In this document: in pieces, positions 1 through 64,000 of the stretch
How positions within the stretch are numbered: position 1 is the first letter of the stretch
Layout: each line of letters starts with the position of its first letter
Source: Bacillota bacterium
Lineage (GTDB): Bacteria > Bacillota > UBA4882 > UBA10575
Direction of reading: 5' to 3'
NCBI GenBank assembly: GCA_029782135.1
Contig: JAKOVI010000064.1
Coordinates: 1 to 64,000 of the forward strand
DNA length: 64,000 bases
Position numbers and translations under genes: made by a program
Notes under the pieces: generated by a model
Seen by the model: the letters and a program-made list of their open reading frames with translations, nothing else
Databases searched by the model: none
Told to the model about the DNA's origin: nothing

Positions 1-86
1 AGATAGTCAATCTCGCCTTCGAAAATTTTCGACATTTCGTTCACTACCGAAAGGATTTTCTCTTCTACTAAACGAATTAGATCCAT
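1..86 (-). CDS. N-terminal fragment of an unidentified protein, cut by the window edge
   Basis: The minus strand has a good ribosome binding site (AAGGAGG, about 13 bases upstream) before an ATG at 86, and the frame is open to base 1. The visible peptide begins MDLIRLVEEKILSVVNEMSK and looks like an amphipathic helix rich in charged residues. I do not recognise the family from 28 residues. Its leader carries a long inverted repeat (87-146) that encloses the ribosome binding site. The gene lies downstream of hom on the same strand, but more than 200 bases away, so co-transcription is uncertain. Confidence 0.55.
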   Translation of the reverse strand, partial: MDLIRLVEEKILSVVNEMSKIFEGEIDY

Positions 87-146
87 GAGGAACCTCAGCC
101 TCCTTCTTCAGGGGGGATTCATTCATCGCTGAATGTGAGGTTCCTC
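87..146 (-). promoter_or_regulatory. Inverted repeat enclosing the ribosome binding site of the edge gene
   Basis: GAGGAACCTCA at 87-97 pairs perfectly with TGAGGTTCCTC at 136-146 (11 bp). A smaller hairpin, CATTCA/TGAATG, sits inside the loop at about 120-135. The left arm ends directly at the start codon of the edge gene, and the AAGGAGG lies within the loop, so folding of the mRNA could limit translation. Each arm is itself nearly palindromic (TGAGG-AA-CCTCA), so paired protein-binding sites are an alternative. On the plus strand the structure is followed by TTCTTTTTT and could act as a terminator. Confidence 0.45.
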
Positions 147-306
147 TTCTTTTTTCCATAAGTTATTTCCTGCTAAGACCTACAGTAATTTTACACTAAC
201 CCGGACGCTTATGTTACCCCCGTCCCCCAGCCCGCCTGTCTGCGAGAGAACCGCCGGAACCATGCCACCTGCGGAAAAAGCTGAGCCTGAGCCTGGGGCC
301 AGTCTT

Positions 307-1605
307 TTATTTAAACAACCGTAACCGCAACAGATCCGGCCGGACAAAATCAAACTGCTTAATCTCCTCCAAGACTTTGGACATTGCTTTCTCCGGCGCT
401 TCATGGGTTAGCAGGACAATCGGGACATAATTCTTTTCCCCGTGAGTTTCCAGTTGGACCACCGATGAGATCGAAACCCCGTGTTTGCCAAAGACGCCGG
501 CAATCTTCGCTAAAATCCCCGGTTGATCCAGGGTAAAGAAGCGCAGATAATAACGGTTGGCGATCTCGTCCAGGGTAAAAAGCGGAACGTGCTTCTCCGG
601 GTTAATCATTGGCGGCGTGTAACCGCCCTCCGGTTGGACGAGGCTCTTGGCCAGGTCGACCAGATCGCCCACGACCGCGCTGCCGGTTGGTAATTGCCCG
701 GCCCCCGGCCCGTAAAACATGGTATCACCGACAAAATCACCGGTCAAAAAGATCGCATTGAGCTCATGGTTAACCGCCGCCAAGAGGTGGTCCTTCGGCA
801 CCAGGGTCGGATGAACCCGGAGATCGAGCTTCGTCCCGTTAAACCGGCAGATCGCCAGGAGTTTAATCACATATCCGAAATTCTTTGCGAAGTTGATATC
901 CAAGGTGGTCAGTTCGGTAATGCCTTCGACCGGAATCGAGTTGAAATCAACAAACCCGCCGGCGGCCAGTGAAGCCAGGATCGTCAGTTTGTGCGCGGCA
1001 TCGCCCCCGCCGACGTCCAGCGTCGGATCGGCTTCGGCAAAGCCTTTCGCCTGCGCTTCCCGTAAAGCCTCGGCGAAATCCAGCCCCTCCTGGTGCATTT
1101 TCGTGAGGATATAATTGGAGGTGCCGTTGATAATCCCGTAGATGCGTAGAATTTTATTGGCGATCAACCCTTCCCGCAAGCTTTTGATGATCGGGATTCC
1201 ACCCCCGACACTGGCTTCGAATAAGAACTGTACGCCGCACTCCCGGGCCTTCTCCAAAAGTTCCCGCCCCTTCAGCGCGATCAAGGCCTTATTGGCCGTG
1301 ACAACGTGCTTCCGGGCCGCCAAAGCACGCATCACATAGGAAAACGCCGGCTCAATCCCGCCCATCGTCTCCACCATAATTTCAATCTCCGGATCGTCGA
1401 CCAATTCCTCAATATTGGTGGCCGTCTTGATTCCTTCGAGACTGATCCCCCGGTCGCGCTCCCAATCAAGATCAACAACGGTTTTTAACCGGAATTCGAT
1501 CCCGGTCCGTTCGGTCAGGAGATTGTTCTGTTCCAGGAGAATCTTCGCCACTCCGGTCCCGACCACTCCCAAACCGAGAATCCCGATTTTAACCTCTTTC
1601 GGCAT
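307..1605 (-). CDS. hom: Homoserine dehydrogenase
   Basis: Homoserine dehydrogenase reduces aspartate semialdehyde to homoserine with NAD(P)H, the branch step toward threonine and methionine. The 432-residue protein is the normal length for the monofunctional Firmicute enzyme. An N-terminal Rossmann loop (GLGVVGTGV, residues about 11-19) is followed by the homoserine dehydrogenase signature region with NGTSNYIL and AEADPTLDVGGGDAAHK. The last 80 or so residues, from about YYLRFFTLDQPGILAKI, form an ACT domain expected to sense threonine. The start at 1605 lies about 40 bases after the T-box terminator. A threonine-specific T-box and a strong promoter lie upstream, so expression should follow threonyl-tRNA charging. 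No thrC or thrB is adjacent within the window. Confidence 0.95.
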   Translation of the reverse strand: MPKEVKIGILGLGVVGTGVAKILLEQNNLLTERTGIEFRLKTVVDLDWERDRGISLEGIKTATNIEELVDDPEIEIMVETMGGIEPAFSYVMRALAARKHVVTANKALIALKGRELLEKARECGVQFLFEASVGGGIPIIKSLREGLIANKILRIYGIINGTSNYILTKMHQEGLDFAEALREAQAKGFAEADPTLDVGGGDAAHKLTILASLAAGGFVDFNSIPVEGITELTTLDINFAKNFGYVIKLLAICRFNGTKLDLRVHPTLVPKDHLLAAVNHELNAIFLTGDFVGDTMFYGPGAGQLPTGSAVVGDLVDLAKSLVQPEGGYTPPMINPEKHVPLFTLDEIANRYYLRFFTLDQPGILAKIAGVFGKHGVSISSVVQLETHGEKNYVPIVLLTHEAPEKAMSKVLEEIKQFDFVRPDLLRLRLFK

Positions 1606-1644
1606 GCTGCTTCACCCCGCATTTATTGTTCTTCATATAATGCA

Positions 1645-1898
1645 GAATAAAAAAACTCCGCCCAATAAAGGACGGAGAGTTCCGCGGTTCCACCTTTCTT
1701 TACCGGTGCCCGGTCAATGCACCAGTACCCTCGACCGGCTATAACGGCGCCACCGTGCTGCTTGTCTTCACAGCCGCTCCGGGGTGGTCTTCCCCAAGGG
1801 ACCTTCCAGGCGGCTTCCAGCTTAACACCGCCTTTCTCTGGCGAAAGGTTGAACCCGGGTACTCTTCCCATCATCGCTGTCAATTCTTACTATAATTG
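1645..1898 (-). promoter_or_regulatory. T-box leader, probably tRNA-Thr specific
   Basis: On the minus strand the leader of hom has the classic order: an AG-rich bulge (GATGATGGGAAGAGTA near 1880-1860), a stem I region ending in GAAGACCACCCC, and the T-box GGTGGAACCGCGG at 1682-1694, directly before a terminator. The triplet in the specifier position (GAAG-ACC-A) reads ACC, a threonine codon, which matches control of homoserine dehydrogenase. The T-box TGGA would pair with a tRNA whose discriminator base is U. The specifier assignment is by eye; the T-box itself is unmistakable. Confidence 0.9.
1651..1682 (-). terminator. Intrinsic terminator of the hom T-box
   Basis: The minus strand reads ACTCTCCGTCC, a short loop, then GGGCGGAGT and a run of seven T. 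It lies just after the T-box sequence, which is the expected position for the terminator that uncharged tRNA would prevent from forming. Confidence 0.85.
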
Positions 1899-1903
1899 AG
1901 GTT

Positions 1904-1932
1904 AGTATACCATTGACGACGGGGAAAGTCAA
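1904..1932 (-). promoter_or_regulatory. Sigma-A promoter of the hom T-box transcript
   Basis: TTGACT (1932-1927) and TATACT (1909-1904) are separated by exactly 17 bases on the minus strand. The predicted start point is near 1898, just before the AG-rich bulge of the T-box. Close agreement with consensus and position make this a confident call. Confidence 0.85.
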
Positions 1933-1950
1933 CACCTGCCCCGGCGGCAA

Positions 1951-1971
1951 AAAAATAACCCCTTTGGGGTT
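1951..1971 (-). terminator. Terminator of ytxC
   Basis: AACCCC-AAA-GGGGTT followed by ATTTTTTT on the minus strand. The stem overlaps the stop codon of ytxC, so transcription ends right after the gene and before the hom promoter. Confidence 0.85.
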
Positions 1972-2833
1972 AGTTCCGCTCTTCCGTATTCCGGCATAAT
2001 TCACAATCGCGGCAGAATGTGACCCGCTCTTTGAAGACATTGACGATCGTCTTCACGATATTGGTCTTGTCGGAGTGATGGAGGATAATCCGTTGCGGGG
2101 AGAGCGTGATCAGGACGCTCAAGAGGAGATCTTCGTATTTTAACCCTTCGTCCTTCAGGTCGCCCAGGACTTTCAGGAGGTAATCCTGTTCCAGCGGTTT
2201 CTCTTCCTCGTCCAGGAGGCGGAATTTTTCCTTCGAATAAAAAAGGACGTGCACCTCGACGATCTTTGGCTCCTGGATCTCCACAAAATACTGGAGCAAC
2301 TTGATAAATTCCTGGTATTCCTTGTCGGCGAGAAATTCATCGATCGCCTCTTCCAGGTCTTCCTTCAACTCGCAAAAGTAATCCTTTAAACGAAAACGGA
2401 AAAAGCCTTCCAGGAAGATGGCATTGCTCTCCTCCAGGAAGCTCCGGACCTTCTGTTGGATCTGGTCAAGGCGTTTCGTTTTTTCCGCTTCGCTGAGGGC
2501 GGAGAGCACCTGTTGACAGAGGGCTTCCGCCTCTTGTTTGGAAAGGTAAGGATGGTCGATCCGGATAATCTTTTGTAACAGGTTATTCGAAATCTCGCCC
2601 AGGAGCAGGTTGGAGACTACCAAAGCGATATTATGCCGGAAAAGCTCTTCATCACTCTTGCGATTCCCAGCTTTTCCCGGCCGGGTCAAGGTAAAGTTCC
2701 AAAAGTTAAATTTACCCAGTTTTTTTTCTTCAATATTTAATTGCACGCCATCCTTTTCCCAGCGGGAAATCTCTTCCTTCAGGTTGGCCCTTAAATCAAA
2801 AAGGGATCCGGAACCGATCTGGATCGTCGACAT
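1970..2833 (-). CDS. ytxC: YtxC-like sporulation protein
   Basis: A 287-residue protein resembling the putative sporulation protein YtxC of endospore formers, whose molecular role is not established. The body is charged and mostly helical. The C-terminus carries a cysteine cluster, CRDCELC (Cys274, Cys277, Cys280), typical of the family and perhaps a metal site. No signal peptide or membrane segment is visible. The ATG at 2833 follows AGGGGGG. It is a single-gene unit: a sigma-E-like promoter lies upstream (2856-2885) and a terminator overlaps the stop. The family assignment rests mainly on the C-terminal region and overall composition. Confidence 0.75.
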   Translation of the reverse strand: MSTIQIGSGSLFDLRANLKEEISRWEKDGVQLNIEEKKLGKFNFWNFTLTRPGKAGNRKSDEELFRHNIALVVSNLLLGEISNNLLQKIIRIDHPYLSKQEAEALCQQVLSALSEAEKTKRLDQIQQKVRSFLEESNAIFLEGFFRFRLKDYFCELKEDLEEAIDEFLADKEYQEFIKLLQYFVEIQEPKIVEVHVLFYSKEKFRLLDEEEKPLEQDYLLKVLGDLKDEGLKYEDLLLSVLITLSPQRIILHHSDKTNIVKTIVNVFKERVTFCRDCELCRNTEERN

Positions 2834-2855
2834 CGCCTACCCCCCTTGTAAGAGT

Positions 2856-2885
2856 ATTATATGAGAAAGACAAGAGGGGATATAC
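2856..2885 (-). promoter_or_regulatory. Sigma-E/K-like sporulation promoter of ytxC
   Basis: The minus strand has GTATATC (2885-2879), 15 bases, then CATATAAT (2863-2856), followed by AC. This resembles the mother-cell sigma-E pattern (ATA-type -35, CATA-type -10) and CATATAATA also fits the sigma-K -10. No good TTGACA lies at the right distance. The agreement with a sporulation gene downstream supports the call. Confidence 0.5.
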
Positions 2886-2952
2886 AGTCTACATATAGTA
2901 AAAACGGCTTTTGTTTCCCAGGATGGAATGCCGGTCTGCGCCGTGCTGCCGA

Positions 2953-5208
2953 TCAGGCTAACCCCCCTTCCCATTTGTAGATGAATCCGCTGGAAGATGG
3001 AAGCTCAAAACCGGGGAAATAACCTTCCGTCCGGATCGTGCCGGGCTCTTGAATCGAATTATTCCCCCGCGGGGGCAGATCCAGGACGCGGTCAAGATCG
3101 GCCAGCTTCACCCAATAGCCAGGGAGGGGAAAGTTCAGGTCCACCGTCACGGGAAACGGCTCAAAATTCAAGAGGACCACCATCCGTTCCCAGGGGTACT
3201 CATTCGGTTTGGTCGTCCAGCCGATCACATTCTTTCCCCCGCCGTATTTTGCTTCCAGCCAGGGGGCCAGGATCCACTGGAACTTCCCTTCCTCCTCCGG
3301 ATTATACCCCGCGATGCGCAAACCCGGATAACGCCGGCGTAAATTGATCAAGCCGCAGGCCCATTGAAAATAGGCGTTCTGCTCTAAAAACTCCGGCCAG
3401 TTCAGGTCAACACGGTTGCGGGGGCGTTCCACCCCGAACTCCTGCCCCATATAGATCATCGGCTGCCCCATGGCCACCATCGTCGCAAACAAGCCGAGCC
3501 GTGATTTTCGTTCTTTGGCTGCTTCCCAGATCAAGCCGTCCCCGCGCGTCGCGACCTCGTAGGGGACACTGTGCTCATCGTGGCTCTCGCAGTAGTTGAT
3601 GACATTATTGGTATGCGCGGCATAGAAATCCTTGCAGAAATAAAAGATGCTCCCGAGGTTGGCCGGGGAATTGTCCGTCCAGTCCTCAAAGACCCCCTCG
3701 CGCAACAATGCCTTGATCTTATCGTGGAAGGCGTCACACCATTGCGCGTACCCGTTGTATCCATTTAAGTTCAGATCCGGCTCGTTCGGCAGGTTTTCCG
3801 CAATGATAATGCAGTCCGGTTTAAAGCCGGAATCCTTAATCTCGGCCGCCAGCCGGTGGAGAAAGCCATGATCCATCCAACTGCTATGGGTGGCGTCAAA
3901 GCGGAAACCATCGACATGGTATTCCTTGATGAACATCTTACAGGCATCGATCAGCATGTTCTGGATCTCCGGTTTTTCGGTCGCCACCCGGTTCCCCCAG
4001 GGCGTCGACCCGGAAAAATAAAAACCGCCGGGCGTCCCGTCCTTGATTAATTCCCACAAGGGATTGAAATAATTGGAAGTATGGTTAAAGACCTGGTCGA
4101 CAATGACGGCCAACCCCCGTTGGTGGGCTTCGTCCACCAGGGCACGAAAATCATCGCACGTGCCAAAGTCCCGTTCGATCGTCATAAAACCGCAAGGGTC
4201 ATAACCCAAGCGGTCCGGGCCTAACGCGGAGGGGGCTTCGGAAGTCGGCATCAAAGCAAGGGCCGTCACGCCTAAATCATTAAAATAGCCCTCCCGCAGC
4301 CGGTGGATCGTCCCCCGGAAATTGCCGGCCAGCTCCGGGGGGATCGTGGGGTCCTGGTCGGTAAAGCCATAAATATTCAGCTCATACAGGATCAACTGGT
4401 CAATCGGCGGCGTCCGCCAGGCCTGGTCATGCCACTCATAAGTCGAGGGATCGATCAACTGGCAGTTGTTGTAGTTGTAGTCCGGGGCGTAACGGCGGGC
4501 GTAGGGGTCTTTGGCCAGTTTGACCGGTTGTTGTTTGTCATTGAGCGGCACCCCGCCGACCACCAAAAACTGATAGGCGTTTTTCCGGTCGTCCGCCGGA
4601 TCGGGGAGTTCGGTGCGGGCCAGCCAGATGTTCGGCTTGCCCCCGTAACCTAGGTATAACTTCATGGGAATAAATTTCTCCGGATCGGGATTGCGGTGGT
4701 AAGGGGATTGCCAGTCATTAAAGTTCCCCACCACATAAACCTGGGCCGCCCGCGGGTGAAAGAAACCGAAAACGGTCGTCCCGTCCGCCAGGTAGTTGGC
4801 GCCCAGCAAGGAGATCGTCCCCGCCCCGGTCACATCCGTCTCCGGCAGGTAGTGGTTTTTCCGCCTTAGCGGCAGGATGGCGCGGGCAAAATCGGCGGCC
4901 GTCCCAGCGACCGGCGCCGGTTGGACCGGATAGACCTCATTGTGCTCCGCCACCGTCCAGACTTCGCGCCCCAGGTGCTGTCCGTAGCAGCGTTCCAGTG
5001 GTTCCCACCGTTTCTCTTTTCCCCGGTCTCCATACTTAAAGCAGAAATAGTTGCGGCGCAGGGTTAGTTCAAAATACGGGCCGTAATCATCCCACCCGGA
5101 AACGGCAAAATCCTGGACCGCCCCATTATGCCCGGGATACCAAAGATGGAGAAAAGGGTCGGTTAAACCGAGGTTGTGCGGGGCGTGTACTTTTACTTGA
5201 TACATCAA
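2953..5208 (-). CDS. GH13 alpha-glucan enzyme, branching-enzyme-like
   Basis: A 751-residue family GH13 enzyme acting on alpha-1,4-glucans, probably a glycogen branching enzyme or relative. Residues 1-110 form an extra N-terminal beta-rich domain; about 140-260 look like a CBM48 domain (VYVVGNFNDWQ at 157-167). The catalytic barrel starts near 270. The GH13 motifs are present: DQVFNH 371-376, GFRFD with nucleophile Asp438, AEN with acid/base Glu471, and ESHDE with His543 and Asp544. A C-terminal beta domain follows. There is no signal peptide, so it should act in the cytoplasm. AAGGAG precedes the ATG. A divergent alpha-glucan phosphorylase gene is 0.5 kb away, which supports a role in glycogen turnover. 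Exact specificity cannot be read from the sequence. Confidence 0.85.
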   Translation of the reverse strand: MMYQVKVHAPHNLGLTDPFLHLWYPGHNGAVQDFAVSGWDDYGPYFELTLRRNYFCFKYGDRGKEKRWEPLERCYGQHLGREVWTVAEHNEVYPVQPAPVAGTAADFARAILPLRRKNHYLPETDVTGAGTISLLGANYLADGTTVFGFFHPRAAQVYVVGNFNDWQSPYHRNPDPEKFIPMKLYLGYGGKPNIWLARTELPDPADDRKNAYQFLVVGGVPLNDKQQPVKLAKDPYARRYAPDYNYNNCQLIDPSTYEWHDQAWRTPPIDQLILYELNIYGFTDQDPTIPPELAGNFRGTIHRLREGYFNDLGVTALALMPTSEAPSALGPDRLGYDPCGFMTIERDFGTCDDFRALVDEAHQRGLAVIVDQVFNHTSNYFNPLWELIKDGTPGGFYFSGSTPWGNRVATEKPEIQNMLIDACKMFIKEYHVDGFRFDATHSSWMDHGFLHRLAAEIKDSGFKPDCIIIAENLPNEPDLNLNGYNGYAQWCDAFHDKIKALLREGVFEDWTDNSPANLGSIFYFCKDFYAAHTNNVINYCESHDEHSVPYEVATRGDGLIWEAAKERKSRLGLFATMVAMGQPMIYMGQEFGVERPRNRVDLNWPEFLEQNAYFQWACGLINLRRRYPGLRIAGYNPEEEGKFQWILAPWLEAKYGGGKNVIGWTTKPNEYPWERMVVLLNFEPFPVTVDLNFPLPGYWVKLADLDRVLDLPPRGNNSIQEPGTIRTEGYFPGFELPSSSGFIYKWEGGLA

Positions 5209-5304
5209 GTCAACTCCTTAGGTCCGGGAAAGATTTGGCGGAAAACCCAACCTCCGGCTGAATCAAGCGCTTGAGTATCTAAAGTATGCCCCAAATTATC
5301 CTTT

Positions 5305-5538
5305 TCAGTAATCGATCGGCTGCTTTTCCCGCTGGACCAGGGTTGAATGGTGCATCAGCCAGTAAACGAAGAATCCCAGGAGTGGAAAGAGAAACGCCAC
5401 CAACGCCCAGACCGCCGGCGAAAGGTTCAAAACATGCCGGCGCTGTTTTTTGGCATCGACATATACGGCCGCCGCCAAATAGAGATCCGTGGATAAGACC
5501 GCCAAGCCCAGAATCGTCAGCCAGAATTGCCAGATCAT
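5305..5538 (-). CDS. Small two-helix membrane protein
   Basis: A 77-residue protein with two hydrophobic segments (about 5-25 and 42-62) joined by a short basic loop, VDAKKQRRH, and a charged C-terminus. The pattern YVDAKKQRR... followed by a WALVAFLFPLLGFFVYW helix resembles the small N-terminal domain of phospholipase-D-like proteins found alone in many Firmicutes. No enzymatic motif is visible. A good ribosome binding site (GGGAAGGGGAGAA) precedes the ATG at 5538. It lies upstream of the GH13 gene on the same strand with about 95 bases between them. Confidence 0.7.
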   Translation of the reverse strand: MIWQFWLTILGLAVLSTDLYLAAAVYVDAKKQRRHVLNLSPAVWALVAFLFPLLGFFVYWLMHHSTLVQREKQPIDY

Positions 5539-5762
5539 TGCCTTCTCCCCTTCCCGTTTTTCTTTTCCCCTCTTACGCTTGAATGTGACGGGAAATATCC
5601 TTTATGTTAATTTGGAAATAATTAATTCTTTAGTTTAGCAGGGGTTTTATGTTATATTAAGAATCGGTTACAGTTCTTATTTTTTTCGCTTAATCGTTCA
5701 CTTTTATTACAAGGATCATTTTTATTATACCTTTTATTAAAGATTTTTAGGAGGTAATACTG

Positions 5763-7400
5763 ATGAACAAGCAAGGAAAGAAGGTTCCGTCGGTTGCTTA
5801 TTTCTGTATGGAATTCGGTCTCGATCCCAGTTTTCCGATTTACTCAGGTGGTTTGGGGATCCTGGCCGGCGATTATTTAAAAGCGGCTTATGACGATGGC
5901 TACCCGGTTGTCGGGGTTGGCATTTTATGGCGGAAAGGTTATACCTCCCAGTACGTCGATGAATCCGGCTATCCCTATGACCTTTCGCCGGAGTACAATT
6001 TCGACTTTTTAAAGGATACCGGCGTCAAGGTAACGGTCACGGTCAAAAGCAATCCCGTCACCTTAAAGGTCTGGCTGGCCGATTGTTTTAAAAATGCCCC
6101 CCTTTACCTGTTGGATGCCGACCTGCCGGAGAATCAGGAACCCTGGCTGACCCACTTGTTGTACCGGGGTAATCATGACGACCGGATCGCCCAGGAGATC
6201 ATTCTCGGGATTGGCGGAATCCGGGCCTTGCGGGCTTTAGGCCTCGCGATCGACCTTTATCACTTTAACGAAGGCCATGCCGTCTTGGCCGGGATTGAAT
6301 TGATCAGGGAAAAGATGAAGGCCGGCCTCTCATTCGAGCAGGCCTTACAGGCCACGCGCCAGGAGATTGTCTTCACTACCCATACGCCGGTCCCGGCCGG
6401 GAACGAGTCACACCACCACGGGGCGCTCTCCTATGTCGGCGCCTATAACGGCCTCACCTACGAACAGATGAAAAGGATCGGCGGCGATCCCTTCAACATG
6501 ACGGTTGCCGGGCTGCGCCTCGCGGCGCTGACCAATGCCGTTTCACAGTTGCATGGGGAGACCGCGCAACAGATGTGGCAGCACGTTTCGGACTGTTCTC
6601 CGATCATCGCGATCACGAACGGGGTGCACCAGGGAACCTGGCAGGATCCGAAGATGGAAGAGGCCCTGCAGAGCGGCGCATCCCTCTTCACCGCCCATCA
6701 GGAGAATAAGCGGCGGTTACTGGCGGAGATCCAGGCCAAGACCGGCCATCTTCTCATTTCCGATACTTTATTAATCGGGTTTGCCCGCCGGGCGGCCACG
6801 TACAAACGGGGCGACCTGATCTTCCGTGACCGGGCCGAACTGCTTCCGTTGTTACAGAACCACCAGGTTCAACTGGTCTTTTCCGGGAAAGCACACCCGC
6901 AGGACCATGAAGGCAAGCAGATCGTCGCCAATCTGGTCAAGTTAGCAAAAGAATTCCCCGGGCAGGTGATCTTCCTGGAGAACTACGATATGACTCTGGG
7001 CCAACTGCTGACCCGCGGGTGCGACGTGTGGCTGAACAACCCATGCCGGCCGATGGAGGCCAGTGGCACCTCCGGGATGAAAGCCGCGATGAACGGGGTC
7101 CTTAACTTCAGCACCCTGGACGGCTGGTGGGTTGAGGGCTGTCAACACGGGATTAACGGTTGGCAGTTTGGGGACGGTTACAGCGGGCCTGGACAAGACG
7201 AGCACGACCTGCAAGCCCTCTATCGCACCCTGAAGGCAGAGATCATCCCCACGTACTATCAGAACCGGCCGCAGTGGGAAAGGATGATGAAGGCCAGCAT
7301 CGAAAGTGGCGCCGCCACTTTCTCCGCCCGCCGGATGGTCCGCGAATACTACGACCGGATGTACCATGTGGTGACTGCGCCGCAGGCAAAAATCTCATAA
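5763..7400 (+). CDS. glgP: Alpha-glucan phosphorylase, short form
   Basis: This enzyme degrades glycogen-like alpha-glucans with phosphate, giving glucose 1-phosphate; it needs pyridoxal phosphate. At 545 residues it belongs to the short phosphorylase family, not the 800-residue glycogen phosphorylase type. The N-terminus (VAYFCMEFGLDPSFPIYSGG) is typical of that subfamily, HTPVPAGNE lies at 207-215, and the PLP lysine is Lys440 within GTSGMKAAMNG (435-445). AGGAGG lies 7 bases before the ATG. It is the only plus-strand gene in this part, divergent from the GH13 gene. The AT-rich upstream region holds a weak promoter-like pair (TTTAGT and TATATT, near 5630-5660). Confidence 0.92.
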   Translation: MNKQGKKVPSVAYFCMEFGLDPSFPIYSGGLGILAGDYLKAAYDDGYPVVGVGILWRKGYTSQYVDESGYPYDLSPEYNFDFLKDTGVKVTVTVKSNPVTLKVWLADCFKNAPLYLLDADLPENQEPWLTHLLYRGNHDDRIAQEIILGIGGIRALRALGLAIDLYHFNEGHAVLAGIELIREKMKAGLSFEQALQATRQEIVFTTHTPVPAGNESHHHGALSYVGAYNGLTYEQMKRIGGDPFNMTVAGLRLAALTNAVSQLHGETAQQMWQHVSDCSPIIAITNGVHQGTWQDPKMEEALQSGASLFTAHQENKRRLLAEIQAKTGHLLISDTLLIGFARRAATYKRGDLIFRDRAELLPLLQNHQVQLVFSGKAHPQDHEGKQIVANLVKLAKEFPGQVIFLENYDMTLGQLLTRGCDVWLNNPCRPMEASGTSGMKAAMNGVLNFSTLDGWWVEGCQHGINGWQFGDGYSGPGQDEHDLQALYRTLKAEIIPTYYQNRPQWERMMKASIESGAATFSARRMVREYYDRMYHVVTAPQAKIS

Positions 7401-7561
7401 AAGACGCTCCAAATCGATGGCGCTTTTCAAAATTGGGCTATGGGCAACTCGCCTGTAGCCCTTTCTTGTCTTTACCCGCATCCACACCCTTTCCTCATCC
7501 AAGCCCATTCGTTTGCGCTTTTCGTAACGTGTCTGGACCTTCTTCCACCGCTTCCAGCGTC

Positions 7562-8926
7562 TCAGCGCTCCGCATTCAACAGCTCCCCGTTACTGGCGAT
7601 CAGCTTTTGATAATAATAGGCCGAATCTTTCATCGTCCGTTTCAAGGTTGTAAAATCGACATGCACCAGTCCAAAGCGTTTGGTATAGCCCAACGCCCAT
7701 TCAAAGTTATCCAACAGTGACCAGTAAAAATAGCCGGCCAATTTATTCTGGTATCCTTCATCCGCGAGTTTCAACAATTCCTTTAAATAGCGCTTGATAA
7801 AATCAATCCGCTGCGGATCATGGACTTGGCCATCCAGCGCCACCCAGTCGTTATTGGCCATCCCGTTTTCGGTGATGTAGACCGGCAGCTGATAGCGATC
7901 GATCACCATCTTCGGCGTCCAGTAAAGGCACTTCGGCTCAACCTTCCATTCCATCGAAGTCTCTTCTTTCCCCACCGGTTCGGCTTCTCTTAAATAACCT
8001 TCCTTTTCATCATATTTCACATGAAAGCCGGAATAAAGATTCAACCCAATATAATCAAGCGGTTGAGTAATGATCGCCATCTCTTTTTCGTACCCGGCCG
8101 GCAGGAAGGGGACAAGGCGATCGGGATATTTCCCCAATACGACCGGGTCCAGTAAGTCGCCATGCGACAGGTTTAATCTCTCCCCGTCCTTCTGATTAAA
8201 CATTGCTTTGAGCGCGGCTTCCCGGTCTTCCCTCCTGTCGGTCAGCGGAATCGGTGATCCTCCACAGGAGACAATCCCAATATACGGTTTCAACTTCGCA
8301 TTTTCCCGAATCACCTCGACGCTTAACCCGTGGGCGATTAAGTTATGATGCCAGGCCCGGATCACCTGTTTTCTGGGCAATTGTAAGCCGGGTGCATGCC
8401 GGCCAAGCTCATGACCGAGGCCGATATAGCATTGCGGCTCATTCTGGGTAATCCAGTATTGGACCCGGTCTGAAAAATGATCAACCAGCACTCGCACATA
8501 CTCCGCAAACCACTGCGGACTCTTTGCATTCAACCACCCGCCTTGATAATAAAGCTCCAGGGGATAATCCCAGTGAAAGATGGTCACAAAAGGAATGATC
8601 TTAGACGCTAAAAGCCGATCAATCAGCCGGTCATAATATTTTAGGCCCAAAGGATTAACCTTGCCGGTTCCCTCCGGAAGAATCCGTGTCCAACAGATCG
8701 AAAACCGGTACGCCTTGACCCCCAGGGTCTTCAGGATCTCAAGATCTTCATCAAGCCGGTTATAACTGTCACAGGCCTGATCACCGTGGTCGCCGAACCG
8801 GGTCTTCCCGGTGGTGTGACTGAAGTCATCCCAGACCGTCGGCCCTCTGCCATCCTGACTAGCCCCGCCCTCGATCTGATAGGCGGCGGTGGCAGTTCCC
8901 CAAACAAAATTTTCCTTAAAAGGCAT
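7562..8926 (-). CDS. GH1 beta-glucosidase
   Basis: A family GH1 beta-glucosidase (454 residues from the chosen start), hydrolysing beta-linked glucosides or cellobiose. The N-terminal signature FVWGTATAAYQIEG is at 8-20, the acid/base is Glu163 in TQNEP (160-164), and the nucleophile is Glu353 in ITENG (351-355). There is no signal peptide, so it is intracellular. The reading frame stays open 48 codons further upstream, but the ATG at 8926 follows GAGGGGGAGAAG and starts at the conserved family N-terminus, so I use it. A 6-phospho-glucosidase specificity cannot be excluded. No sugar transporter lies next to it. Confidence 0.92.
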   Translation of the reverse strand: MPFKENFVWGTATAAYQIEGGASQDGRGPTVWDDFSHTTGKTRFGDHGDQACDSYNRLDEDLEILKTLGVKAYRFSICWTRILPEGTGKVNPLGLKYYDRLIDRLLASKIIPFVTIFHWDYPLELYYQGGWLNAKSPQWFAEYVRVLVDHFSDRVQYWITQNEPQCYIGLGHELGRHAPGLQLPRKQVIRAWHHNLIAHGLSVEVIRENAKLKPYIGIVSCGGSPIPLTDRREDREAALKAMFNQKDGERLNLSHGDLLDPVVLGKYPDRLVPFLPAGYEKEMAIITQPLDYIGLNLYSGFHVKYDEKEGYLREAEPVGKEETSMEWKVEPKCLYWTPKMVIDRYQLPVYITENGMANNDWVALDGQVHDPQRIDFIKRYLKELLKLADEGYQNKLAGYFYWSLLDNFEWALGYTKRFGLVHVDFTTLKRTMKDSAYYYQKLIASNGELLNAER

Positions 8927-9030
8927 CTTCTCTCCCCCTCTTCCCTTTTTAAAGACGGCAGGCGTGAAAAGGTCGCAAACTTGCTGCCTTTTATCGATTT
9001 TTACTAAAAAACAGGAATAGTCTCCAAAAA

Positions 9031-9053
9031 AAAGCCGCTTACGCGGCTTTTTT
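9031..9053. terminator. Bidirectional terminator-like hairpin
   Basis: AAAGCCGC-TTAC-GCGGCTTT, with A and T runs on both sides, reads as an intrinsic terminator in either direction. It lies between the beta-glucosidase upstream region and the small plus-strand gene at 9154, and would insulate the two. Confidence 0.75.
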
Positions 9054-9153
9054 CTTGTAGTAATGATCACGCCGGCGCTCCGGAAAGCCCTGCGAAAAAT
9101 TGGTCGGCATGCCCCCTCTGTTCCTGGAGAAAATAGAAATGGGAGGTGTGATC

Positions 9154-9321
9154 ATGAAGAGTACCACCACTGGCTGGATCGTCACCAGCCTCGGTGCTGT
9201 GGTCTCCGGTGTGGGCGCAACGATGCGCCGGAGCCGCCTCGGGACGGGAATCCTCGGGTTCGGTCTGGCGCATGTCGTCTTAGGTGTGTTGGATCTGCTC
9301 CGCCCCACCGTAAACAAGTAG
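9154..9321 (+). CDS. Small membrane protein, two predicted helices
   Basis: A 55-residue protein starting MKSTTTGWIVTSLGAVV. Two glycine-rich hydrophobic stretches (about 7-24 and 30-47) surround a basic turn, MRRSRLG, and the tail is RPTVNK. The ATG at 9154 has GGGAGGTG 7 bases upstream; the open frame extends further 5' but that part looks non-coding. The gene is boxed between two strong terminators, so it has its own transcript. Similar very short proteins occur in other Firmicutes, but I know of no function. Confidence 0.75.
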   Translation: MKSTTTGWIVTSLGAVVSGVGATMRRSRLGTGILGFGLAHVVLGVLDLLRPTVNK

Positions 9322-9333
9322 CATTTCCCTAAA

Positions 9334-9370
9334 AACAAAGTGGCCCACCACTCCGCCACTTTGTTTTTTT
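9334..9370. terminator. Bidirectional terminator between the small membrane gene and glyS
   Basis: AACAAAGTGGC pairs with GCCACTTTGTT (11 bp, 9334-9344 with 9355-9365), followed by TTTTTT on the plus strand and by a run of T after the complementary arm on the minus strand. It serves two convergent genes. Confidence 0.85.
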
Positions 9371-9376
9371 ATCGGC

Positions 9377-10696
9377 TTAACCGAGTTTCTCCCGGAGGAA
9401 CGGGACAAGCTCGGCGATGGGGATCCGCACCTGCTCCATCGTATCGCGGTCCCGGACGGTGACAGCCTTGTCGTTCAGGGAGTCAAAATCAACGGTGACA
9501 CAATACGGGGTTCCAATCTCATCCTGCCGCCGGTAACGCCGGCCGATCGATTTGGCGTCATCATATTCGGTCATCCAATGGCGGCGGAGTTCCTGGGCGA
9601 TCTCTTTGGCCACCCCGGTCAACTCATCTTTCCGTGACAACGGAAGGACCGCAACTTTAATCGGGGCCAGCGCCGGATGGAAGCGCAGCACTACCCGGGT
9701 CTCATCCTTATCCGGTTCCTCATGGTAAGCGTCGATTAAAAAGGCAAGGGTTGCCCGGTCGGCCCCCGCCGACGGTTCTATCACGTAAGGAACATAATGC
9801 TCATTGGTCTCCTGGTCAAAATACTCCAAGCGTTCGCCGCTGTACTTGGCATGCTGCTTCAGGTCGAAATCCGTCCGGTTGGCGATCCCCTCCAGCTCCG
9901 ACCAGCCCATCGGGAAGTAATACTCAATATCGGAACAGGCCTTCGCATAATGCGCCAGTTCATCGGGTTCGTGCGGGCGGACCCGGAGCCGATCGGGGTT
10001 AATCCCCAACTGCTTGTACCAGTTCAGGCGCTCCGTGATCCAGCGCGCGTGGATCTCTTCGTCCGTTCCCGGTTTGACAAAATACTCGATCTCCATCTGT
10101 TCGAACTCCCGGGTCCGGAAAGTAAAATTCCCGGGCGTAATCTCGTTCCGGAACGATTTCCCGATCTGCCCGACCCCAAAGGGCAGTTTCTTTCTGGTTG
10201 TGGTCAGGACATTCGGGAAATTGACGAAGATCCCCTGTGCCGTTTCCGGACGTAAGTAAACGACGGCCGCCTGTTCTTCCACCGGCCCCATATAGGTCTT
10301 GAACATTAAGTTAAAATTACGGGGCTCGGTCAATTCCCCGCCGCATTCCGGGCAGGTTTTGGTGGTAAGATGGTCGGCGCGGAAACGTTGTTTACAGTTT
10401 TTGCAATCGACCAGCGGATCGGTGAACCCTTCCAAATGGCCGCTCGCCTCCCAGACCCGCGGGTGCATAAGGATACTGGCGTCCAGCCCGACCATATCGT
10501 CCCGCTCCTGGATCACAGCTTTCCACCAAGCCCGTTTCACGTTGTTTTTCAGTTCCACCCCTAAGGGACCGTAATCCCAGCAACTATTCAAGCCCCCGTA
10601 GATCTCACTGCTTTGAAAGACAAAACCCCGTCTTTTCGCCAGTGAAACAATCTTTTCCATGGTTGTTGCCGCTGCGGGATTTTTCCCGTTTTCCAT
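9377..10696 (-). CDS. glyS: Glycyl-tRNA synthetase, homodimeric type
   Basis: Class II aminoacyl-tRNA synthetase that charges tRNA-Gly. The 439-residue single chain is the alpha2 type, not the alpha/beta tetramer. Visible motifs include [18 protein letters not shown] (motif 1 region), a zinc-ribbon-like CKNCKQRF...CPECGGE stretch near 97-120, [12 protein letters not shown], the motif 2 stretch [19 protein letters not shown], and a C-terminal anticodon-binding domain. The ATG at 10696 follows GAGGAGGAGC. No T-box is visible upstream, unlike many Firmicute glycyl synthetase genes. Confidence 0.95.
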
Positions 10697-10810
10697 CTTT
10701 GCTCCTCCTCTATTTCCGGATTTCTTTGCTGGAAAGTTAAACCTTTATAAGCTTTAAGCCGCTGCTTTTTCTTCCCATCCGGTCTGTACGTTCGTACCTC
10801 CCCCTTGCGT

Positions 10811-11437
10811 TCATGGAAGATTGGCTTTGATTAAGACCGGCGTCACCAACACTTCGACGATCGAAGCTAGTACTAAGAGGGTGATGATCAAGGGGAGAAA
10901 AGAGAGGCTCTCTTTCGTCTGCGTAAAAAAAGTGAGCCGCTTCCGTTCAAACATTAAATTCCGCCAATTCCGCGCCCCCCAAATCATCCCCACGGTCGCC
11001 GAGAGCAGAATCGCCGGAATTTCGAAGATCCCGTGCGGCAGGATCCCTAAGAAGAATGCGCTCTTTGCCAACTGCTGGTGTTCATAGTAGCCCGCCATTA
11101 AACCGATCATCGTCCCATTGGGGATAATCCCCAGGACCACCGGGAGGACCGGCAAGATTCCCCCGGTGAAAACCAGTAAGACCGTGGCCATCAAGTTATT
11201 GACGAGAATAATCCGGATCCGCCCCAACCAGTTGGCCGCCTGCATCTTTACCACCAGCGGCGAGAATTTGGACGACACCACTTGCTCGACGACCTGCTCG
11301 GCCAGGGCGGGATTCTCCTGCCATAGCACATAGCCGCTCATCGTACTGAAAAAGAGTAAAAAGGCACAGAAAGCAGTCGTCATCCGGTAACTGCGCGAAA
11401 AAGCAGGGGTCATCTTCAAGATCTGCAAACTAATCAT
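10811..11437 (-). CDS. SpoIIM-like (DUF95) membrane protein
   Basis: A 208-residue multi-spanning membrane protein of the DUF95/SpoIIM family. About five hydrophobic segments are visible; the family signature ILPHGIFEIPAILLSATVGM lies in the middle. SpoIIM itself works in the septal peptidoglycan machinery with SpoIID and SpoIIP during engulfment, but many family members are vegetative and of unknown role. A near-perfect sigma-A promoter directly upstream (11462-11490) favours a vegetative role for this copy. Start choice is uncertain: AGAGG abuts the ATG at 11437, and a TTG a few codons in would have better spacing. It follows recO on the same strand but has its own promoter. Confidence 0.8.
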   Translation of the reverse strand: MISLQILKMTPAFSRSYRMTTAFCAFLLFFSTMSGYVLWQENPALAEQVVEQVVSSKFSPLVVKMQAANWLGRIRIILVNNLMATVLLVFTGGILPVLPVVLGIIPNGTMIGLMAGYYEHQQLAKSAFFLGILPHGIFEIPAILLSATVGMIWGARNWRNLMFERKRLTFFTQTKESLSFLPLIITLLVLASIVEVLVTPVLIKANLP

Positions 11438-11461
11438 CCTCTTGGTTCACACAGTATAAAA

Positions 11462-11490
11462 AGTATAGCAAGAAGGAGAAAAACTGTCAA
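11462..11490 (-). promoter_or_regulatory. Consensus sigma-A promoter of the SpoIIM-like gene
   Basis: TTGACA (11490-11485), 17 bases, TATACT (11467-11462) on the minus strand. It begins within the last few codons of recO territory and directly precedes the SpoIIM-like gene, giving a short leader. Confidence 0.85.
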
Positions 11491-11505
11491 TGAAGCCATA
11501 ATGCG

Positions 11506-12261
11506 CTAGGTCGAAGCTAGTAAGGACTGGAGAAAGGATAACGATTTTAAAGGTCGCTCCGCCCGCAACTCGATAAAGGCAACCAGCAACCGACCAACTT
11601 CGAGCCGGTTCTTCTCGTCCGGCCGCCACTGCGGTACCGTTCTGAGATCCGCTTGGGCTAAATCCCGCAATAACCGGAGAGAGGCAACGGAGAGCGGGAG
11701 CAATTTCACCGCTTGTTCCTGGTGGCAATGGGGACAGATCACCCCGCCCTCCTCCACGGAGAAGCCGGCAACCGCCTGCCCGACCGGCCGGCTGCAGCGC
11801 GCACAGACCTCCAAGGCCGGCTGGAAACCGAAGTATTTTAGAAGCCGCAGTTCAAAGGCGCAAGAGAGCAGCGCCGGTTCTTCCGCTTTCTCCAGGACCA
11901 GCAGGCCGGCGAGGAGAAAACGGAACACCTCCTCGTTCACCTCCGCCCACGGTAAGAAAACGTCAATCACTTCGGCCCACCAGGCTGCATAAGCCATTTT
12001 GACCAGATCGTCGCGGAGAATACTGAACGACCGGATGATCTCGGCCTGGCTTAACTGCGGGATACTTTTCCCCTCAAAGACTAAGACCCGGAGGTAAGAA
12101 AATTGTTGGCTGGCGCCGACCAGCCGGTTGCGCGGCCGGCGTGCCCCCCGGGCGACGGCTTCAATCTTCCCCCGGTCTTTCGTTAAAATCGTCAGGATCT
12201 TGTCAGCCTCGCCAAAGGTCCGGCTGCGCAGGATAATCCCTTCACTCTGGAAGACGCCCAC
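11506..12261 (-). CDS. recO: DNA repair protein RecO
   Basis: RecO loads RecA onto single-stranded DNA together with RecR in gap repair. The 251-residue protein has the N-terminal OB fold beginning with EGIILRSRTFGEADKILTIL, followed by the helical domain and a four-cysteine zinc motif (CARC ... CPHC, about residues 153-180). Length and order are normal for the family. The start codon is close behind the DUF2905 gene in an operon-like run of five to six genes that also includes ruvCAB, so the whole unit concerns recombination repair. Confidence 0.93.
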   Translation of the reverse strand: MGVFQSEGIILRSRTFGEADKILTILTKDRGKIEAVARGARRPRNRLVGASQQFSYLRVLVFEGKSIPQLSQAEIIRSFSILRDDLVKMAYAAWWAEVIDVFLPWAEVNEEVFRFLLAGLLVLEKAEEPALLSCAFELRLLKYFGFQPALEVCARCSRPVGQAVAGFSVEEGGVICPHCHQEQAVKLLPLSVASLRLLRDLAQADLRTVPQWRPDEKNRLEVGRLLVAFIELRAERPLKSLSFLQSLLAST

Positions 12262-12265
12262 GAAG

Positions 12266-12493
12266 TCACCTCCGTGTAAAGAAGGCCAACACCAGGCTGA
12301 GAATGATACTCAGCAGGATACAGGTGCCTAAGGGAAAATAAAAGGTGAAATTGCCGCGCCTGATGATAATATCCCCGGGAATCCGGCCCAGCCCCGGGAT
12401 TTTCGCCCCCAGCAGAAAGAGGAGGCCGATGAGGACTAAAAATAAACCGGCCCCGATCAACAGGCGGCCCATGGAACCAAATGGCGTTGGCAT
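12266..12493 (-). CDS. DUF2905 small membrane protein
   Basis: A 75-residue protein with two membrane helices (about 8-30 and 50-72) and the family core LGRIPGDIIIRRGNFTFYFPLG between them. DUF2905 proteins are often found in Firmicute ruv operons, as here, but their role is unknown. AAGGAGGG precedes the ATG at 12493; a second ATG at residue 8 (MGRLLIG) is closer to the usual family start. It lies four bases upstream of recO. Confidence 0.85.
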   Translation of the reverse strand: MPTPFGSMGRLLIGAGLFLVLIGLLFLLGAKIPGLGRIPGDIIIRRGNFTFYFPLGTCILLSIILSLVLAFFTRR

Positions 12494-12514
12494 CGTCAGC
12501 CCTCCTTTCCCCCA

Positions 12515-13063
12515 TTAAACGCCCGGTTTAGGTTTCGGTTTGTAGTAGCGGTCGCGTTCACTGAAGATGCAGCCGCAGTATCCTTGCCGGTAAAGTCCGA
12601 GCTCCCGCGCGAGCTGCTGGCTCCGGCGGAAACCCGGCCGCAAATCTACATCGCAGAAAGTCAGTTGGTGCTGCTTGGCCAATTCGTGTCCGATTTGGCA
12701 GAGCAGTTCCCGGTTTTGGTAAGGCGAGATCAGCAGGGTGGTGCCAAAGCAGGGAAAGCCTAACTCCTTCGCTTTGCGGGCGGTTTGTCCCAGCCGCATC
12801 CGGTAACAGATCCCGCACCGCTCCTGCTCATGAAAGACGGTCTGTTGTAAAAACTCCGATAACCCGTACTCTTCCTCCACGATTAACGGGAGGTTCTTCC
12901 CTCCGGCAAACTGTTGCAGCGCTTCCCGGCGGCGCTCCCATTCTTTATAGGGATGAATGTTCGGGTTATAGTAATACAGCGTCGGAGAATATCCCAACTC
13001 AGCTAGATGTTCCGTCGAGTAGGTCGCGCATGGCCCGCAACAGGTATGAAGGAACAGTTCCAT
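12515..13063 (-). CDS. queH: Epoxyqueuosine reductase QueH
   Basis: QueH catalyses the last step of queuosine synthesis in tRNA, reducing epoxyqueuosine to queuosine; it replaces the cobalamin-dependent QueG in many anaerobes. The 182-residue protein has the expected metal ligands: HTCCGPC at the N-terminus, CGICYRMR in the middle and YCGCIFSERDRYY near the end. Together these provide an iron-sulfur cluster and a second iron site in characterised QueH. It sits between ruvB and DUF2905 on the same strand. No other queuosine gene is visible in the window. Confidence 0.92.
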   Translation of the reverse strand: MELFLHTCCGPCATYSTEHLAELGYSPTLYYYNPNIHPYKEWERRREALQQFAGGKNLPLIVEEEYGLSEFLQQTVFHEQERCGICYRMRLGQTARKAKELGFPCFGTTLLISPYQNRELLCQIGHELAKQHQLTFCDVDLRPGFRRSQQLARELGLYRQGYCGCIFSERDRYYKPKPKPGV

Positions 13064-13096
13064 TGCTCACGCCTCTTTTCATGTCCCTGGTGACCT

Positions 13097-14134
13097 TTAC
13101 TCCAGGGGCAGTCCTTCCTGTCTAGTCTCTTCCGGCCGGGCGTACTTTAACCCTAAATGCTCCCAGGCCAACCGGGTCGCGACCCGGCCGCGGGGCGTCC
13201 GTTGGAGATATCCGATCTGGAGGAGGAAAGGTTCACACACATCTTCAATCGTCTCCACCGCTTCCTGGGTGGCGGCGGCCAGCGTCTCCACCCCGACCGG
13301 CCCGCCGTCAAATTTCCGGATGATCGTCTCCAGCAATAAGCGGTCGACACGGTCCAGGCCTTTTTCATCGACTTCCAACATGTTTAAAGCTTCGTCGGCC
13401 ACGGCGCGCGTGATCACCCCGTCGGCTTTCACCTGGGCGTAGTCACGCACCCGTTTTAATAAACGGTTGGCAATCCGCGGCGTCCCGCGCGCCCGGCGCG
13501 CCAGGACCTCGGCGCCCTCCGGTTCAATCTCAATCTGCAAGATCCGGGCGGAACGGGTAATGATCTTCTTTAAATCCGCCCCTTCGTAAAAGTCCAGGCG
13601 GTGAATGATCCCAAAGCGATCCCGCAAGGGAGCGGATAAGGCCCCGGCGCGTGTTGTCGCCCCCACCAGCGTAAAGCGGGGGAGATCGATCCGGACGGAG
13701 CGGGCATTCGCCCCCTTCCCAATGATAATGTCAAGGACAAAGTCCTCCATTGCCGGGTACAGGATCTCCTCCACCATCCGGTTCAGGCGGTGCACCTCGT
13801 CGATGAAGAGCAGATCGTGATCCTCAAGATTGGTGAGGAGGGCCGCCAAATCACCCGGCCGTTCAATCGCCGGGCCGGAGGTGACCCTGATCTGGACGCC
13901 CAGTTCATTGGCGATAATATGGGCTAATGTAGTTTTTCCCAACCCGGGGGGTCCGTAAAGCAAGACATGATCAAGCGGCTCGCGCCGTTTCCGCGCCGCC
14001 TCAATAAAGATCCGCAGGTTCTCCTTGACCCGCTCCTGGCCGATATATTCATCAAGCGTGCGGGGGCGAATGCTTGACTCAATCTCTTGATCCTCGTCCC
14101 GCAAATGAGGGGTGACAAGCCGGTAATCATCCAT
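13097..14134 (-). CDS. ruvB: Holliday junction helicase RuvB
   Basis: RuvB is the hexameric AAA+ motor that drives branch migration with RuvA. The 345-residue protein has Walker [10 protein letters not shown] (about 59-67), Walker [10 protein letters not shown], the sensor motif [18 protein letters not shown] and a C-terminal winged-helix domain ending near LGLKYARP. Length is normal. It lies about 50 bases downstream of ruvA in the ruvC-ruvA-ruvB order. Confidence 0.97.
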
Positions 14135-14184
14135 CGCTAAACCTCTCTTCTATTCTCGCTGCGCACGGTTCTCCGCTTACGCTT

Positions 14185-14790
14185 TTATTTCCGCTCGCTC
14201 GCCAACAATTTCAACGCTTCCTTAATCAGATCTTTGAGCGCAATCTGCGGCTGTTTGCTCTCCACTTCCTGCACCGCCTTCCCGGCCGGACCCGGTGGAT
14301 ACCCCAAAGCCACTAAAGCCGCAACGGCATCCTCATTAACCCGGGCGCCCGTCTGCCGTCCACCGCGCGCCAGCGGCGTCTCCGCCACCTCTTTCCTGAT
14401 TCTCGTCTGTAACTCGAGGATTAGCCGTTGCGCCGTCTTTTGCCCGATCCCCGGGACAGTGCTCAGAAGCCTAACGTCATCATGTAAGATCGCCCGGTAG
14501 AATTCCTCCAGCGGTAACACGGAGAGGATCGTGAGAGCGGTTTTCGGCCCGATCCCGGAGACACTGATGAGATTCAGGAAAAGGGCCTTTTCTTGCTGGT
14601 TCGTAAACCCGTAAAGGACCATCGCATCTTCGCGGTGCGCGAGGTAGGTGTAGAGCGTTAACGGCTCCCCGCACCGTAGAGCGGTCAGCACCGAGGGCGG
14701 CATTAAAACTTCATAACCGACCCCGTTCACCTCCAGGATCACAGCCTCATCAGTGAGGGCGGCAATTTTCCCGGATAAAAAAGCAATCAT
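14185..14790 (-). CDS. ruvA: Holliday junction DNA-binding protein RuvA
   Basis: RuvA binds four-way junctions as a tetramer and recruits RuvB. The 201-residue protein begins MIAFLSGKIAALTDEAVIL (domain I OB fold), contains tandem helix-hairpin-helix motifs (ISVSGIGPKTALTIL and LSTVPGIGQKTAQRLILEL) and ends with the small RuvB-interacting domain III. Its ATG overlaps the stop of ruvC by four bases, so the two are translationally coupled. Confidence 0.97.
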   Translation of the reverse strand: MIAFLSGKIAALTDEAVILEVNGVGYEVLMPPSVLTALRCGEPLTLYTYLAHREDAMVLYGFTNQQEKALFLNLISVSGIGPKTALTILSVLPLEEFYRAILHDDVRLLSTVPGIGQKTAQRLILELQTRIRKEVAETPLARGGRQTGARVNEDAVAALVALGYPPGPAGKAVQEVESKQPQIALKDLIKEALKLLASERK

Positions 14791-15287
14791 AACTGCGCCC
14801 CCTTCCAGCGGGCGGCGCCGCGACAGGAATGCGCATGACAGATCGCAATCGCCAGAGCATCGGCGGCATCATCCGGTTTCGGGACCGCCTCCAACCCCAA
14901 CAACAGGCGGACCATCTCTTGAACCTGGTGTTTTTCCGCCCGTCCGTAGCCGACCACCGCCATTTTCACCTGTAAAGGAGTATATTCCGCGGTCCGAATT
15001 CCCTGGAGGGCGGCGACCAGCATGATCACCCCGCGGGCCTGGCCGACCGTCAAAGCCGTCCGGGTATTTTTATTAAAGAACAGCTCTTCCACCACCATCA
15101 TATCCGGCCGGTATTCGGCCACCAGGTGGGTGAGGCCATGATAAATCTTCTCCAACCGCTCCGCCAGGGGAAGGTCGGCAGCCGTCCGGATCACCCCATA
15201 GGCACGGGGATATAAGCGTTGTCCCTGTTGTTCGACCAAACCATAACCTGTGATCGCCGTCCCGGGGTCCACCCCTAAAATCAGCAT
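14787..15287 (-). CDS. ruvC: Crossover junction endonuclease RuvC
   Basis: RuvC resolves Holliday junctions. The 166-residue protein starts MLILGVDPGTAITGYG, with the first catalytic Asp in GVDPG; the other acidic residues are in VVEELFFNKN and DDAADALAIAICHA. It is the first gene of the repair operon; the upstream gene is divergent. The region between them (15288-15466) shows no clear consensus promoter. Confidence 0.96.
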   Translation of the reverse strand: MLILGVDPGTAITGYGLVEQQGQRLYPRAYGVIRTAADLPLAERLEKIYHGLTHLVAEYRPDMMVVEELFFNKNTRTALTVGQARGVIMLVAALQGIRTAEYTPLQVKMAVVGYGRAEKHQVQEMVRLLLGLEAVPKPDDAADALAIAICHAHSCRGAARWKGAQL

Positions 15288-15466
15288 CCCTTCACTTCCT
15301 CTACTCCACGTGCTTCAAACTTCTTTCTTCGGCAGTAACCATGGTCAATCCTTCATTCCGCAATTTTTCATTTATTAATTTTTCTTAACATATGATTAAG
15401 CAGGAAGGCTGATCCCTATGTCGTATTGTGGAATTTATAGATAAACAAAGAACAGGGGGGTATATC

Positions 15467-16609
15467 TTGTCCCGAGCTTATGAACATGTCAAGTCGTTAG
15501 CGGAAAAAATAGGTCCCCGTGGTTCTTGTACGGCGCAAGAAAGGACAACCGCCGAGTATATCGAGACTGAACTGAAGAAGATAGATTACCAAACCTCCCG
15601 GGAGACGTTTAAGGCCGTCACCTCGTTTTCCTGGACCTTTAGCGTAATTTATCTTCTTTTTATTATCGCTGCCTTTATTTTCCCCGCCGAACCGATCTGG
15701 GGATTTATTCTTGTTCTCTTCGCCGCGGTCTGTTTTTGCCTGGAAGCGAACACCTTTCCGCTGATCAGCCGGCTGTTACCCAAAAAAACCAGTCAAAACA
15801 TTATCGCAACGCTACCGGCGCGCAGCAAGACCCTCCGGAAGGTCCTGATCCTTGCCCACTATGACAGTTCCCGTTCGGGCCTGTTTTTCGCGCCGAATAT
15901 GGTAAAAGGATTCCGCCGGACCTACCTGTTCCTGGTCGCGGCGATCAGCCTGCAAGTTCTCCTTTTTGCCTTAGGGGCCTTTACCACCATTAATCCTACA
16001 CTGCTCTGGCTGCTCTCCCTCCCGTCCGTCCTTTACCTCTTCGGCACCTTGCTTTTATTCATCCACCGTGAGCTTTACGGGAAATATACCCCGGGCGCCA
16101 ATGACAACGCCTCGGGGGTCGCCGTCCTCCTTGAAGTGGCAAAGGCCCTATCCCGTTTCCCCTTGCTCACCACCACCGTCACCTTCGTCGCCACCGGCGC
16201 CGAAGAGTCCGGCACGAACGGCGCCCTGGATTATCTCCACCGCCATCGTCCCGGCAAAGAGACTTATGTGATCAATCTTGATAATTTAGGCTGCGGCCAC
16301 CTCACCGCCGTGACCAAGGAAGGACTCCTCGGCGGGAAGGCTGCCTCCCCGGAACTCCTCGATTTCGCGAAGCAGACGGCGGAGGAGAAAAAGATCAACC
16401 TGAAGTTTGCGCCCTATCACCTGTTAACCACGGACGGGACCGTCTTTCTCCTCCGTGGTTATCCCACCGTCTCGATCATGGCGTTTGATGAAGAGGGTCT
16501 CCTCCCCAATTGGCACTGGCCGACTGACCGCGCGGAATTTGTGGAGCCGGCCAACCTCAATGCCGCGAAAGAGTTGGTCTTGGGAATCGTCAGGAAACTG
16601 GAGAAATAA
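15467..16609 (+). CDS. M28-family zinc aminopeptidase with membrane segments
   Basis: A metallopeptidase of family M28. The five metal or catalytic motifs are present: LAHYDS (His), GANDNASGV (bridging Asp), GAEESG (catalytic and ligand Glu), INLDNLG (Asp), and a C-terminal NWHWPTDR (His). Between the N-terminal cap and the catalytic motifs are hydrophobic helices (two near 50-90 and two near 155-200), so the enzyme is probably membrane-anchored. The chosen TTG start at 15467 has AGGGGGG 6 bases upstream; an in-frame GTG at 15428 would add 13 residues but has no ribosome binding site. A terminator follows the stop directly. The substrate is unknown. Confidence 0.85.
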   Translation: MSRAYEHVKSLAEKIGPRGSCTAQERTTAEYIETELKKIDYQTSRETFKAVTSFSWTFSVIYLLFIIAAFIFPAEPIWGFILVLFAAVCFCLEANTFPLISRLLPKKTSQNIIATLPARSKTLRKVLILAHYDSSRSGLFFAPNMVKGFRRTYLFLVAAISLQVLLFALGAFTTINPTLLWLLSLPSVLYLFGTLLLFIHRELYGKYTPGANDNASGVAVLLEVAKALSRFPLLTTTVTFVATGAEESGTNGALDYLHRHRPGKETYVINLDNLGCGHLTAVTKEGLLGGKAASPELLDFAKQTAEEKKINLKFAPYHLLTTDGTVFLLRGYPTVSIMAFDEEGLLPNWHWPTDRAEFVEPANLNAAKELVLGIVRKLEK

Positions 16610-16610
16610 A

Positions 16611-16637
16611 AAAAGAGGGCGGTTGCCCTCTTTTTTT
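16611..16637. terminator. Bidirectional terminator between M28 peptidase and yteA
   Basis: AAAAGAGGGC-GGTT-GCCCTCTTTT with T runs on both strands separates two convergent genes. Confidence 0.85.
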
Positions 16638-16645
16638 TATGTTTT

Positions 16646-17299
16646 TTACGTCTCCAGCAGTTGATCGTCCAATCCTTCATCCATAACCTGCTCATTTTCA
16701 ACGTTTTCAACCACACCGCGCGGTTCGTCGGAGTACATCTCGTCAAACCCTTCGACATTTCCCCCCAAATCCTGCGGCGACTCGGCGGTGCCGAACTGGG
16801 CCACCGCCTGCCAGGCATCCTCCCCGTCAAAGGCGTTGTTCTCCCCGTCTTCCGGCGTAAAGGTACGGGCAAACGGAACCGCCAGCAACTCTTCTTCCAC
16901 CGGGCGCTTCTGCAAGCGCGCGGCATTCTCCTCTTCGGTCCGGGTTTGGCAGGCGATACAATTGACCGCCTGGGGAAGCGCTTCCAGCCGCTCGCTTTCG
17001 ATCGGCCGTCCACAACGCATGCAGACCCCGTACTTCCCGTCCTCGATCCGCTGCAGTGCCTCTTCGAGCGCCGCAAGCCTGACCTTTTTCGCATTGCTGA
17101 GGCTCAGATCCTTTTCCCGTTCAAACGTCTCCGCCCCGAGGTCGGCCGGGTGGTTATCATAAGCGGAAAGTTCACCGACGGAAGCCGTTAAACTCTCGCC
17201 CAGGCCGAACTCCTCATCCCGTTTTAATTCTTTGCTCAAAGCGGTTATCTCTTGGCGTAACCTTTTCTCCATTTGCCGAATCGTTTTTTTGCTTAGCAT
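16646..17299 (-). CDS. yteA: YteA-family sporulation protein with DksA/TraR zinc finger
   Basis: A 217-residue relative of the YteA sporulation family. The N-terminal half is a coiled coil with the family stretch ELSAYDNHPADLGAETFEREKD (about 43-64), followed by the DksA/TraR C4 zinc finger CMRCGRPI...CIAC (about 90-115). The C-terminal half is acidic and low in complexity. DksA-type proteins act in the secondary channel of RNA polymerase; whether YteA does is not known. The ATG follows GGAGGGG. It lies upstream of nothing on its strand and its 3' end meets the M28 peptidase terminator. The DUF5665 gene is immediately upstream. Confidence 0.88.
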   Translation of the reverse strand: MLSKKTIRQMEKRLRQEITALSKELKRDEEFGLGESLTASVGELSAYDNHPADLGAETFEREKDLSLSNAKKVRLAALEEALQRIEDGKYGVCMRCGRPIESERLEALPQAVNCIACQTRTEEENAARLQKRPVEEELLAVPFARTFTPEDGENNAFDGEDAWQAVAQFGTAESPQDLGGNVEGFDEMYSDEPRGVVENVENEQVMDEGLDDQLLET

Positions 17300-17319
17300 T
17301 CAGCCCCTCCTTTTCTCCT

Positions 17320-17640
17320 TTAATAACGGGGGGGTGTCAGTTCATCATTGACCAGGCGGACAATCCGGGCGATAAAGTTACTGATCAGCGGCAGGTTTAA
17401 GCTGGCCAACCGCGCCAGGATCGAAAGGAAAAGGGCACTGATCAGCGAGAGGCCAATCGCGATCCCGAACCCCCTCGCCATCCCGGCGATAAAATTCAAG
17501 TAGACCAAACGCAGAGGTTTACTGAGTAAATCAACGAAGCCTTCGATATTGTAACGCATCAGGAGCCGGTTCAAGAGCACAATCTGGTTGTTAAACTTTC
17601 GCAGATTCTGGAGTTTCACCCTTTTTCGCCGCAGCGCCAT
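17320..17640 (-). CDS. DUF5665-type membrane protein
   Basis: A 106-residue protein with a basic N-terminus (MALRRKRVKLQ), an amphipathic region with LSKPLRLVYLNFIAGMARG, and one or two hydrophobic helices (about 55-85). The RLVYLNFIAGMARGFG stretch is the recognisable core of the DUF5665 family, common in spore-forming Firmicutes and of unknown role. It lies 20 bases upstream of yteA and is probably transcribed with it. Confidence 0.75.
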   Translation of the reverse strand: MALRRKRVKLQNLRKFNNQIVLLNRLLMRYNIEGFVDLLSKPLRLVYLNFIAGMARGFGIAIGLSLISALFLSILARLASLNLPLISNFIARIVRLVNDELTPPRY

Positions 17641-17670
17641 CTTTTCACCCTAGTATAGTTTGGCCCTTCC

Positions 17671-17774
17671 ACCCCGGAACTCTGAACGGGAAAGGATGGT
17701 TTTTTTGCAAGAAGCCCCTGAAGGTGGCGGCACCACCTCCTGCCGGGACTCCAGAGGGAAAAGAATAGTTTTTA
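17671..17774 (-). repeat. Two imperfect direct repeats around a hairpin
   Basis: Two copies of about 38 bases, at 17671-17707 and 17738-17774, share a core of GGAACTCTGAACGGGAAAGG (first copy) and GGGACTCCAGAGGGAAAAG (second copy) followed by a T run. Between them AGGTGG/CCACCT forms a hairpin (about 17731-17747). A weaker third relative overlaps the 3' end of the neighbouring SPOCS gene near 18790-18812. The block fills the space after the glycosyltransferase gene and has no coding evidence. It may be a small dispersed repeat family. Confidence 0.45.
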
Positions 17775-18773
17775 CCCCAACACCTCCTGGTACGCCTGCA
17801 GGGTCCGGCGGGCAACCTGGTCCCAGGTGTAGTTCGACAGGATATGTTCGCGCAACCCCGGGAAGGGCGGCGCCGCCAGCGCCCGGCGGAGCGCATTGCG
17901 GATCGAGTAGTGTTCGGGCGTGCAGTACCACGCCATCTCTCCTAAATATTCCCGCGTTGTCCCGCGGTCGGTGGTTACTAATTTGCAGCCGGCCAAACCC
18001 GCCTCGAGGTTCACTAAACCTGGCGTCTCGTACCAACTGGGCAGGGCATGGACGCTGCAGGCCGCATATGCAGAAGCGATCCAGGTCGGGCTGAGCGAGC
18101 CCAGGAAACGGACATTCCCTTCTCCTTCCTGCCGGCACTCCTGGTAGTAGAGATAATCATTGATCGGGCCGATCAGGACCACCTTCTGGTTGAGGCTCCG
18201 CGCCGCTTGAATTAAGGCCTTCTGGTTTTTCCGCCGGCAGATCCGGCCGACACAGAGGATAAAATCTTTCAGGCCGAAGCGCTTGACGAATTTCTCCGGG
18301 TTGGCGTAATAAAAGACCGGATCCACCCCGTTCGGAATAATCCGGTACGGGGTAATCAAATTATACTGCTCGACTAACAATTGGTGTTCAACCTGGCCGT
18401 TCGGTAATAAAAGGTCGACGCCGTCCAAGACTTCCTGCCGCATTTGGTTCGTCTTCGCCCACCAGGAAAGGAAATGGTCTTTCCTGGCCGTGTCGATATT
18501 GATCAAAAACTCGTGCGGATCCCAATAGATCGGCGACAAGACAATCGGAATCCCGTATTTTTTCGCCCGTTGGTAAAACTGGTAAGTCTCTTCAATCGGA
18601 ATGATATTGAAGAGGTGAACCAGGTCATAACCGGAAAAGTCAGTGACCGGGTGGGTCTTGATCTCGACCTTCACTCCCAGTTGGACCAACGCATCTTTCG
18701 TTTTGTGCATCTGCACGCTGTCGCCGGCCGGCATTTTCAGAACGGTCGAGCGGTTTTGCATTAAAACCCTCAC
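17772..18773 (-). CDS. GT4-type glycosyltransferase
   Basis: A 333-residue retaining glycosyltransferase with the GT-B fold of family GT4. The N-terminal half carries YDLVHLFNI, and the C-terminal half has PNGVDPVFYY, the nucleotide-binding core FILCVGRICRRKNQ and the E-x7-E-like region HALPSWYETPGLVNLEAGLAG. The donor and acceptor sugars cannot be deduced. There is no signal peptide. It lies 18 bases downstream of a SPOCS-type gene and is probably in its transcript, which suggests glycosylation of a spore-envelope component; this is an inference from position only. Confidence 0.85.
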   Translation of the reverse strand: MRVLMQNRSTVLKMPAGDSVQMHKTKDALVQLGVKVEIKTHPVTDFSGYDLVHLFNIIPIEETYQFYQRAKKYGIPIVLSPIYWDPHEFLINIDTARKDHFLSWWAKTNQMRQEVLDGVDLLLPNGQVEHQLLVEQYNLITPYRIIPNGVDPVFYYANPEKFVKRFGLKDFILCVGRICRRKNQKALIQAARSLNQKVVLIGPINDYLYYQECRQEGEGNVRFLGSLSPTWIASAYAACSVHALPSWYETPGLVNLEAGLAGCKLVTTDRGTTREYLGEMAWYCTPEHYSIRNALRRALAAPPFPGLREHILSNYTWDQVARRTLQAYQEVLG

Positions 18774-18791
18774 TTTTTCACCTCCTTCTTC

Positions 18792-20783
18792 TCAAGTCTC
18801 GAACGGAAAGGATAAGATCCGGATTGCCAGTTCGCACCAGACGCCCCCTCGCTCCCACGGCCAGTTCGGCAGCGGGCGGCATTGCCACGCGTCGAGCACC
18901 GGGATGATGATCCGGTTACGCCCAAGCGGCGCGGGAACTTTTAACCAGACCTCCTTGCTGATACGGTGAAAACGGCGGCGCCCCTCCCGGTCCAGGTAAG
19001 TAAGGAGGCCGCCGGCTTTGCCCTCCAAAAAATGGGCTCCTCCCATTTTGACCAGGCGAAAATCCTGTAAAAAAAAATGAACAGCACTGATGGTTTGCGG
19101 AAAGAACAGCAGTTTCTCTTCCCATTTACAAGAGACTGAACTTGCAGTCGCGAAAGCTTCTTTCTCCACCGCTTCCTCCGGCAAACGGACTGCTTTTAAT
19201 TCCTCTTGGCTGAGGGTCAGTTTGCCGATCAAGAGCAGTTGCAGCAGCAATTCGCCCTGGCTGTTCATTTTCAACTTCATCTGGGTGCCGTCAACTTCTG
19301 CCCGGGCCAGTACTCCTGGTTGTGCCAGCGGGCTCGGGTACACCCACTGGATTACCGGCTTGACCTCCACCATCTTGACTTGGTTCAGCTCATTCTTATA
19401 CTCCCAGGTCAGCAGGGGCTCCACTTTGAGGAAAACCGCCCCCCGCCCGGCCCGGCCCTCGACCACGCCCTCTGCCCACCGCACCTGGTGGCCGGTACGG
19501 AAATCAGGAGGTCGGGAAAGGGGAATCTCTACATAATACTCCAGTGGTTCCCGGGTAATGATCTTTTCCACCAAAATTTTGCGGGTGGGGGCGGGGGAAG
19601 CGGGAGGCGGTAAACCGGCCTCACGCCGCCGGAGCGTCGTTAAACAATAATCCAGTTCCAAATTGAGGAGGAGGTCCTTCCCCGGCGCCGGAGCCGGAAG
19701 GGGCGGATGGTCCAGGCGCAGCCCATTAACCTTCAAACGGTATTCCCGCTCCCGGGAAGCCTCGCCAATCCATTCTTCAAAAGGAAACTTCGTTTGGTAA
19801 CACTTTTCCTGACCGTCACGGCTGATATAGAAAAGGTCCAGGTCGAGAAGGCCGGCAAAGAGGAGCCCCTTGGGCCCAACCATTACCGCGCTGCGCAGTT
19901 CCCCGGTCTGCACCTGTTCAAGCAGGCGGACCGGCTCCGGAAGCTTCAGGGTTAACTCCTTCCTTAAGACCTTCTGCGTTTGCGCTTCAAGCGTGCACAG
20001 GGAGTAACGTCCGGCGTCCCCCGGCGGGGCGATCACCACCGTCAATTCTTCCTCTTTCGTCATCCGCCAGGCAATCTGCACACCGAAGAGGACCTTCCCC
20101 CCGGCTCCCCTTTTTACCATGTAAACGGAGGCTTGCCCTTCAACCTGCCGTCCGGGGGTGACCTTTTGCGGGATCAAAATCGAAAGGGGGTAACTCCGTT
20201 CCTCGCCGTCGCCCCGGTCGAGAAGGAGTTTCCCTTGAAAGTTAATCCCGTGGGGCAGAAGGAGAAATTTTTCGTCGCTGATCCGGGCTTCGAGCTTCCC
20301 CCTGGCGGCCTCCGCCGTCGGTAAAGGGAGATCGATCAGCTCGACGTGGACACCCTCCTCCACCACCACCCGCCCGCTGATCATCAACTGCTCTTCATGA
20401 TCGAAAGCCGCCGGCTGCTTTTTTTTTCGTTCCCATGCACTTAAGTGCAGATAAAATCCTTGTTCTAACAGTGAGTTCTCCCCGCGCACCACGTTGACGA
20501 GGTAATCGGGGGTAACGCTAATCTGCAACGGTTGACGGCGGATCAGCTCCGGCGGGACCGGAAACTCTTTCTCCAGACGCACCAGGTCCTTTTTGAAAAG
20601 CACTTCGCCGCCGGTCCCGAGGGCTTGGATCTCCCTTTCCAGTTCCACCGCCAGCTTGAGGGATTTTTCTTCCCAGAGGACAGAGTAATCCTTAATTGCC
20701 AAATCGATCCGGTGAACTTGCTCACCGGATGGCCAAGGGACACTGATCTTCATTTTGCAGTGCCTTTGCCACCGTTTGACCAT
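18792..20783 (-). CDS. Large protein with divergent SPOCS-like (DUF3794-like) repeats
   Basis: A 663-residue protein without a signal peptide or clear membrane segment, rich in beta-strand patterns. At least three stretches resemble SPOCS domains: around 185-260 (INFQGKLLLDRGDGEERSYPL), around 315-380 (GLLFAGLLDLDLFYISRDGQ) and around 580-640 (GGLLTYLDREGRRRFHRIS), each with a short extended strand, a turn with a charged loop and a proline-rich strand. SPOCS domains mediate binding to SpoIVA in the coat protein SipL. An internal ATG (MKISVPWPSGEQ) ten codons in is an alternative start. It lies 114 bases downstream of the three-domain SPOCS gene, behind a terminator and a possible sporulation promoter. 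Domain calls are by pattern only. Confidence 0.6.
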   Translation of the reverse strand: MVKRWQRHCKMKISVPWPSGEQVHRIDLAIKDYSVLWEEKSLKLAVELEREIQALGTGGEVLFKKDLVRLEKEFPVPPELIRRQPLQISVTPDYLVNVVRGENSLLEQGFYLHLSAWERKKKQPAAFDHEEQLMISGRVVVEEGVHVELIDLPLPTAEAARGKLEARISDEKFLLLPHGINFQGKLLLDRGDGEERSYPLSILIPQKVTPGRQVEGQASVYMVKRGAGGKVLFGVQIAWRMTKEEELTVVIAPPGDAGRYSLCTLEAQTQKVLRKELTLKLPEPVRLLEQVQTGELRSAVMVGPKGLLFAGLLDLDLFYISRDGQEKCYQTKFPFEEWIGEASREREYRLKVNGLRLDHPPLPAPAPGKDLLLNLELDYCLTTLRRREAGLPPPASPAPTRKILVEKIITREPLEYYVEIPLSRPPDFRTGHQVRWAEGVVEGRAGRGAVFLKVEPLLTWEYKNELNQVKMVEVKPVIQWVYPSPLAQPGVLARAEVDGTQMKLKMNSQGELLLQLLLIGKLTLSQEELKAVRLPEEAVEKEAFATASSVSCKWEEKLLFFPQTISAVHFFLQDFRLVKMGGAHFLEGKAGGLLTYLDREGRRRFHRISKEVWLKVPAPLGRNRIIIPVLDAWQCRPLPNWPWERGGVWCELAIRILSFPFET

Positions 20784-20820
20784 TAAGCCTGTCCCTCCCC
20801 CTAAACCTCCTCACTCTTAA

Positions 20821-20829
20821 ATGTATATG
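20821..20829 (-). promoter_or_regulatory. Possible sporulation -10 element upstream of the 663-residue SPOCS-like gene
   Basis: The minus strand reads CATATACAT, similar to the CATA-type -10 of sigma-E and sigma-K promoters and to the elements found before two neighbouring genes. The expected -35 region runs into the T stretch of the previous terminator and is not convincing. Confidence 0.3.
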
Positions 20830-20841
20830 TCGGGTCCTAGT

Positions 20842-20881
20842 AAAAAAAATACAGGCCTTTACGACTTTTAAAGGCCTGTAT
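20842..20881 (-). terminator. Terminator of the three-domain SPOCS gene
   Basis: TACAGGCCTTT pairs with AAAGGCCTGTA (20850-20860 with 20870-20880), followed on the minus strand by TTTTTTTT. It lies 17 bases after the stop. Confidence 0.9.
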
Positions 20882-20897
20882 TCCGGGGGAGAGTCAT

Positions 20898-22163
20898 CTA
20901 GAAGTAGTAGGGACCATAGGGAGCGGCAATTTGTACCTGGAGCTGCTGCGACTCGGTCACTTTCACGAACAGCTCAAGGACGACTTTTTGCCGGAGGGTA
21001 ACGCTGTCCAACAGCTCAAAGAGCACCGTTTCGATGATCGGTTTGATGCGTACATCCATGCCCTGAACGGCACCTGGAATATCGACAAACGTGCTGAATG
21101 GGAAGTCCTCGCTCTGGTGAATCTCCAGGTTATCCTCATTGATAAAGAAGATCTGTTTGTGCACAATTCCTTGGATAATGACTTTATCCTCGATTACTTC
21201 GGCCATTAACCGTTCAACGCGCGCGACAATTTCCCTGATCTTAATGGCCGGTTGTGAAAGGGTGACGGTATTTTCGACCAGTAACTGCTTGGTATCTTCG
21301 CCGACCACGGTATCAAGTTTCAGCAACGCGCCGGGTCCTAGGGCAACGTTGATCTGAATGCTCTCGGTTACTTTGACAAAGAATTCAACGACCACTTTTT
21401 GGAGTAAGGTATTCTCATCCAGCAGTTCAAAGTGGATAAACTCGATCAACGGTTCAACGACCACATCCATGCCTGCCGTAGCGCCGGGTACATCCAGGAA
21501 TGTACTGAATTCAACGTCTTCCCCTTGGTGATATTCAATATTGTCCAAGCCGATGAAGAAAATTTGCTTGTGGATCACGCCCTGGATGACCACTTTATCT
21601 TCGATCACTTCAATGTTGAGGTCGCGGATTTCCGCCGTGACGTCGTCGATCTTCAGCGCCGGTACATTGAGCGTCACCGTATTCTCGATTAACTCTTGTT
21701 TCGTTCCTTCGCCAATCACCTGATCCAACCGGACCAGCGGCCCGGTGCCTTCAACAAGATTAAGCTGGTTCGACTCTGTAATCTTGACAAAGAATTCTAC
21801 GACCACTTTTTGGTGGAGTAAAGTCGGGTTGATTAACGTGAAGAGAATCGTTTCGATGACCGGATGGACCTGGACATTCATCCCCGGTTCGGCGCCAAAG
21901 ATATCAATGAATGTGCTGAAGGGGACATCTTCGGCCTGGTGATGGACGACATTATCCTCACCGACAAAGAAGATCTGTTTGTGGAGCAGACCCTGGATAA
22001 TCACTTTATCCTGGATTAATTCTGTGGTTAAATTCCGTACTTCCGCCGTGATATTCCGGATTTTAATCGCCCGCCGTACCAGGGTGACATTCGTTTCGAT
22101 CAATAGTTGTTTCGTACCTTCACCAATAACCACCTCGGCCCGCACCAATGAATCCATTAACAT
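20898..22163 (-). CDS. Three-domain SPOCS (DUF3794) protein
   Basis: A 421-residue protein made almost entirely of three SPOCS repeats of about 125 residues each. Each repeat begins near V(I/V)GE-TKQ-L(I/V)E-TVTL, passes through IKIR-I-AEVRNL and DKVIIQG--HKQIFF, then PFSTF-DIPGA-PGM, and ends with QKVV-EFFVKVTES. The N-terminus is MLMDSLVRAEVV; the frame is open further upstream but GGAAGGAGGAG lies directly before the ATG at 22163 (a second ATG two codons on is equally possible). SPOCS is the SpoIVA-binding domain of SipL, so a spore-coat or exosporium scaffold is likely. No LysM domain is present, unlike SipL. A terminator follows; the membrane-protein gene lies 74 bases upstream. Confidence 0.9.
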   Translation of the reverse strand: MLMDSLVRAEVVIGEGTKQLLIETNVTLVRRAIKIRNITAEVRNLTTELIQDKVIIQGLLHKQIFFVGEDNVVHHQAEDVPFSTFIDIFGAEPGMNVQVHPVIETILFTLINPTLLHQKVVVEFFVKITESNQLNLVEGTGPLVRLDQVIGEGTKQELIENTVTLNVPALKIDDVTAEIRDLNIEVIEDKVVIQGVIHKQIFFIGLDNIEYHQGEDVEFSTFLDVPGATAGMDVVVEPLIEFIHFELLDENTLLQKVVVEFFVKVTESIQINVALGPGALLKLDTVVGEDTKQLLVENTVTLSQPAIKIREIVARVERLMAEVIEDKVIIQGIVHKQIFFINEDNLEIHQSEDFPFSTFVDIPGAVQGMDVRIKPIIETVLFELLDSVTLRQKVVLELFVKVTESQQLQVQIAAPYGPYYF

Positions 22164-22237
22164 ATCTCCTCCTTCCCTAAATTCTACAGGAGCTGCTGCC
22201 AGAGGGCTAAGTTCTCTGCAGGGGTGAACAGTGGCGA

Positions 22238-22828
22238 CTACTCCCGGGAGGTTTTTTTTTTGCCGTCTGCGAAAGCTTCCAGTTCTCCGCGCCAACCTGT
22301 CTCCGGGGGCGTGGCGGTTACTCCCATCCCAACCAACTCGCCCGCGGGTTGTTGCGGTTCTTCAGCCGCAAGATCAGCCAAATCTGCCGTAACATTAGCC
22401 GCAACATCAGACAGATCAACCGCAACAACAGTCGGGCGCGTTTCGAACCGGCTTTCCCCTTCCGCCATCCCGCCTGCCACCGGTGTGCGGCGCTCCTCCG
22501 GAAGCGCCTGATCCGGCAGGCCGGCGTTATCCACTGTTGCTGTCAGCACGAAACTTGCCACTTCTTCCGGTAAAGGCTGCTTTTCTCCTCCGGACGGCGT
22601 TTGGTCATCCCCAAAGCCAGTAGTAAGATTAAGCTCTTTCCCCCGGTCATCTTCACTTCTAAAAATATGCCTGTTTACCGGAACGTTGGACTGCGCTTCG
22701 CCTGGGCCGGCCAGGTCGGAATCATCAGTCAAAACCAGATAGCGGTGGTGAAAGCGGAAAAGCCATACTGTGCAGAGAGTGATTAGGGCAATGATCATGG
22801 CAAAGGCTCCGATCACAATCAGTTCCAT
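22238..22828 (-). CDS. Single-helix membrane protein with acidic disordered tail
   Basis: A 196-residue protein with one N-terminal hydrophobic segment (MELIVIGAFAMIIALITLCT, continuing VWLF) followed by a basic turn (RFHHRY) and a long acidic tail rich in Ala, Glu, Gly, Pro and Thr. The tail contains AANVTADLADLAAEE and no recognisable domain. The ATG at 22828 follows GAGGTGCGAGCC. It lies between two SPOCS genes, with a sigma-K-like promoter upstream and no terminator before the three-domain SPOCS gene, so both are probably transcribed together. I do not recognise the family; a membrane tether for coat proteins is only a guess. Confidence 0.7.
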   Translation of the reverse strand: MELIVIGAFAMIIALITLCTVWLFRFHHRYLVLTDDSDLAGPGEAQSNVPVNRHIFRSEDDRGKELNLTTGFGDDQTPSGGEKQPLPEEVASFVLTATVDNAGLPDQALPEERRTPVAGGMAEGESRFETRPTVVAVDLSDVAANVTADLADLAAEEPQQPAGELVGMGVTATPPETGWRGELEAFADGKKKTSRE

Positions 22829-22875
22829 GGCTCGCACCTCTTCCCCCAGATTACCTGCCCTTCGGTTTGCTAATA

Positions 22876-22902
22876 TAATATATGAACTACGCACTGATTG
22901 TG
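22876..22902 (-). promoter_or_regulatory. Sigma-K-like promoter before the membrane protein gene
   Basis: On the minus strand CAC (22902-22900) is followed after 15 bases by CATATATTA (22884-22876), matching the CATA-nnn-TA -10 of sigma-K. The same CAC-N15-CATATA arrangement precedes the four-domain SPOCS gene at 25582-25610. Confidence 0.55.
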
Positions 22903-22943
22903 CTCATCTCTCACCTTCCGGAAGAAGATTATTTATCATGGCC

Positions 22944-22975
22944 AAAAGAAAATGGACCGGTTAGCGGTCCATTTT
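22944..22975 (-). terminator. Terminator of the four-domain SPOCS gene
   Basis: AAAATGGACCG pairs with CGGTCCATTTT (22949-22959 with 22965-22975), followed on the minus strand by CTTTTGG. The stem is strong; the T run is modest. Confidence 0.75.
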
Positions 22976-22989
22976 CCAACACTCTCCGG

Positions 22990-25497
22990 TTAGCGGCGTA
23001 ACGCGGCCAGTGGTGTGACGGCAAAAATAACATCCGTGACGACTTCGATTGGTACCGGGTTGGGATTCCCGTCATTGACGACATCCAGGAGGACAACCTC
23101 TTTGATCACCCGCTCGATCCCCGGTCCGGATACCTCGGTCACGACGAAGAATTCCCGTACTTCAACGCCGGTCGGGGTCTGGATCGGAGCACGGACGAGC
23201 ACCCGCTCGGTCGTAATCCCCGGCCCGGTGACCTCCGTGACCACCTGGAAGGGAGGCGGCGCTGGCGTTTCCGCGGTTACTTCGGCATTAAGGACAATGA
23301 CCTGCCGGAGCAGGAGGCCGTTGGGTGAAAGCTTAAAGGAGATATTCTCGATCTCCACCGACACGGTGAACGGCGAATCCGGTGTAATCCCCGGGACATT
23401 AACCAGAATCGAGAAGGGGATCCGCTCCGTAACCGAACGCACCATATTCTCTTCGTCAACAAACGTTACCTGTTTAATGATCAAGCCTTCAATCAAGACC
23501 GCATCATCGAAGATGACCCGGGCTCTCAGATCGGTGATTGTCCCCTGGACCTCTTTAATCTTGATCGCCTTGACAGGGAGTTCAACCACATTCTCGACGA
23601 TGATCTGTTGACGGCCGGTGATGATCCCCGCCGGCGGAAACACCACTTCAACCACGACATTGCGGACCGGAGGAACCGGGACCTCCTCCCGCCGTTCAAC
23701 CAGGATCTGCCGGACACCTTCCCCGACAACCCGCTCCAGTTTAAATAAGGAAAAATCTCCGGTCACGAGCGGGATCTGGATGCTCTCGGTGACGACCACA
23801 TTGACGAAGACTATTACTTTCTGGCGGAGGGTCCTCTCATCTTCCAGGTTGAAGAGGACCGTTTCGATCAGTGGCTTGACATGTACATTCAAGCCGGGAG
23901 CGGCACCCGGGATATCGATAAATAAACTGAAGTTAAGGTCTTCACCTTGGTGGTATTCGATATTGTCCGTCCCGATGTAGAAGATCTGTTTATGGATGAT
24001 CCCCTGGACGATGACTTTGTCCGGAATCACCTGGGCTGTAATATTCCGGAGCGTCCCGACGATCTCGCGCACCTTGAGCGCCGGGCGATCTAAGACCAGC
24101 TCCGATTCGTTCAAGATCTGCTTCTGCCCCTCGCCGATCACCTGTTGGACCTTGTACAGCTCGCCCTGGCCGATCGTTACCTGCTCCTGCACCGCCTCGG
24201 TCGCTTTGACAAAAACCTCAATGACGACTTTTTGCCGTAGTTCCGTCGGGGAGAGCAGTTCGAAGAAGATGCCTTCAATCCGCGGGTGGACCTGCAAATC
24301 GACGCCGGGGACAACCCCTGGAATATCCAGAAAGAGACTGAAAGGAACTACTTCGGCTTGGTGGCGGGAGCGTCCATCAAGGTCAACAAAGAAGATCTGT
24401 TTATGGATAATTCCCTGCACGACGACCTTATCCGGAATTATATCGGTTTCGATCGCCCGCAGTTCACCCCGGATCTCTTCCACTTTTAAAGCCGGGGTGT
24501 TCAGCGTCACAGTTGTCTCCACCAGTTCCTGCTTCGTCCCTTCGCCAATCACCCGCGGCAGGAGCAGCAGGGGACCGCTGCCAAGCTCCAGGCTGACCTG
24601 GACAAACTCTGTTACCTTTACAAAGACCTCGAGAATAATCTTTTGGATGATGGTTGAACCGTCCGCCGAAAGATGGTGAAGAATTTTCTCGATCCGTGTA
24701 TTGACCTGGACATTCATCCCCGGCTCCGCACCCGGGAGATCAATAAAGGTACTGAACGGTACATCCTCGGAAAAATGCCGGACAATACCGTCAACCGCGA
24801 CAAAAAAGACCTGTTTATGCACGATTCCTTGGACGATTACCTTGTCTTTGATGATCTCCGCCGTGACGTTCCGCACTTCACCCACGATATTCCGGACTTT
24901 AATCGCCGGAACCGGGAGTTGTGTGGCCCTGACCACCGGGCTGACCCGTGTTCTGGCCTCGCCCACCTTTATCTCGGCGCCCGTGAACTGTTGGCGCACA
25001 TCCGGCTCCGTTGCGACCGACTCACCCGGTCCGTTGTTCACCTGGATCTTCATCACGGACGGGTTAAATTCATCTTGCCCGGTCGCACCGGTAGAATTGT
25101 CGACCACTTTAACCTGAACCCTGTCCGGGAGCACAATCTTCTTCTCCGTCTCCGTTTCCGGGGTGAAATCGGTTGTTGAATGCTTGCTTGAAACAGTTTT
25201 CTGCTCCCAAGCAGGTGGATCAACCGCAGTTTCCGCTTCTGCCACCGGGGCGTCTTTTCCCTCCGGAGCCGGCCCGGCAGCCTCTTCGAAAGCGGTCTGT
25301 TGCTTTTCTTCGGCACTTTCCTCGCTATCTGTTTCTTGCTTTTTTGCTTCGCTAGACTTCACCGGCGTTGTTTCCTTCTCTTCTGCCTCTTCCACCACCA
25401 TTTCCCCTGTTGCCTCAGGATCCACCGTAACCCGCTTTTCCGTTTCTTCCTTACCGACTACTTCTTTCTCCGCTTCCAGGTTCGGATCATATTCCAT
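22990..25497 (-). CDS. Four-domain SPOCS (DUF3794) protein with acidic N-terminal tail
   Basis: An 835-residue protein. Residues 1 to about 190 are strongly acidic and low in complexity (many Glu, Lys, Ala and Val). Four SPOCS repeats follow, three of them close to consensus with IVHKQVFF, IIHKQIFF and IIHKQIFY cores and PFSTF/PFSLF strands, and a fourth divergent one (LIIKQVTF, PFSILVNVPG). The last 100 residues hold extra valine-rich strands without the core. The ATG at 25497 has AAAGGAGG ten bases upstream; the frame is open for 61 further codons that look non-coding. A sigma-K-like promoter and a terminator enclose the gene. SPOCS points to spore-envelope assembly; the exact partner is unknown. 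Confidence 0.88.
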   Translation of the reverse strand: MEYDPNLEAEKEVVGKEETEKRVTVDPEATGEMVVEEAEEKETTPVKSSEAKKQETDSEESAEEKQQTAFEEAAGPAPEGKDAPVAEAETAVDPPAWEQKTVSSKHSTTDFTPETETEKKIVLPDRVQVKVVDNSTGATGQDEFNPSVMKIQVNNGPGESVATEPDVRQQFTGAEIKVGEARTRVSPVVRATQLPVPAIKVRNIVGEVRNVTAEIIKDKVIVQGIVHKQVFFVAVDGIVRHFSEDVPFSTFIDLPGAEPGMNVQVNTRIEKILHHLSADGSTIIQKIILEVFVKVTEFVQVSLELGSGPLLLLPRVIGEGTKQELVETTVTLNTPALKVEEIRGELRAIETDIIPDKVVVQGIIHKQIFFVDLDGRSRHQAEVVPFSLFLDIPGVVPGVDLQVHPRIEGIFFELLSPTELRQKVVIEVFVKATEAVQEQVTIGQGELYKVQQVIGEGQKQILNESELVLDRPALKVREIVGTLRNITAQVIPDKVIVQGIIHKQIFYIGTDNIEYHQGEDLNFSLFIDIPGAAPGLNVHVKPLIETVLFNLEDERTLRQKVIVFVNVVVTESIQIPLVTGDFSLFKLERVVGEGVRQILVERREEVPVPPVRNVVVEVVFPPAGIITGRQQIIVENVVELPVKAIKIKEVQGTITDLRARVIFDDAVLIEGLIIKQVTFVDEENMVRSVTERIPFSILVNVPGITPDSPFTVSVEIENISFKLSPNGLLLRQVIVLNAEVTAETPAPPPFQVVTEVTGPGITTERVLVRAPIQTPTGVEVREFFVVTEVSGPGIERVIKEVVLLDVVNDGNPNPVPIEVVTDVIFAVTPLAALRR

Positions 25498-25581
25498 GAA
25501 GCCATTACCTCCTTTCTCCGACCAAATCCCATTCGAAAATGGGAGATAACCGCACCAGTCCTGAATCAGATTAAGGACTAG

Positions 25582-25610
25582 TACAGTATATGCTGGTCCC
25601 GAAAAAGGTG
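25582..25610 (-). promoter_or_regulatory. Sigma-K/E-like promoter before the four-domain SPOCS gene
   Basis: CAC (25610-25608), 15 bases, then CATATACTGTA (25592-25582) on the minus strand. The -10 is one base off the sigma-K form and also fits sigma-E. The spacing is identical to the element at 22876-22902. Confidence 0.5.
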
Positions 25611-25642
25611 CTTCCGGTCCGGCGAAAAAAGGGAACAAGCTC

Positions 25643-25670
25643 AAAAAAAAAAACCGCCGGTACCGGCGGT
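25643..25670 (-). terminator. Terminator of the 118-residue protein gene
   Basis: ACCGCCGG-TACCGGCGGT (25653-25670) is a perfect GC-rich palindrome with a run of ten T on the minus strand. Confidence 0.88.
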
Positions 25671-25737
25671 GGTTTTTCAATTGCTGGACTGCCCCTTTCT
25701 TGGTGCGAGGAAGTTAACCCTTAAACCGGACAGCGTA

Positions 25738-26094
25738 CTAGACACAAAGATCTTCTTTCTCCTCCCACATTCTTTGCACTTCAGCGGGAGAGAGGCCAAT
25801 GATCTGGAAAAACAATTCGAGCGCTTGGACGGAACCCTTGTGCTCACCGGTTTGCTCCCCATCCGCGCCCTGCTGTTGTTCCTGATAAGCCTGAAATGCA
25901 TAAACGCACGCTTTTTCTACACCGAAATTTTCTACCAAATCGATTAATCTGGTATACTCATTCCGGCGAGCTTCCGCGTGCGTTTGCCAGAAAACCGGGT
26001 CAGAAGTAAGTTCACTGGTTAACAGATCTTGTTTGGCCAGGCTTTTGAAGCGCTTTAAGGCCCGCAACAGATCCTCCTTTTCAACCGGAACCAT
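25738..26094 (-). CDS. Hypothetical helical protein
   Basis: A 118-residue acidic, mostly helical soluble protein (MVPVEKEDLLRALKRFKSLA...). The segment ETG-free middle contains Q-rich YQEQQQGADGEQTGEHKG, and the C-terminal part reads FFQIIGLSPAEVQRMWEEKE. I do not recognise a family. The ATG at 26094 has GGGGG about 9 bases upstream and a strong terminator follows the gene, so it is very likely real. It is upstream of the SPOCS cluster on the same strand but separated by the terminator. Confidence 0.65.
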   Translation of the reverse strand: MVPVEKEDLLRALKRFKSLAKQDLLTSELTSDPVFWQTHAEARRNEYTRLIDLVENFGVEKACVYAFQAYQEQQQGADGEQTGEHKGSVQALELFFQIIGLSPAEVQRMWEEKEDLCV

Positions 26095-26173
26095 GGCGCA
26101 TTCCCCCTTTTTTTAAATCTATACTAATATTTCTCTACTTTATTGTTACTTCCTCCTCCCTTCCCTTTCTTTT

Positions 26174-26386
26174 TTACTCCCGGGTGGTCAGGTCAAAGAC
26201 ATAGTAGGATTGATTATCAAACTCCATGTGGTAACAGGAGCACGGAATCCCGTTCTGGTTAAAGACGCCGATCAATTCCGCCTCCCCGGCTAAGATTTTT
26301 TCTCTAATTAAGTCATCGGTCAGTTCGACGCGCTTCTCCACCGGATCTTCCAATCTTTTCGTGGGGAATGGTATGATTTTTCCCAT
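26174..26386 (-). CDS. Small hypothetical protein
   Basis: A 70-residue soluble protein, MGKIIPFPTKRLEDPVEKRV at the N-terminus, with CSCYHMEFDNQSYYVFDL near the C-terminus. The Cys-Ser-Cys pair and the aromatic-rich end are distinctive, but I do not know the family. GAAGGGAGACGAAACA precedes the ATG. It lies about 80 bases upstream of the 118-residue gene and 50 bases downstream of the MgtC gene, all on one strand. Confidence 0.65.
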   Translation of the reverse strand: MGKIIPFPTKRLEDPVEKRVELTDDLIREKILAGEAELIGVFNQNGIPCSCYHMEFDNQSYYVFDLTTRE

Positions 26387-26439
26387 TGTTTCGTCTCCCT
26401 TCTTCTTGGCTTTCTTTAGCTTAAGTTAGCGGGAAACAA

Positions 26440-27090
26440 CTATTCCCATTTTACACTAAAGATGTCAGGCAATGCAGACAGTTCCGCGATAATCTTCTCT
26501 TTAGCGATATTATGTCCCTTTACTTGCAAGGAAATAAGCGCTTTTTCCTTTTCTTCTTCAATTTCCAGATTTATACTGGTGATACTGACGCCGTGTTTGC
26601 CTAAAACTTGACAGAAAGCCGCCAGCGTCCCGGGTTGATCGGCAAGGGTGGCCTGAATTCGCCCCATTTGCCGCCCGATGAATTTTTTACCGAAATCATC
26701 GAGGAAGACAAGGACCAAAACGGCAATGATCGTCGTAACCCCTGCGGCCAGGTAAAAGCCGCTGCCAACCGCGAGGCCAATCCCGGCCACCACCCAAAGG
26801 CTGGCTGCCGTGGTGAGCCCGCGTACACTCGTTCCTTCCCGTAAAATTGTCCCGGCTCCTAAAAAACCGATGCCGCTGACCACTTGGGCGGCCAACCGGG
26901 CCGGGTCGCGACTCTGTATCCCCGTAAACCCGTAAAGAGAGATTAACATGACCAGACAGGAACCTAACGAGACGAGGATATGCGTCCGTAAGCCCGCCGG
27001 CCGTCCATGCTGTTCTCTTTCCAGACCAATGAGGGCCCCGAACAGTGTGGCAACTACCAACCTTAGCAGCAAGGTGATCTCCATCTTCAT
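26440..27090 (-). CDS. MgtC/SapB-family membrane protein
   Basis: A 216-residue protein with four to five membrane helices covering the first 145 residues, including the family signature FGALIGLEREQHGRPAGLRTH, and a C-terminal ACT-like cytoplasmic domain (about 150-216, GTLAAFCQVLGKHGVSITSI). Family members have been linked to magnesium homeostasis, acid tolerance and control of ATP synthase. The general family assignment is firm; the physiological role is not. A second ATG two codons inside is an equally good start. Confidence 0.88.
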   Translation of the reverse strand: MKMEITLLLRLVVATLFGALIGLEREQHGRPAGLRTHILVSLGSCLVMLISLYGFTGIQSRDPARLAAQVVSGIGFLGAGTILREGTSVRGLTTAASLWVVAGIGLAVGSGFYLAAGVTTIIAVLVLVFLDDFGKKFIGRQMGRIQATLADQPGTLAAFCQVLGKHGVSITSINLEIEEEKEKALISLQVKGHNIAKEKIIAELSALPDIFSVKWE

Positions 27091-27192
27091 CTCCCCTTAA
27101 CTATCTTACGATTTTAACGGTGAATTCTTTTCTCTTTTTCGTTTCCATTTTTATCCGCGCTTACCGGTACTTTGATCCACAAGCACCAGTAA

Positions 27193-27217
27193 AGAAAAAG
27201 CTGCCTTGAAGGCAGCT
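27193..27217 (-). terminator. Terminator of the zinc-ribbon membrane protein gene
   Basis: AGCTGCC-TTCAA-GGCAGCT (27199-27217) followed on the minus strand by TTTTCTTT. Confidence 0.8.
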
Positions 27218-27229
27218 GACGATTCCGGA

Positions 27230-27607
27230 TCAACTCTTTGTCAGATTGGTTGAACCGCAATGCGGACAACGTTCCGCCTCCCAGTCGACGGTATCATGGC
27301 AACGCAGGCATTCTTTCTTCACCGATTGGCGGCAAAAGGGACAAAAGGCTAAAATCGTATGGATCTTCTTCTTACAATGCGGACAGGCCGCCAACTCACC
27401 TTTCGGCCGGGACATGAGATAAATACCCATCAGCAACAGGGCGGCGAAAAGCGCCGCGCCCACCCCCGGGGTCAAAAGAATAATCACCGGCATGAACGCC
27501 CACATGAGCCAGGTATAATCGCGCGCCCTGGCATCGCGGTAAAGATAGAAGACTAGTCCGGCGACCAGCACCACCCTGATGATTAAAGAGACCACTACCG
27601 GCTCCAT
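27230..27607 (-). CDS. Membrane protein with double zinc ribbon
   Basis: A 125-residue protein with two to three N-terminal hydrophobic helices (about 5-20, 30-50 and 50-65), then two zinc ribbons in tandem: CPHCKKK...CPFC and CLRCHDT...CPHCG. The second part should lie in the cytoplasm. The ATG at 27607 has GAGGGA nine bases upstream; a GTG three codons further 5' is in frame but overlaps the ribosome binding site. The double zinc ribbon is a common adaptor module; the specific role is unknown. Confidence 0.75.
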   Translation of the reverse strand: MEPVVVSLIIRVVLVAGLVFYLYRDARARDYTWLMWAFMPVIILLTPGVGAALFAALLLMGIYLMSRPKGELAACPHCKKKIHTILAFCPFCRQSVKKECLRCHDTVDWEAERCPHCGSTNLTKS

Positions 27608-27650
27608 CGCAATCACTCCCTCAGGTTTAACAATATTTCAATATTCCTGA

Positions 27651-28916
27651 TTAGTCGGCCAATTTCCTGCTTTCGACATCACCTTTTAACCGTTCAAGGA
27701 TGTAAATAAGGCTCAGCTTCGCGTGGAGGTAAGAAAGGCAGCCCTGGACGAAAAGGCTGTACGGCGGCTTAAACGGCCCGTCGGCCGTCAACTCGCTGGT
27801 CGAACCGTTGATAAAGGTCCCGGCCGCCATGATAATTTTCGTTTGGTACCCGGGCATCGGCGCCGGTTCCGGCCGGAGATAACTGTCCACCGGCGAACTC
27901 TGTTGCAGACTAGCACAGACGGCCAGCAACCGCTCGGGCGTATCCAGATCGATCCGCTGGATCACATCGGTCCTCTCCGCCTCCGCCGCCGGGTGGACGT
28001 TATAACCCAGGCGGGTAAAGACATGGGCAAAGAGGGCGGCGGTTTTCAGCATCTCAAAGACCCGGTGCGGCGCGGCAAACAACCCCTGGAAAAACAGGCG
28101 GAGATTGATCAACGACGGTCCAACCTCGCCGCCCAGCCCGGGCGCATATAAACGGCTGGCCACCTGCTCAATCAGGTCGGCCCGGCCGGCTATATAACCG
28201 CCGGACGGCACCCAACCGCCACCCGGGTTCTTGATCAAAGAACCGGCGATCAAGTCGGCGCCTACGGCCAACGGTTCTTCCCGCTCCACAAACTCGCCAT
28301 AGCAATTATCAACAAAGAGCACCGGGGGCTCAGGCAACTGCCGGAGCATGGCAAAGACCGGCGCCAGTTGTTTATTGGTGAAAGACGGCCGCGCCGCATA
28401 GCCGCAGGAACGCTGAAAGGCAACCATTTTCGTCCGGGGGGTAAGCGCCGCGCGGAGCCCTTCCTGGTCAATCATTCCCCCGGATAAAAGCGGAACTACC
28501 TTCACAGTAACCCCGTACTCCTGCAAATTCCCTGGCGCGGCACCGCTCAGCCCCAAGACCGTCCGGAGCGTATCATAGGGCAGCCCGGTCGCAAAGATCA
28601 GTTCATCCCCCGGCCGCAAAACCCCAGAAAAACAAAGGTTAATCGCATGCGTCCCCGAGACAATCTGCTGGCGCACCAGGGCGGCTTCGGCCCCAAGGGC
28701 ACGGGCAAACACCCGTTCCAGCGTCTCCCGGCCCAAGTCGGCATACCCGTAACCGGTGGAAGTAGTAAAATGGTGCGTGCCAACCCGCTCTTCCTTAAAG
28801 GCATTCAACACTTTGGCCTGGTTAAAGAGGGCGGTTTCTTCAAATTCGGCAAACCGCGGCCCCAAGGCTTCCTCGGATTCTCTGACAAACTCCTGGATGC
28901 TCCGGTCGTTAATCAT
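27651..28916 (-). CDS. Methionine gamma-lyase-family PLP enzyme
   Basis: A 421-residue fold-type I PLP enzyme of the Met_gamma_lyase family (the YnbB-like, formerly aluminium-resistance, group). Visible are HHFTTSTGYGYADLGRETLE near the N-terminus, VDNCYGEFVE with the PLP-binding Asp, and GSLIKNPGGG with the Schiff-base Lys. The true reaction of this family is not well established. The ATG at 28916 overlaps the last codons of pheA, so the two are translationally coupled. Confidence 0.85.
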   Translation of the reverse strand: MINDRSIQEFVRESEEALGPRFAEFEETALFNQAKVLNAFKEERVGTHHFTTSTGYGYADLGRETLERVFARALGAEAALVRQQIVSGTHAINLCFSGVLRPGDELIFATGLPYDTLRTVLGLSGAAPGNLQEYGVTVKVVPLLSGGMIDQEGLRAALTPRTKMVAFQRSCGYAARPSFTNKQLAPVFAMLRQLPEPPVLFVDNCYGEFVEREEPLAVGADLIAGSLIKNPGGGWVPSGGYIAGRADLIEQVASRLYAPGLGGEVGPSLINLRLFFQGLFAAPHRVFEMLKTAALFAHVFTRLGYNVHPAAEAERTDVIQRIDLDTPERLLAVCASLQQSSPVDSYLRPEPAPMPGYQTKIIMAAGTFINGSTSELTADGPFKPPYSLFVQGCLSYLHAKLSLIYILERLKGDVESRKLAD

Positions 28917-29778
28917 CAAATAATGCTTCCTCTCTTTCCCTCCGGGGATAACTCCCTAATATTCTTTTCCACCCGCCGGTTTTTCTGACATACGCCTCGA
29001 TCTGAGCAAAAGCCGCCTTCAGCCGCGGTTCCGAACGGTGCCCCTCCATCTCGAAGAGGATCACATAATCCTGGGGCCGGATCTTGTACGGCCTCGACTG
29101 GACAAACGTCAAATCAATCTCGTTTTCCATAAACGCTTTGCTGATGGCATAGAGTTGGCCCGGATGATTGACCCCGAATCTGACCGCCAGCAAAGTCCGG
29201 TCCTTCCCGGTCGGCGGCGTATCCGTCAAGCCGCAGACGAAAAAGCGGGTCTGGTTCGTCTGGTAATCCTCCATCTGGTCCTGGATGATCCGCAGTCCGT
29301 ACTGGCGGGCGGTCCGCGGCGAACAAAGCGCAGCGATCCGCTCATCCTGCGCCGCCCGGGCTGCCGCTTCCGCAGTCGAGGCCACCGGGATCTGGGGCAA
29401 ATCGGCAAAGGCGGCGCTCAAGTGCGCCGCGCATTGGTTAAGCGCGGAAGGATGCGACAGGATCTCCCTGATCTGCGCTTGCTCACCGCTCCGGCTGGCC
29501 AAGACATGCCGGACCGCGACGTGCACTTCATCGCAGACTTTCACAAAATCATGCTTCTCGATGAGCAGATCAAAAGTAATCCCAATGATCCCGTCGACCA
29601 TATTCTCAGCCGGAAGGACCACCCGGTCAACCTGGTGATTCTCCAACTGCTCCAGGCAGCCCAAGATCGTCGAGAAACCAATCTCCGGCCGGGCTCCTTC
29701 ACCCATAACCCGGCGGCTGTATAGGAGGGCTGCCTCCTCGGAAAAAGTTCCTTTTGGTCCAAGCGTTACTATCCGCAT
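28909..29778 (-). CDS. pheA: Prephenate dehydratase
   Basis: Converts prephenate to phenylpyruvate in phenylalanine synthesis. The 289-residue protein has the catalytic domain from IVTLGPKGTFSEEAA through the TNQTRFFVCG motif (about 193-202), followed by an ACT domain with the phenylalanine-sensing stretch FVQSRPYKIRPQDYVILFE. No chorismate mutase domain is present. It is the first gene of a pair with the PLP enzyme. No aromatic T-box is visible in front; the upstream hairpin at 29804-29833 is better read as the hfq terminator. Confidence 0.95.
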   Translation of the reverse strand: MRIVTLGPKGTFSEEAALLYSRRVMGEGARPEIGFSTILGCLEQLENHQVDRVVLPAENMVDGIIGITFDLLIEKHDFVKVCDEVHVAVRHVLASRSGEQAQIREILSHPSALNQCAAHLSAAFADLPQIPVASTAEAAARAAQDERIAALCSPRTARQYGLRIIQDQMEDYQTNQTRFFVCGLTDTPPTGKDRTLLAVRFGVNHPGQLYAISKAFMENEIDLTFVQSRPYKIRPQDYVILFEMEGHRSEPRLKAAFAQIEAYVRKTGGWKRILGSYPRREREEALFDD

Positions 29779-29803
29779 CCTAACCCGCCTCGTTCTTGGT
29801 ATT

Positions 29804-29833
29804 AAAAAAGGGCAGGCTTTGCTACCCTTTTTT
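29804..29833 (-). terminator. Terminator after hfq
   Basis: AAAAAAGGG...CCCTTTTTT with a short GC loop; the minus strand ends with TTTTTT. It lies between hfq and pheA. Confidence 0.7.
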
Positions 29834-29961
29834 CTGATTGAATTGGTTCTTGCGTCCTCCTCATTCTCTGTTTTTTGGCCATCTTTTCTTTATCCTTTTG
29901 ACCATCTTTTATTTATGGAGATCCGCAAGTAACTTCTGTCCGTCCGTTTCCTTCCGCGCGC

Positions 29962-30204
29962 TTATTCGACCCTTGTTTCCCCGCTAAACTCGCGCAAGGG
30001 CCGCGCCGGAATGATCGTGGAAATCGCATGTTTATATACCAATTCGGGTTTACCTTCACAATCAATGATCAAAGTAAAATTATCAAACCCTCTGACCAAA
30101 CCGCGAATTTGGAACCCGTTGACCAGGTAAACAGTGATCGGGACACTCTCTTTCCGTACTTGGTTTAAGAATCCATCCTGTAAATTAATGACCGGTTTAC
30201 TCAT
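29962..30204 (-). CDS. hfq: RNA chaperone Hfq
   Basis: Hfq forms a hexameric Sm-like ring that binds small RNAs and mRNAs. The 80-residue protein has the Sm1 region [20 protein letters not shown], the FDNFTLII strand, and the Sm2 signature [10 protein letters not shown]. The C-terminal tail is short, as usual in Firmicutes. GGAGGTGTAATGTT precedes the ATG. It follows miaA, the standard neighbour. Confidence 0.97.
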
Positions 30205-30248
30205 AACATTACACCTCCATAATATAACAGAAACCAGGGTTCATTTGT

Positions 30249-31199
30249 TTATCTACTAATATTCGACATCTTACTGATTCTACCTTCTAAATACTGCAAG
30301 ATCTTTTCGTAACAATCCTCCTCCTCTCCGGTTTTCAAGGTAAACCATTGCTCCACCGGTTCACGCCGGAACCAGGTTTCCTGCCGTTTGGCGTAGTTTC
30401 TGGTCCTTTTTTTGAGCAATTCCACCGCTTCAGCCAGCGGCGCCAGCCCCTGCACCACCGGGATCAATTCCTTATATCCCAGGCCCTGCATCGCCGGGAG
30501 CTCCAGGCCATAGCCCTTCGCCAGTAAAGCGGCGACCTCCTCCAGCAAACCCTGGGCGAGCATCTGGTCCACCCGCTCGTTAATCCGGGCATACAATTCA
30601 TCGCGTGCCCTCGTCAGGCCAAGATAGACAGTGTTTGGCGGGAGGACGGTTTGGGCGGCTTTCTGCTGCGCGGAAAAGGGTTTCCCGGTCGCCAGGATCA
30701 CCTCCAGGGCGCGTAACAGACGCTTCAGATCCTGGGGATGGATCTTCTCCGCCGCCGCCGGATCAAGCTCCCGCAGCCTTTGATAAAGGACCGCCGGCCC
30801 TTCCGTCTCCGCTTCCCGTTTGAGCTCCGCGCGCAACTCCGGATTCGGGGGCGGGGACGGAAAGATGAAGCCCTGGGTCACAGCCCGGATATAAAGGCCC
30901 GTTCCGCCGGTCAGGATCGGCAGGATCCCTTTGGCGTCCAGCTGCGCCTTCACCCGGTTGTAATGTTCCTGATAATCAACGACGGTAAATAACTGATCGG
31001 GCTCCACCAGATCAATGAGATGGTGGGGTACCCTCCGGCGTTCTTCCAGGGTCGGCTTGGCGGTTCCGATATCCATCCCCCGGTAAACCTGCATTGAATC
31101 AGCCGAAAGAATATGGGCGGAAAAGTGCAAAGCCAGTCTAATCGCCAGTCCGGTTTTCCCGACTGCCGTCGGGCCGACCAGCACGATCAGTGGTAACAT
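30249..31199 (-). CDS. miaA: tRNA dimethylallyltransferase MiaA
   Basis: MiaA transfers a dimethylallyl group to adenosine 37 of tRNAs reading U-starting codons; MiaB, encoded upstream in the same run, then adds the methylthio group. The 316-residue protein has the P-loop GPTAVGKTGLAIRLA (about 8-22), SADSMQVYRGMDIGTAKP and the family motif LTGGTGLYIRA. The ribosome binding site GGAGGTAAAAG lies within the final codons of mutL. Confidence 0.96.
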   Translation of the reverse strand: MLPLIVLVGPTAVGKTGLAIRLALHFSAHILSADSMQVYRGMDIGTAKPTLEERRRVPHHLIDLVEPDQLFTVVDYQEHYNRVKAQLDAKGILPILTGGTGLYIRAVTQGFIFPSPPPNPELRAELKREAETEGPAVLYQRLRELDPAAAEKIHPQDLKRLLRALEVILATGKPFSAQQKAAQTVLPPNTVYLGLTRARDELYARINERVDQMLAQGLLEEVAALLAKGYGLELPAMQGLGYKELIPVVQGLAPLAEAVELLKKRTRNYAKRQETWFRREPVEQWFTLKTGEEEDCYEKILQYLEGRISKMSNISR

Positions 31200-31202
31200 C
31201 TT

Positions 31203-33068
31203 TTACCTCCGCTTAAACATCTTTTCGATCTCTTCCTTGGGCAGGACGACCATCGTCGGCCGCCCATGCGGACAGGTCTGCGGAATCCTGGCCGCCCGCA
31301 GTTTTTGGATTAAGGCCGCCCGTTCCTGGGGCGAAAGGCGTTCCCCGGCTTTCACCGCTTGCCGGCAGGCCATGATCTTCAACATGCGCTCTTTCGGATC
31401 CGGCTCCCGCTCCCGTTCGGCGGCGGCCAATTCATCTAATAAGGTAAGGAATAAGCCCTCGATCTCGTCGACCGCCATCCCCTCCGGGCCGGAACGTAAC
31501 AGGAGCGCCTCCCCGCCGAACTCCTCAAACTCCCAGCCCAAATCCAGGAGGAACGCCTGCTGTTCCCGGGCGGTCTGTATTTGCACACTGGATAGTTCCA
31601 TGGTAAGCGGGGTCAAGAGATACTGCATCCGGGGGCGGGTACTGCTCGCCAACTGGTCGTAGATGATCCGTTCATGGGCGGCATGCTGGTCAACGAGCAC
31701 AAGGGAGCTTCCCTCTTCCCATAATAAATAGGTATCAAACAGGCTAAAAATCCCGGTAGCCGGGACCTCCAGCCTGCTTTTTTCCTCCAGTTCGCCCTCA
31801 TCATCCGAGCCGCTTCTTTCATCCGGCCCGCCCGCCGGGCTGCTCGCAGCCGGCGGGACAGCCTGTTCACCGGAAGCGGCCGTTTCCGGCGGGGCAACCT
31901 TTTTAAATGCCCGGAAAGACAAATGAACATCGCGCTTTTCCGGTTCCGTGACGGCGAGCATTAAACCGTCCTCCCCGGCCGCCTCCTCCCTGATCAGCGT
32001 GGGCGGTGAACCCGCCGGCCGGTGGAGCAGTGTTTTGACGGAAGCCGGCGCATAAGACGGAACCCAGGAGCTTTTGATGACATTGGTTTGCAGCCCTTGA
32101 CGGATAATCTCCAGCACCCCGCGGAAAACTTCCTTCTCGTCCTTGAACCGGACCTCCATCTTTGTCGGGTGGACATTGACATCGACCAACGCCGGGGGTA
32201 ACTCCAACATGAGAATGACAAAGGGAAAACGGGCGACCGGCAACAAGGTGTCATAGGCTTTTTGGGCGGCGGCGGCAATTAACCGGGAACGGAACAACCG
32301 GCGGTTGAGGAAGAAATACTGTTGCCCGCGGTTCCCCCGCGCGATATTCGGCCGGCCTAAAAAACCGGTAACCCGTAAGGGGCCATAACTCCCTTCAACC
32401 GAAAAGAGGTCGGCACAGATCGTCTGGTTGAAAAGTTGCTGCAGGCAGGCAAACGGCTCGCCGGTGCCTAAGGTATGTACCAACTCCATCTTCTGGTGGG
32501 TAAGGCGAAAAGAGATCTCCGGGTAACCGAGGGCTATGCTGACCACAAGCTCTTTGATCCTCGCCACTTCCGAAGGGATACTCCGTAAAAACTTCAACCG
32601 GGCCGGGGTGTTAAAAAAAAGATCTTCAACACAGATATTTGTCCCGCGCGGGACCCCCACCGTTTCCGTAGAACGGCGAACGCCCCCTTCGACGAGGATC
32701 TTCGTTCCCGGTCTCCCGGAGTCCGTTGCCGTCTGCAAAGTCGTACGCGAGACCGCGGCAATACTGGAGAGGGCTTCGCCCCGGAAACCGAGGGAAGAGC
32801 AGTTCGCCAGGTCGGTAAATTCCCTAATCTTACTGGTGGCATGGCGTTCGAAGGCCAGGAGGGCATCTTCCCGCTCCATCCCGGAACCGTCATCGATCAC
32901 TTGGATCTTTTGCCGTCCGCCGTTTTCAAGATGTATCTCAATCCGGGTTGCCCCGGCATCGATCGCATTTTCCACCAACTCCTTGACCACCGAAGAAGGC
33001 TCTTCAACAACCTCGCCCGCCGCAATCTGATTAATCGTCACTTCGTCCAGGATCTGGATCTTCGGCAT
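31203..33068 (-). CDS. mutL: DNA mismatch repair protein MutL
   Basis: MutL couples mismatch recognition by MutS to strand incision. The 621-residue protein has the N-terminal GHKL ATPase (ENAIDAGAT, DDGSGM, FRGEALSSI), a variable acidic linker (about 370-430) and a C-terminal dimerisation and endonuclease domain with ACRQAVKAGERLS and CPHGRPT. The endonuclease metal motif reads DQHAAHERIIYD; the last position is usually Glu and is Asp here. GAAGGAGGTAATGTTGG precedes the ATG. Confidence 0.96.
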   Translation of the reverse strand: MPKIQILDEVTINQIAAGEVVEEPSSVVKELVENAIDAGATRIEIHLENGGRQKIQVIDDGSGMEREDALLAFERHATSKIREFTDLANCSSLGFRGEALSSIAAVSRTTLQTATDSGRPGTKILVEGGVRRSTETVGVPRGTNICVEDLFFNTPARLKFLRSIPSEVARIKELVVSIALGYPEISFRLTHQKMELVHTLGTGEPFACLQQLFNQTICADLFSVEGSYGPLRVTGFLGRPNIARGNRGQQYFFLNRRLFRSRLIAAAAQKAYDTLLPVARFPFVILMLELPPALVDVNVHPTKMEVRFKDEKEVFRGVLEIIRQGLQTNVIKSSWVPSYAPASVKTLLHRPAGSPPTLIREEAAGEDGLMLAVTEPEKRDVHLSFRAFKKVAPPETAASGEQAVPPAASSPAGGPDERSGSDDEGELEEKSRLEVPATGIFSLFDTYLLWEEGSSLVLVDQHAAHERIIYDQLASSTRPRMQYLLTPLTMELSSVQIQTAREQQAFLLDLGWEFEEFGGEALLLRSGPEGMAVDEIEGLFLTLLDELAAAEREREPDPKERMLKIMACRQAVKAGERLSPQERAALIQKLRAARIPQTCPHGRPTMVVLPKEEIEKMFKRR

Positions 33069-33178
33069 CCAACATTACCTCCTTCTGACGGGCTTTTCCA
33101 AGTAAACACTACTCGTCACTAGTTGCTTTCCACTCGGATGATATATTCATAGTAGGTCTTTCCAATAAGCCACCCGGC

Positions 33179-35782
33179 CTAAGCTTTTTTCTTTTTAACC
33201 CGATTCTGCCAGCGGAACAGGAGTTGCAAAGCCTCAAGCGGCGTCATCTCTTCCAGGCGGAGCTCCATTAACTCCCCGTAGATATTATGCTGATCAAGAG
33301 GAATGAGCGGGAGCTGGAAAAGCGCACCCTGCTTGGGGGCCTCTTTCTTGGAGTGTTCGGCCAAGCCCTTCTCTTCCAGTTCCTCTAAGACCTCGCCCGC
33401 CCTGGTCAAGACTTCCTCCGGAAGGCCGGCAAGACTGGCCACCTCAATCCCGTAACTCCGGTCCGTCGCGCCGGGCAGAATCTTCCGGAGAAAAACAACC
33501 TGCTTCCCTTCTTTCGCCACCGCCACATTCAGATTCTCCACCCCCGCCAACTGTTGAGCCAAAGCGGTCAATTCGTGGTAATGGGTGGCAAAAAGCGTCC
33601 GCGCGCCGATCTTCTCCGGATTCCACAGATACTCGAGGACTGCCCAGGCAATGCTGAGCCCGTCGTAGGTACTCGTCCCGCGGCCAATCTCATCCAAGAT
33701 CAAGAGACTCTGGGCGGTCGCGTGATGGAGGATGTACGCCAGTTCACTCATCTCAACCATAAAGGTGCTCTGGCCGCCGGCCAGGTTATCGGCGGCGCCA
33801 ACGCGGGTGAAAATGCGGTCAACCAGCCCGATCCGGGCGGAGCGGGCCGGGACAAACGAACCGATCTGCGCCATCAGGACAATCAACGCCACTTGCCGCA
33901 TGTAAGTTGATTTCCCGGCCATGTTCGGCCCGGTAATAATCTGCAAGCGGTGGGTTTCCTGATCCAAAAAGGTATCATTGGGGACAAATTCCCCCGGCGG
34001 CAGGACTTTTTCGACGACCGGGTGGCGCCCCTCGGTGATCATAATCTCCCAGCCGTCGTGGATCTCCGGCCGGGTGTAATGATTCTCCACCGCCACTTCG
34101 GCCAGGGCGGCAAAGACGTCAAGCTGGGCCAGGAGTTCGGCGTTCTGTTTCATCTCCGGGAGCGCCGTCAAGACCTGCTGCCGGAGTTCAAGAAAGAGAT
34201 CGTATTCTAAAGCCGCCCGCCGCTCCGCCGCCCCCAGAATCATCTCCTCGTACTGCTTCAACTCCGGAGTGATGAACCGCTCCGCGTTGGCCAGGGTTTG
34301 TTTGCGGATGTAATCATCCGGAACGAGCGCAAGGTTGGCTTTTGTTACTTCAATATAATAACCGAAGACCTGGTTAAAACCGACCTTCAACGATTTAATC
34401 CCGGTGCGTTCCCGCTCCTGCTGCTCCAACCGGGCAATCCACTGTTTCCCTTCGCGGGTAGCCCGGATCAAAGCATCGAGGTCGGCGTTGTAGCCTTCGC
34501 GAAAGATCTTGCCCTCGGTCAGAATCACCGGCGCATCCTCGCTTAACGCGGAAGTCAACAACCCGGCCAGGCTGGTCAGGGGGTCAATCTCCGCAGCCAG
34601 TTCGGCAACCGGCCCCATCTCTTCTTTCATTAACAACTCCCGGAAGGCCGGGAGTAAGGCGAGGGTCCGCCCTAAAGTCAACAATTCACGCGGGTTGACG
34701 GTACCGCAGGCCAGTTTCGCCAGTAACCGCGAAAGGTCGCAGGTCTGGCGGAGCAAAGCCCTGGTCTCCCGGCGGAGTTGGTGCTGCCGGTAGAAACTCT
34801 CCACTTTTTCCTGCCGGGCGACAATCGCCTCCCGGTTCCGTAAAGGCTGCTCGAGCCAGTTCCGGAGCAACCGGCCACCGGCGGAGGTCACCGTCCGATC
34901 CAGCGCCCAGAGCAAGGAACCTTGCACCTTATTTTCTCGCAGGGTCACGACCAGCTCCAGGTTCCGGCGGGTAAACTGATCCAGATGCATATATTCCCCT
35001 AAATGGTATGTACGTAGAGCGATTAGATGCTGGAGCTGACTCTTTTGCGTCTCATAGAAATATTCCAGGATTGCGCCGGCCGCGCTGATCGCCACCGGGA
35101 GATCGTGGCAACCGTACCCTTCCAACGACGAAACTTTAAAGTGGGCGCGCAGCCGCTCCTCTGCCTTCACGCGGCGAAAATCTTGCGGGGGCCGGTGGGT
35201 CAACAAGAGCGAAAAACGCTCCTTCACCCAGGCGAACTCCGCAGCTTGCTCCTCGGAGACCAGGAGCTCCCGCGGGCGCCAGTGGCTTAACTCATCGAGG
35301 AGCAAAGCGGGGTCCGCCGCAAACTGCGTCACGAGAAAATCACCGGTCGACAGATCCGCCACCGCCAGGCCATAGGAACCATCAGCTTTACCGAGCGCCA
35401 TTAAATAATTGTTGCATTTCTCCTCTAAAAACTGCTCGTCAAGGAGGGTCCCCGGGGTGATGACCCGCACGACTTCCCGTTTCACCAAACCTTTGGCCTT
35501 TTTCGGGTCTTCGGTTTGTTCACAGATCGCCACTTTATAGCCCTTCTCAAGCAGGCGGGCAATGTAACCGGTGGCCGCATGGTAGGGAATCCCGCACATC
35601 GGAATGCGCCGTCCTTTTCCCGCTTCCCGGGAGGTCAGGACAATCTCCAGGGCTTCGGCGGCCACTTCGGCGTCTTCGAGAAACATCTCATAAAAATCGC
35701 CCAGGCGAAAGAGGAGAATGGCATCGGCATACTCCTGCTTGATTTGTCTGTACTGTTGCAACATGGGAGTTTCCTGAGTCAA
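33179..35782 (-). CDS. mutS: DNA mismatch repair protein MutS
   Basis: MutS recognises mismatches and small loops. The 867-residue protein has the N-terminal mismatch-reading motif GDFYEMF (about 27-33), the connector, lever and clamp domains, and the C-terminal ATPase with GPNMAGKST and DEIGRGTST. A C-terminal helix-turn-helix dimerisation region ends in KKKKA. The start is a TTG at 35782, seven bases after GGGGG. It lies 12 bases downstream of miaB. Confidence 0.97.
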   Translation of the reverse strand: MTQETPMLQQYRQIKQEYADAILLFRLGDFYEMFLEDAEVAAEALEIVLTSREAGKGRRIPMCGIPYHAATGYIARLLEKGYKVAICEQTEDPKKAKGLVKREVVRVITPGTLLDEQFLEEKCNNYLMALGKADGSYGLAVADLSTGDFLVTQFAADPALLLDELSHWRPRELLVSEEQAAEFAWVKERFSLLLTHRPPQDFRRVKAEERLRAHFKVSSLEGYGCHDLPVAISAAGAILEYFYETQKSQLQHLIALRTYHLGEYMHLDQFTRRNLELVVTLRENKVQGSLLWALDRTVTSAGGRLLRNWLEQPLRNREAIVARQEKVESFYRQHQLRRETRALLRQTCDLSRLLAKLACGTVNPRELLTLGRTLALLPAFRELLMKEEMGPVAELAAEIDPLTSLAGLLTSALSEDAPVILTEGKIFREGYNADLDALIRATREGKQWIARLEQQERERTGIKSLKVGFNQVFGYYIEVTKANLALVPDDYIRKQTLANAERFITPELKQYEEMILGAAERRAALEYDLFLELRQQVLTALPEMKQNAELLAQLDVFAALAEVAVENHYTRPEIHDGWEIMITEGRHPVVEKVLPPGEFVPNDTFLDQETHRLQIITGPNMAGKSTYMRQVALIVLMAQIGSFVPARSARIGLVDRIFTRVGAADNLAGGQSTFMVEMSELAYILHHATAQSLLILDEIGRGTSTYDGLSIAWAVLEYLWNPEKIGARTLFATHYHELTALAQQLAGVENLNVAVAKEGKQVVFLRKILPGATDRSYGIEVASLAGLPEEVLTRAGEVLEELEEKGLAEHSKKEAPKQGALFQLPLIPLDQHNIYGELMELRLEEMTPLEALQLLFRWQNRVKKKKA

Positions 35783-35794
35783 TCCCGAACCCCC

Positions 35795-37150
35795 TTACTC
35801 GATTTCTTCCCCCTTGAGTGTATAAGCCAATCCTTTCGTGATCTTAACTTTGACTTCGACGCCGGCCAGTTCGGGGCCGGGATGCTTGGGGGCAAAGAGG
35901 ACCAGTTTGTTACTGCGGGTCCGCCCGGCATAAAACTCGGGATTTTTCTCACTCGGGCCTTCAACGAGGATAGTTTCGATCCGCCCTTCCAGTCGCTGGT
36001 TGGCCTCCTTGGCCAAGCGGTTCACCACCTCGATTAAGCGGTAGAGGCGGTCCATCTTCACTTCTTCCGGGACTTGGTTCTCCATCGTCGCCGCTTTCGT
36101 CCCCACCCGCGGGGAAAAGGCAAAGGTAAAGGCGGCATCAAAGCCGACCTGCTCCACCAAGTCGAGGGTATCTTGAAAGTCCTCCTCTTCCTCACCCGGG
36201 AAACCGACGATCAAATCGGTGGTCAACGCAATCCCGGGGATCGCTGCCCGCAGCTTCTCCACCAACGATAAGTAGTGTTCGCGTGTATATTTCCGGTTCA
36301 TCGCCGCCAGGATCCGGTTGCTGCCCGCCTGGACCGGGAGGTGCAGGTGTTCGCAGATTGGCCCGCCTTCCGCCATCCGGCGGATCAGCTTGTCCGAAAG
36401 GTCCTTGGGGTGCGAAGTCTGGAAACGGATCCGGCGAATCCCCTTCACCGCACTGACCATCCCCAACAGGTCGGCAAAATCGATCCGCTCCCCCGCCGGG
36501 AAATCGAGGCCGTAACTGTTCACGTTCTGGCCCAAAAGAGTGACTTCTTTCACCCCCTGGCCGGCCAGTCCCTCAATCTCGGCGATGATCTTCTCCGGCC
36601 GCCGGCTTTGTTCGCGCCCGCGGACATACGGGACGATGCAATAAGAACAGAAGTTATTGCACCCGTAGATCACCGTCACCCACGCCCGCCAAGACTCCTC
36701 CCGGACAACCGGCAAATCTTCCTGGATCTCCCGCTCCGGTGGCAACTCGAGGATCCGGCTCTGGGTCTGCTTCACCCTGGCAATCAACTCCGGAAGCTGG
36801 TGAAGGTTGAAGGCGCCAAACAAAAGATCAATGTAGGGGAAACTTTCCCGGATCTTCTCCTGCACCGAGGGCAGTTGCGCCATGCAGCCGCCGACGCCGA
36901 TAATCAGTTCCGGGTTTTTGTCCTTTAACGGTTTTAAATTGCCCAGATGTCCGTATAAGCGGTTTTCGGCATTCTCCCGCACACAGCAGGTGTTTAAGAG
37001 TATTATATCAGCTTCCTCGGGGGTCGCCGTCCGGCGGTAGCCAATCTTCTCCAAAATGCCGGCCGCGTGTTCCGAGTCGTGAAAATTCATCTGACAACCA
37101 AAAGTTGTTAAATAGTATTTTTGCGCTATGCACTCTGCCAAGTTCATCAC
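35795..37150 (-). CDS. miaB: tRNA methylthiotransferase MiaB
   Basis: A radical-SAM enzyme that methylthiolates i6A37 of tRNA, made by MiaA. The 451-residue protein has the N-terminal cluster-binding domain (TFGCQMNFHDSE, Cys in NTCCVREN and VGGCMAQ), the radical-SAM cysteines in CNNFCSYCIVPYVRG and a C-terminal TRAM domain. The first codons are ambiguous: GTG 37150, ATG 37147, and a TTG at 37141 that has the best spacing to AAGGG. It is the first gene of miaB-mutS-mutL-miaA-hfq. Confidence 0.96.
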   Translation of the reverse strand: MMNLAECIAQKYYLTTFGCQMNFHDSEHAAGILEKIGYRRTATPEEADIILLNTCCVRENAENRLYGHLGNLKPLKDKNPELIIGVGGCMAQLPSVQEKIRESFPYIDLLFGAFNLHQLPELIARVKQTQSRILELPPEREIQEDLPVVREESWRAWVTVIYGCNNFCSYCIVPYVRGREQSRRPEKIIAEIEGLAGQGVKEVTLLGQNVNSYGLDFPAGERIDFADLLGMVSAVKGIRRIRFQTSHPKDLSDKLIRRMAEGGPICEHLHLPVQAGSNRILAAMNRKYTREHYLSLVEKLRAAIPGIALTTDLIVGFPGEEEEDFQDTLDLVEQVGFDAAFTFAFSPRVGTKAATMENQVPEEVKMDRLYRLIEVVNRLAKEANQRLEGRIETILVEGPSEKNPEFYAGRTRSNKLVLFAPKHPGPELAGVEVKVKITKGLAYTLKGEEIE

Positions 37151-37216
37151 CCTTCTATTAGGATATCGTAAAAAGAAAGATTTAGCAATTATCTTTCATG
37201 GATTGTAAAGAACGGC

Positions 37217-37246
37217 GCAAAAAAGCACCCGGATAAGGGTGCTTTT
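37217..37246 (-). terminator. Terminator of the broken lipoprotein gene
   Basis: AAAAGCACCC...GGGTGCTTTT (37221-37246) followed on the minus strand by TT and GCG. It lies 190 bases after the lipoprotein stop and 70 bases before miaB. The 190-base stretch between is AT-rich and shows no coding sequence. Confidence 0.75.
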
Positions 37247-37436
37247 CAAGAGTTTTTAATCACAAAACTGATATCAACATAGTTTGGTAAGGTTTTTAAT
37301 CTTCAGTGCAGTCTTTGCTTTTTAAGTCTTCACTTGAAGAGAGTCGGTTAATATATTTACTTATCGTTGCAAATCCTTTTGGCGAAATCTAGGTTTCTGA
37401 TCGGGATTTTCAATACTTTTATTCTGGATTAACTGT

Positions 37437-38108
37437 TTATTCTGGTCTAGTATAGGATGTTAGTTCCATACTCATTTCTATAGTTCCTGTTTCCCCTTCG
37501 AAGGTAGCTGTTATTGTTATATCTGATTTAACCGTTCCAAGATAAGGCACAATCCAGCCAGTTGCATCGATTTCTGAATCTTTTTGGCGAGCGACAAAAG
37601 CAGTGAAACTCCCAAAGGGCACCGTTGCCTCTTCCTCCCTAATTATTTCAATCCCCAAATATTTATCACCAATCTTAAGCGGAGCGACAAAGATCAAATC
37701 GTCTTCGTCATAACTAATTTTATATCCGCTCTCTGTAGTTAACATATAGTAGTAATAATTATCGCCGGAGGAATCTTTGACTTTGCCATAGTAGTTAACT
37801 AATGATGGACCTAAAGCTTCCGAAGAATAACTTTGTGTTATTTTTAGGATTTCTAACCCTGCAGGAGCAGCAGGCTCCTGGATCTTTTCAACCTCAGTTA
37901 CAAATGTACCTTCAATGGTTATCCCTTCTACTGTTTTGGTTACATTATAAGTATGACAAGCCCCGTCGGAAAAGCCAAAATAATCATCGGAGTAGCCAGG
38001 ATTCTTACTGGAATCATCACTTGGTTTCGATTTTTTACAACCAGGCAAGATAAGCAAACAGACTATGATCTACAATAACACAAATGTTATTTTAGTAAAT
38101 TTACGCAT
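37437..38108 (-). pseudogene. Lipoprotein gene with an in-frame amber codon in its signal peptide
   Basis: An AAGGAG and ATG at 38108 begin MRKFTKITFVLL, then a TAG at 38072-38070, then IIVCLLILPGCKKSKPSDD in the same frame. Together these form one typical lipoprotein signal peptide with lipobox LPGC, interrupted by a stop at codon 13. Downstream the frame is open for 206 codons, giving a beta-rich extracellular domain with YYGKVKDSSGDNYYYYML and a C-terminal ELTSYTRPE. One base change (for example TTG to TAG) explains it. A TTG further down could restart translation but would lose most of the signal peptide. The family is unknown. Base use is clearly more AT-rich than in the flanking genes. 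Confidence 0.75.
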
Positions 38109-38334
38109 TAAAAAACTCCTTTCTTAATAAATATAATCAAAATATTGATTGAGAATATATTCTACAACTATATTATTTTTCCCTTTTTTATGTAGCCCTT
38201 ATTGTGACAACGCAAGGTATTATTTTATCAAAAATATACGTAAAAAACGCAAAGCACCATTAAAACTTAAACCTAAGGCAGGGTTACCGTTCGGCAAATC
38301 GGAACCGGTTCCATACATCTACTCTCGAACGTTA

Positions 38335-38353
38335 AAAGGCCCCGGAGGGCCTT
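38335..38353 (-). terminator. Terminator of the SASP gene
   Basis: AAAGGCCC-TCC-GGGGCCTTT form on the minus strand followed by TAACG; the stem is GC-rich but the T run is short (TTTT). Confidence 0.65.
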
Positions 38354-38369
38354 TGCAAAACAGAGCGGA

Positions 38370-38579
38370 TTACTCTTTCCCTTCTTCGTTGAGTACTTCT
38401 TTCCCTTTTTCGACCAGCTTTTTGACCATATTGCCGCCAATCTTCCCGGCTTCCCTGACCGTCAATTCATCGCCGCCTTGGGAAAGGTCATCGTCGAGTC
38501 CCAATTGATCCGCCACTTCCCATTTCAACTTATCGAGCTGCGTCTTTTTCTTGTTCTCCGCCCGCTTTCTTTTCGCCAC
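38370..38579 (-). CDS. Alpha/beta-type small acid-soluble spore protein
   Basis: A 69-residue SASP, SspF-like. These proteins coat forespore DNA and protect it from UV and chemicals. The conserved LDKLKWEVADQLGLDDD and LTVREAGKIGGNMVKKLVE segments are present; the former includes the region cut by the GPR protease during germination. The start is a GTG at 38579 behind GGAGGTGGAAAA. The N-terminus is unusually basic (MAKRKRAENKKK). Expected regulation is by sigma-G in the forespore, but I could not find a clear sigma-G promoter. Confidence 0.9.
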   Translation of the reverse strand: MAKRKRAENKKKTQLDKLKWEVADQLGLDDDLSQGGDELTVREAGKIGGNMVKKLVEKGKEVLNEEGKE

Positions 38580-38811
38580 TTTTCCACCTCCATTTGAATT
38601 TATATTCGAAAAAGAGCCGCGATAAGCTTATCAGTCCGTTCTCTTTTTTCCCGGCTGTTGCTCACCCTCTCCCCCAGTCCAGGCAAAGACGGAAGGAAGA
38701 CCGGATTATTCTTTCAGAGTTTATATATCCCCCAAACCGGGCAGAAAAAATCCTTAAATTGAAAAACAAACTAGCCGGGCGGCCGCCGGCGGAAAAGCGG
38801 GAAACAGGCAT

Positions 38812-38837
38812 AAAAAAAACCGGCAGCGCCGGTTTTT
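38812..38837 (-). terminator. Terminator of cotJABC
   Basis: AAAAACCGGC-GCT-GCCGGTTTTTTTT on the minus strand; it overlaps the cotJC stop codon by two bases. Confidence 0.88.
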
Positions 38838-39408
38838 AAAAGTATTTTTTGGTATCCAGATATTCCTGGACGATCTGGAGCGTCTCCCCGAACCGTTGGA
38901 AGTGGACGATCTCCCGTTCCCGTAGAAACTTAAGCGTATCGTTTAAATCGGGATCGTCGGACAGGTCGATGAGCCAGTCGTAGGTCGCCCGCGCCTTTTC
39001 CTCCGCCGCCATATCCTCATGGAGATCGGCAACCGGGTCGCCTTTGGCCATAATGTAGGTAGCTGTCCAGGGTACACCGCTGCCGTTCACGTAATAAACG
39101 GCTTTATCATGGTCGGCATAATAACCGCCAAGGTCGACCTGTTTAAGCTCCTCCACGGAGGCGCCGTCCATTAATTTATATACTAAAGTAGCGATGATTT
39201 CGAGGTGGGCCAGTTCTTCCGTCCCGATATCCGTTAAAATCCCTTTAGCTTGGGGAGTAGGCATCGTATAACGTTGGGTCAGGTAACGCAGCGCCGCCGA
39301 CAGTTCTCCATCCGGCCCGCCGTACTGGGTGATCAAATATTTCGCCATTTTCACATTTGCCCTGCCGACCTTCGCCGGATATTGCAACTTCTTCTCATAT
39401 ATCCACAT
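38836..39408 (-). CDS. cotJC: Spore coat protein CotJC, manganese catalase family
   Basis: CotJC belongs to the dimanganese catalase family and lies in the spore coat. The 190-residue protein begins MWIYEKKLQYPAKV and keeps the ferritin-like helices with the metal ligands (ELSAALRYLTQRY, GTEELAHLEIIATLVY, AAEEKARATYDWL, EIVHFQRF). The ATG at 39408 has AGGAGG nine bases upstream. It is 13 bases downstream of cotJB. Retained Glu and His ligands suggest catalase activity may persist. Confidence 0.95.
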   Translation of the reverse strand: MWIYEKKLQYPAKVGRANVKMAKYLITQYGGPDGELSAALRYLTQRYTMPTPQAKGILTDIGTEELAHLEIIATLVYKLMDGASVEELKQVDLGGYYADHDKAVYYVNGSGVPWTATYIMAKGDPVADLHEDMAAEEKARATYDWLIDLSDDPDLNDTLKFLREREIVHFQRFGETLQIVQEYLDTKKYF

Positions 39409-39421
39409 TCCGCCATACCTC

Positions 39422-39676
39422 CTATTCGTAACAGATTTCCCACGGCCACGGCTCATTAATCCATTGCCAGGGATAAGCGCTGGGTTCTCCCCAAGTGAGC
39501 GGGCCATAGCGTTGCTGGTACTGCTGCTTTAAAACTTCCAACTGATGCACCATCGAATTGTATTCCATTAATGCCTTTTGGTCCGTCGGATGCGTATCAA
39601 GGTAAAGATGCAGTTCCAAGACCGTGAACTGGACGGCCATCAATTCTTTGAGCATATTCAGCTGTTCCCTGTTCAT
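39422..39676 (-). CDS. cotJB: Spore coat protein CotJB
   Basis: An 84-residue coat protein of the CotJB family. After a helical N-terminus (MNREQLNMLKELMAVQF) comes the conserved LYLDTHPTDQKALMEYN and a Trp/Tyr/Pro-rich C-terminus (PWQWINEPWPWEICYE). The ATG at 39676 follows GGAGGCAGGGAGG. It overlaps no neighbour; cotJA ends 15 bases upstream. Confidence 0.93.
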   Translation of the reverse strand: MNREQLNMLKELMAVQFTVLELHLYLDTHPTDQKALMEYNSMVHQLEVLKQQYQQRYGPLTWGEPSAYPWQWINEPWPWEICYE

Positions 39677-39690
39677 CCTCCCTGCCTCCT

Positions 39691-39837
39691 TCAACGTTTA
39701 TGTCTCCGGTACGGAAAGTATAATTCGGGGAAGATCGTCCCCTTCATTAACCCTTCCATCGGGTCGAGCCGTTTGCTGAAGATTTGGAATGGAACATAGG
39801 CTCTGGCCAAACGCATACGTTCATTTGCCGCAAACAA
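39691..39837 (-). CDS. cotJA: Spore coat protein CotJA
   Basis: A 48-residue frame ending with YVPFQIFSKRLDPMEGLMKG and TIFPELYFPYRRHKR, the recognisable CotJA pattern (YVPFQ, P-EGL, GT-FPEL). The start is probably the TTG at 39837, six bases after AGGAGGG; an ATG at 39816 is inside the conserved part. With cotJB and cotJC it completes the cotJABC operon. Sigma-E control is known for this operon elsewhere; the upstream sequence has a GTATACAG near 39885 but no convincing -35. Confidence 0.85.
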   Translation of the reverse strand: MFAANERMRLARAYVPFQIFSKRLDPMEGLMKGTIFPELYFPYRRHKR

Positions 39838-40030
39838 AGCAAACCCTCCTCTGACGTTTTAACAGGCAATCCGAGGTTCGTCCCTGTATACTTATATCCT
39901 ATTCCCGACCTGTCCGGAAAGAGCCCCTTCCGCCAACAAAGTGCTTCTGTCCTACTCGCCGGCCTCCGGCACATTAACCGGAATCAAGATTTTTCCGCTG
40001 AAATGTGTACTCTCCCGAAAAAAACAGAAA

Positions 40031-40138
40031 GGCTTTTGCCCCTGAAGGGCAAAAGCCTTAAAATACTTTAAATAGCCGGCTTTTCAGGCAAAACCCGGAA
40101 TGAAGAAGACGTTTCCTTTCTCCAAGGAGAAAAGGAAA
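40031..40138. other. Two hairpins in the cotJ - 63-residue gene intergenic region
   Basis: GGCTTTTGCCC pairs perfectly with GGGCAAAAGCC (40031-40041 with 40047-40057) and TTTCCTTTCTCC pairs with GGAGAAAAGGAAA with one bulge (40112-40138). The first ends in TTTCTGTTTTTT on the minus strand. No minus-strand gene lies upstream of it within reach. The 395-base gap 39838-40232 otherwise holds nothing recognisable. Confidence 0.5.
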
Positions 40139-40195
40139 TAATTGTTATTCCGGTAAGCTTCGTGGGATTACTGTAAATTTATGGAAAGGGATTTT

Positions 40196-40226
40196 CACCT
40201 CCGTGTGGAAAGTCTTTCCCGAGGTG
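40196..40226 (+). promoter_or_regulatory. Leader hairpin that hides the ribosome binding site of the 63-residue gene
   Basis: CACCTC (40196-40201) pairs with GAGGTG (40221-40226) and GGAAA pairs with TTTCC inside. The GAGGTG is the ribosome binding site of the small gene starting at 40233, so folding would block it. Confidence 0.45.
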
Positions 40227-40232
40227 ATTTAA

Positions 40233-40424
40233 ATGTCCCGTCATCGTAAACACCGGCATTTCCAGTACACATTCAACTTCCGTACGGAGCTGATTGGCGA
40301 GTTCTGTACCAATAAGGAATTAAGCTTGCTCGAAGAGATGTGGCGCAAAACTTTCTGCGCACCGCGGAAACGGGTAGTCAAGGATGCTTTTTGGACCAAT
40401 TTAGTCAACTATGCCTTCATTTAG
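40233..40424 (+). CDS. Possible small basic protein
   Basis: A 63-residue frame, MSRHRKHRHFQYTFNFRTEL at the start, very basic at the N-terminus, then an acidic helix (KELSLLEEMWRK) and VVKDAFWTNLVNYAFI at the end. The ATG has GAGGTG six bases upstream. It ends overlapping the 3' end of ccdA by 8 bases, convergently. No family recognised. The good ribosome binding site and balanced composition make it more likely than not to be real. Confidence 0.5.
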   Translation: MSRHRKHRHFQYTFNFRTELIGEFCTNKELSLLEEMWRKTFCAPRKRVVKDAFWTNLVNYAFI

Positions 40425-41172
40425 CAGGCGGTAACAAGATCTCTTCCAAAGAGCGACCACCCAGGATTTTATTTAAATAGAGTGTGAGCAGCGAAAAGCG
40501 GTCGGTAAAGAGCAATAGGCCCACGCCGACCAGCAGCAGTCCGGAGAGCCAGTTGATAAACTTTGTGTAGGGAAAAAGCCGTCTATACCATCCGTAAAAC
40601 CGGTTAAAGGCCAGTGCCATTAAGAAGAAGGGCAGGGCGAGCCCCAACGAGTAAACCAGGAGGAGGAGCGCTCCTGTTTTCACCTGCCCATAAGAACCGG
40701 CAAGGGTAAGGATCATTCCCAAAATCGGCCCCACACAAGGGGTCCAGCCAAAAGCAAAGGTCACACCGGTCATCAACCACCCGAAGGCCCCGGTGAGCGG
40801 TTGCTTGAGATGAAAACGGAACTCTTGTTGCAAAGCGAAAAGGCGGAAAACTCCCCATTGGTTTAAACCGAGAAAAACCAGGAATAAACCGCCAACCTTT
40901 AAAAAGAGACCCCGCCACCGGGCAACCAGGTGTCCGAGTGTGGAAAAGACCGTCCCCAAAAGCACAAAAACCAAGGTAAATCCCAGAATAAAGAGGGCTG
41001 ACGCCAGGATCATTCTTTGGGCGTCCCTTTTTTCTTCTTCCTCCCCAGCTGCCGGGACCGTTCCGGTCAGGACGGCAAGATACCCGGGGGCAATTGCCAA
41101 GACACACGGTGAGAAAAAGGAGAGAAGGCCAGCCAGAAAAGCAATGACCAGGCTGGGGGTTTCCATGCGCAT
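40417..41172 (-). CDS. ccdA: CcdA-type membrane thiol-disulfide carrier
   Basis: CcdA moves reducing equivalents from cytoplasmic thioredoxin across the membrane to outer thioredoxin-like proteins. The 251-residue protein has six hydrophobic segments and the two conserved cysteines: SFFSPCVLAIAPGYL (about 19-33) and FGWTPCVGPILGMILTLA (about 140-157). It lies about 60 bases downstream of the thioredoxin-like gene and is certainly its partner. The C-terminus after residue 215 is less conserved. Confidence 0.9.
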   Translation of the reverse strand: MRMETPSLVIAFLAGLLSFFSPCVLAIAPGYLAVLTGTVPAAGEEEEKRDAQRMILASALFILGFTLVFVLLGTVFSTLGHLVARWRGLFLKVGGLFLVFLGLNQWGVFRLFALQQEFRFHLKQPLTGAFGWLMTGVTFAFGWTPCVGPILGMILTLAGSYGQVKTGALLLLVYSLGLALPFFLMALAFNRFYGWYRRLFPYTKFINWLSGLLLVGVGLLLFTDRFSLLTLYLNKILGGRSLEEILLPPAK

Positions 41173-41230
41173 TCCCCTTTCACGCGGTTTACTCTCCGCA
41201 CCACGGAAGAGCTCTTTACCTGCAAAAAGC

Positions 41231-41767
41231 TCACAAAAGTTTTTCCAGGCGCTCCTTTAGTCTTTGGTAGGTCGTCATGCCAACGATAATCTCCTGAATG
41301 TGGCCGGTGGGGCCAATGATCACCGTCGTCGGAATCCCCCTCACCCCATACTGCGTCGCCACTTTCCACTCCGTATCCAACAGGATGGGGAACTCCATCT
41401 TCGCCTGCTCGACAAAGGTTTTGATGCTTTCCGGTTTACTTTCATCCCAGGTATTCACGGCGAGAATCTCCAGACCCTTCCCCCGGTATTCCTGGTAGAT
41501 CCGGTTAAACTCCGGGATTTCCACCCGGCACGGACCGCACCAGGTTGCCCAGAAATTCACCAGGGTGACCCGGTTTTTGGGGTAAACGGCTTTTAACTCA
41601 ACCATCCGCCCTGATAAATCCGGGAGCCGGAAATTCGGGGAAATTTTCCCGACCCGCGGTTCTTCCGGTTCATCCTGACCGTTCGTGAAAAAGGTAAACC
41701 CAACAAACGCCAAGACGACGATAAGCAAGACGAGGAACAGGATCCTTTTCCGTTGCAGAAGCTGCAC
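41231..41767 (-). CDS. Membrane-anchored TlpA/ResA-like thioredoxin
   Basis: A 178-residue extracytoplasmic thiol-disulfide oxidoreductase. The N-terminal hydrophobic anchor (ILFLVLLIVVLAFVGFTFF) is followed by a linker and the thioredoxin-like domain with active site WATWCGPCRVEIPEF; the cis-Pro region is GIPTTVIIGP. ResA-type proteins reduce apocytochrome c or sporulation proteins. The chosen start is a GTG at 41767 behind AAAGGAGGGAAG; the frame is open 23 codons further but those run through the promoter. A consensus promoter and an 18-bp operator lie directly upstream. Confidence 0.88.
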   Translation of the reverse strand: MQLLQRKRILFLVLLIVVLAFVGFTFFTNGQDEPEEPRVGKISPNFRLPDLSGRMVELKAVYPKNRVTLVNFWATWCGPCRVEIPEFNRIYQEYRGKGLEILAVNTWDESKPESIKTFVEQAKMEFPILLDTEWKVATQYGVRGIPTTVIIGPTGHIQEIIVGMTTYQRLKERLEKLL

Positions 41768-41784
41768 CTTACTTCCCTCCTTTA

Positions 41785-41802
41785 TATACCCTACTGGGTA
41801 TA
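41785..41802 (-). promoter_or_regulatory. CsoR/CstR-like operator
   Basis: A perfect inverted repeat, TATACCC-AGTA-GGGTATA on the minus strand, touches the -10 of the promoter and covers the expected start point. This is the form of operators bound by DUF156 repressors (copper CsoR, persulfide CstR). No such repressor gene is in the window. Confidence 0.65.
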
Positions 41803-41830
41803 CTATACTATGCGCCCGGGGTTTTGTCAA
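41802..41830 (-). promoter_or_regulatory. Consensus sigma-A promoter of the thioredoxin-like/ccdA operon
   Basis: TTGACA (41830-41825), 17 bases, TATAGT (41807-41802) on the minus strand. Confidence 0.85.
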
Positions 41831-41907
41831 TAGCACTCTCCCGAAAACGGAAACATATTTATATCACGACTAGGCTTAAATCATCCTGTGCGCAAGGAGG
41901 AGTACTA

Positions 41908-43005
41908 TTGAGCAGCAAAACGGAACGGGTCAGGCATTTTTTCGCCGGTGGCAACACCGGTGAAGGTTTCTATTCATTCTATGATCAGATCATGGGCCCT
42001 GATGCGCGCCGCCTTTACCTTCTGAAAGGCGGTCCGGGAACAGGGAAATCAACCTTTATGCGTGAAGTTGCCCAAGTCATGTTGGCTCATGGTTTTGAGC
42101 TGGAGTTTTTTCACTGTTCTTCCGATCCCAATTCCCTCGACGGGGTGGCAATCCCGGCCTTGAAAGCCGGTTTGATTGACGGCACCGCACCCCATATTAT
42201 GGATCCGGTCCACCCGGGAGTGGTTGATCAGATCATCAATCTCGGCGCCTATTGGGATGAAACCCCTTTAACAGCAGCCAAAGAAAAGATCCTGGAGACC
42301 GCCGCCAAGAAAAAATCCTGTTTTGAACGGGCTTATGTTTATCTGGCCGCAGCCAAAGGGGTTTATCAGCATTGGGAAGCCACCAACCGCACCCGTTTGG
42401 CCGGTGAGTCCTGGTTACCAGTCTACTTCAGGCTGAAGGAAGAGATCTTTGCGCAGCATCGGCCGAGCGGAAAACCGGGCACCCTCCGCCACCTTTTTGC
42501 CAGCGCGATCACCCCGGAAGGACCGGTCAATTTCCTGGAATCAATCTGCGCCGGCGCCGGCAAAATCTATGCTTTGGACGGACCGCCGGGCTCCGGGCAG
42601 AGTTTTATCCTGGAACGCCTGGTCGCCACCACCCTGGAATACGGACTCGCCGCCGAAGTCTACCATTGTGCTTTAGATCCCAGACGGATTGAACACTTAT
42701 ACCTGCCAAAGCTCAAAATCGCCGTTGTGAGTTCCCACTGGCCCCATCAGTTCTGCCCCGAACAAAACGGGGAGCGGATTGAGACGGCGGGTTTTGTCAA
42801 CCAGTACAGCCCGTTAAGCCAGGAAACGGTCAAAGAAGCCCGCCTGGTCTACCTCGACCTGTTGGAGCGGAGTATGAATTGGCTGCGCAAAGCGAAAACA
42901 CTCCATACCGAACTGGAAAAATACTATACCGCCTGTATGGATTGGCAACAGATCACAGCGTTGAAGGAAGATGTGATCAGCGACCTTTTAAGAATTTCTC
43001 AATAA
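41908..43005 (+). CDS. ATPase with two P-loops (PRK06851-like)
   Basis: A 365-residue protein made of two similar P-loop halves. The first has a canonical Walker A, GGPGTGKS (41-48), followed by FFHCSSDPNSLDGVAIP; the second has GPPGSGQS (225-232), in which the essential Lys is Gln (Gln231), followed by YHCALDPRRIEHLYLPK. Each half thus repeats a Walker A, a YHC/FHC strand and a D-P motif. I recognise the PRK06851 family of endospore-forming and related Firmicutes, whose role is unknown. The start is a TTG at 41908 behind AAGGAGGAG. It diverges from the ccdA operon. Confidence 0.8.
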   Translation: MSSKTERVRHFFAGGNTGEGFYSFYDQIMGPDARRLYLLKGGPGTGKSTFMREVAQVMLAHGFELEFFHCSSDPNSLDGVAIPALKAGLIDGTAPHIMDPVHPGVVDQIINLGAYWDETPLTAAKEKILETAAKKKSCFERAYVYLAAAKGVYQHWEATNRTRLAGESWLPVYFRLKEEIFAQHRPSGKPGTLRHLFASAITPEGPVNFLESICAGAGKIYALDGPPGSGQSFILERLVATTLEYGLAAEVYHCALDPRRIEHLYLPKLKIAVVSSHWPHQFCPEQNGERIETAGFVNQYSPLSQETVKEARLVYLDLLERSMNWLRKAKTLHTELEKYYTACMDWQQITALKEDVISDLLRISQ

Positions 43006-43223
43006 GAATGCTTCTCCGGTGAGGGCGAAAAGAGCCAAGCCCGGGTTCTTCTTGGCCAAGCCTGTAAGGAAAAGACTTTCACGCGCGGTTAAAAATTTCC
43101 TGACCACGTTCGCGGGTTAAATGGAAGTTAATAGCAGGAGTTGTCCGGTTGTTCACGAATAATAAATGAAGCATTTTCGCTCTTATAATTATTGATCATC
43201 AAAAAACGAGGTGTAATCGGAAA

Positions 43224-44414
43224 ATGGACTTATTTGACAAATGTTATCAGTTTACTGACGCCAAAGAAGCGATCGCCGCCGGTCTTTATCCTTACTTCCA
43301 CGAATTGCAGACCGGCCAGGACACCGAAGTGACAATGAGCAACCGGGAGAATGTCTTAATGATTGGCTCGAACAACTATATGGGGCTAACCAGTGACCCC
43401 CGGGTGAAACAAGCCGCCATTGCCGCAACGGAAAAATACGGCTCCGGGTGTTCCGGGTCGCGCTTTCTCAACGGTACGCTGGATCTCCATGTCACCCTGG
43501 AGAAAGAGTTAGCCCGCTTTATGCGGAAAGAGTCCGCCCTCCTCTTCTCCGCCGGTTTCCTCGCCAATCTGGGCATCATCTCAGCCATTGCCGGCCGCGG
43601 CGATTACATCCTTTGTGACCGGGCCAACCATGCCAGTATCTACGATGGTTGCCGGCTATCCTTCGCCAAAATGTTCAAATATGAGCACAATGACATGGAT
43701 GATCTGGAGAAACTCCTGCAAAAGCTCGGGACGGACAGCCCGAAACTGATTGTCACCGACGGCGTCTTCAGCATGGAGGGCGACCTGGCAAATCTTCCGG
43801 AGATTGTCCGCCTGGCCCGCAAGTACAATGCCCGGATTTTAGTCGACGATGCCCACGGCATCGGGGTGCTTGGGAAGAACGGCCGGGGGACCGCCGAGTA
43901 CTTCGGTCTGGAAGACGAGGTTGACATGATCATGGGAACCTTCAGCAAGTCCTTTGCTTCGCTCGGCGGTTTCCTCGTCGCCTCCGAACCGGTCTGCCAT
44001 TATGTGAAACACGTCTCCCGGCCGTTAATCTTTACGGCCAGTATGACCCCGGCGGCGGCCGGCGCTGCCTTGAAGGCACTCGAAATCATCGAGACCGAAC
44101 CCGAACGCCGCCAACACCTGCTGAAAATTGCGGACCAATTCCGCACCGGCCTCAAAAAAATCGGCTTTACGGTCAGTGAGGGAATCACCCCCATCATCCC
44201 GGTCCTCGTCGGCGATATGAATAAGACCTTCTACGCCTGTAAAGTCTTATTTGAGAACGGTGTCTACGTGAACCCGGTGGTGGCGCCGGCGGTACCGGCC
44301 GATGCCACGATGATCCGGACCAGTCTGACGGCCACCCATACAGAAGCACATATCGAACGGGCGTTACAGATCTTTGCCAAGGTCGGAAAGGATCTGGAGA
44401 TCATCCCGGCATAA
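43224..44414 (+). CDS. Alpha-oxoamine synthase, serine palmitoyltransferase-like
   Basis: A 396-residue PLP enzyme that condenses an amino acid with an acyl-CoA, in the family of KBL, BioF and serine palmitoyltransferase. The PLP lysine is Lys242 in GTFSKSFASLGGF; His136 (NHASIYDG), Asp208 and His211 (VDDAHGIGVLG) are the usual cofactor contacts. The N-terminal GLYPYFHELQTGQDTEV and FKYEHNDMDDLE resemble, from memory, the Bacteroides serine palmitoyltransferase more than KBL or BioF. No biotin or threonine genes are nearby. A convergent SDR and an OmpH gene follow. A poor -10 (TATAAT, 43184) lies upstream. The substrate needs testing. Confidence 0.8.
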   Translation: MDLFDKCYQFTDAKEAIAAGLYPYFHELQTGQDTEVTMSNRENVLMIGSNNYMGLTSDPRVKQAAIAATEKYGSGCSGSRFLNGTLDLHVTLEKELARFMRKESALLFSAGFLANLGIISAIAGRGDYILCDRANHASIYDGCRLSFAKMFKYEHNDMDDLEKLLQKLGTDSPKLIVTDGVFSMEGDLANLPEIVRLARKYNARILVDDAHGIGVLGKNGRGTAEYFGLEDEVDMIMGTFSKSFASLGGFLVASEPVCHYVKHVSRPLIFTASMTPAAAGAALKALEIIETEPERRQHLLKIADQFRTGLKKIGFTVSEGITPIIPVLVGDMNKTFYACKVLFENGVYVNPVVAPAVPADATMIRTSLTATHTEAHIERALQIFAKVGKDLEIIPA

Positions 44415-44434
44415 TAGCGGTTGCCGAAGAAATC

Positions 44435-44470
44435 AGCCCCGTCTGGTAAAGACGGGGCTCTTCTTTTTTC
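44435..44470 (+). terminator. Terminator of the alpha-oxoamine synthase gene
   Basis: AGCCCCGTCT pairs with AGACGGGGCT (10 bp), followed by CTTCTTTTTT on the plus strand. Confidence 0.88.
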
Positions 44471-44566
44471 AACCATTGAATGCAGGGCTTTATAAGGACG
44501 GCCATTTCCGCTGGCACAGGCAGAGGAAAACCGCGCAGCCCGTCCGTACGTAAGAGGGCTGTTCTT

Positions 44567-45478
44567 TCACCGGAAATCGATGTTGTAAAAGAGCCGGATC
44601 ATCTTCTCCCGGAAGCGGTCAGTGACAAAGCGCGCAATCGCCGGGAACTTCGTCGACAGAAAATCACCGGCCGCATAGCGGGGGCGCGGATTGGCTTGTT
44701 GGATAATCTTCAAGACCCGGTCAGCAATAACCTGGGGCGCGGGCGCCTTCTGCATGTTAACATCAATCGTGTGCCAGCAGCGGTCCGCCCATTTTTTATA
44801 GGGCGAGTCCTCCCCGATCCCGAAGACGGTCACATCATTGAAGTTTGTTTTGATATCCCCCGGCTCCACGGCGACCACCTTCACCCCAAACGGGCGCAGT
44901 TCCTGGCGCAAACCTTCGGTCAAGGCGGACAAAGCGAATTTCGTCGCCGAATAGTGAACTTGGAAGGGGATGACAAAACGGGCCGCCAACGAAGTAATAT
45001 TAATGATCAGGCCATGCCGCTGGGCCCGCATCACCGGCACAACTTGTTGGATTAAACGTAACGCGCCAAAGTAATTGGTCTCAAAGATCTCCTTGCTCTT
45101 CGCCAGGGGAAACTCCTCCAGCGGGCCAAAAACGCCATACCCTGCATTATTGATCAAAATATCAATCCCGCCGGCCGCCGCCATGAAGTGGGCGAAGCCG
45201 GCCTGCACCGATTGGTCGTCGGTCACATCCATCTGGATAAACCTGACCACCGGCCCGGCATCGGTTAAGCCGGCGGCCGGATCGGCATCAGCGCTTGGTA
45301 CGGGAATCAGTTTCACCTCTGCATCCACCGCCTGCACCAAAGTTCCGACCTTGGAAAGATTGCGCGTCGTACCCCATACTTGATAACCCTGGCGGGCCAA
45401 GGTCAGCGCTGTTGCCAGACCAATCCCGGAAGAAGCACCCGTAATTAAGACTTTTTTTGCCGACAATCCGTTGCCCAT
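44567..45478 (-). CDS. Short-chain dehydrogenase/reductase
   Basis: A 303-residue classical SDR. The NAD(P) motif is TGASSGIG (14-21), NNAG lies in ILINNAGYGVFGPL and the catalytic Tyr and Lys are in YSATKFALSALTEGLRQEL, with Ser in INITSLAARF. There is an insertion of about 20 residues (around 58-80) rich in Asp, Ala and Pro. The substrate is unknown. Its position facing a serine-palmitoyltransferase-like gene allows a 3-ketosphinganine-reductase role, but nothing in the sequence proves it. AAAGGAG precedes the ATG; the OmpH gene is 14 bases upstream, so they form one operon. Confidence 0.85.
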   Translation of the reverse strand: MGNGLSAKKVLITGASSGIGLATALTLARQGYQVWGTTRNLSKVGTLVQAVDAEVKLIPVPSADADPAAGLTDAGPVVRFIQMDVTDDQSVQAGFAHFMAAAGGIDILINNAGYGVFGPLEEFPLAKSKEIFETNYFGALRLIQQVVPVMRAQRHGLIINITSLAARFVIPFQVHYSATKFALSALTEGLRQELRPFGVKVVAVEPGDIKTNFNDVTVFGIGEDSPYKKWADRCWHTIDVNMQKAPAPQVIADRVLKIIQQANPRPRYAAGDFLSTKFPAIARFVTDRFREKMIRLFYNIDFR

Positions 45479-45492
45479 CGTTCCAAACTCCT

Positions 45493-46152
45493 TTATTGTT
45501 GTTGCCCGGAGGCTGCCGCCTCCGCCTCTTTTTGTCCAGTCTTTCCAGCACTGCCGGTGAAGAAGCGCTTCAACCGTTGCCAGAAGTTCAATCCCCAGTT
45601 CTTCCAGGTCTTTAAGACCTGGTCGGTTACATCATTCCCGCCGACTTGAAAACCGGTCTTCAGCAAAATACAATCCAGGTTTTTATCTTTGGCCACCTTC
45701 GCCAGGACAGCATGAAATTCTTCATAGACGGCTGCTTCGCGTTTTTCTTGTCGCGCCGCTATTTCCTGCTTCTTCTGGTCGATCAGCCGCTGCGTCTCGG
45801 CGGCCAATTCCTGTGTACGGCGGTTGACGGTCTCATCTCCGGAAGAAGCTACTTGCTGCCCGGCTTCAAGGCCGGTTTGCTTGTTGACCAGTTCGTTTAT
45901 TTTCCGTTGGTGCTCGGCGAGCACCTGCGCGACATACTCCGCCAGTTCCCGCTGGTCTTTCTCCGCTTCGTCCTTCAGCATGATAAAATGGGGCGCATCT
46001 TTCTTAATCCTCTCCAGATCAATGACACCAATCGTCGAACTGGGAGAACTCGACTCCTCATCCTCCATCGCCCAACCGGATGCTGTCAAAAAGACCATCA
46101 CCAGCAAGAGCATACTGATGTTGATCATGATAGACAAACGTTGTTTCCTCAT
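45493..46152 (-). CDS. OmpH/Skp-like periplasmic chaperone
   Basis: A 219-residue secreted protein. The N-terminal signal sequence (MLLLVMVFLTASGWA) is followed by IGVIDLERIKKDAPHF, a long coiled-coil (about 60-150) and the end of the fold with LDCILLKTGFQVGGNDVTDQVL. This is the OmpH/Skp arrangement: two beta segments around helical arms. In diderm bacteria Skp escorts outer-membrane proteins; its presence in a Firmicute suggests an outer membrane. No lipobox is present. It is the first gene of a pair with the SDR. Confidence 0.82.
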   Translation of the reverse strand: MRKQRLSIMINISMLLLVMVFLTASGWAMEDEESSSPSSTIGVIDLERIKKDAPHFIMLKDEAEKDQRELAEYVAQVLAEHQRKINELVNKQTGLEAGQQVASSGDETVNRRTQELAAETQRLIDQKKQEIAARQEKREAAVYEEFHAVLAKVAKDKNLDCILLKTGFQVGGNDVTDQVLKTWKNWGLNFWQRLKRFFTGSAGKTGQKEAEAAASGQQQ

Positions 46153-46295
46153 TAGATCCGCTCCTACTTATTAAGGGGATTGTATCTCTGTTAAATTTCC
46201 CGCTTCATCCGCATTTTCCTGCTGGAAAAGTAATTTCCCAAGAAACTGCCCGGCGGGAAGTCTGAGTATTGCGGTGCGTACATACAATAAAAGGA

Positions 46296-46350
46296 GGGAA
46301 TTGCTTGCCCGTGGCGGCACAAAAATCGAAGCGCCGGTCTGGCAATTCCC
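46296..46350 (+). promoter_or_regulatory. Inverted repeat upstream of the LysM gene
   Basis: GGGAATTGC (46296-46304) pairs perfectly with GCAATTCCC (46342-46350). An AGGAGG overlaps the left arm. Inside the loop a 17-codon frame (TTG at 46305, ending TAA before 46356) could encode MPVAAQKSKRRSGNSLK. It may be a leader peptide or a structured RNA; I do not recognise it as a known riboswitch. Confidence 0.35.
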
Positions 46351-46381
46351 TGAAATAAACCGTTAAAGTGGTGATCGTAAA

Positions 46382-46591
46382 TTGCGGCTCCATAAATACC
46401 GGGCGCGGAATTACCGCTTCACGGCACCCGGCGATCGCTGGATTATCCATACGATCCAAAAGGGTGACACCCTCTACCGGTTAGCAACCAGCTATCATGT
46501 TCCCCTGCTCACCATCTTCCGTCATAACCCGGCCTTGGATCCCCGCCAACTGGTCGTTGGTGACAAGATCCGCATCCCGCGGATCTCCTAA
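46382..46591 (+). CDS. Single LysM-domain protein
   Basis: A 69-residue protein consisting mainly of one LysM domain, IHTIQKGDTLYRLATSYHVP followed by LLTIFRHNPALDPRQLVVGDKIRIP. LysM binds N-acetylglucosamine chains of peptidoglycan or cortex. There is no signal peptide, so it may act from the mother-cell side on the forming spore, as LysM coat proteins do; this is inference. The start is the TTG at 46382 with a weak GGTGATC ribosome binding site. Confidence 0.75.
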   Translation: MRLHKYRARNYRFTAPGDRWIIHTIQKGDTLYRLATSYHVPLLTIFRHNPALDPRQLVVGDKIRIPRIS

Positions 46592-46634
46592 AAAATAAAG
46601 AAAGCGCGGTCAGCCGGTTCATCCTTCCATTTGA

Positions 46635-47282
46635 TCAGTACTTGACGCGCTTACCGGTGTGCAAGAGGATCGTCTCTTCACTAATATTGGTGGCATGGTC
46701 GGCAACCCGTTCAAGGAAGCGGGCAACCATATGAAAACGGATTGCTTGCTGCACATGCTTCAGAGCACCGGAGTCAGTCAACAACAGGTTCAACTCATCG
46801 TAAATCATTTCATAAAGATTATCTGCCTCTTCATCCCTCCGGCAGACGGCTTCCGCCAAATCTGCATTTCCGTCAAAGAAAGACTGCAGGGCAACCTCGA
46901 GCATATTGACGACGAGATGTGACATTTGGGAGAGATGCGTCAATGGTTTGATGTATTCTTCATGCTTCAATTCTAAAGCGATCTTGGCAATGTTGTTGGC
47001 ATAGTCTCCGATCCGCTCAAGATCCTTTGCGAGTTTAAAAATGGAAAGGCAGCAACGAAGCTCCTTCCCATGAAGGTTCTCTTCCGCAAGCAGCCTGGTG
47101 GTTTTCTCTTCAATCACAATCAGCTGATTGTCGATGATATCATCTTCATTAATGATTTCCAGGGCCGCTTGGTAATTACGGTTCACTAAGGCATCGATTG
47201 CACGTGAGACAACCTTTTTCGCTCTCTCCCCCATTTGGACCAACTCCGTCATTAACTCGTCAAGCTGGTGCAAATTGACCAC
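46635..47282 (-). CDS. phoU: Phosphate transport regulator PhoU
   Basis: PhoU down-regulates the phosphate regulon and PstSCAB uptake. The 215-residue protein is all helical with two repeats, each with an E/D-rich metal motif (NEDDIIDNQLIVIEE and CRRDEEADNLYEMI) and the sequence ERIGDYANNIAKIA / ERVADHATNISEET. The start is a GTG at 47282. A TATAAT on the minus strand (47330-47325) is a plausible -10. No pst genes are in the window. Confidence 0.95.
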   Translation of the reverse strand: MVNLHQLDELMTELVQMGERAKKVVSRAIDALVNRNYQAALEIINEDDIIDNQLIVIEEKTTRLLAEENLHGKELRCCLSIFKLAKDLERIGDYANNIAKIALELKHEEYIKPLTHLSQMSHLVVNMLEVALQSFFDGNADLAEAVCRRDEEADNLYEMIYDELNLLLTDSGALKHVQQAIRFHMVARFLERVADHATNISEETILLHTGKRVKY

Positions 47283-47393
47283 ACCCTTCCTCTTTTTTTC
47301 ATATGCTTTTACCTTATTTCTTTAATTATAACACTTCCACCCAAGATAACGAATATTTCAGAGGAAAATTCCCGAAGATTTGTATTTTTACTG

Positions 47394-47418
47394 GCAGGCT
47401 GCTAAAGCCTGCTTTTTT
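47394..47418 (+). terminator. Orphan plus-strand terminator
   Basis: GCAGGC-TGCTAAA-GCCTGC followed by TTTTTT on the plus strand, in the 313-base gap between phoU (minus) and degV (plus). No plus-strand gene lies before it, so it may end an unannotated small RNA or a leader of the degV unit. The rest of the gap shows nothing clear. Confidence 0.55.
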
Positions 47419-47595
47419 ATAATTTTTTTGCCGCCTTTTTCCGGCAAAGCCCCGCATAACTCGTGAAAAAACTGCAGGATTCGACGATCACAGCCGCCAA
47501 CCGTCCTGCGGATCGCCGGTTAAAGCAGGATTTAAAACTTATTTTAGCGAATTGATCAGTATTTTAAGGCCAATTTGCAGTTAGGAGGTGAAAGA

Positions 47596-48447
47596 GTGGC
47601 GATTCAGGTTATTACCGACTCCACAGCCGACCTTCCCCAAGAACTAAAAGACCGTTATCAGATTAAGACGGTCCCCCTTTATGTGCATTTCGGGGAAGAG
47701 GTATACCGCGACGGCATTGATCTAACCCCGGAGAGCTTTCTGGAGAAGGTGAAAGCGGGGCCGGTCTTTCCGAAAACTTCGCAACCGACCCCCGAAGATT
47801 TCCGCCGGGTCTTCCAACCGATCCTGGAGCAAGGGGACGAACTGATTTTTCTTGGGATCTCTTCCGAGGTCTCGGGGACGATCTCTTCCGCCCTTCTCGC
47901 CGCCGAAGAACTGGACCCGCAGAAAATTTCGATTATCGACTCCCGTAACCTTTCACTCGGGTTGGGGCTCCTCGTCTTACACGCCTGCCGTCTCCGCGCG
48001 CAAGGCCTTCCCCTTCGCGCGATCACCGAAGAGGTGAACCGGCTTGTTCCCTTGGTGCGAATCTCCTTTGTCGTTGATACGCTCGAATTCCTGTATAAGG
48101 GTGGCCGTCTAAGTAAAACCCAAGCCGTCGTCGGTAATATCTTAAGTATCCATCCCCGGATCGAGATTGTCGACGGCAAACTGGTCGTCGCCGAAAAAAT
48201 CCGCGGCACCAAAGCAAAAGCCCGCACTCGCTTAATCCAATGGGCGCTGCAGGACACCGCGCGCATCGATCCGGAGTGGATGGGTATTCCCCACTGCTAT
48301 GATCCGGGGGAAGCGGAAGCAATCATTGAAGAGCTCCGTCCATTAGGCTTGGCGAAAGAATACATTGTCACCCAGGTCGGAGCAATTATCTCCAGCCACT
48401 GTGGGCCCGGTACGTTCTGTATTACTTATGTGAAAAAACCGGAATGA
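47596..48447 (+). CDS. DegV-family fatty acid-binding protein
   Basis: A 283-residue DegV protein. In other Firmicutes DegV/FakB proteins bind a fatty acid and present it to the kinase FakA. Seen are ITDSTADLP (5-13), PKTSQPTPEDF, FLGISSEVSGTISSALLAAEE, and the C-terminal VGAIISSHCGPGTFCITYVKK. The GTG at 47596 follows TTAGGAGGTGAAAGA. It is followed by a second DegV gene 60 bases downstream. No FakA is present in the window. Confidence 0.93.
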   Translation: MAIQVITDSTADLPQELKDRYQIKTVPLYVHFGEEVYRDGIDLTPESFLEKVKAGPVFPKTSQPTPEDFRRVFQPILEQGDELIFLGISSEVSGTISSALLAAEELDPQKISIIDSRNLSLGLGLLVLHACRLRAQGLPLRAITEEVNRLVPLVRISFVVDTLEFLYKGGRLSKTQAVVGNILSIHPRIEIVDGKLVVAEKIRGTKAKARTRLIQWALQDTARIDPEWMGIPHCYDPGEAEAIIEELRPLGLAKEYIVTQVGAIISSHCGPGTFCITYVKKPE

Positions 48448-48507
48448 TCTTCTTTTTTACAAGATTTATTCTCTGGTAACCAAACATTCCTTTGGGAGGC
48501 GTGAAAA

Positions 48508-49359
48508 ATGTCGATTAAAATTGTCACCGATTCAACGGCTGACCTCTCCCCGGAATTATTAAGACGGTATTCCATTGAAGTAATCCCGTTATCGGTCAAC
48601 TTCGGTGACCAGGTCTATTTGGACGGTAAAGACTTAACCCCGCAGGAGTTTCTGGAAAAAGTCAAGACTTCTTCTGTTTTCCCGAAAACGGCGCAACCTT
48701 CACCGGCTGATTTCCTTGAACTCTTCCGCCGGATCGCCGCGGAAGGCCATGAAATACTGTATATCGGCATCTCCTCCGATTTGTCCGGCACCTTTGCTTC
48801 GGCTTCCTTGGCCGCCCAAGAGTTGAGCGGCGTACCGATCGAACTGGTTGATTCAAGAAACCTTTCAATGGGGATTGGCCTCCTCGTCTTGCACGGCGCC
48901 GAGATGGTGCAGAAAGGAATGGCCCTGAAGGAAGTCGCGGAACGCCTGCGTACCATGGCCCCGCGGATTAAAACCTCATTTATCGTTGAGTCGCTGGACT
49001 TCCTCTACAAAGGCGGGCGCCTCTCCCGGACCCAAGCGATCATCGGCAATGTTTTACAGATTCATCCCCGGATTGAAGTGGTGGGCGGTAAGTTGATCAT
49101 GGCCGAGAAATTCCGGGGAAGCAAAGCCAAAGCCAACAACCGCCTGCTCGAATGGGCCACCGAGGAGAAAGAGCTGATTGACGACCGCTGGATCTCGGTG
49201 ACCCACTGCCATGACCATGACTCCGCGGCATCCCTCGCCGAACGGCTGCGGGAGATGAACCTGGCACAGGAAGTAGTAATTACGGAAGCCGGGGCGGTCA
49301 TCTCCAGTCACTGCGGTCCCGGAACCGTCGGGATCCTTTTCCTCCAAAAAGAGTCCTGA
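48508..49359 (+). CDS. DegV-family fatty acid-binding protein, second copy
   Basis: A 283-residue paralogue of the preceding gene with the same motifs (VTDSTADLSPELLRR, PKTAQPSPADF, YIGISSDLSGTFASASLAAQE, VISSHCGPGTVGILFL). The two proteins are of equal length and clearly homologous over their whole length, a tandem duplication that has diverged. GGGAGGCGTG precedes the ATG. Two FakB proteins in one genome usually differ in fatty-acid preference (saturated versus unsaturated). Confidence 0.93.
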   Translation: MSIKIVTDSTADLSPELLRRYSIEVIPLSVNFGDQVYLDGKDLTPQEFLEKVKTSSVFPKTAQPSPADFLELFRRIAAEGHEILYIGISSDLSGTFASASLAAQELSGVPIELVDSRNLSMGIGLLVLHGAEMVQKGMALKEVAERLRTMAPRIKTSFIVESLDFLYKGGRLSRTQAIIGNVLQIHPRIEVVGGKLIMAEKFRGSKAKANNRLLEWATEEKELIDDRWISVTHCHDHDSAASLAERLREMNLAQEVVITEAGAVISSHCGPGTVGILFLQKES

Positions 49360-49384
49360 GCACGCAGCACGGTGCCCATGCCAA

Positions 49385-49414
49385 AAAAGAGACCCGAAAC
49401 GGTCTCTTTTTTTT
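49385..49414 (+). terminator. Terminator of the degV pair
   Basis: AAAAGAGACC...GGTCTCTTTT (49385-49410) followed by TTTTT on the plus strand. Confidence 0.85.
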
Positions 49415-49609
49415 ATCCCCGGGAGGTATTATTGGGCCAATTGTGGCATAAAGTACCATGAATAAGTTTGAGTCAACCTCTCCGCCAAGGATGGTTTTGG
49501 CGAAGAAAAGAACTAGCCATCAGAACGCTTATAAAAAAAGAAGGATATTCCATTTTTAAGTAAAATTAGTAAGTTAGACACTTCTTGCCAGGAAAAGGAG
49601 GGTCAAACC

Positions 49610-49948
49610 GTGAACAATCTTGACCAACTCCTCTCTTACCTCATTTTAATCACGGTCGTTACCTTTATCTTCGAACGGATCCTGGAGAACCTGTTCATCC
49701 CGTTAATGCCGGCTTCCAGTCCAAACGGTTCAGAAGCCCGCGGTTTTAATCTTCGCACTTACCTTACCCTGTTTTTGATCTTCGCGTTCAGCCTGGGACT
49801 GGCCTTGTCCAATCCGAAGTTCAGATTATTCGCCGGCGGTTTGGGAATGGAGGCGGAGCCCTTAATCGACAGTATTCTTACCGCGGCTTTAATGGCCGGC
49901 GGCTCCCAGCCCCTGCACTCCCTGGTCAACCGGGTCCGCAATGAATAA
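49610..49948 (+). CDS. Hypothetical membrane protein
   Basis: A 112-residue protein with an N-terminal helix (LLSYLILITVVTFIFERILE), a second hydrophobic segment (about 50-68) and a short third one at 85-100 (LIDSILTAALMAGGS), ending SQPLHSLVNRVRNE. The start is a GTG at 49610 behind AAGGAGGGTCAAACC. I do not recognise the family. Size and layout recall holin-like or phage-like membrane proteins, but nothing else points to phage. Confidence 0.6.
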   Translation: MNNLDQLLSYLILITVVTFIFERILENLFIPLMPASSPNGSEARGFNLRTYLTLFLIFAFSLGLALSNPKFRLFAGGLGMEAEPLIDSILTAALMAGGSQPLHSLVNRVRNE

Positions 49949-49984
49949 AGCATTAGCCGCAAGCCCTGCCGGAATATCTGCGCG

Positions 49985-50338
49985 TTATAACTTGGCCAGG
50001 GCTTTCAGCACATGGTCATTGGTGAAGGGTTTAACAATAAAGTTCTTCGCGCCGTAGAGCACTGCTTGCCGGACATTTGCTTCCTGGCCCATCGCCGAAA
50101 CAATCACGACTTTGGCCTCCTGGTCATATTGCCTGATTTCAAAGAGTGCCGTTAAGCCGTCCATTACCGGCATGGTGATGTCCAGCGTTACAATGTCCGG
50201 CCTGAGCTCTTTATATTTCTCCACGCCGATTTTCCCATTCTCGGCTTCGCCGACCACTTCATAACCATTTTTTTCCAGTAAGGTTTTTAAGGTCAGTCGC
50301 ATAAATGCGGAATCATCCACAATCAATACCTTCTTCAC
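49985..50338 (-). CDS. cheY: CheY response regulator (second copy)
   Basis: A 117-residue stand-alone receiver domain. Acidic pocket Asp8/Asp9, phosphoacceptor Asp53 (VTLDITMP), Ser81 and Lys103 (FIVKPF) are all present. It is nearly identical in length and very similar in sequence to the CheY at 57072. It has its own c-di-GMP riboswitch 103 bases upstream and a terminator separates it from cheD, so it is an independent unit. Confidence 0.93.
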   Translation of the reverse strand: MKKVLIVDDSAFMRLTLKTLLEKNGYEVVGEAENGKIGVEKYKELRPDIVTLDITMPVMDGLTALFEIRQYDQEAKVVIVSAMGQEANVRQAVLYGAKNFIVKPFTNDHVLKALAKL

Positions 50339-50441
50339 CGAATTTACCTCCTAAACCGGTTCTCCCTTGAAACTTGCTTATTTCCCGCAAGCCGCGCCTC
50401 CTACCCCTGTCCCCCTTGTTTGAAAATAGCCAAGCAAAAAA

Positions 50442-50552
50442 CAACCTCCTTTCGGTAGCCCGGCGGTCATGGCTTAACAGTCCATGCTAAGCTTTAGATC
50501 CGTAGCTTTGCGTCTCTTACTTTCGTAAGATTTGCCCTTGTCGATTCAGTTG
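50442..50552 (-). promoter_or_regulatory. c-di-GMP-I (GEMM) riboswitch before cheY (first copy in window)
   Basis: On the minus strand the GEMM-I signature is complete: AAGGGCAAATC, a stem with a GAAA loop (TTACGAAAGTAA), GACGCAAAGCTACGGATCT, the second stem with GCCATGACCGCCGGGCTACCG, then GAAAGGAGG. The aptamer is followed by GTTG and six T, which suggests transcription termination; GTTG can pair with CAAC at the 5' end. The on/off direction is not decidable by eye. Confidence 0.93.
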
Positions 50553-50595
50553 TTTTATGCAAAGAAAATAGGCTTTTTCATAGATAATCTAACAT

Positions 50596-50617
50596 ACTTG
50601 TTATTAATATAACAAGT
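50596..50617. promoter_or_regulatory. 22-bp palindrome in the promoter region of the second cheY unit
   Basis: ACTTGTTAT-TAAT-ATAACAAGT, two perfect 9-bp arms. On the minus strand it lies between a possible -35 (TTGTTA) and -10 (TTAGAT) spaced by 17 bases. It is absent from the other cheY unit. A repressor or activator site is likely. Confidence 0.5.
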
Positions 50618-50652
50618 AAGAAGTAATAAACATTTGGTAACCGAATCGGAAA

Positions 50653-50682
50653 AACCCCTTCCCGCAACATTGGAAAGGGGTT
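50653..50682 (-). terminator. Terminator of the chemotaxis operon after cheD
   Basis: AACCCCTTtCC pairs with GGgAAGGGGTT (50653-50663 with 50672-50682, one mismatch), followed by TTT on the minus strand. It lies 31 bases after the cheD stop. Confidence 0.75.
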
Positions 50683-50713
50683 GCCCGTTTGTCTGTTTTC
50701 ACCGGTTGTACTG

Positions 50714-51295
50714 TTAGAAAGTTTTTGGGAGAGGATGACGAATGGAGAAGACATGGCAGTCGATCCCTTCTTTGTGCATCCCCCGGCTGCTTGCGAAATG
50801 GTAACAATCCGTCTCGTCCTGAGGCGGCGCCGAACGAAAGCGCTTTAACATAATCGAACCGGTCGCCACATCGATTGCCAAACTCCGGACATAGTTCCCG
50901 CCCGTATCGAATTCGGTGAAAGGAAGGTTATAGCGGGCGAGAATATTTTTTGCCGCTTCTACATTCTTTTCCCCGATCTTGTATAGGTCATTGGGCTGCG
51001 CCGACTGGGCGCCACCAATAATACAGGCGCTGAGCTCACTTTTTAAACATTGAAATTTTGTTTTCATTTTATTGAGAAGCGCCGGGAGAGCCGTGTTTAC
51101 ATAACGGCCAAGCTGTAAAGTGAAAGGATCGGCATCCGGATTGGCGTAAGGCAAAGGTATATGGGCCAACCCCAGGACCTGGCGGCGCAACGCATAAACG
51201 GAAACGGCAACACACGGTCCCAAACCGATAATTTTTAAGATATCATCCTGATGATCCGAAATGGCAGACTCTCCGATGCCTACGACGATCTCCAT
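50714..51295 (-). CDS. cheD: Chemoreceptor glutamine deamidase CheD
   Basis: CheD deamidates glutamines in chemoreceptors. The 193-residue protein has catalytic Cys28 in LGPCVAVSVY and His45 in GLAHIPLP. The last 40 residues, after IMLKRF, extend beyond the usual length of about 160; they contain two Cys and are not conserved in the family as I know it. It ends the operon; cheR is one base upstream. Confidence 0.92.
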   Translation of the reverse strand: MEIVVGIGESAISDHQDDILKIIGLGPCVAVSVYALRRQVLGLAHIPLPYANPDADPFTLQLGRYVNTALPALLNKMKTKFQCLKSELSACIIGGAQSAQPNDLYKIGEKNVEAAKNILARYNLPFTEFDTGGNYVRSLAIDVATGSIMLKRFRSAPPQDETDCYHFASSRGMHKEGIDCHVFSIRHPLPKTF

Positions 51296-51296
51296 G

Positions 51297-52181
51297 TTAC
51301 CACCTTCCAGAACTAGAGAGTGATTGGTGCATGATATCTGGCGCGTTTAAACTGTGCGGCTTTTCCTCTTCTTTTCTGTAAATTGCTGGACAGACATACC
51401 GGAATTTAGTTGCCTTCAGGTTCATGGTCTCGGAGTGGCCGATAAAGAGGTATCCACCGGTTTCCAGCCACTCATAAAAACGGTTAACCAGCTCAATTTG
51501 GGTTTTGGTATCAAAATAGATCATGACGTTCCGGCAGAAAATAACGTGAAATCTCTTCTTAAAAGGGAACACCTTTTCCATCAGGTTAAATTGACGGAAG
51601 ATCACTTCCTTTTTGATTGCTTCCTTTACTTCGCTTTTTTCCTCATCGATCTGATTAAAATACTTCCGCCGCCAGGTTGCCGGGACCATGCGCAACTTTT
51701 CATTTAAATAGACTCCAGCGACCGCAATGTCCAGTACCTTCGTCGAAATATCAGTGGCCAAGATTTTTGTATCCCAGGCTTCCTTCTCTATCCGAAAATA
51801 GTCCGCAATCGTCATGGCAATCGTATAGGGTTCTTCCCCGGTCGAACAGCCGGCGCTCCAAATCCGCAGGTCCTTGCTGCCTATTTCTTTTTTGACCAAA
51901 TAGGGCAGGACGACCTCGCGCAAAAAGTTAAAATGCTGCGGTTCGCGCATGAAGAAAGTATGGTTGGTGGTCAACCGGTTGACCAAAAGATTGGCCGCCG
52001 TCCCGGTCTGATCGGTGAGGACGTATTTAATAAAAGCGGAGAAACTATCGAAATTGTTCTTGGCGAGATAGTTCTGCAGTCTCCCGACCACCAGGCTCTT
52101 TTTCCGGGTTAAATCAACCCCGTAATTCTTTTTCACATAGGCAACCAGTTTGGCAAATTCTTGCTCAGAGATCGTCATCAT
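51297..52181 (-). CDS. cheR: Chemotaxis protein methyltransferase CheR
   Basis: CheR methylates receptor glutamates with S-adenosylmethionine. The 294-residue protein has the N-terminal helical domain (residues about 1-75) and the catalytic domain with RIWSAGCSTGEEPYTIAM (SAM loop), NLMEKVFPFKKRFHVIFCRN and FIGHSETM. It lies 16 bases downstream of the chemoreceptor gene. CheB, the usual methylesterase partner, is not in the cluster. Confidence 0.95.
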   Translation of the reverse strand: MMTISEQEFAKLVAYVKKNYGVDLTRKKSLVVGRLQNYLAKNNFDSFSAFIKYVLTDQTGTAANLLVNRLTTNHTFFMREPQHFNFLREVVLPYLVKKEIGSKDLRIWSAGCSTGEEPYTIAMTIADYFRIEKEAWDTKILATDISTKVLDIAVAGVYLNEKLRMVPATWRRKYFNQIDEEKSEVKEAIKKEVIFRQFNLMEKVFPFKKRFHVIFCRNVMIYFDTKTQIELVNRFYEWLETGGYLFIGHSETMNLKATKFRYVCPAIYRKEEEKPHSLNAPDIMHQSLSSSGRW

Positions 52182-52197
52182 TTTCGCTCATCATTTA

Positions 52198-54273
52198 TTA
52201 GTATTTTCCGTAATGACCCTCACTCCGGCCAGGACTACCCGGAGAATTATCCCCATCAGCCTCTGGCGCTTCACCCATTATTTCTTCCGGACGGTAAAAG
52301 GGATAAAAGCTTTCCGTCTCCGGTAACTCTTCGTGTTGACGGTCCGTTTCCAGCGCGAAAACGTTCGCATTCCCATACGAATAAGTTCCTTTTTTCAGTT
52401 TGAATTTCCGGATAGCGTTCTTCATTAACTCGGCCTGACTGGACAATTCCTCGCTGGCCGAGGCCGTTTCTTCCGCAGTTGCCGAGTTATTCTGGACGAC
52501 CTGCGACACTTGATCAATCGCCTGATTAATCTGGGTAATGCCGGCGGCTTGTTCATTGGAGGCCGAAGCAATCTTGGCCACCAAAGCAGCGGCCTCATTC
52601 ACCGCCTGTTCAATCTTGTTCAACTCTTCCGCGGTCTCCTCGGCGATCTTCATCCCGGTCGCCGCTTTGTTGATCGAATCTTCTATCATCCCGGTCGTTT
52701 CTTTCGCCGCATTCGCGCTGCGTGCCGCCAGATTCCTAACCTCCTCCGCCACGACCGCAAATCCTTTTCCGTGCTGGCCGGCGCGGGCTGCTTCCACCGC
52801 AGCGTTGAGCGCCAGGATGTTGGTCTGGAACGCCAAATCGTCAATCGCCTTAATCACCTTGGAGATATTGGCGGCGGCATTATTGATGTCGGCCATTGCC
52901 TTAACCATCTCCCGCATCTGCCGGTTCCCCTGGACGGCAAGCTCCCTTGCTTGCAGGGTGAGTTCGTTCGCCTGGCCGGCATGGTAGGCGTTCTCCTTGG
53001 TCTGGGCGGCGATTTCGCTGATCGTCGCCGTAATTTCCTGGATTGAACTGGCCTGTTCGGTAGTCCCCTGCGACAGTGACTGGCTGGAGACGGCTAACTG
53101 ATTGGCGCCGGCAGCGACTTGTTCGGCCGCGGCATTGACATTCATTAGATCGACGTTGAGGTTGGCGATCAGTTTATTGAAATGCCTGGCGAAATTACCG
53201 ATTTCATCATGCGAATTGATCTTGATTTCGCCTGTCAAGTCGCCTTCGCTCATCTTTTCCACTTCCGCATCCAACAGATTGATCGGGCCGGTGATACTGT
53301 TGGCGACCAGGATTGCGACGACAACGGCGGTAACCAAGAGAAGGATGGCAACGCCCAAGATGATCGCCCTGGTCTCCTGGACACGGGCGAAAGCTTCTTT
53401 GACATCCTGCACGACAATCAGTCCCCAACCGGTATCACCAACCGGCGTATAGGCGGACAATACCTCTTTCCCGCTTCGCGGATCCAAAAAGTGGCCGACC
53501 CCGGTTTCCCGGGCCATCACCTTTTGCACCATCGGGATCTCTACAAGGCTTGTAATATTGCTCGTTAACTGCTCATCAATATGTGCCGCACAGGCGCCAC
53601 GTTGGTCCACTAAGAAGGCATAGCCGGTTTCACCAAAAGTTAATTCCGCGCAGAGGTTGTTCAAACGGTCCAGGGTCATCACCCCGGCCAAAACGCTGAG
53701 CAATTGTCCCTCATCATTAATCAGCGGTTGGGCAAAAGCAACCACCGGTTGTTGCAAAGACGGACTGATATGGACCGCCGAAACGTAACTCTCTCTTTTA
53801 CTGACCGCGCCCGTAAACCAATCATAAGTACTCATATCCATTGTTTCCAAACTTAATTGGTATTCGTAAGGCTCGATCAGGAGATTGATCCCCTCGGGGA
53901 TCACCTGCTGCATGTACGTAAAGTTGCCGTAGTCCTGGATCATATTTCGCAGGGTTCGCCGCTTAATATAATCCCAGCCATCGGAGACCCCTTTGTCAAT
54001 TTCGTTGATAAAGGAGACCGAACCCATATTACGCACATCCGGGAGGCGGGCCGCTGTTCTCATCATTCCTTGCGCGTCATCAAAAAACTGCCGGACAAAC
54101 TCGGCAAACGACTCCGCCAGCAGCATTTGCTTCTCAGCGATCTGTTCTTCCATCTGGTTCTGCATCGAATAAATAGAAATCGCTGTAATAACTCCGCCGG
54201 CAACAAGGACAATGCTGATCATCAGCAGCAACATTTTCCCCCGCAATGACCGGATTAACCCTTTGCTCTTCAT
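52198..54273 (-). CDS. Methyl-accepting chemotaxis protein
   Basis: A 691-residue transmembrane chemoreceptor. After a first membrane helix (about 12-33) comes a large periplasmic domain (about 35-290, dCache-like, with YDWFTGAV and [16 protein letters not shown]), then a second helix (about 300-322), a HAMP domain, and the signalling region with the hairpin tip [20 protein letters not shown]. The last 55 residues form a flexible acidic tail without a pentapeptide. The chosen ATG has GGAGG eight bases upstream. The ligand is unknown. Confidence 0.93.
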
Positions 54274-54304
54274 CTTCATTACCTCCGTGTCACCAAAAGG
54301 AATA

Positions 54305-54811
54305 TTATTCCACTTCAAGGAGAGACTTGCTTATCTCGTCGAGTTCCTGGTCGTTTAATAGCTTTTCGCAGTTCAGCAAAAGTTTCACCCGATCCCCTAC
54401 TTTACCGATCCCCTTGATAAAATGGCTCTGGCTGTTTCCAAGTTGGGGCGGGGTCACCACATCTTGTTCTGGAATTGTTAAAACTTCTGCGACGGCATCC
54501 ACAATCAAGCCAACGGCAATGCCCTGGACGTCGATCACAATTGTGCAGGTCCGGTCGTTATATTCGATTGCGGGCTTTTTAAAACGGAGGCGCACATCGA
54601 TCACCGGAATGATATTTCCTCTTAGATTGATAATCCCCTTGACATAAGGCGGTAATTCGGGAACCTCGGTGATCTCTTGTAAACCGACAATCTCCCGTAC
54701 ATACTTAATGTCAATCCCGTATTCCTCATTCCCCATGGTAAAGGTGAGGTATTTATCTTTCTGCGTATCTTCTTCCCCATTAAAAAGGTCCTGGGTGATA
54801 AGATCAGCCAT
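54305..54811 (-). CDS. cheW: Chemotaxis coupling protein CheW
   Basis: CheW joins CheA to receptors. The 168-residue protein has the beta-barrel core from [18 protein letters not shown] through [20 protein letters not shown] to the C-terminus. An N-terminal extension of about 20 residues ([19 protein letters not shown]) is present. The ATG at 54811 follows GGGGAGATGAGAAG. It lies between mcp and cheA, about 75 bases from cheA. Confidence 0.95.
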
Positions 54812-54885
54812 CTTCTCATCTCCCCTATCCATCTTTCTTTTTATTGAAGCTGTGCATCGTCACCGGGCAAGGCCAAAACAAAAAG

Positions 54886-56961
54886 TCAGCTGGCAATAAA
54901 GGCGTCCAGCAACCCGGAGAGATCAAGCACCAGACTGATACTCCCGTCACCAAGGAGGGTACAACCGGCGATCCCCCGCAATTGTTTGAGCTGCCGGACA
55001 TAATTGGGTAACGACTTGATAACTACTTGTTGTTGGCCCAAAAGCTCATCAGCAAACAAACAGGCGGTTTTTCCATCCTGTTCGACCATGATAAAGATCC
55101 CCGCGGAGAAATCCGTCTTCTCGGTTTGGACCTTATAAAACTGGTGCAACCGGAGAATCGGATGGCACTCCCCCCTCAGCATAATCAATTCATTGCCATC
55201 GGGATCAATTGTGATATCATGCTCCGGCGGCATAAAGATGCTCCGGATCCCGATCGTCGGAATGGTAAAACAGGTCTTGCCGACTTTAATGTTAATCCCG
55301 TCAATAATCGCCAAGGTCAAAGGAATTTTTAAAACAAACATTGTCCCCTGGCCCGGTTTACTGACAACCGTAACGGAACCGCCAATCCGTTCGATATTTT
55401 TCTTCACCACGTCCATCCCGACGCCGCGTCCCGAATACTCACTGACCTTGTCCTTCGTTGAAAAACCGGGAAGGAGGATTAAATTGAAAATCTCCTGGTC
55501 GCTCAGTTCTTTGTTGTTTTGCGGGATCAGCCCCCGTTCCTTTGCTTTTTTCAGGATGGTATCCCGGTCCAACCCCCGGCCGTCGTCTTTGATAATAATC
55601 AGCACATCGCCGCCGGCATTTTTCGCTTCCAAGGTTATTTTCCCACAGGCCTGCTTCCCGGCCGCGGCGCGCTCGGCCGGCGTCTCAATGCCATGGTCAA
55701 TGGCGTTCCGGATAAGATGGATCAAGGGATCCGAGATATGCTCAATTACGTTCTTGTCGACTTCCGTCTCTTCTCCGATAATCTCCAACTGGATCTCCTT
55801 GTTCAGTTTACGGCTCATATCACGGACAATGCGGTTGAGTTGATGAAAGGTGGCCGAAAGGGGGACCATCCGGATCGACATCACGATATCCTGGATTTCA
55901 CTGGTGATCTTATTCAGTTGCCGGGCGGATTTTTCAAAGTTGTCCAACCGCAAATCTTTCAGATCGGGGTTCTGGACAACCATCGCCTCCGCGATCACCA
56001 TCTCCCCCACCAAGTTCAACAATTCATCCAGTTTTGTGATACTGACGCTAATAAAGCTCTGCTGACGGGGCTTACCGGCAGCAACGCTATGGTCATCCCG
56101 GTGTTGTTCGTCCTTCTGCTGTTCAACCTTATCTGCCTCTTGTACTGCGGGGCCGGTTTTGACCGGCTCCTCTTCCGGCAGCACCTCCGGGTTGCTTTCC
56201 TGCTTATCGACTGCTTCAAACGAAAGGCTCTTCAGGAAGGAGGTCGCCAGCAATCTTTGGTGGACCGCTTCCGGGTTTTCGGTCCGGAAAAAGATCGTAA
56301 ATCCTTCTTTTTGGATGATCTCCCTGGCGTTACTCCCGTCAGTAATATCCCAGGGCAAATACGAAATATCACTGACCAAATCTTTAATCTGATGGAGAAG
56401 CGCATAAGCTCTCACTTCTTCCATCTGGCAATCTTCATCAAAGAAAACAACTACCTTGTAACGCCTGTTTTCACCCCATATCCCCAGGCTCTCCTCTTGC
56501 TCCGGGGCATCACTTTCCGGAGCGGGATCCCCGGTCTCCTCCGGGAGCGTTTTCGGATTTTTCAGATCCTCCAAAAAACTACGGATCTCTGCGACCAGTA
56601 CTTCGGAGTCCTCCTCATGGTCGGTCCCGGCTTCAAAACCGGTCAGTTGCCTTTTGATAAAATCTTTGCCCTTTAAAATCAGATCCGTCAACGCTGAAAA
56701 ATCAATCTCCACCGGTTTTTCTTCCCGGATAAAATGAAAAAGATCCTCCAACGAATGAGCAAGCCGGGAGATCTGCTGATATTCCATCATCGCCGCGGAA
56801 CCTTTAATCGTATGCATCACTCTGAACAGCTCATTAAGCTCCTCGGGGGAATACGCCTTTGTCTGCTCACTACGAATTGTGATCTCCTCAAGTTTCTCCA
56901 ACAGTTGGACTGTTTCGTAGATAAACATTTCCAACATAGCTTCACGCGTTATCCCAGACAT
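54886..56961 (-). CDS. cheA: Chemotaxis histidine kinase CheA
   Basis: CheA phosphorylates CheY. The 691-residue protein has the HPt domain with phosphoacceptor His50 (MHTIKGSAAMM), a P2-like domain (about 165-250), the dimerisation domain (SVSITKLDELLNLVGEMVIAE, about 310), the HATPase with IEHISDPLIHLIRNAIDHG, DDGRGLD and GRGVGMDVVK, and a C-terminal CheW-like domain. The linker between P1 and P2 is acidic. The ATG at 56961 follows GGGAGGAG. It is the second gene of the operon after cheY. Confidence 0.96.
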   Translation of the reverse strand: MSGITREAMLEMFIYETVQLLEKLEEITIRSEQTKAYSPEELNELFRVMHTIKGSAAMMEYQQISRLAHSLEDLFHFIREEKPVEIDFSALTDLILKGKDFIKRQLTGFEAGTDHEEDSEVLVAEIRSFLEDLKNPKTLPEETGDPAPESDAPEQEESLGIWGENRRYKVVVFFDEDCQMEEVRAYALLHQIKDLVSDISYLPWDITDGSNAREIIQKEGFTIFFRTENPEAVHQRLLATSFLKSLSFEAVDKQESNPEVLPEEEPVKTGPAVQEADKVEQQKDEQHRDDHSVAAGKPRQQSFISVSITKLDELLNLVGEMVIAEAMVVQNPDLKDLRLDNFEKSARQLNKITSEIQDIVMSIRMVPLSATFHQLNRIVRDMSRKLNKEIQLEIIGEETEVDKNVIEHISDPLIHLIRNAIDHGIETPAERAAAGKQACGKITLEAKNAGGDVLIIIKDDGRGLDRDTILKKAKERGLIPQNNKELSDQEIFNLILLPGFSTKDKVSEYSGRGVGMDVVKKNIERIGGSVTVVSKPGQGTMFVLKIPLTLAIIDGINIKVGKTCFTIPTIGIRSIFMPPEHDITIDPDGNELIMLRGECHPILRLHQFYKVQTEKTDFSAGIFIMVEQDGKTACLFADELLGQQQVVIKSLPNYVRQLKQLRGIAGCTLLGDGSISLVLDLSGLLDAFIAS

Positions 56962-57071
56962 GAAAAACTCCTCCCAAGATCGCACCGGTTAGTTCGACAC
57001 GCTCCGTTGAAAGATGATCTTTTTCCCTTCTCCTCCAAAAGAATCATATATATAAAACGCTGTAATCCGGC

Positions 57072-57425
57072 TTATAATCTGTCTAAAGCCCTCAGAACAT
57101 GCTCAGTGGTGAATGGTTTGACAATAAAATTGCTGGCACCGTTGAGCACCGCCTGGCGGACATTCGCTTCCTGACCCATCGCCGAGACAATAACCACTTT
57201 GGCATTGGGGTCAAATTGCATAATTTCGTTGAGCGCCGTTAAGCCGTCCATCTCCGGCATCGTGATGTCCAACGTAACAATATCCGGATTGAGTTCTTTA
57301 TACTTCTCGACGCCGACGAGCCCATTTTCGGCCTCCCCGACCACCTCATAACCGTTTCCTTCCAGGAGATTTTTAAGTGACAGTCGCATAAAGGCGGAAT
57401 CATCCACAATCAGGATCCTTTTCAC
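57072..57425 (-). CDS. cheY: CheY response regulator (first gene of the che operon)
   Basis: A 117-residue receiver domain with Asp8, Asp9, Asp53, Ser81 and Lys103 as in the second copy. The start is a GTG (VKRILIVDDSAF) at 57425 behind AAGGGGG; the frame is open a little further upstream. It is the leading gene of cheY-cheA-cheW-mcp-cheR-cheD and has a c-di-GMP riboswitch in its leader. Confidence 0.93.
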   Translation of the reverse strand: MKRILIVDDSAFMRLSLKNLLEGNGYEVVGEAENGLVGVEKYKELNPDIVTLDITMPEMDGLTALNEIMQFDPNAKVVIVSAMGQEANVRQAVLNGASNFIVKPFTTEHVLRALDRL

Positions 57426-57500
57426 CCGTCTTAACCCCCTTAGCAACTAACGCTTCGTGCTTGCAAAAAATCATTCTTTTGAAAAAAGGGGACAAAAAAA

Positions 57501-57606
57501 CAACCTCATTTCGGTAGCCCGGCGGTCATGGCTGGAAATAAAGCTTTAGACCCGTAGCTTTGCGTCTCTTGCTTTCGCAAGATTTGCCCTTATCGATTCA
57601 GTTGTT
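57501..57606 (-). promoter_or_regulatory. c-di-GMP-I (GEMM) riboswitch of the chemotaxis operon
   Basis: The minus strand has AAGGGCAAATC, a stem TTGCGAAAGCAA, GACGCAAAGCTACGGGTCT, GCCATGACCGCCGGGCTACCG and GAAATGAGGTTG followed by seven T. It matches the other copy in nearly every core position and differs in the loops. It would control the whole operon. Confidence 0.93.
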
Positions 57607-57622
57607 CACTTGACTAACTTAA

Positions 57623-57650
57623 ATATCGGTTTTTTACAAGAATTCCTTTA
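57623..57650 (-). promoter_or_regulatory. Possible sigma-D-like motility promoter
   Basis: TAAA (57650-57647), 16 bases, ACCGATAT (57630-57623) on the minus strand, close to the flagellar/chemotaxis pattern TAAA-N15-GCCGATAA. It lies just upstream of the riboswitch. Confidence 0.4.
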
Positions 57651-57773
57651 GATCTTAAATCACCGTCACCGATATTTTTGTCCCATTTTTACGATAAATT
57701 TCTAGCCTTATTCTAACATAAAGGCGGACAAATTGGTACTTTCTTTACACTTTTAACATAACATTATTGAGCA

Positions 57774-57805
57774 AAAAACCCCGTTTCCCACTCGTGGAAA
57801 CGGGG
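57774..57805 (-). terminator. Terminator of kdgK-eda
   Basis: CCCCGTTTCC pairs with GGAAACGGGG (57779-57788 with 57796-57805), followed by TTTTTT on the minus strand. It lies just after eda. Confidence 0.88.
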
Positions 57806-57816
57806 CTTTCCCAAGG

Positions 57817-58467
57817 TTATTTCTGCCGGGCAGCTTTGACGACTTCTATATATTTTGCCGCCAGGGCGCTCAACTCGTCCCATTTCTGGGCGGCCACCAG
57901 TTTCTTATCGACCAAAGCGCTCCCTACCCCGACAAAGACGGCACCGGCTTTGATAAAGTCTCCCGCCGTCTCCAGATTAACCCCGCCGGTCGGCGTCAGC
58001 TTAACCTGGGGTAAAGGACCAAGGACATCTTTGAAGAAGGCCGGACCCAGTTTGGTCGCCGGGAAAACCTTAACCACATCGGCACCGGCCCGCCAGGCCT
58101 TGTAGATCTCGGTCGGTGTAAAGGCCCCGGGAATACAGGGGATACTATAACTGCGGCAAAGTTTAATAACCTCTTCATTAAGAATCGGCCCCACAACAAA
58201 TTTGGCTCCGGCAATGATCGCCATCCGGGCTGTCTCCGGATCGAGCACACTTCCCACCCCGATTATCGCTTGGTCTCCCAGCCGTTCGGATGCTTCTTTA
58301 ATCGCCTCCAAAGCTCCGGGCGAGGTCATTGTAATCTCCAACCCTTTAATTCCGCCTTTATTCAAGGCAACAGCAATATTTACCAGTTCAGAAGCATCAT
58401 TAACGCGAATAACCGCCACGACACCGGTTTCAACAAGCGTCTGCAGGATCTGCTCCCTATTCATCAT
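57817..58467 (-). CDS. eda: KDPG/KHG aldolase
   Basis: Cleaves 2-keto-3-deoxy-6-phosphogluconate to pyruvate and glyceraldehyde 3-phosphate (and keto-hydroxyglutarate). The 216-residue protein has the catalytic Glu in IEMT-like GLEITMTSPGALEAI, the Schiff-base Lys in DVVKVFPATKLGP and GPLPQVKLTPTGGVN. It lies 105 bases downstream of KDG kinase, so the pair completes KDG breakdown, for example from uronates. No uronate isomerase is nearby. Confidence 0.93.
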   Translation of the reverse strand: MMNREQILQTLVETGVVAVIRVNDASELVNIAVALNKGGIKGLEITMTSPGALEAIKEASERLGDQAIIGVGSVLDPETARMAIIAGAKFVVGPILNEEVIKLCRSYSIPCIPGAFTPTEIYKAWRAGADVVKVFPATKLGPAFFKDVLGPLPQVKLTPTGGVNLETAGDFIKAGAVFVGVGSALVDKKLVAAQKWDELSALAAKYIEVVKAARQK

Positions 58468-58572
58468 ACAACCTCCTTTTTTTCTCTTTTTACCGGAACA
58501 AGGCTTTCCGGCTCTTCATGAGCCGGTTACATTCGACCTGAAGGTTATACCAGTCTCCAAATGAACTTTTTC

Positions 58573-59598
58573 CTATCTTTGGACGCGGCCGGAAGCATCC
58601 CCTTGGGCCAGTGTTTCAACTTCCGCCACCGAAACCAGGTTGAAATCACCGAAAATACTATGTTTCAAACAGGAAGCGGCCACGGCAAATTCCAAAGCCT
58701 CCGCCGAGGATTTTCCGTTCAGGAGGGAATAAATGAGCCCGCCGGCAAAGGAATCGCCGCCGCCAACCCGGTCGACGATATGGATTTTGTATGTTCTTGA
58801 CCGGTAGAAATTCTGACCATCGTAAAGTAAAGCCGACCAGTTATTATCAGAGGCGGACAAACTTTCTCTCAAGGTAATCGCCACTTTCTCCAGGCCGAAC
58901 CGGTCCGCCAGCTGTTTGGCAACCTCCCGGTATCCCTCTTCATTTAGTTGCCCGGTTGTCACATCGCTGGCCGCCGCTTTGATCCCAAAGACCTTTTCCG
59001 CATCTTCTTCGTTACCGATCGACACATCAACGTACTCCATCAATTTGCTCATGACCTGGTTGGCTTTCTCCGGTGACCAGAGTTTTTTCCGGTAGTTCAG
59101 ATCGGCGCTTACTTTTACGCCTTTCTTCTTCGCTACTTTCAGCGCTTCCAAAGTAACCTCGGCCACATTATCACCGAGTGCCGGTGTGATTCCGGTGAAA
59201 TGGAACCACTTCGCACCCTCGAAGATGTGTTCCCAATCGAACTCACCCGGTTTAACCTGCGTAATCGCCGCATTGGCCCGGTCATAGATCACCTTCGACG
59301 GCCGTTGCGCCGCCCCGGTTTCCAAGAAGTAAATCCCTAAGCGGTCTCCGCCCCGGAGGATAAAATCGGTCTTGACGCCAAACCGGCGTAACGAATTTAC
59401 CGCTGCCTGGCCTATCTCGTGCGCCGGAACCTTTGTAACATAATAGGAGTCCAAACCGTAATTGGCCAGTGAAACCGCCACATTTGCCTCCCCGCCGCCG
59501 TAAACCACGTCAAAGCTCTCGGCTTGTACAAACCTTTGATAGCCCGGGGGGGAAAGCCGCAACATAATCTCACCAAAAGTAACCACTTTTTTCGCCAC
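58573..59598 (-). CDS. kdgK: 2-keto-3-deoxygluconate kinase
   Basis: PfkB-family sugar kinase converting KDG to KDPG. The protein (341 residues from the chosen GTG) has VVTFGEIMLRLSPPG, YGGGEANVAVSLA near the N-terminus and the anion-hole motif VGGGDSFAGGLIYSL near the C-terminus, where Gly replaces the more common Ala. The GTG at 59598 lies 11 bases after AGGAG; another GTG at 59610 overlaps the ribosome binding site. A good promoter precedes it. Confidence 0.9.
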   Translation of the reverse strand: MAKKVVTFGEIMLRLSPPGYQRFVQAESFDVVYGGGEANVAVSLANYGLDSYYVTKVPAHEIGQAAVNSLRRFGVKTDFILRGGDRLGIYFLETGAAQRPSKVIYDRANAAITQVKPGEFDWEHIFEGAKWFHFTGITPALGDNVAEVTLEALKVAKKKGVKVSADLNYRKKLWSPEKANQVMSKLMEYVDVSIGNEEDAEKVFGIKAAASDVTTGQLNEEGYREVAKQLADRFGLEKVAITLRESLSASDNNWSALLYDGQNFYRSRTYKIHIVDRVGGGDSFAGGLIYSLLNGKSSAEALEFAVAASCLKHSIFGDFNLVSVAEVETLAQGDASGRVQR

Positions 59599-59631
59599 TT
59601 TACCAACCACTCCTTTCCTCTACCATATTTT

Positions 59632-59660
59632 ATAATAACTTGTCCTAAAGCATACGTCAA
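59632..59660 (-). promoter_or_regulatory. Sigma-A promoter of kdgK-eda
   Basis: TTGACG (59660-59655), 17 bases, TATTAT (59637-59632) on the minus strand. No operator is evident. Confidence 0.75.
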
Positions 59661-59724
59661 CTCCAACCATCCACTGAAAGCGGGTTTTTAAGGGGCGCTT
59701 AACCGGAAGGTTACTTTTCCCCGA

Positions 59725-59753
59725 TTGCCTTCGCCTTCTTCTTACGGTACAAT
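59725..59753 (+). promoter_or_regulatory. Sigma-A promoter of the HAD hydrolase gene
   Basis: TTGCCT (59725-59730), 17 bases, TACAAT (59748-59753) on the plus strand, about 50 bases before the ATG. Confidence 0.7.
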
Positions 59754-59804
59754 CAAATTATTGGCGTTATAACCGATTATCGATTACATAAAGGGGAATT
59801 TGTA

Positions 59805-60608
59805 ATGTATAAACTGATCGCCACCGATATTGACGGCACCCTCCTGGACAGCCAGAAAAATTTAACCGGTGAAACCCTCAAGGCAATCCGCCTCGCCGTA
59901 GAGCAGGGAGTAATCTTTACGATCTGTACCGGCCGGCCGATCCAAGGGGTTGAACCGTTAATTGCGAAACTCGATCTTGATCTGCCGTTTATCACGTATA
60001 ACGGAGCGGTGATCGTGAAGGGTAAATCCAAAGAAGTCCTCTATGACCAGAAAATGTCACCCGCGGACGTGAAAACAGTCATGCGCCTTGGCGAGCACCT
60101 GGGCGCCACCAATTTATTGTGGGTCAATAACCAATTGTATGCCGACCCGCTTAATGAGAACGCCCTCCAGTATAGCAGGATTTCAAAAACACCGCCCCAG
60201 CCGATCACTGATCTGGAGGCATTATTGGCGCAGGGAGTCACCAAAGTACTATGGTGTGACGAAGTTGAAACCATTAACCGCTGGCATGAAATGGTCGGGC
60301 CGTTTCTAACCCCGACGATCAATTACCATACCTCACAGCCTTTCCTCCTCGAATTTGTCGACCACGAAGTCTCCAAGGCTAAAGCCTTGGCCCGCTTGGG
60401 GGCGATCTACGGGATCAAACAAGAGGAGATGATCGCGATCGGGGACGGGTTTAATGACCTTTCCATGATCAAATACGCCGGCCTTGGAGTGGCCATGGCC
60501 AACGCCCCGGAAGCGATCAAGGCAGAAGCGGACTATATCACCCTCTCCAACGACGAAGACGGGGTCGCCCATGTCATTTACCGTTTTGTCTTGGAAAAGG
60601 AATACTAA
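59805..60608 (+). CDS. Cof-type HAD sugar phosphatase
   Basis: A 267-residue haloacid dehalogenase-family phosphatase of the Cof/YidA group. Motif I is ATDIDGTLLDS (7-17), motif II CTGRP, and motifs III and IV lie in KAKALARLGAIYGI and IAIGDGFNDLSMIKYAG. A C2-type cap domain lies between. Substrates of such enzymes are small phosphate esters, often sugar phosphates. GGGGAATTTGTA precedes the ATG, a weak ribosome binding site. Its last four bases overlap the 3' end of the EamA gene. Confidence 0.9.
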   Translation: MYKLIATDIDGTLLDSQKNLTGETLKAIRLAVEQGVIFTICTGRPIQGVEPLIAKLDLDLPFITYNGAVIVKGKSKEVLYDQKMSPADVKTVMRLGEHLGATNLLWVNNQLYADPLNENALQYSRISKTPPQPITDLEALLAQGVTKVLWCDEVETINRWHEMVGPFLTPTINYHTSQPFLLEFVDHEVSKAKALARLGAIYGIKQEEMIAIGDGFNDLSMIKYAGLGVAMANAPEAIKAEADYITLSNDEDGVAHVIYRFVLEKEY

Positions 60609-61489
60609 TCCCTTAGAAAAGATGGTAATTTGGAAGGGTCGATCGTAACCATAATCCCGCTTAGCGTTAATAAAAGACTGACAAAGTAAAAAGTACGACT
60701 GGGAATCTCGCCAAAAATAAAATAACTCAAGATCCCGGCAAAAACAAACTGGAGCATGACAAAGATACTCACAACCTGCCCGCGGAGACGCTGCATGGCA
60801 TAGTTCATCACGGTATGCCCGATCACGGTCGGGACCAAACCAAGGGCCAGCCCGAAGAGGAGATCCTTTGTTTCATATGTACGGAGCGGATCCTCCAAGA
60901 ATAAAGCAGTAAGAAAACAGAGCACCGCCGCGATGAAATAAAGCGGTACAACGTAGAGCCAAAAACTCCCGCGTTCCGCATTCTTCCGGCTTAAGACCAG
61001 ATAGGTACTGAAAAAGAGCATCGAAATAAAACAAATAATATCCCCCTTCAGAAACTCGGGGTTAATCTTAAAATCGGAGAAACCCAAAGTACTCACCCCG
61101 ATCAGAGCGAGCACCGTAGCAAAGGCTTCCACCCGGCTAATCTTTTCGCGCAGGAAGATATAGAGCAGGGCCGGCATGACCAAGGGAACCAGATTCACAA
61201 TTAAACTGGCATTCGCGGCCGGTGTTAAGCGGGCGGCGGTCAGCCAGGTAATAAAATGAAGGGCAAGCATACAAGCAGGCCAGAACGAAGCCAACAAAGA
61301 TTTTGGCGTTACCTGTCCACGCGCGTGCTTGTAATCACGGAGGAAAACCGGAAAGAGAAAGAGCGCGGCGGTCAGCAACCGGATCGTCGACAATGTAACC
61401 GGTTCAATCCCGGTGGCCAATTTAATAAAGATAACAGCCGTCGCACAACAGAAAACCCCAAACACCAACAACAAATAATACCCCAACAA
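60605..61489 (-). CDS. EamA/DMT-family transporter
   Basis: A 294-residue integral membrane protein with about ten hydrophobic helices in two EamA repeats (VIFIKLATGIEPVTLSTIRL and LVPTVIGHTVMNYAMQRL regions). These proteins export or import small metabolites. The chosen TTG at 61489 has AGGAGG seven bases upstream; the frame is open 32 codons further but those have no membrane pattern. It converges with the HAD gene. Confidence 0.88.
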   Translation of the reverse strand: MLGYYLLLVFGVFCCATAVIFIKLATGIEPVTLSTIRLLTAALFLFPVFLRDYKHARGQVTPKSLLASFWPACMLALHFITWLTAARLTPAANASLIVNLVPLVMPALLYIFLREKISRVEAFATVLALIGVSTLGFSDFKINPEFLKGDIICFISMLFFSTYLVLSRKNAERGSFWLYVVPLYFIAAVLCFLTALFLEDPLRTYETKDLLFGLALGLVPTVIGHTVMNYAMQRLRGQVVSIFVMLQFVFAGILSYFIFGEIPSRTFYFVSLLLTLSGIMVTIDPSKLPSFLRD

Positions 61490-61587
61490 AGCAACTCCTC
61501 CTCTAATTGAAAAACGCCTCACTATGTAAGAGAAGGCCGACCTGAGCGTCGACCTTGTCATCATTTGAAAGTGCGTGATCCCCACAA

Positions 61588-61938
61588 TTACCGTGCTTGA
61601 TTAAGGTCTACTTCTTCGACCAGAACAATCTGCATCCTTACTTTCTCCAACAATTCAACGATCACCGTCTCTTTGGTGACAAACTTGACCCGGCCGTAGC
61701 AATAATCATTGAAGGTGTCATAGATCCGGCCGGCGCTTTGACAACCCCGGGGCACAGTCTCCGTACTGTTGGCAACATACCCGACTTGCCCCAACGGTTT
61801 CAGCTCCACGCGAATCGCTTCGTCATCAAGGCTATTCTCCGGCTCCTTAACCAATTTCACAATCTGTCCGGGTTTAAACACCTTCCGGCCAAAATAATGG
61901 CGAGTACCAACGATCGCCACATATCTCTCATCCGACAC
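61588..61938 (-). CDS. HIRAN-domain protein
   Basis: A 116-residue protein with a HIRAN-like pattern: VAIVGTRHYFGRKVFKPGQIVKLVKEPENS is followed by DDEAIRVE and QVGYVANSTETVPRG. HIRAN domains occur in DNA-repair helicases and as small stand-alone proteins in bacteria, where the role is unknown. The GTG at 61938 is the most likely start. It lies just upstream of the EamA gene on the same strand. Confidence 0.7.
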   Translation of the reverse strand: MSDERYVAIVGTRHYFGRKVFKPGQIVKLVKEPENSLDDEAIRVELKPLGQVGYVANSTETVPRGCQSAGRIYDTFNDYCYGRVKFVTKETVIVELLEKVRMQIVLVEEVDLNQAR

Positions 61939-62019
61939 GCCACTACCGCCTTTCCCTGTTTTCAATCTAATTGTACCATAGACAACCGTCCGCGGAAACT
62001 TAAAACCCGCATTCCATTT

Positions 62020-63210
62020 TTAGGATAACGCCAACCGGAAGACCTTTTTCTTCTTCAGCGCAAACTGGTCGATGAGCGCTTGGTATTTAAGCGCCACCTC
62101 ATCAACCACCTGCTCCCAGTGCCGGCAGAGTGTTTGTTGGGCATTCCTGCCTACTTCCAGGAGTCTCGCCTGATCGGTAAGGGCTTCTTTGATTTTACGG
62201 GCGAACGCCTCCGGATCGTTTTGCGCCTGAAAACTATTAAAACCGTCAACCAACCCTTCGGCGCAATTCGCCTTTTCGATTACCACCGCCGGACATTGTG
62301 CGGCCGCCGCTTCCCGCACGACAATCGCCGCCGTGTCATAAAGCGAAGGAAAGAGAAAGAGATCGGCGCGGGCATAGAGAGATTTTAAGAATTCACGATC
62401 CTGCAGATTGCCCATAAAGATCGTTTGCGGCGCCAAACCCAAGTTCTTCACCATCTCCTGCATGGCTTCTTGAGCATAACCGGTTCCGACAAAGACCATC
62501 TTGAAGGGGAAACCCCAGTCCCGCAAATATTTCAAGGCCTCGATCAGAAGTTTTACATTCTTCTGCCAAATATGCTGGCCGACAAACAAAAGCATGTTTT
62601 CGTCCGGCGCGAGGTGAAGTCGTCCGTTTACCTCTTCCCGTCTGGACTCACGGTCGGAGAGCGGCGTAAAATCAATCCCGTTATTCACCACCTCAACCGG
62701 CCCCCGGTAACCGTAATCACGTAACGTCTTAACCGTCGCTTCATTCACCGTCCAAACCGCATCCACTGCATTGAAGAAATCAACGACGTGTTTGACACCC
62801 AATTGCGCCAGTTTGTCCGAACGCACCACTTCCCGGAAGTCATCATAAAACTTCGAATGAAAAGTCGCGACAACCGGAATCCCGCGGGCCCTGGCCACCC
62901 GCAGCGCCAACCTTCCGCTGGAAAACGGTGAATGCGCATGCACGAGATCAAAGGGGATCGTCCGCAGCCGTTTCATTAAATTGTAATCCGGATACGGAAC
63001 CCCAAGCCGGTACGGACGGCGCATTAAGAGCGGCAAGGAAAAATACCTGATCACTTCGAAAGGTTCCTGGTCTTGATAGCCGGGAAAAGCGGGCGTCACG
63101 ACATAACAGGTTCCATATTTTTGCTGCAACCAGTAAGCATAGTTACGGGTAACATTGGCTACTCCGTCCATAATCGGTGGAAATGAGTCATTAAATTGAC
63201 CGATAATCAT
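62020..63210 (-). CDS. GT4-type glycosyltransferase
   Basis: A 396-residue GT-B glycosyltransferase of family GT4. The N-terminal half has NDSFPPIMDGVANVTRNYAY and DLVHAHSPFSSGRLALRVAR; the C-terminal half has NNGIDFTPL, LLFVGQHIWQKNVKLLIEAL and the E-x7-E region DTAAIVVREAAAAQCPAVV. The architecture resembles processive or lipid-linked hexosyltransferases (diglucosyl-diacylglycerol synthase type), but the specificity cannot be read. It lies 45 bases from the EAL gene on the same strand. Confidence 0.88.
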   Translation of the reverse strand: MIIGQFNDSFPPIMDGVANVTRNYAYWLQQKYGTCYVVTPAFPGYQDQEPFEVIRYFSLPLLMRRPYRLGVPYPDYNLMKRLRTIPFDLVHAHSPFSSGRLALRVARARGIPVVATFHSKFYDDFREVVRSDKLAQLGVKHVVDFFNAVDAVWTVNEATVKTLRDYGYRGPVEVVNNGIDFTPLSDRESRREEVNGRLHLAPDENMLLFVGQHIWQKNVKLLIEALKYLRDWGFPFKMVFVGTGYAQEAMQEMVKNLGLAPQTIFMGNLQDREFLKSLYARADLFLFPSLYDTAAIVVREAAAAQCPAVVIEKANCAEGLVDGFNSFQAQNDPEAFARKIKEALTDQARLLEVGRNAQQTLCRHWEQVVDEVALKYQALIDQFALKKKKVFRLALS

Positions 63211-63255
63211 TTCCTCTTCATCCCCCTGTATTTTAGAATCGCCAACCGGCTCCGG

Positions 63256-64000
63256 TTAAAACTTTAACTTTGCAAGCGGCGCCGGTTTGGCAATCCAATA
63301 CCCTTGCATAAAATCAACACCGATCTTCTGTAACTGCTCTTGAATGGCCTGCTCCTCAACGAACTCTGCAATGGTCTGGATCCCCATTAAATGCGCGACC
63401 GTATTGATCATCTTAACCATTTCTTGATCAATTAAGTTTTCATTGATATTTTTGATGAAATGGCCGTCAATCTTCAGATAATCGAAGGGCAGAAACTTCA
63501 GATAACTAAAGGAGGCTAATCCGGTGCCAAAATCATCTAAAGCAAAACGGCACCCAAATGCTTTAAGTTTCTGAATAAAGTTTAAAGCTTGGTTAAAGTT
63601 TGCAATGGCAATCGTCTCCGTCAGTTCAAAACAGACTTGCTCCGGAGGAACCTCATACTGCGCAAACAAGTCCTCAATATATTCCAGAAAGAAGTCATCA
63701 TTCAAAGCCGCTCCGGAAAGATTGATATTGAACATGTACGGCCGGCCACGGAGAAAACCTTCATTCACCTTGAAGTATTGAAAAAACCGGTTCAGCACCC
63801 AGCGGTCAATCTCCAGCATCATATTGTATCTTTGCACCACCGGAAGAATTCGCCCCGGAAAATATTTATTCCCTTTTTCATCGAACAAACGGAGCAGGAT
63901 CTCGAACCAGGCGGGATGAGCCCGGTCGTTTACCGGAACGATCGGTTGATAATATAAACTGAAGCGGTTATCATCAAAAGCCCTGGTAATTAAGGGTAAC
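63256..64000 (-). CDS. EAL-domain cyclic di-GMP phosphodiesterase, C-terminal part
   Basis: The frame is open from 63256 to the window edge, so the N-terminus is missing. The visible 248 residues are an EAL domain: FSLYYQPIVPV, EILLRLF (the EAL motif, here EIL), INLSGAAL with the metal-binding Asn, ELTETIAIANF, LDDFGTGLASF and LKIDGHFIKNI, ending AEFVEEQ. The active-site Glu, Asn, Glu, Asp and Lys appear to be present, so it may hydrolyse c-di-GMP. It is probably attached to a GGDEF or sensor domain outside the window. Confidence 0.88.
   Translation of the reverse strand, partial: LPLITRAFDDNRFSLYYQPIVPVNDRAHPAWFEILLRLFDEKGNKYFPGRILPVVQRYNMMLEIDRWVLNRFFQYFKVNEGFLRGRPYMFNINLSGAALNDDFFLEYIEDLFAQYEVPPEQVCFELTETIAIANFNQALNFIQKLKAFGCRFALDDFGTGLASFSYLKFLPFDYLKIDGHFIKNINENLIDQEMVKMINTVAHLMGIQTIAEFVEEQAIQEQLQKIGVDFMQGYWIAKPAPLAKLKF

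Follow-up and report, generated by a model that had tools for sequence, protein, structure and literature searches.

The window, the whole 64,000-nucleotide stretch of Bacillota DNA that was analysed, contains three adjoining genes encoding multi-SPOCS proteins (P1, P2 and P3), together with a frame encoding one membrane helix and a linker (the TM-linker frame) and a glycosyltransferase gene, all on one strand, as originally predicted, namely the minus strand. P1 (22990..25497; 835 aa) comprises a charged, disordered N-terminus, four SPOCS repeats and a conserved C-terminal segment (VVTxVTGPGI...LDVVNDGNPNPVPIEVVTDV), and most likely starts at the ATG at 25497, which was chosen by its Shine-Dalgarno site. 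P2 (20898..22163; 421 aa) carries three SPOCS repeats and most likely starts at the ATG at 22163. Both lie far above the Pfam gathering cut-off of 23.6 bits for PF12673 (SipL, SPOCS domain), P1 at 174 bits (E=7.9e-52; four stretches) and P2 at 144 bits (E=1.9e-42; three repeats), and a search of the whole genome with this profile returned the same seven places in P1 and P2, and five elsewhere. Pfam profile searches found no LysM match in P1, P2 or P3, so the claim that SPOCS is repeated here without LysM holds; no signal peptide was seen on these proteins, phmmer against PDB sequences returned nothing convincing, and an Rfam search gave no match. The long acidic tail attributed to one of the proteins corresponds to an acidic stretch in P1, but this lies at the N-terminus, and its charge is not conserved, relatives being Lys-rich or lacking the stretch.

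P3 (18792..20783; 663 aa) evolves fast, with 14-21% identity outside its family, and itself matches nothing in Pfam, PF12673 included, such that the DUF3794 match expected of all three proteins is direct for P1 and P2 and depends on profile and fold comparison for P3. Three of 15 P3 relatives do match PF12673 (best 9e-5), and the P3 family profile aligns with that of P2 over 357 columns (E=7e-7). When its five divergent, SPOCS-like domains were each compared with the SPOCS profile using hhalign, P for D1 to D5 was 1.2e-3, 0.24, 2.4e-6, 2.3e-4 and 2e-4, against 0.3-0.8 in shuffled-column controls; these alignments are nearly full length, and D2, which is not significant, resembles SPOCS by topology only. 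AlphaFold2 models P3 as five domains, each with six long strands (pLDDT 84), like the three six-stranded domains modelled for P2 (pLDDT 81), with domain orientations that are not reliable in either (pTM 0.34 and 0.53 in the two models). Foldseek searches of both models against the PDB found no relative (TM-scores ~0.1).

The predicted glycosyltransferase (17772..18773) is of the GT4 family (PF00534, E=3.7e-17), and starts 18 nt past the P3 stop. Its orthologs are 43-82% identical and lie just 3' of P3 across the class, with others at that position or next to it in loci L081-L083, L096 and L106, and an extra GT2 in L081-L083 (tested in L083). Downstream of GT4, a yteA-family DksA-like regulator and a DUF5665 protein (window 16646-17640) are kept within the family. 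The original prediction had proposed a search for the same gene order in other genomes, and among 61 loci from such genomes the P1-P2-P3-GT4 order recurs whole or in parts, as P1-(TM)P2-P3-GT4 throughout the class and more variably outside it. The P1 ortholog is the first gene of the cluster across and beyond the class, and P2 is highly conserved over the same range, with 57-96% identity by alignment. In Halanaerobiales, a small, conserved opposite-strand gene of no family (133-146 aa) sits between SPOCS genes in L092 (11293-11718), and likewise in L084, L093, L094 and L095.

The single-helix membrane protein that was thought to be interleaved with the SPOCS genes proves to be the N-terminus of P2. 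The TM-linker frame (22238..22828) encodes one membrane helix followed by basic residues and an acidic, disordered linker, and in most family relatives, as well as in L069, L080, L092, L095, L096, L104, L106 and L108, it is fused in frame with P2 into a single open TM-linker-SPOCSx3 frame. This fusion is not universal, as TM and P2 are adjoining separate genes in the family represented by L070-L077. By the positive-inside rule, the basic residues after the helix would place the SPOCS repeats in the cytosol. At the 5' boundary of P2 lie an internal ribosome-binding site and start (AAGGAGGAGATATG; 22161..22174), and across several orders AAGGAGG or a close variant likewise precedes an in-frame start just 5' of the SPOCS part, within the long frame (a TTG start in L080); L084 and L093 have the TM extension and no detected internal site. 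P2 thus appears, from its coding sequence, to be made in both free and membrane-tethered forms.

Between the TM-linker and P2 frames lies an A10 run (22252..22261), a candidate transcriptional slippage site. A run of A9-A10 occurs 97-108 nt 5' of the P2 start in 11/11 distinct genomes of the clade, which span four genera. The TM frame continues into P2 in seven of these, and is shifted at the run in the remaining four (the window, L058, L060 and L086). In each of these four the TM frame stays open as far as the run, the P2 frame is already open ahead of it, and a changed number of A residues would join the two. Programmed slippage is expected to leave a conserved run of at least nine A or T residues and a frame change that maps to it, and these were found in all 11 genomes and in four, respectively. 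The balance between tethered and free P2 is perhaps set by transcriptional slippage, for which a precedent is tssM of Citrobacter rodentium, where slippage at an A11 run was tested experimentally and yields two length variants (PMC4256274). There, too, a poly-A run lies just 5' of a stop and the variants are of a membrane-linked protein, although the system is another one and slippage in the present cluster is what we infer. We give even weight to the alternative that the shifted frames have no programmed function, reflecting errors of sequencing or assembly or else replication-slippage (phase) variation, and that only the fused or only the separate forms matter: homopolymers mutate easily, all genomes with the run are metagenome-assembled, and the L070-L077 family manages with separate TM and P2 genes. 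Against this, the run itself holds a constant place in the 11 genomes while the flanking sequence diverges, and A/T runs of at least nine, nine being the length at which bacteria usually show selection against slippage (PMC1088944), are rare in the family loci (15 in 203 kb, of which ~11 are the A-run site and a run in P3). Lysine codons AAA and AAG are moreover about equally used (168:143). The run in P3, T9 on the coding strand (plus strand 19069-19077), is T8-T9 in 7/8 P3 genes of the family and encodes a conserved Phe-Phe-Leu with the reading frame intact; both a second slippage site and codon constraint were considered for it.

Promoter-like sites precede P1 (GCACC...CATATACTGTA; 25582..25611) and TM-P2 (GCACAA...CATATATTATA; 22874..22903), and share the pattern AGCAC-N15-CATATA-N-T-N-TA, the motif parts of which are invariant in 29 sites from 16 loci while spacer and flanks vary. 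CATANNNT is rare upstream of nearby control genes, and the strict pattern occurs genome-wide only at the two cluster sites, never reversed, so no regulon can be read from it. Regions upstream of sipL, the cotJC-like and bclA-like genes and the single-SPOCS genes hold no clear copy of the pattern; CATA matches 5' of the DUF5665 gene were discarded because they lie within GT4 coding sequence. A third promoter-like site, for P3-GT4, has its CATATA at 20824..20829 behind a terminator-like hairpin, and this hexamer is kept between P2 and P3 within the family and occurs in other families of the class as well. The cluster is not one simple operon: terminator-like hairpins lie behind both P1 and P2, and each of P1, TM-P2 and P3-GT4 has a promoter-like site of its own. 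The consensus for sigma-K combines an AC-containing -35 with a CATA-N3-TA -10 (PMC517825, PMC5749712), with boxes of 5 and 10 nt set 15+-1 apart in Bacillus subtilis (PMC517825). The TM-P2 -10 (CATA-N3-TA) fits this consensus fully, P1 has TG for TA, and the -35/-10 gap is 1-2 nt short of the B. subtilis optimum; we call these putative promoters sigma-K-like. Where the P1 mRNA is expected to begin, RNAalifold predicts a conserved hairpin (25552..25583) in which five of ten pairs show changes on both sides among 14 sequences, with a weak covariation term, and which is perhaps an mRNA stabiliser.

Its genomic context links the cluster to sporulation. SpoIVA is present in 16/16 genomes that carry the cluster or part of it and were picked across distant lineages, and among 61 relatives it occurs in 42 of 44 SPOCS-positive genomes (the two exceptions are fragmented metagenome-assembled genomes, MAGs) versus 12 of 17 SPOCS-negative ones, a co-occurrence which is confounded by phylogeny and so constitutes support, not proof. 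The source genome, whose closest organisms are uncultured MAGs, contains SpoIVA, sigma-K over its cut-off, three single-SPOCS genes, and a SPOCS+LysM protein (L119 5062-6675), which by its domains is probably the SipL of this organism. The cluster would then add to SipL and not replace it. One of the three single-SPOCS genes, on another contig of this genome (C1), is followed on the same strand by a Collagen+BclA_C protein and a GT4 (L122 539-3755), probably an exosporium-nap locus. Within the window itself, a manganese-catalase-like gene with small CotJB-like ORFs 5' of it (38836-39507) marks a probable cotJ spore-coat operon. In Halanaerobiales, multi-SPOCS genes adjoin SPOCS+LysM genes. A GvpL/F-type gas-vesicle gene also lies inside the multi-SPOCS clusters of this order (L084 7229-8026, L094 14355-15152), and is seen in Ca. 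Frackibacter and Fuchsiella (PF06386 tested in L084); gas vesicles are a known trait of spore formers of the order, such as Sporohalobacter and Orenia (PMC4187190). Directly 3' of two SPOCS genes, L110 has a LysM+CAP protein (13504-14343) that matches spore_YkwD (TIGR02909) over its cut-off, and similar genes occur in L105, L109, L111 and L116.

The most reasonable reading of multi-SPOCS proteins without LysM is that they form a multivalent scaffold. With fair confidence we propose that the cluster encodes a scaffold of an outer spore layer, either coat or exosporium-basal, which the mother cell would produce late in sporulation. The tandem SPOCS beta-domains of P1, P2 and P3 would serve as multivalent beads, assembling among themselves as well as with further SPOCS proteins. 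The internal start would yield P2 in free form, and TM-linker-SPOCSx3 would be held by its one helix in a membrane of mother-cell origin, most probably the outer membrane of the forespore, its repeats facing the mother-cell cytosol. In the source genus, the tethered form would require slippage at the A10 run. GT4, if co-transcribed, may glycosylate a protein of the layer. Underlying this proposal are the SPOCS content and the P1-P2-P3-GT4 order, co-occurrence with SpoIVA, the sigma-K, SipL and BclA-like locus of the source genome, SPOCS+LysM and spore_YkwD neighbours, the recovery of CsxC described below, the sigma-K-like promoters, and the TM fusion with its internal start.

CsxC was identified in the exosporium of Clostridium sporogenes (PMC4942563), and raises the prospect that P1-P3 are, like it, building material and not a morphogenetic scaffold: they would be the principal subunits from which an exosporium or spore appendages are constructed, and GT4 would decorate them. 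A SPOCS profile built from the present repeats recovers CsxC-family proteins in 11 of 12 loci, in a database so small that the E-values flatter, and CsxC_fam (NF045794) weakly matches 13 of 17 P2 orthologs. The direct coupling of GT4 to P3, and the BclA-like gene that adjoins a SPOCS gene elsewhere in the genome, would suit such subunits. Yet P1 and P2 score 31 and 25 bits against NF045794, far under its curated cut-off of 135 bits; their length and many repeats set P1-P3 apart from the ~270-aa, Cys-rich CsxC, and a tethered form fits morphogenesis better than bulk material, which makes this explanation rather unlikely. That P1-P3 are instead SpoIVA-binding adaptors, SipL paralogs that lack LysM, appears improbable: they share the SPOCS domain with SipL, which has three copies of it (PMC6436350), and SPOCS+LysM proteins adjoin the halanaerobial clusters, but the part of C. 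difficile SipL that binds SpoIVA is missing from them, and a LysM-bearing SipL is already encoded in the same genome. A role in the vegetative cell envelope, to which housekeeping neighbours (ruvCAB, mutSL) might point, is highly improbable given the lack of visible signal peptides on P1-P3, the sigma-K-like promoters, the co-occurrence with SpoIVA and the known biology of SPOCS proteins.

Nucleation of coat and exosporium is poorly known outside Bacillus. This conserved SPOCS cluster, free of LysM and equipped with a membrane anchor of its own, is a concrete candidate for a basement layer that deep-branching spore formers would use in place of, or in addition to, the known one. The nested start and A-run predict two or three protein products from one gene, and the optional membrane anchor points to a little-studied mode of building the spore shell.

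The SPOCS family takes its name from SpoVID and CotE. These Bacillus proteins are likened to the present ones by description, as SPOCS proteins of a coat scaffold, and we know of no tandem SPOCS array in either. The SPOCS domain of SpoVID binds CotE and SafA (PMC10867305). Although the original prediction described SipL as a protein in which one SPOCS copy binds SpoIVA, C. difficile SipL is reported to carry three DUF3794 domains and a LysM domain, the latter being the part that binds SpoIVA (PMC6436350), and repetition of SPOCS is thus not in itself new. Tandem repeats, and an expected role in mother-cell spore morphogenesis, are common to SipL and the cluster; the latter differs in lacking LysM, in its four, three and five repeats across three linked genes, and in its TM-fused form. 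The appendage cluster of C. taeniosporum (P29a/b, GP85) is likewise composed of linked repeat-protein genes, builds an outer spore structure and includes a glycoprotein, whereas its reported domains are DUF11 and collagen-like (PMC5749712).
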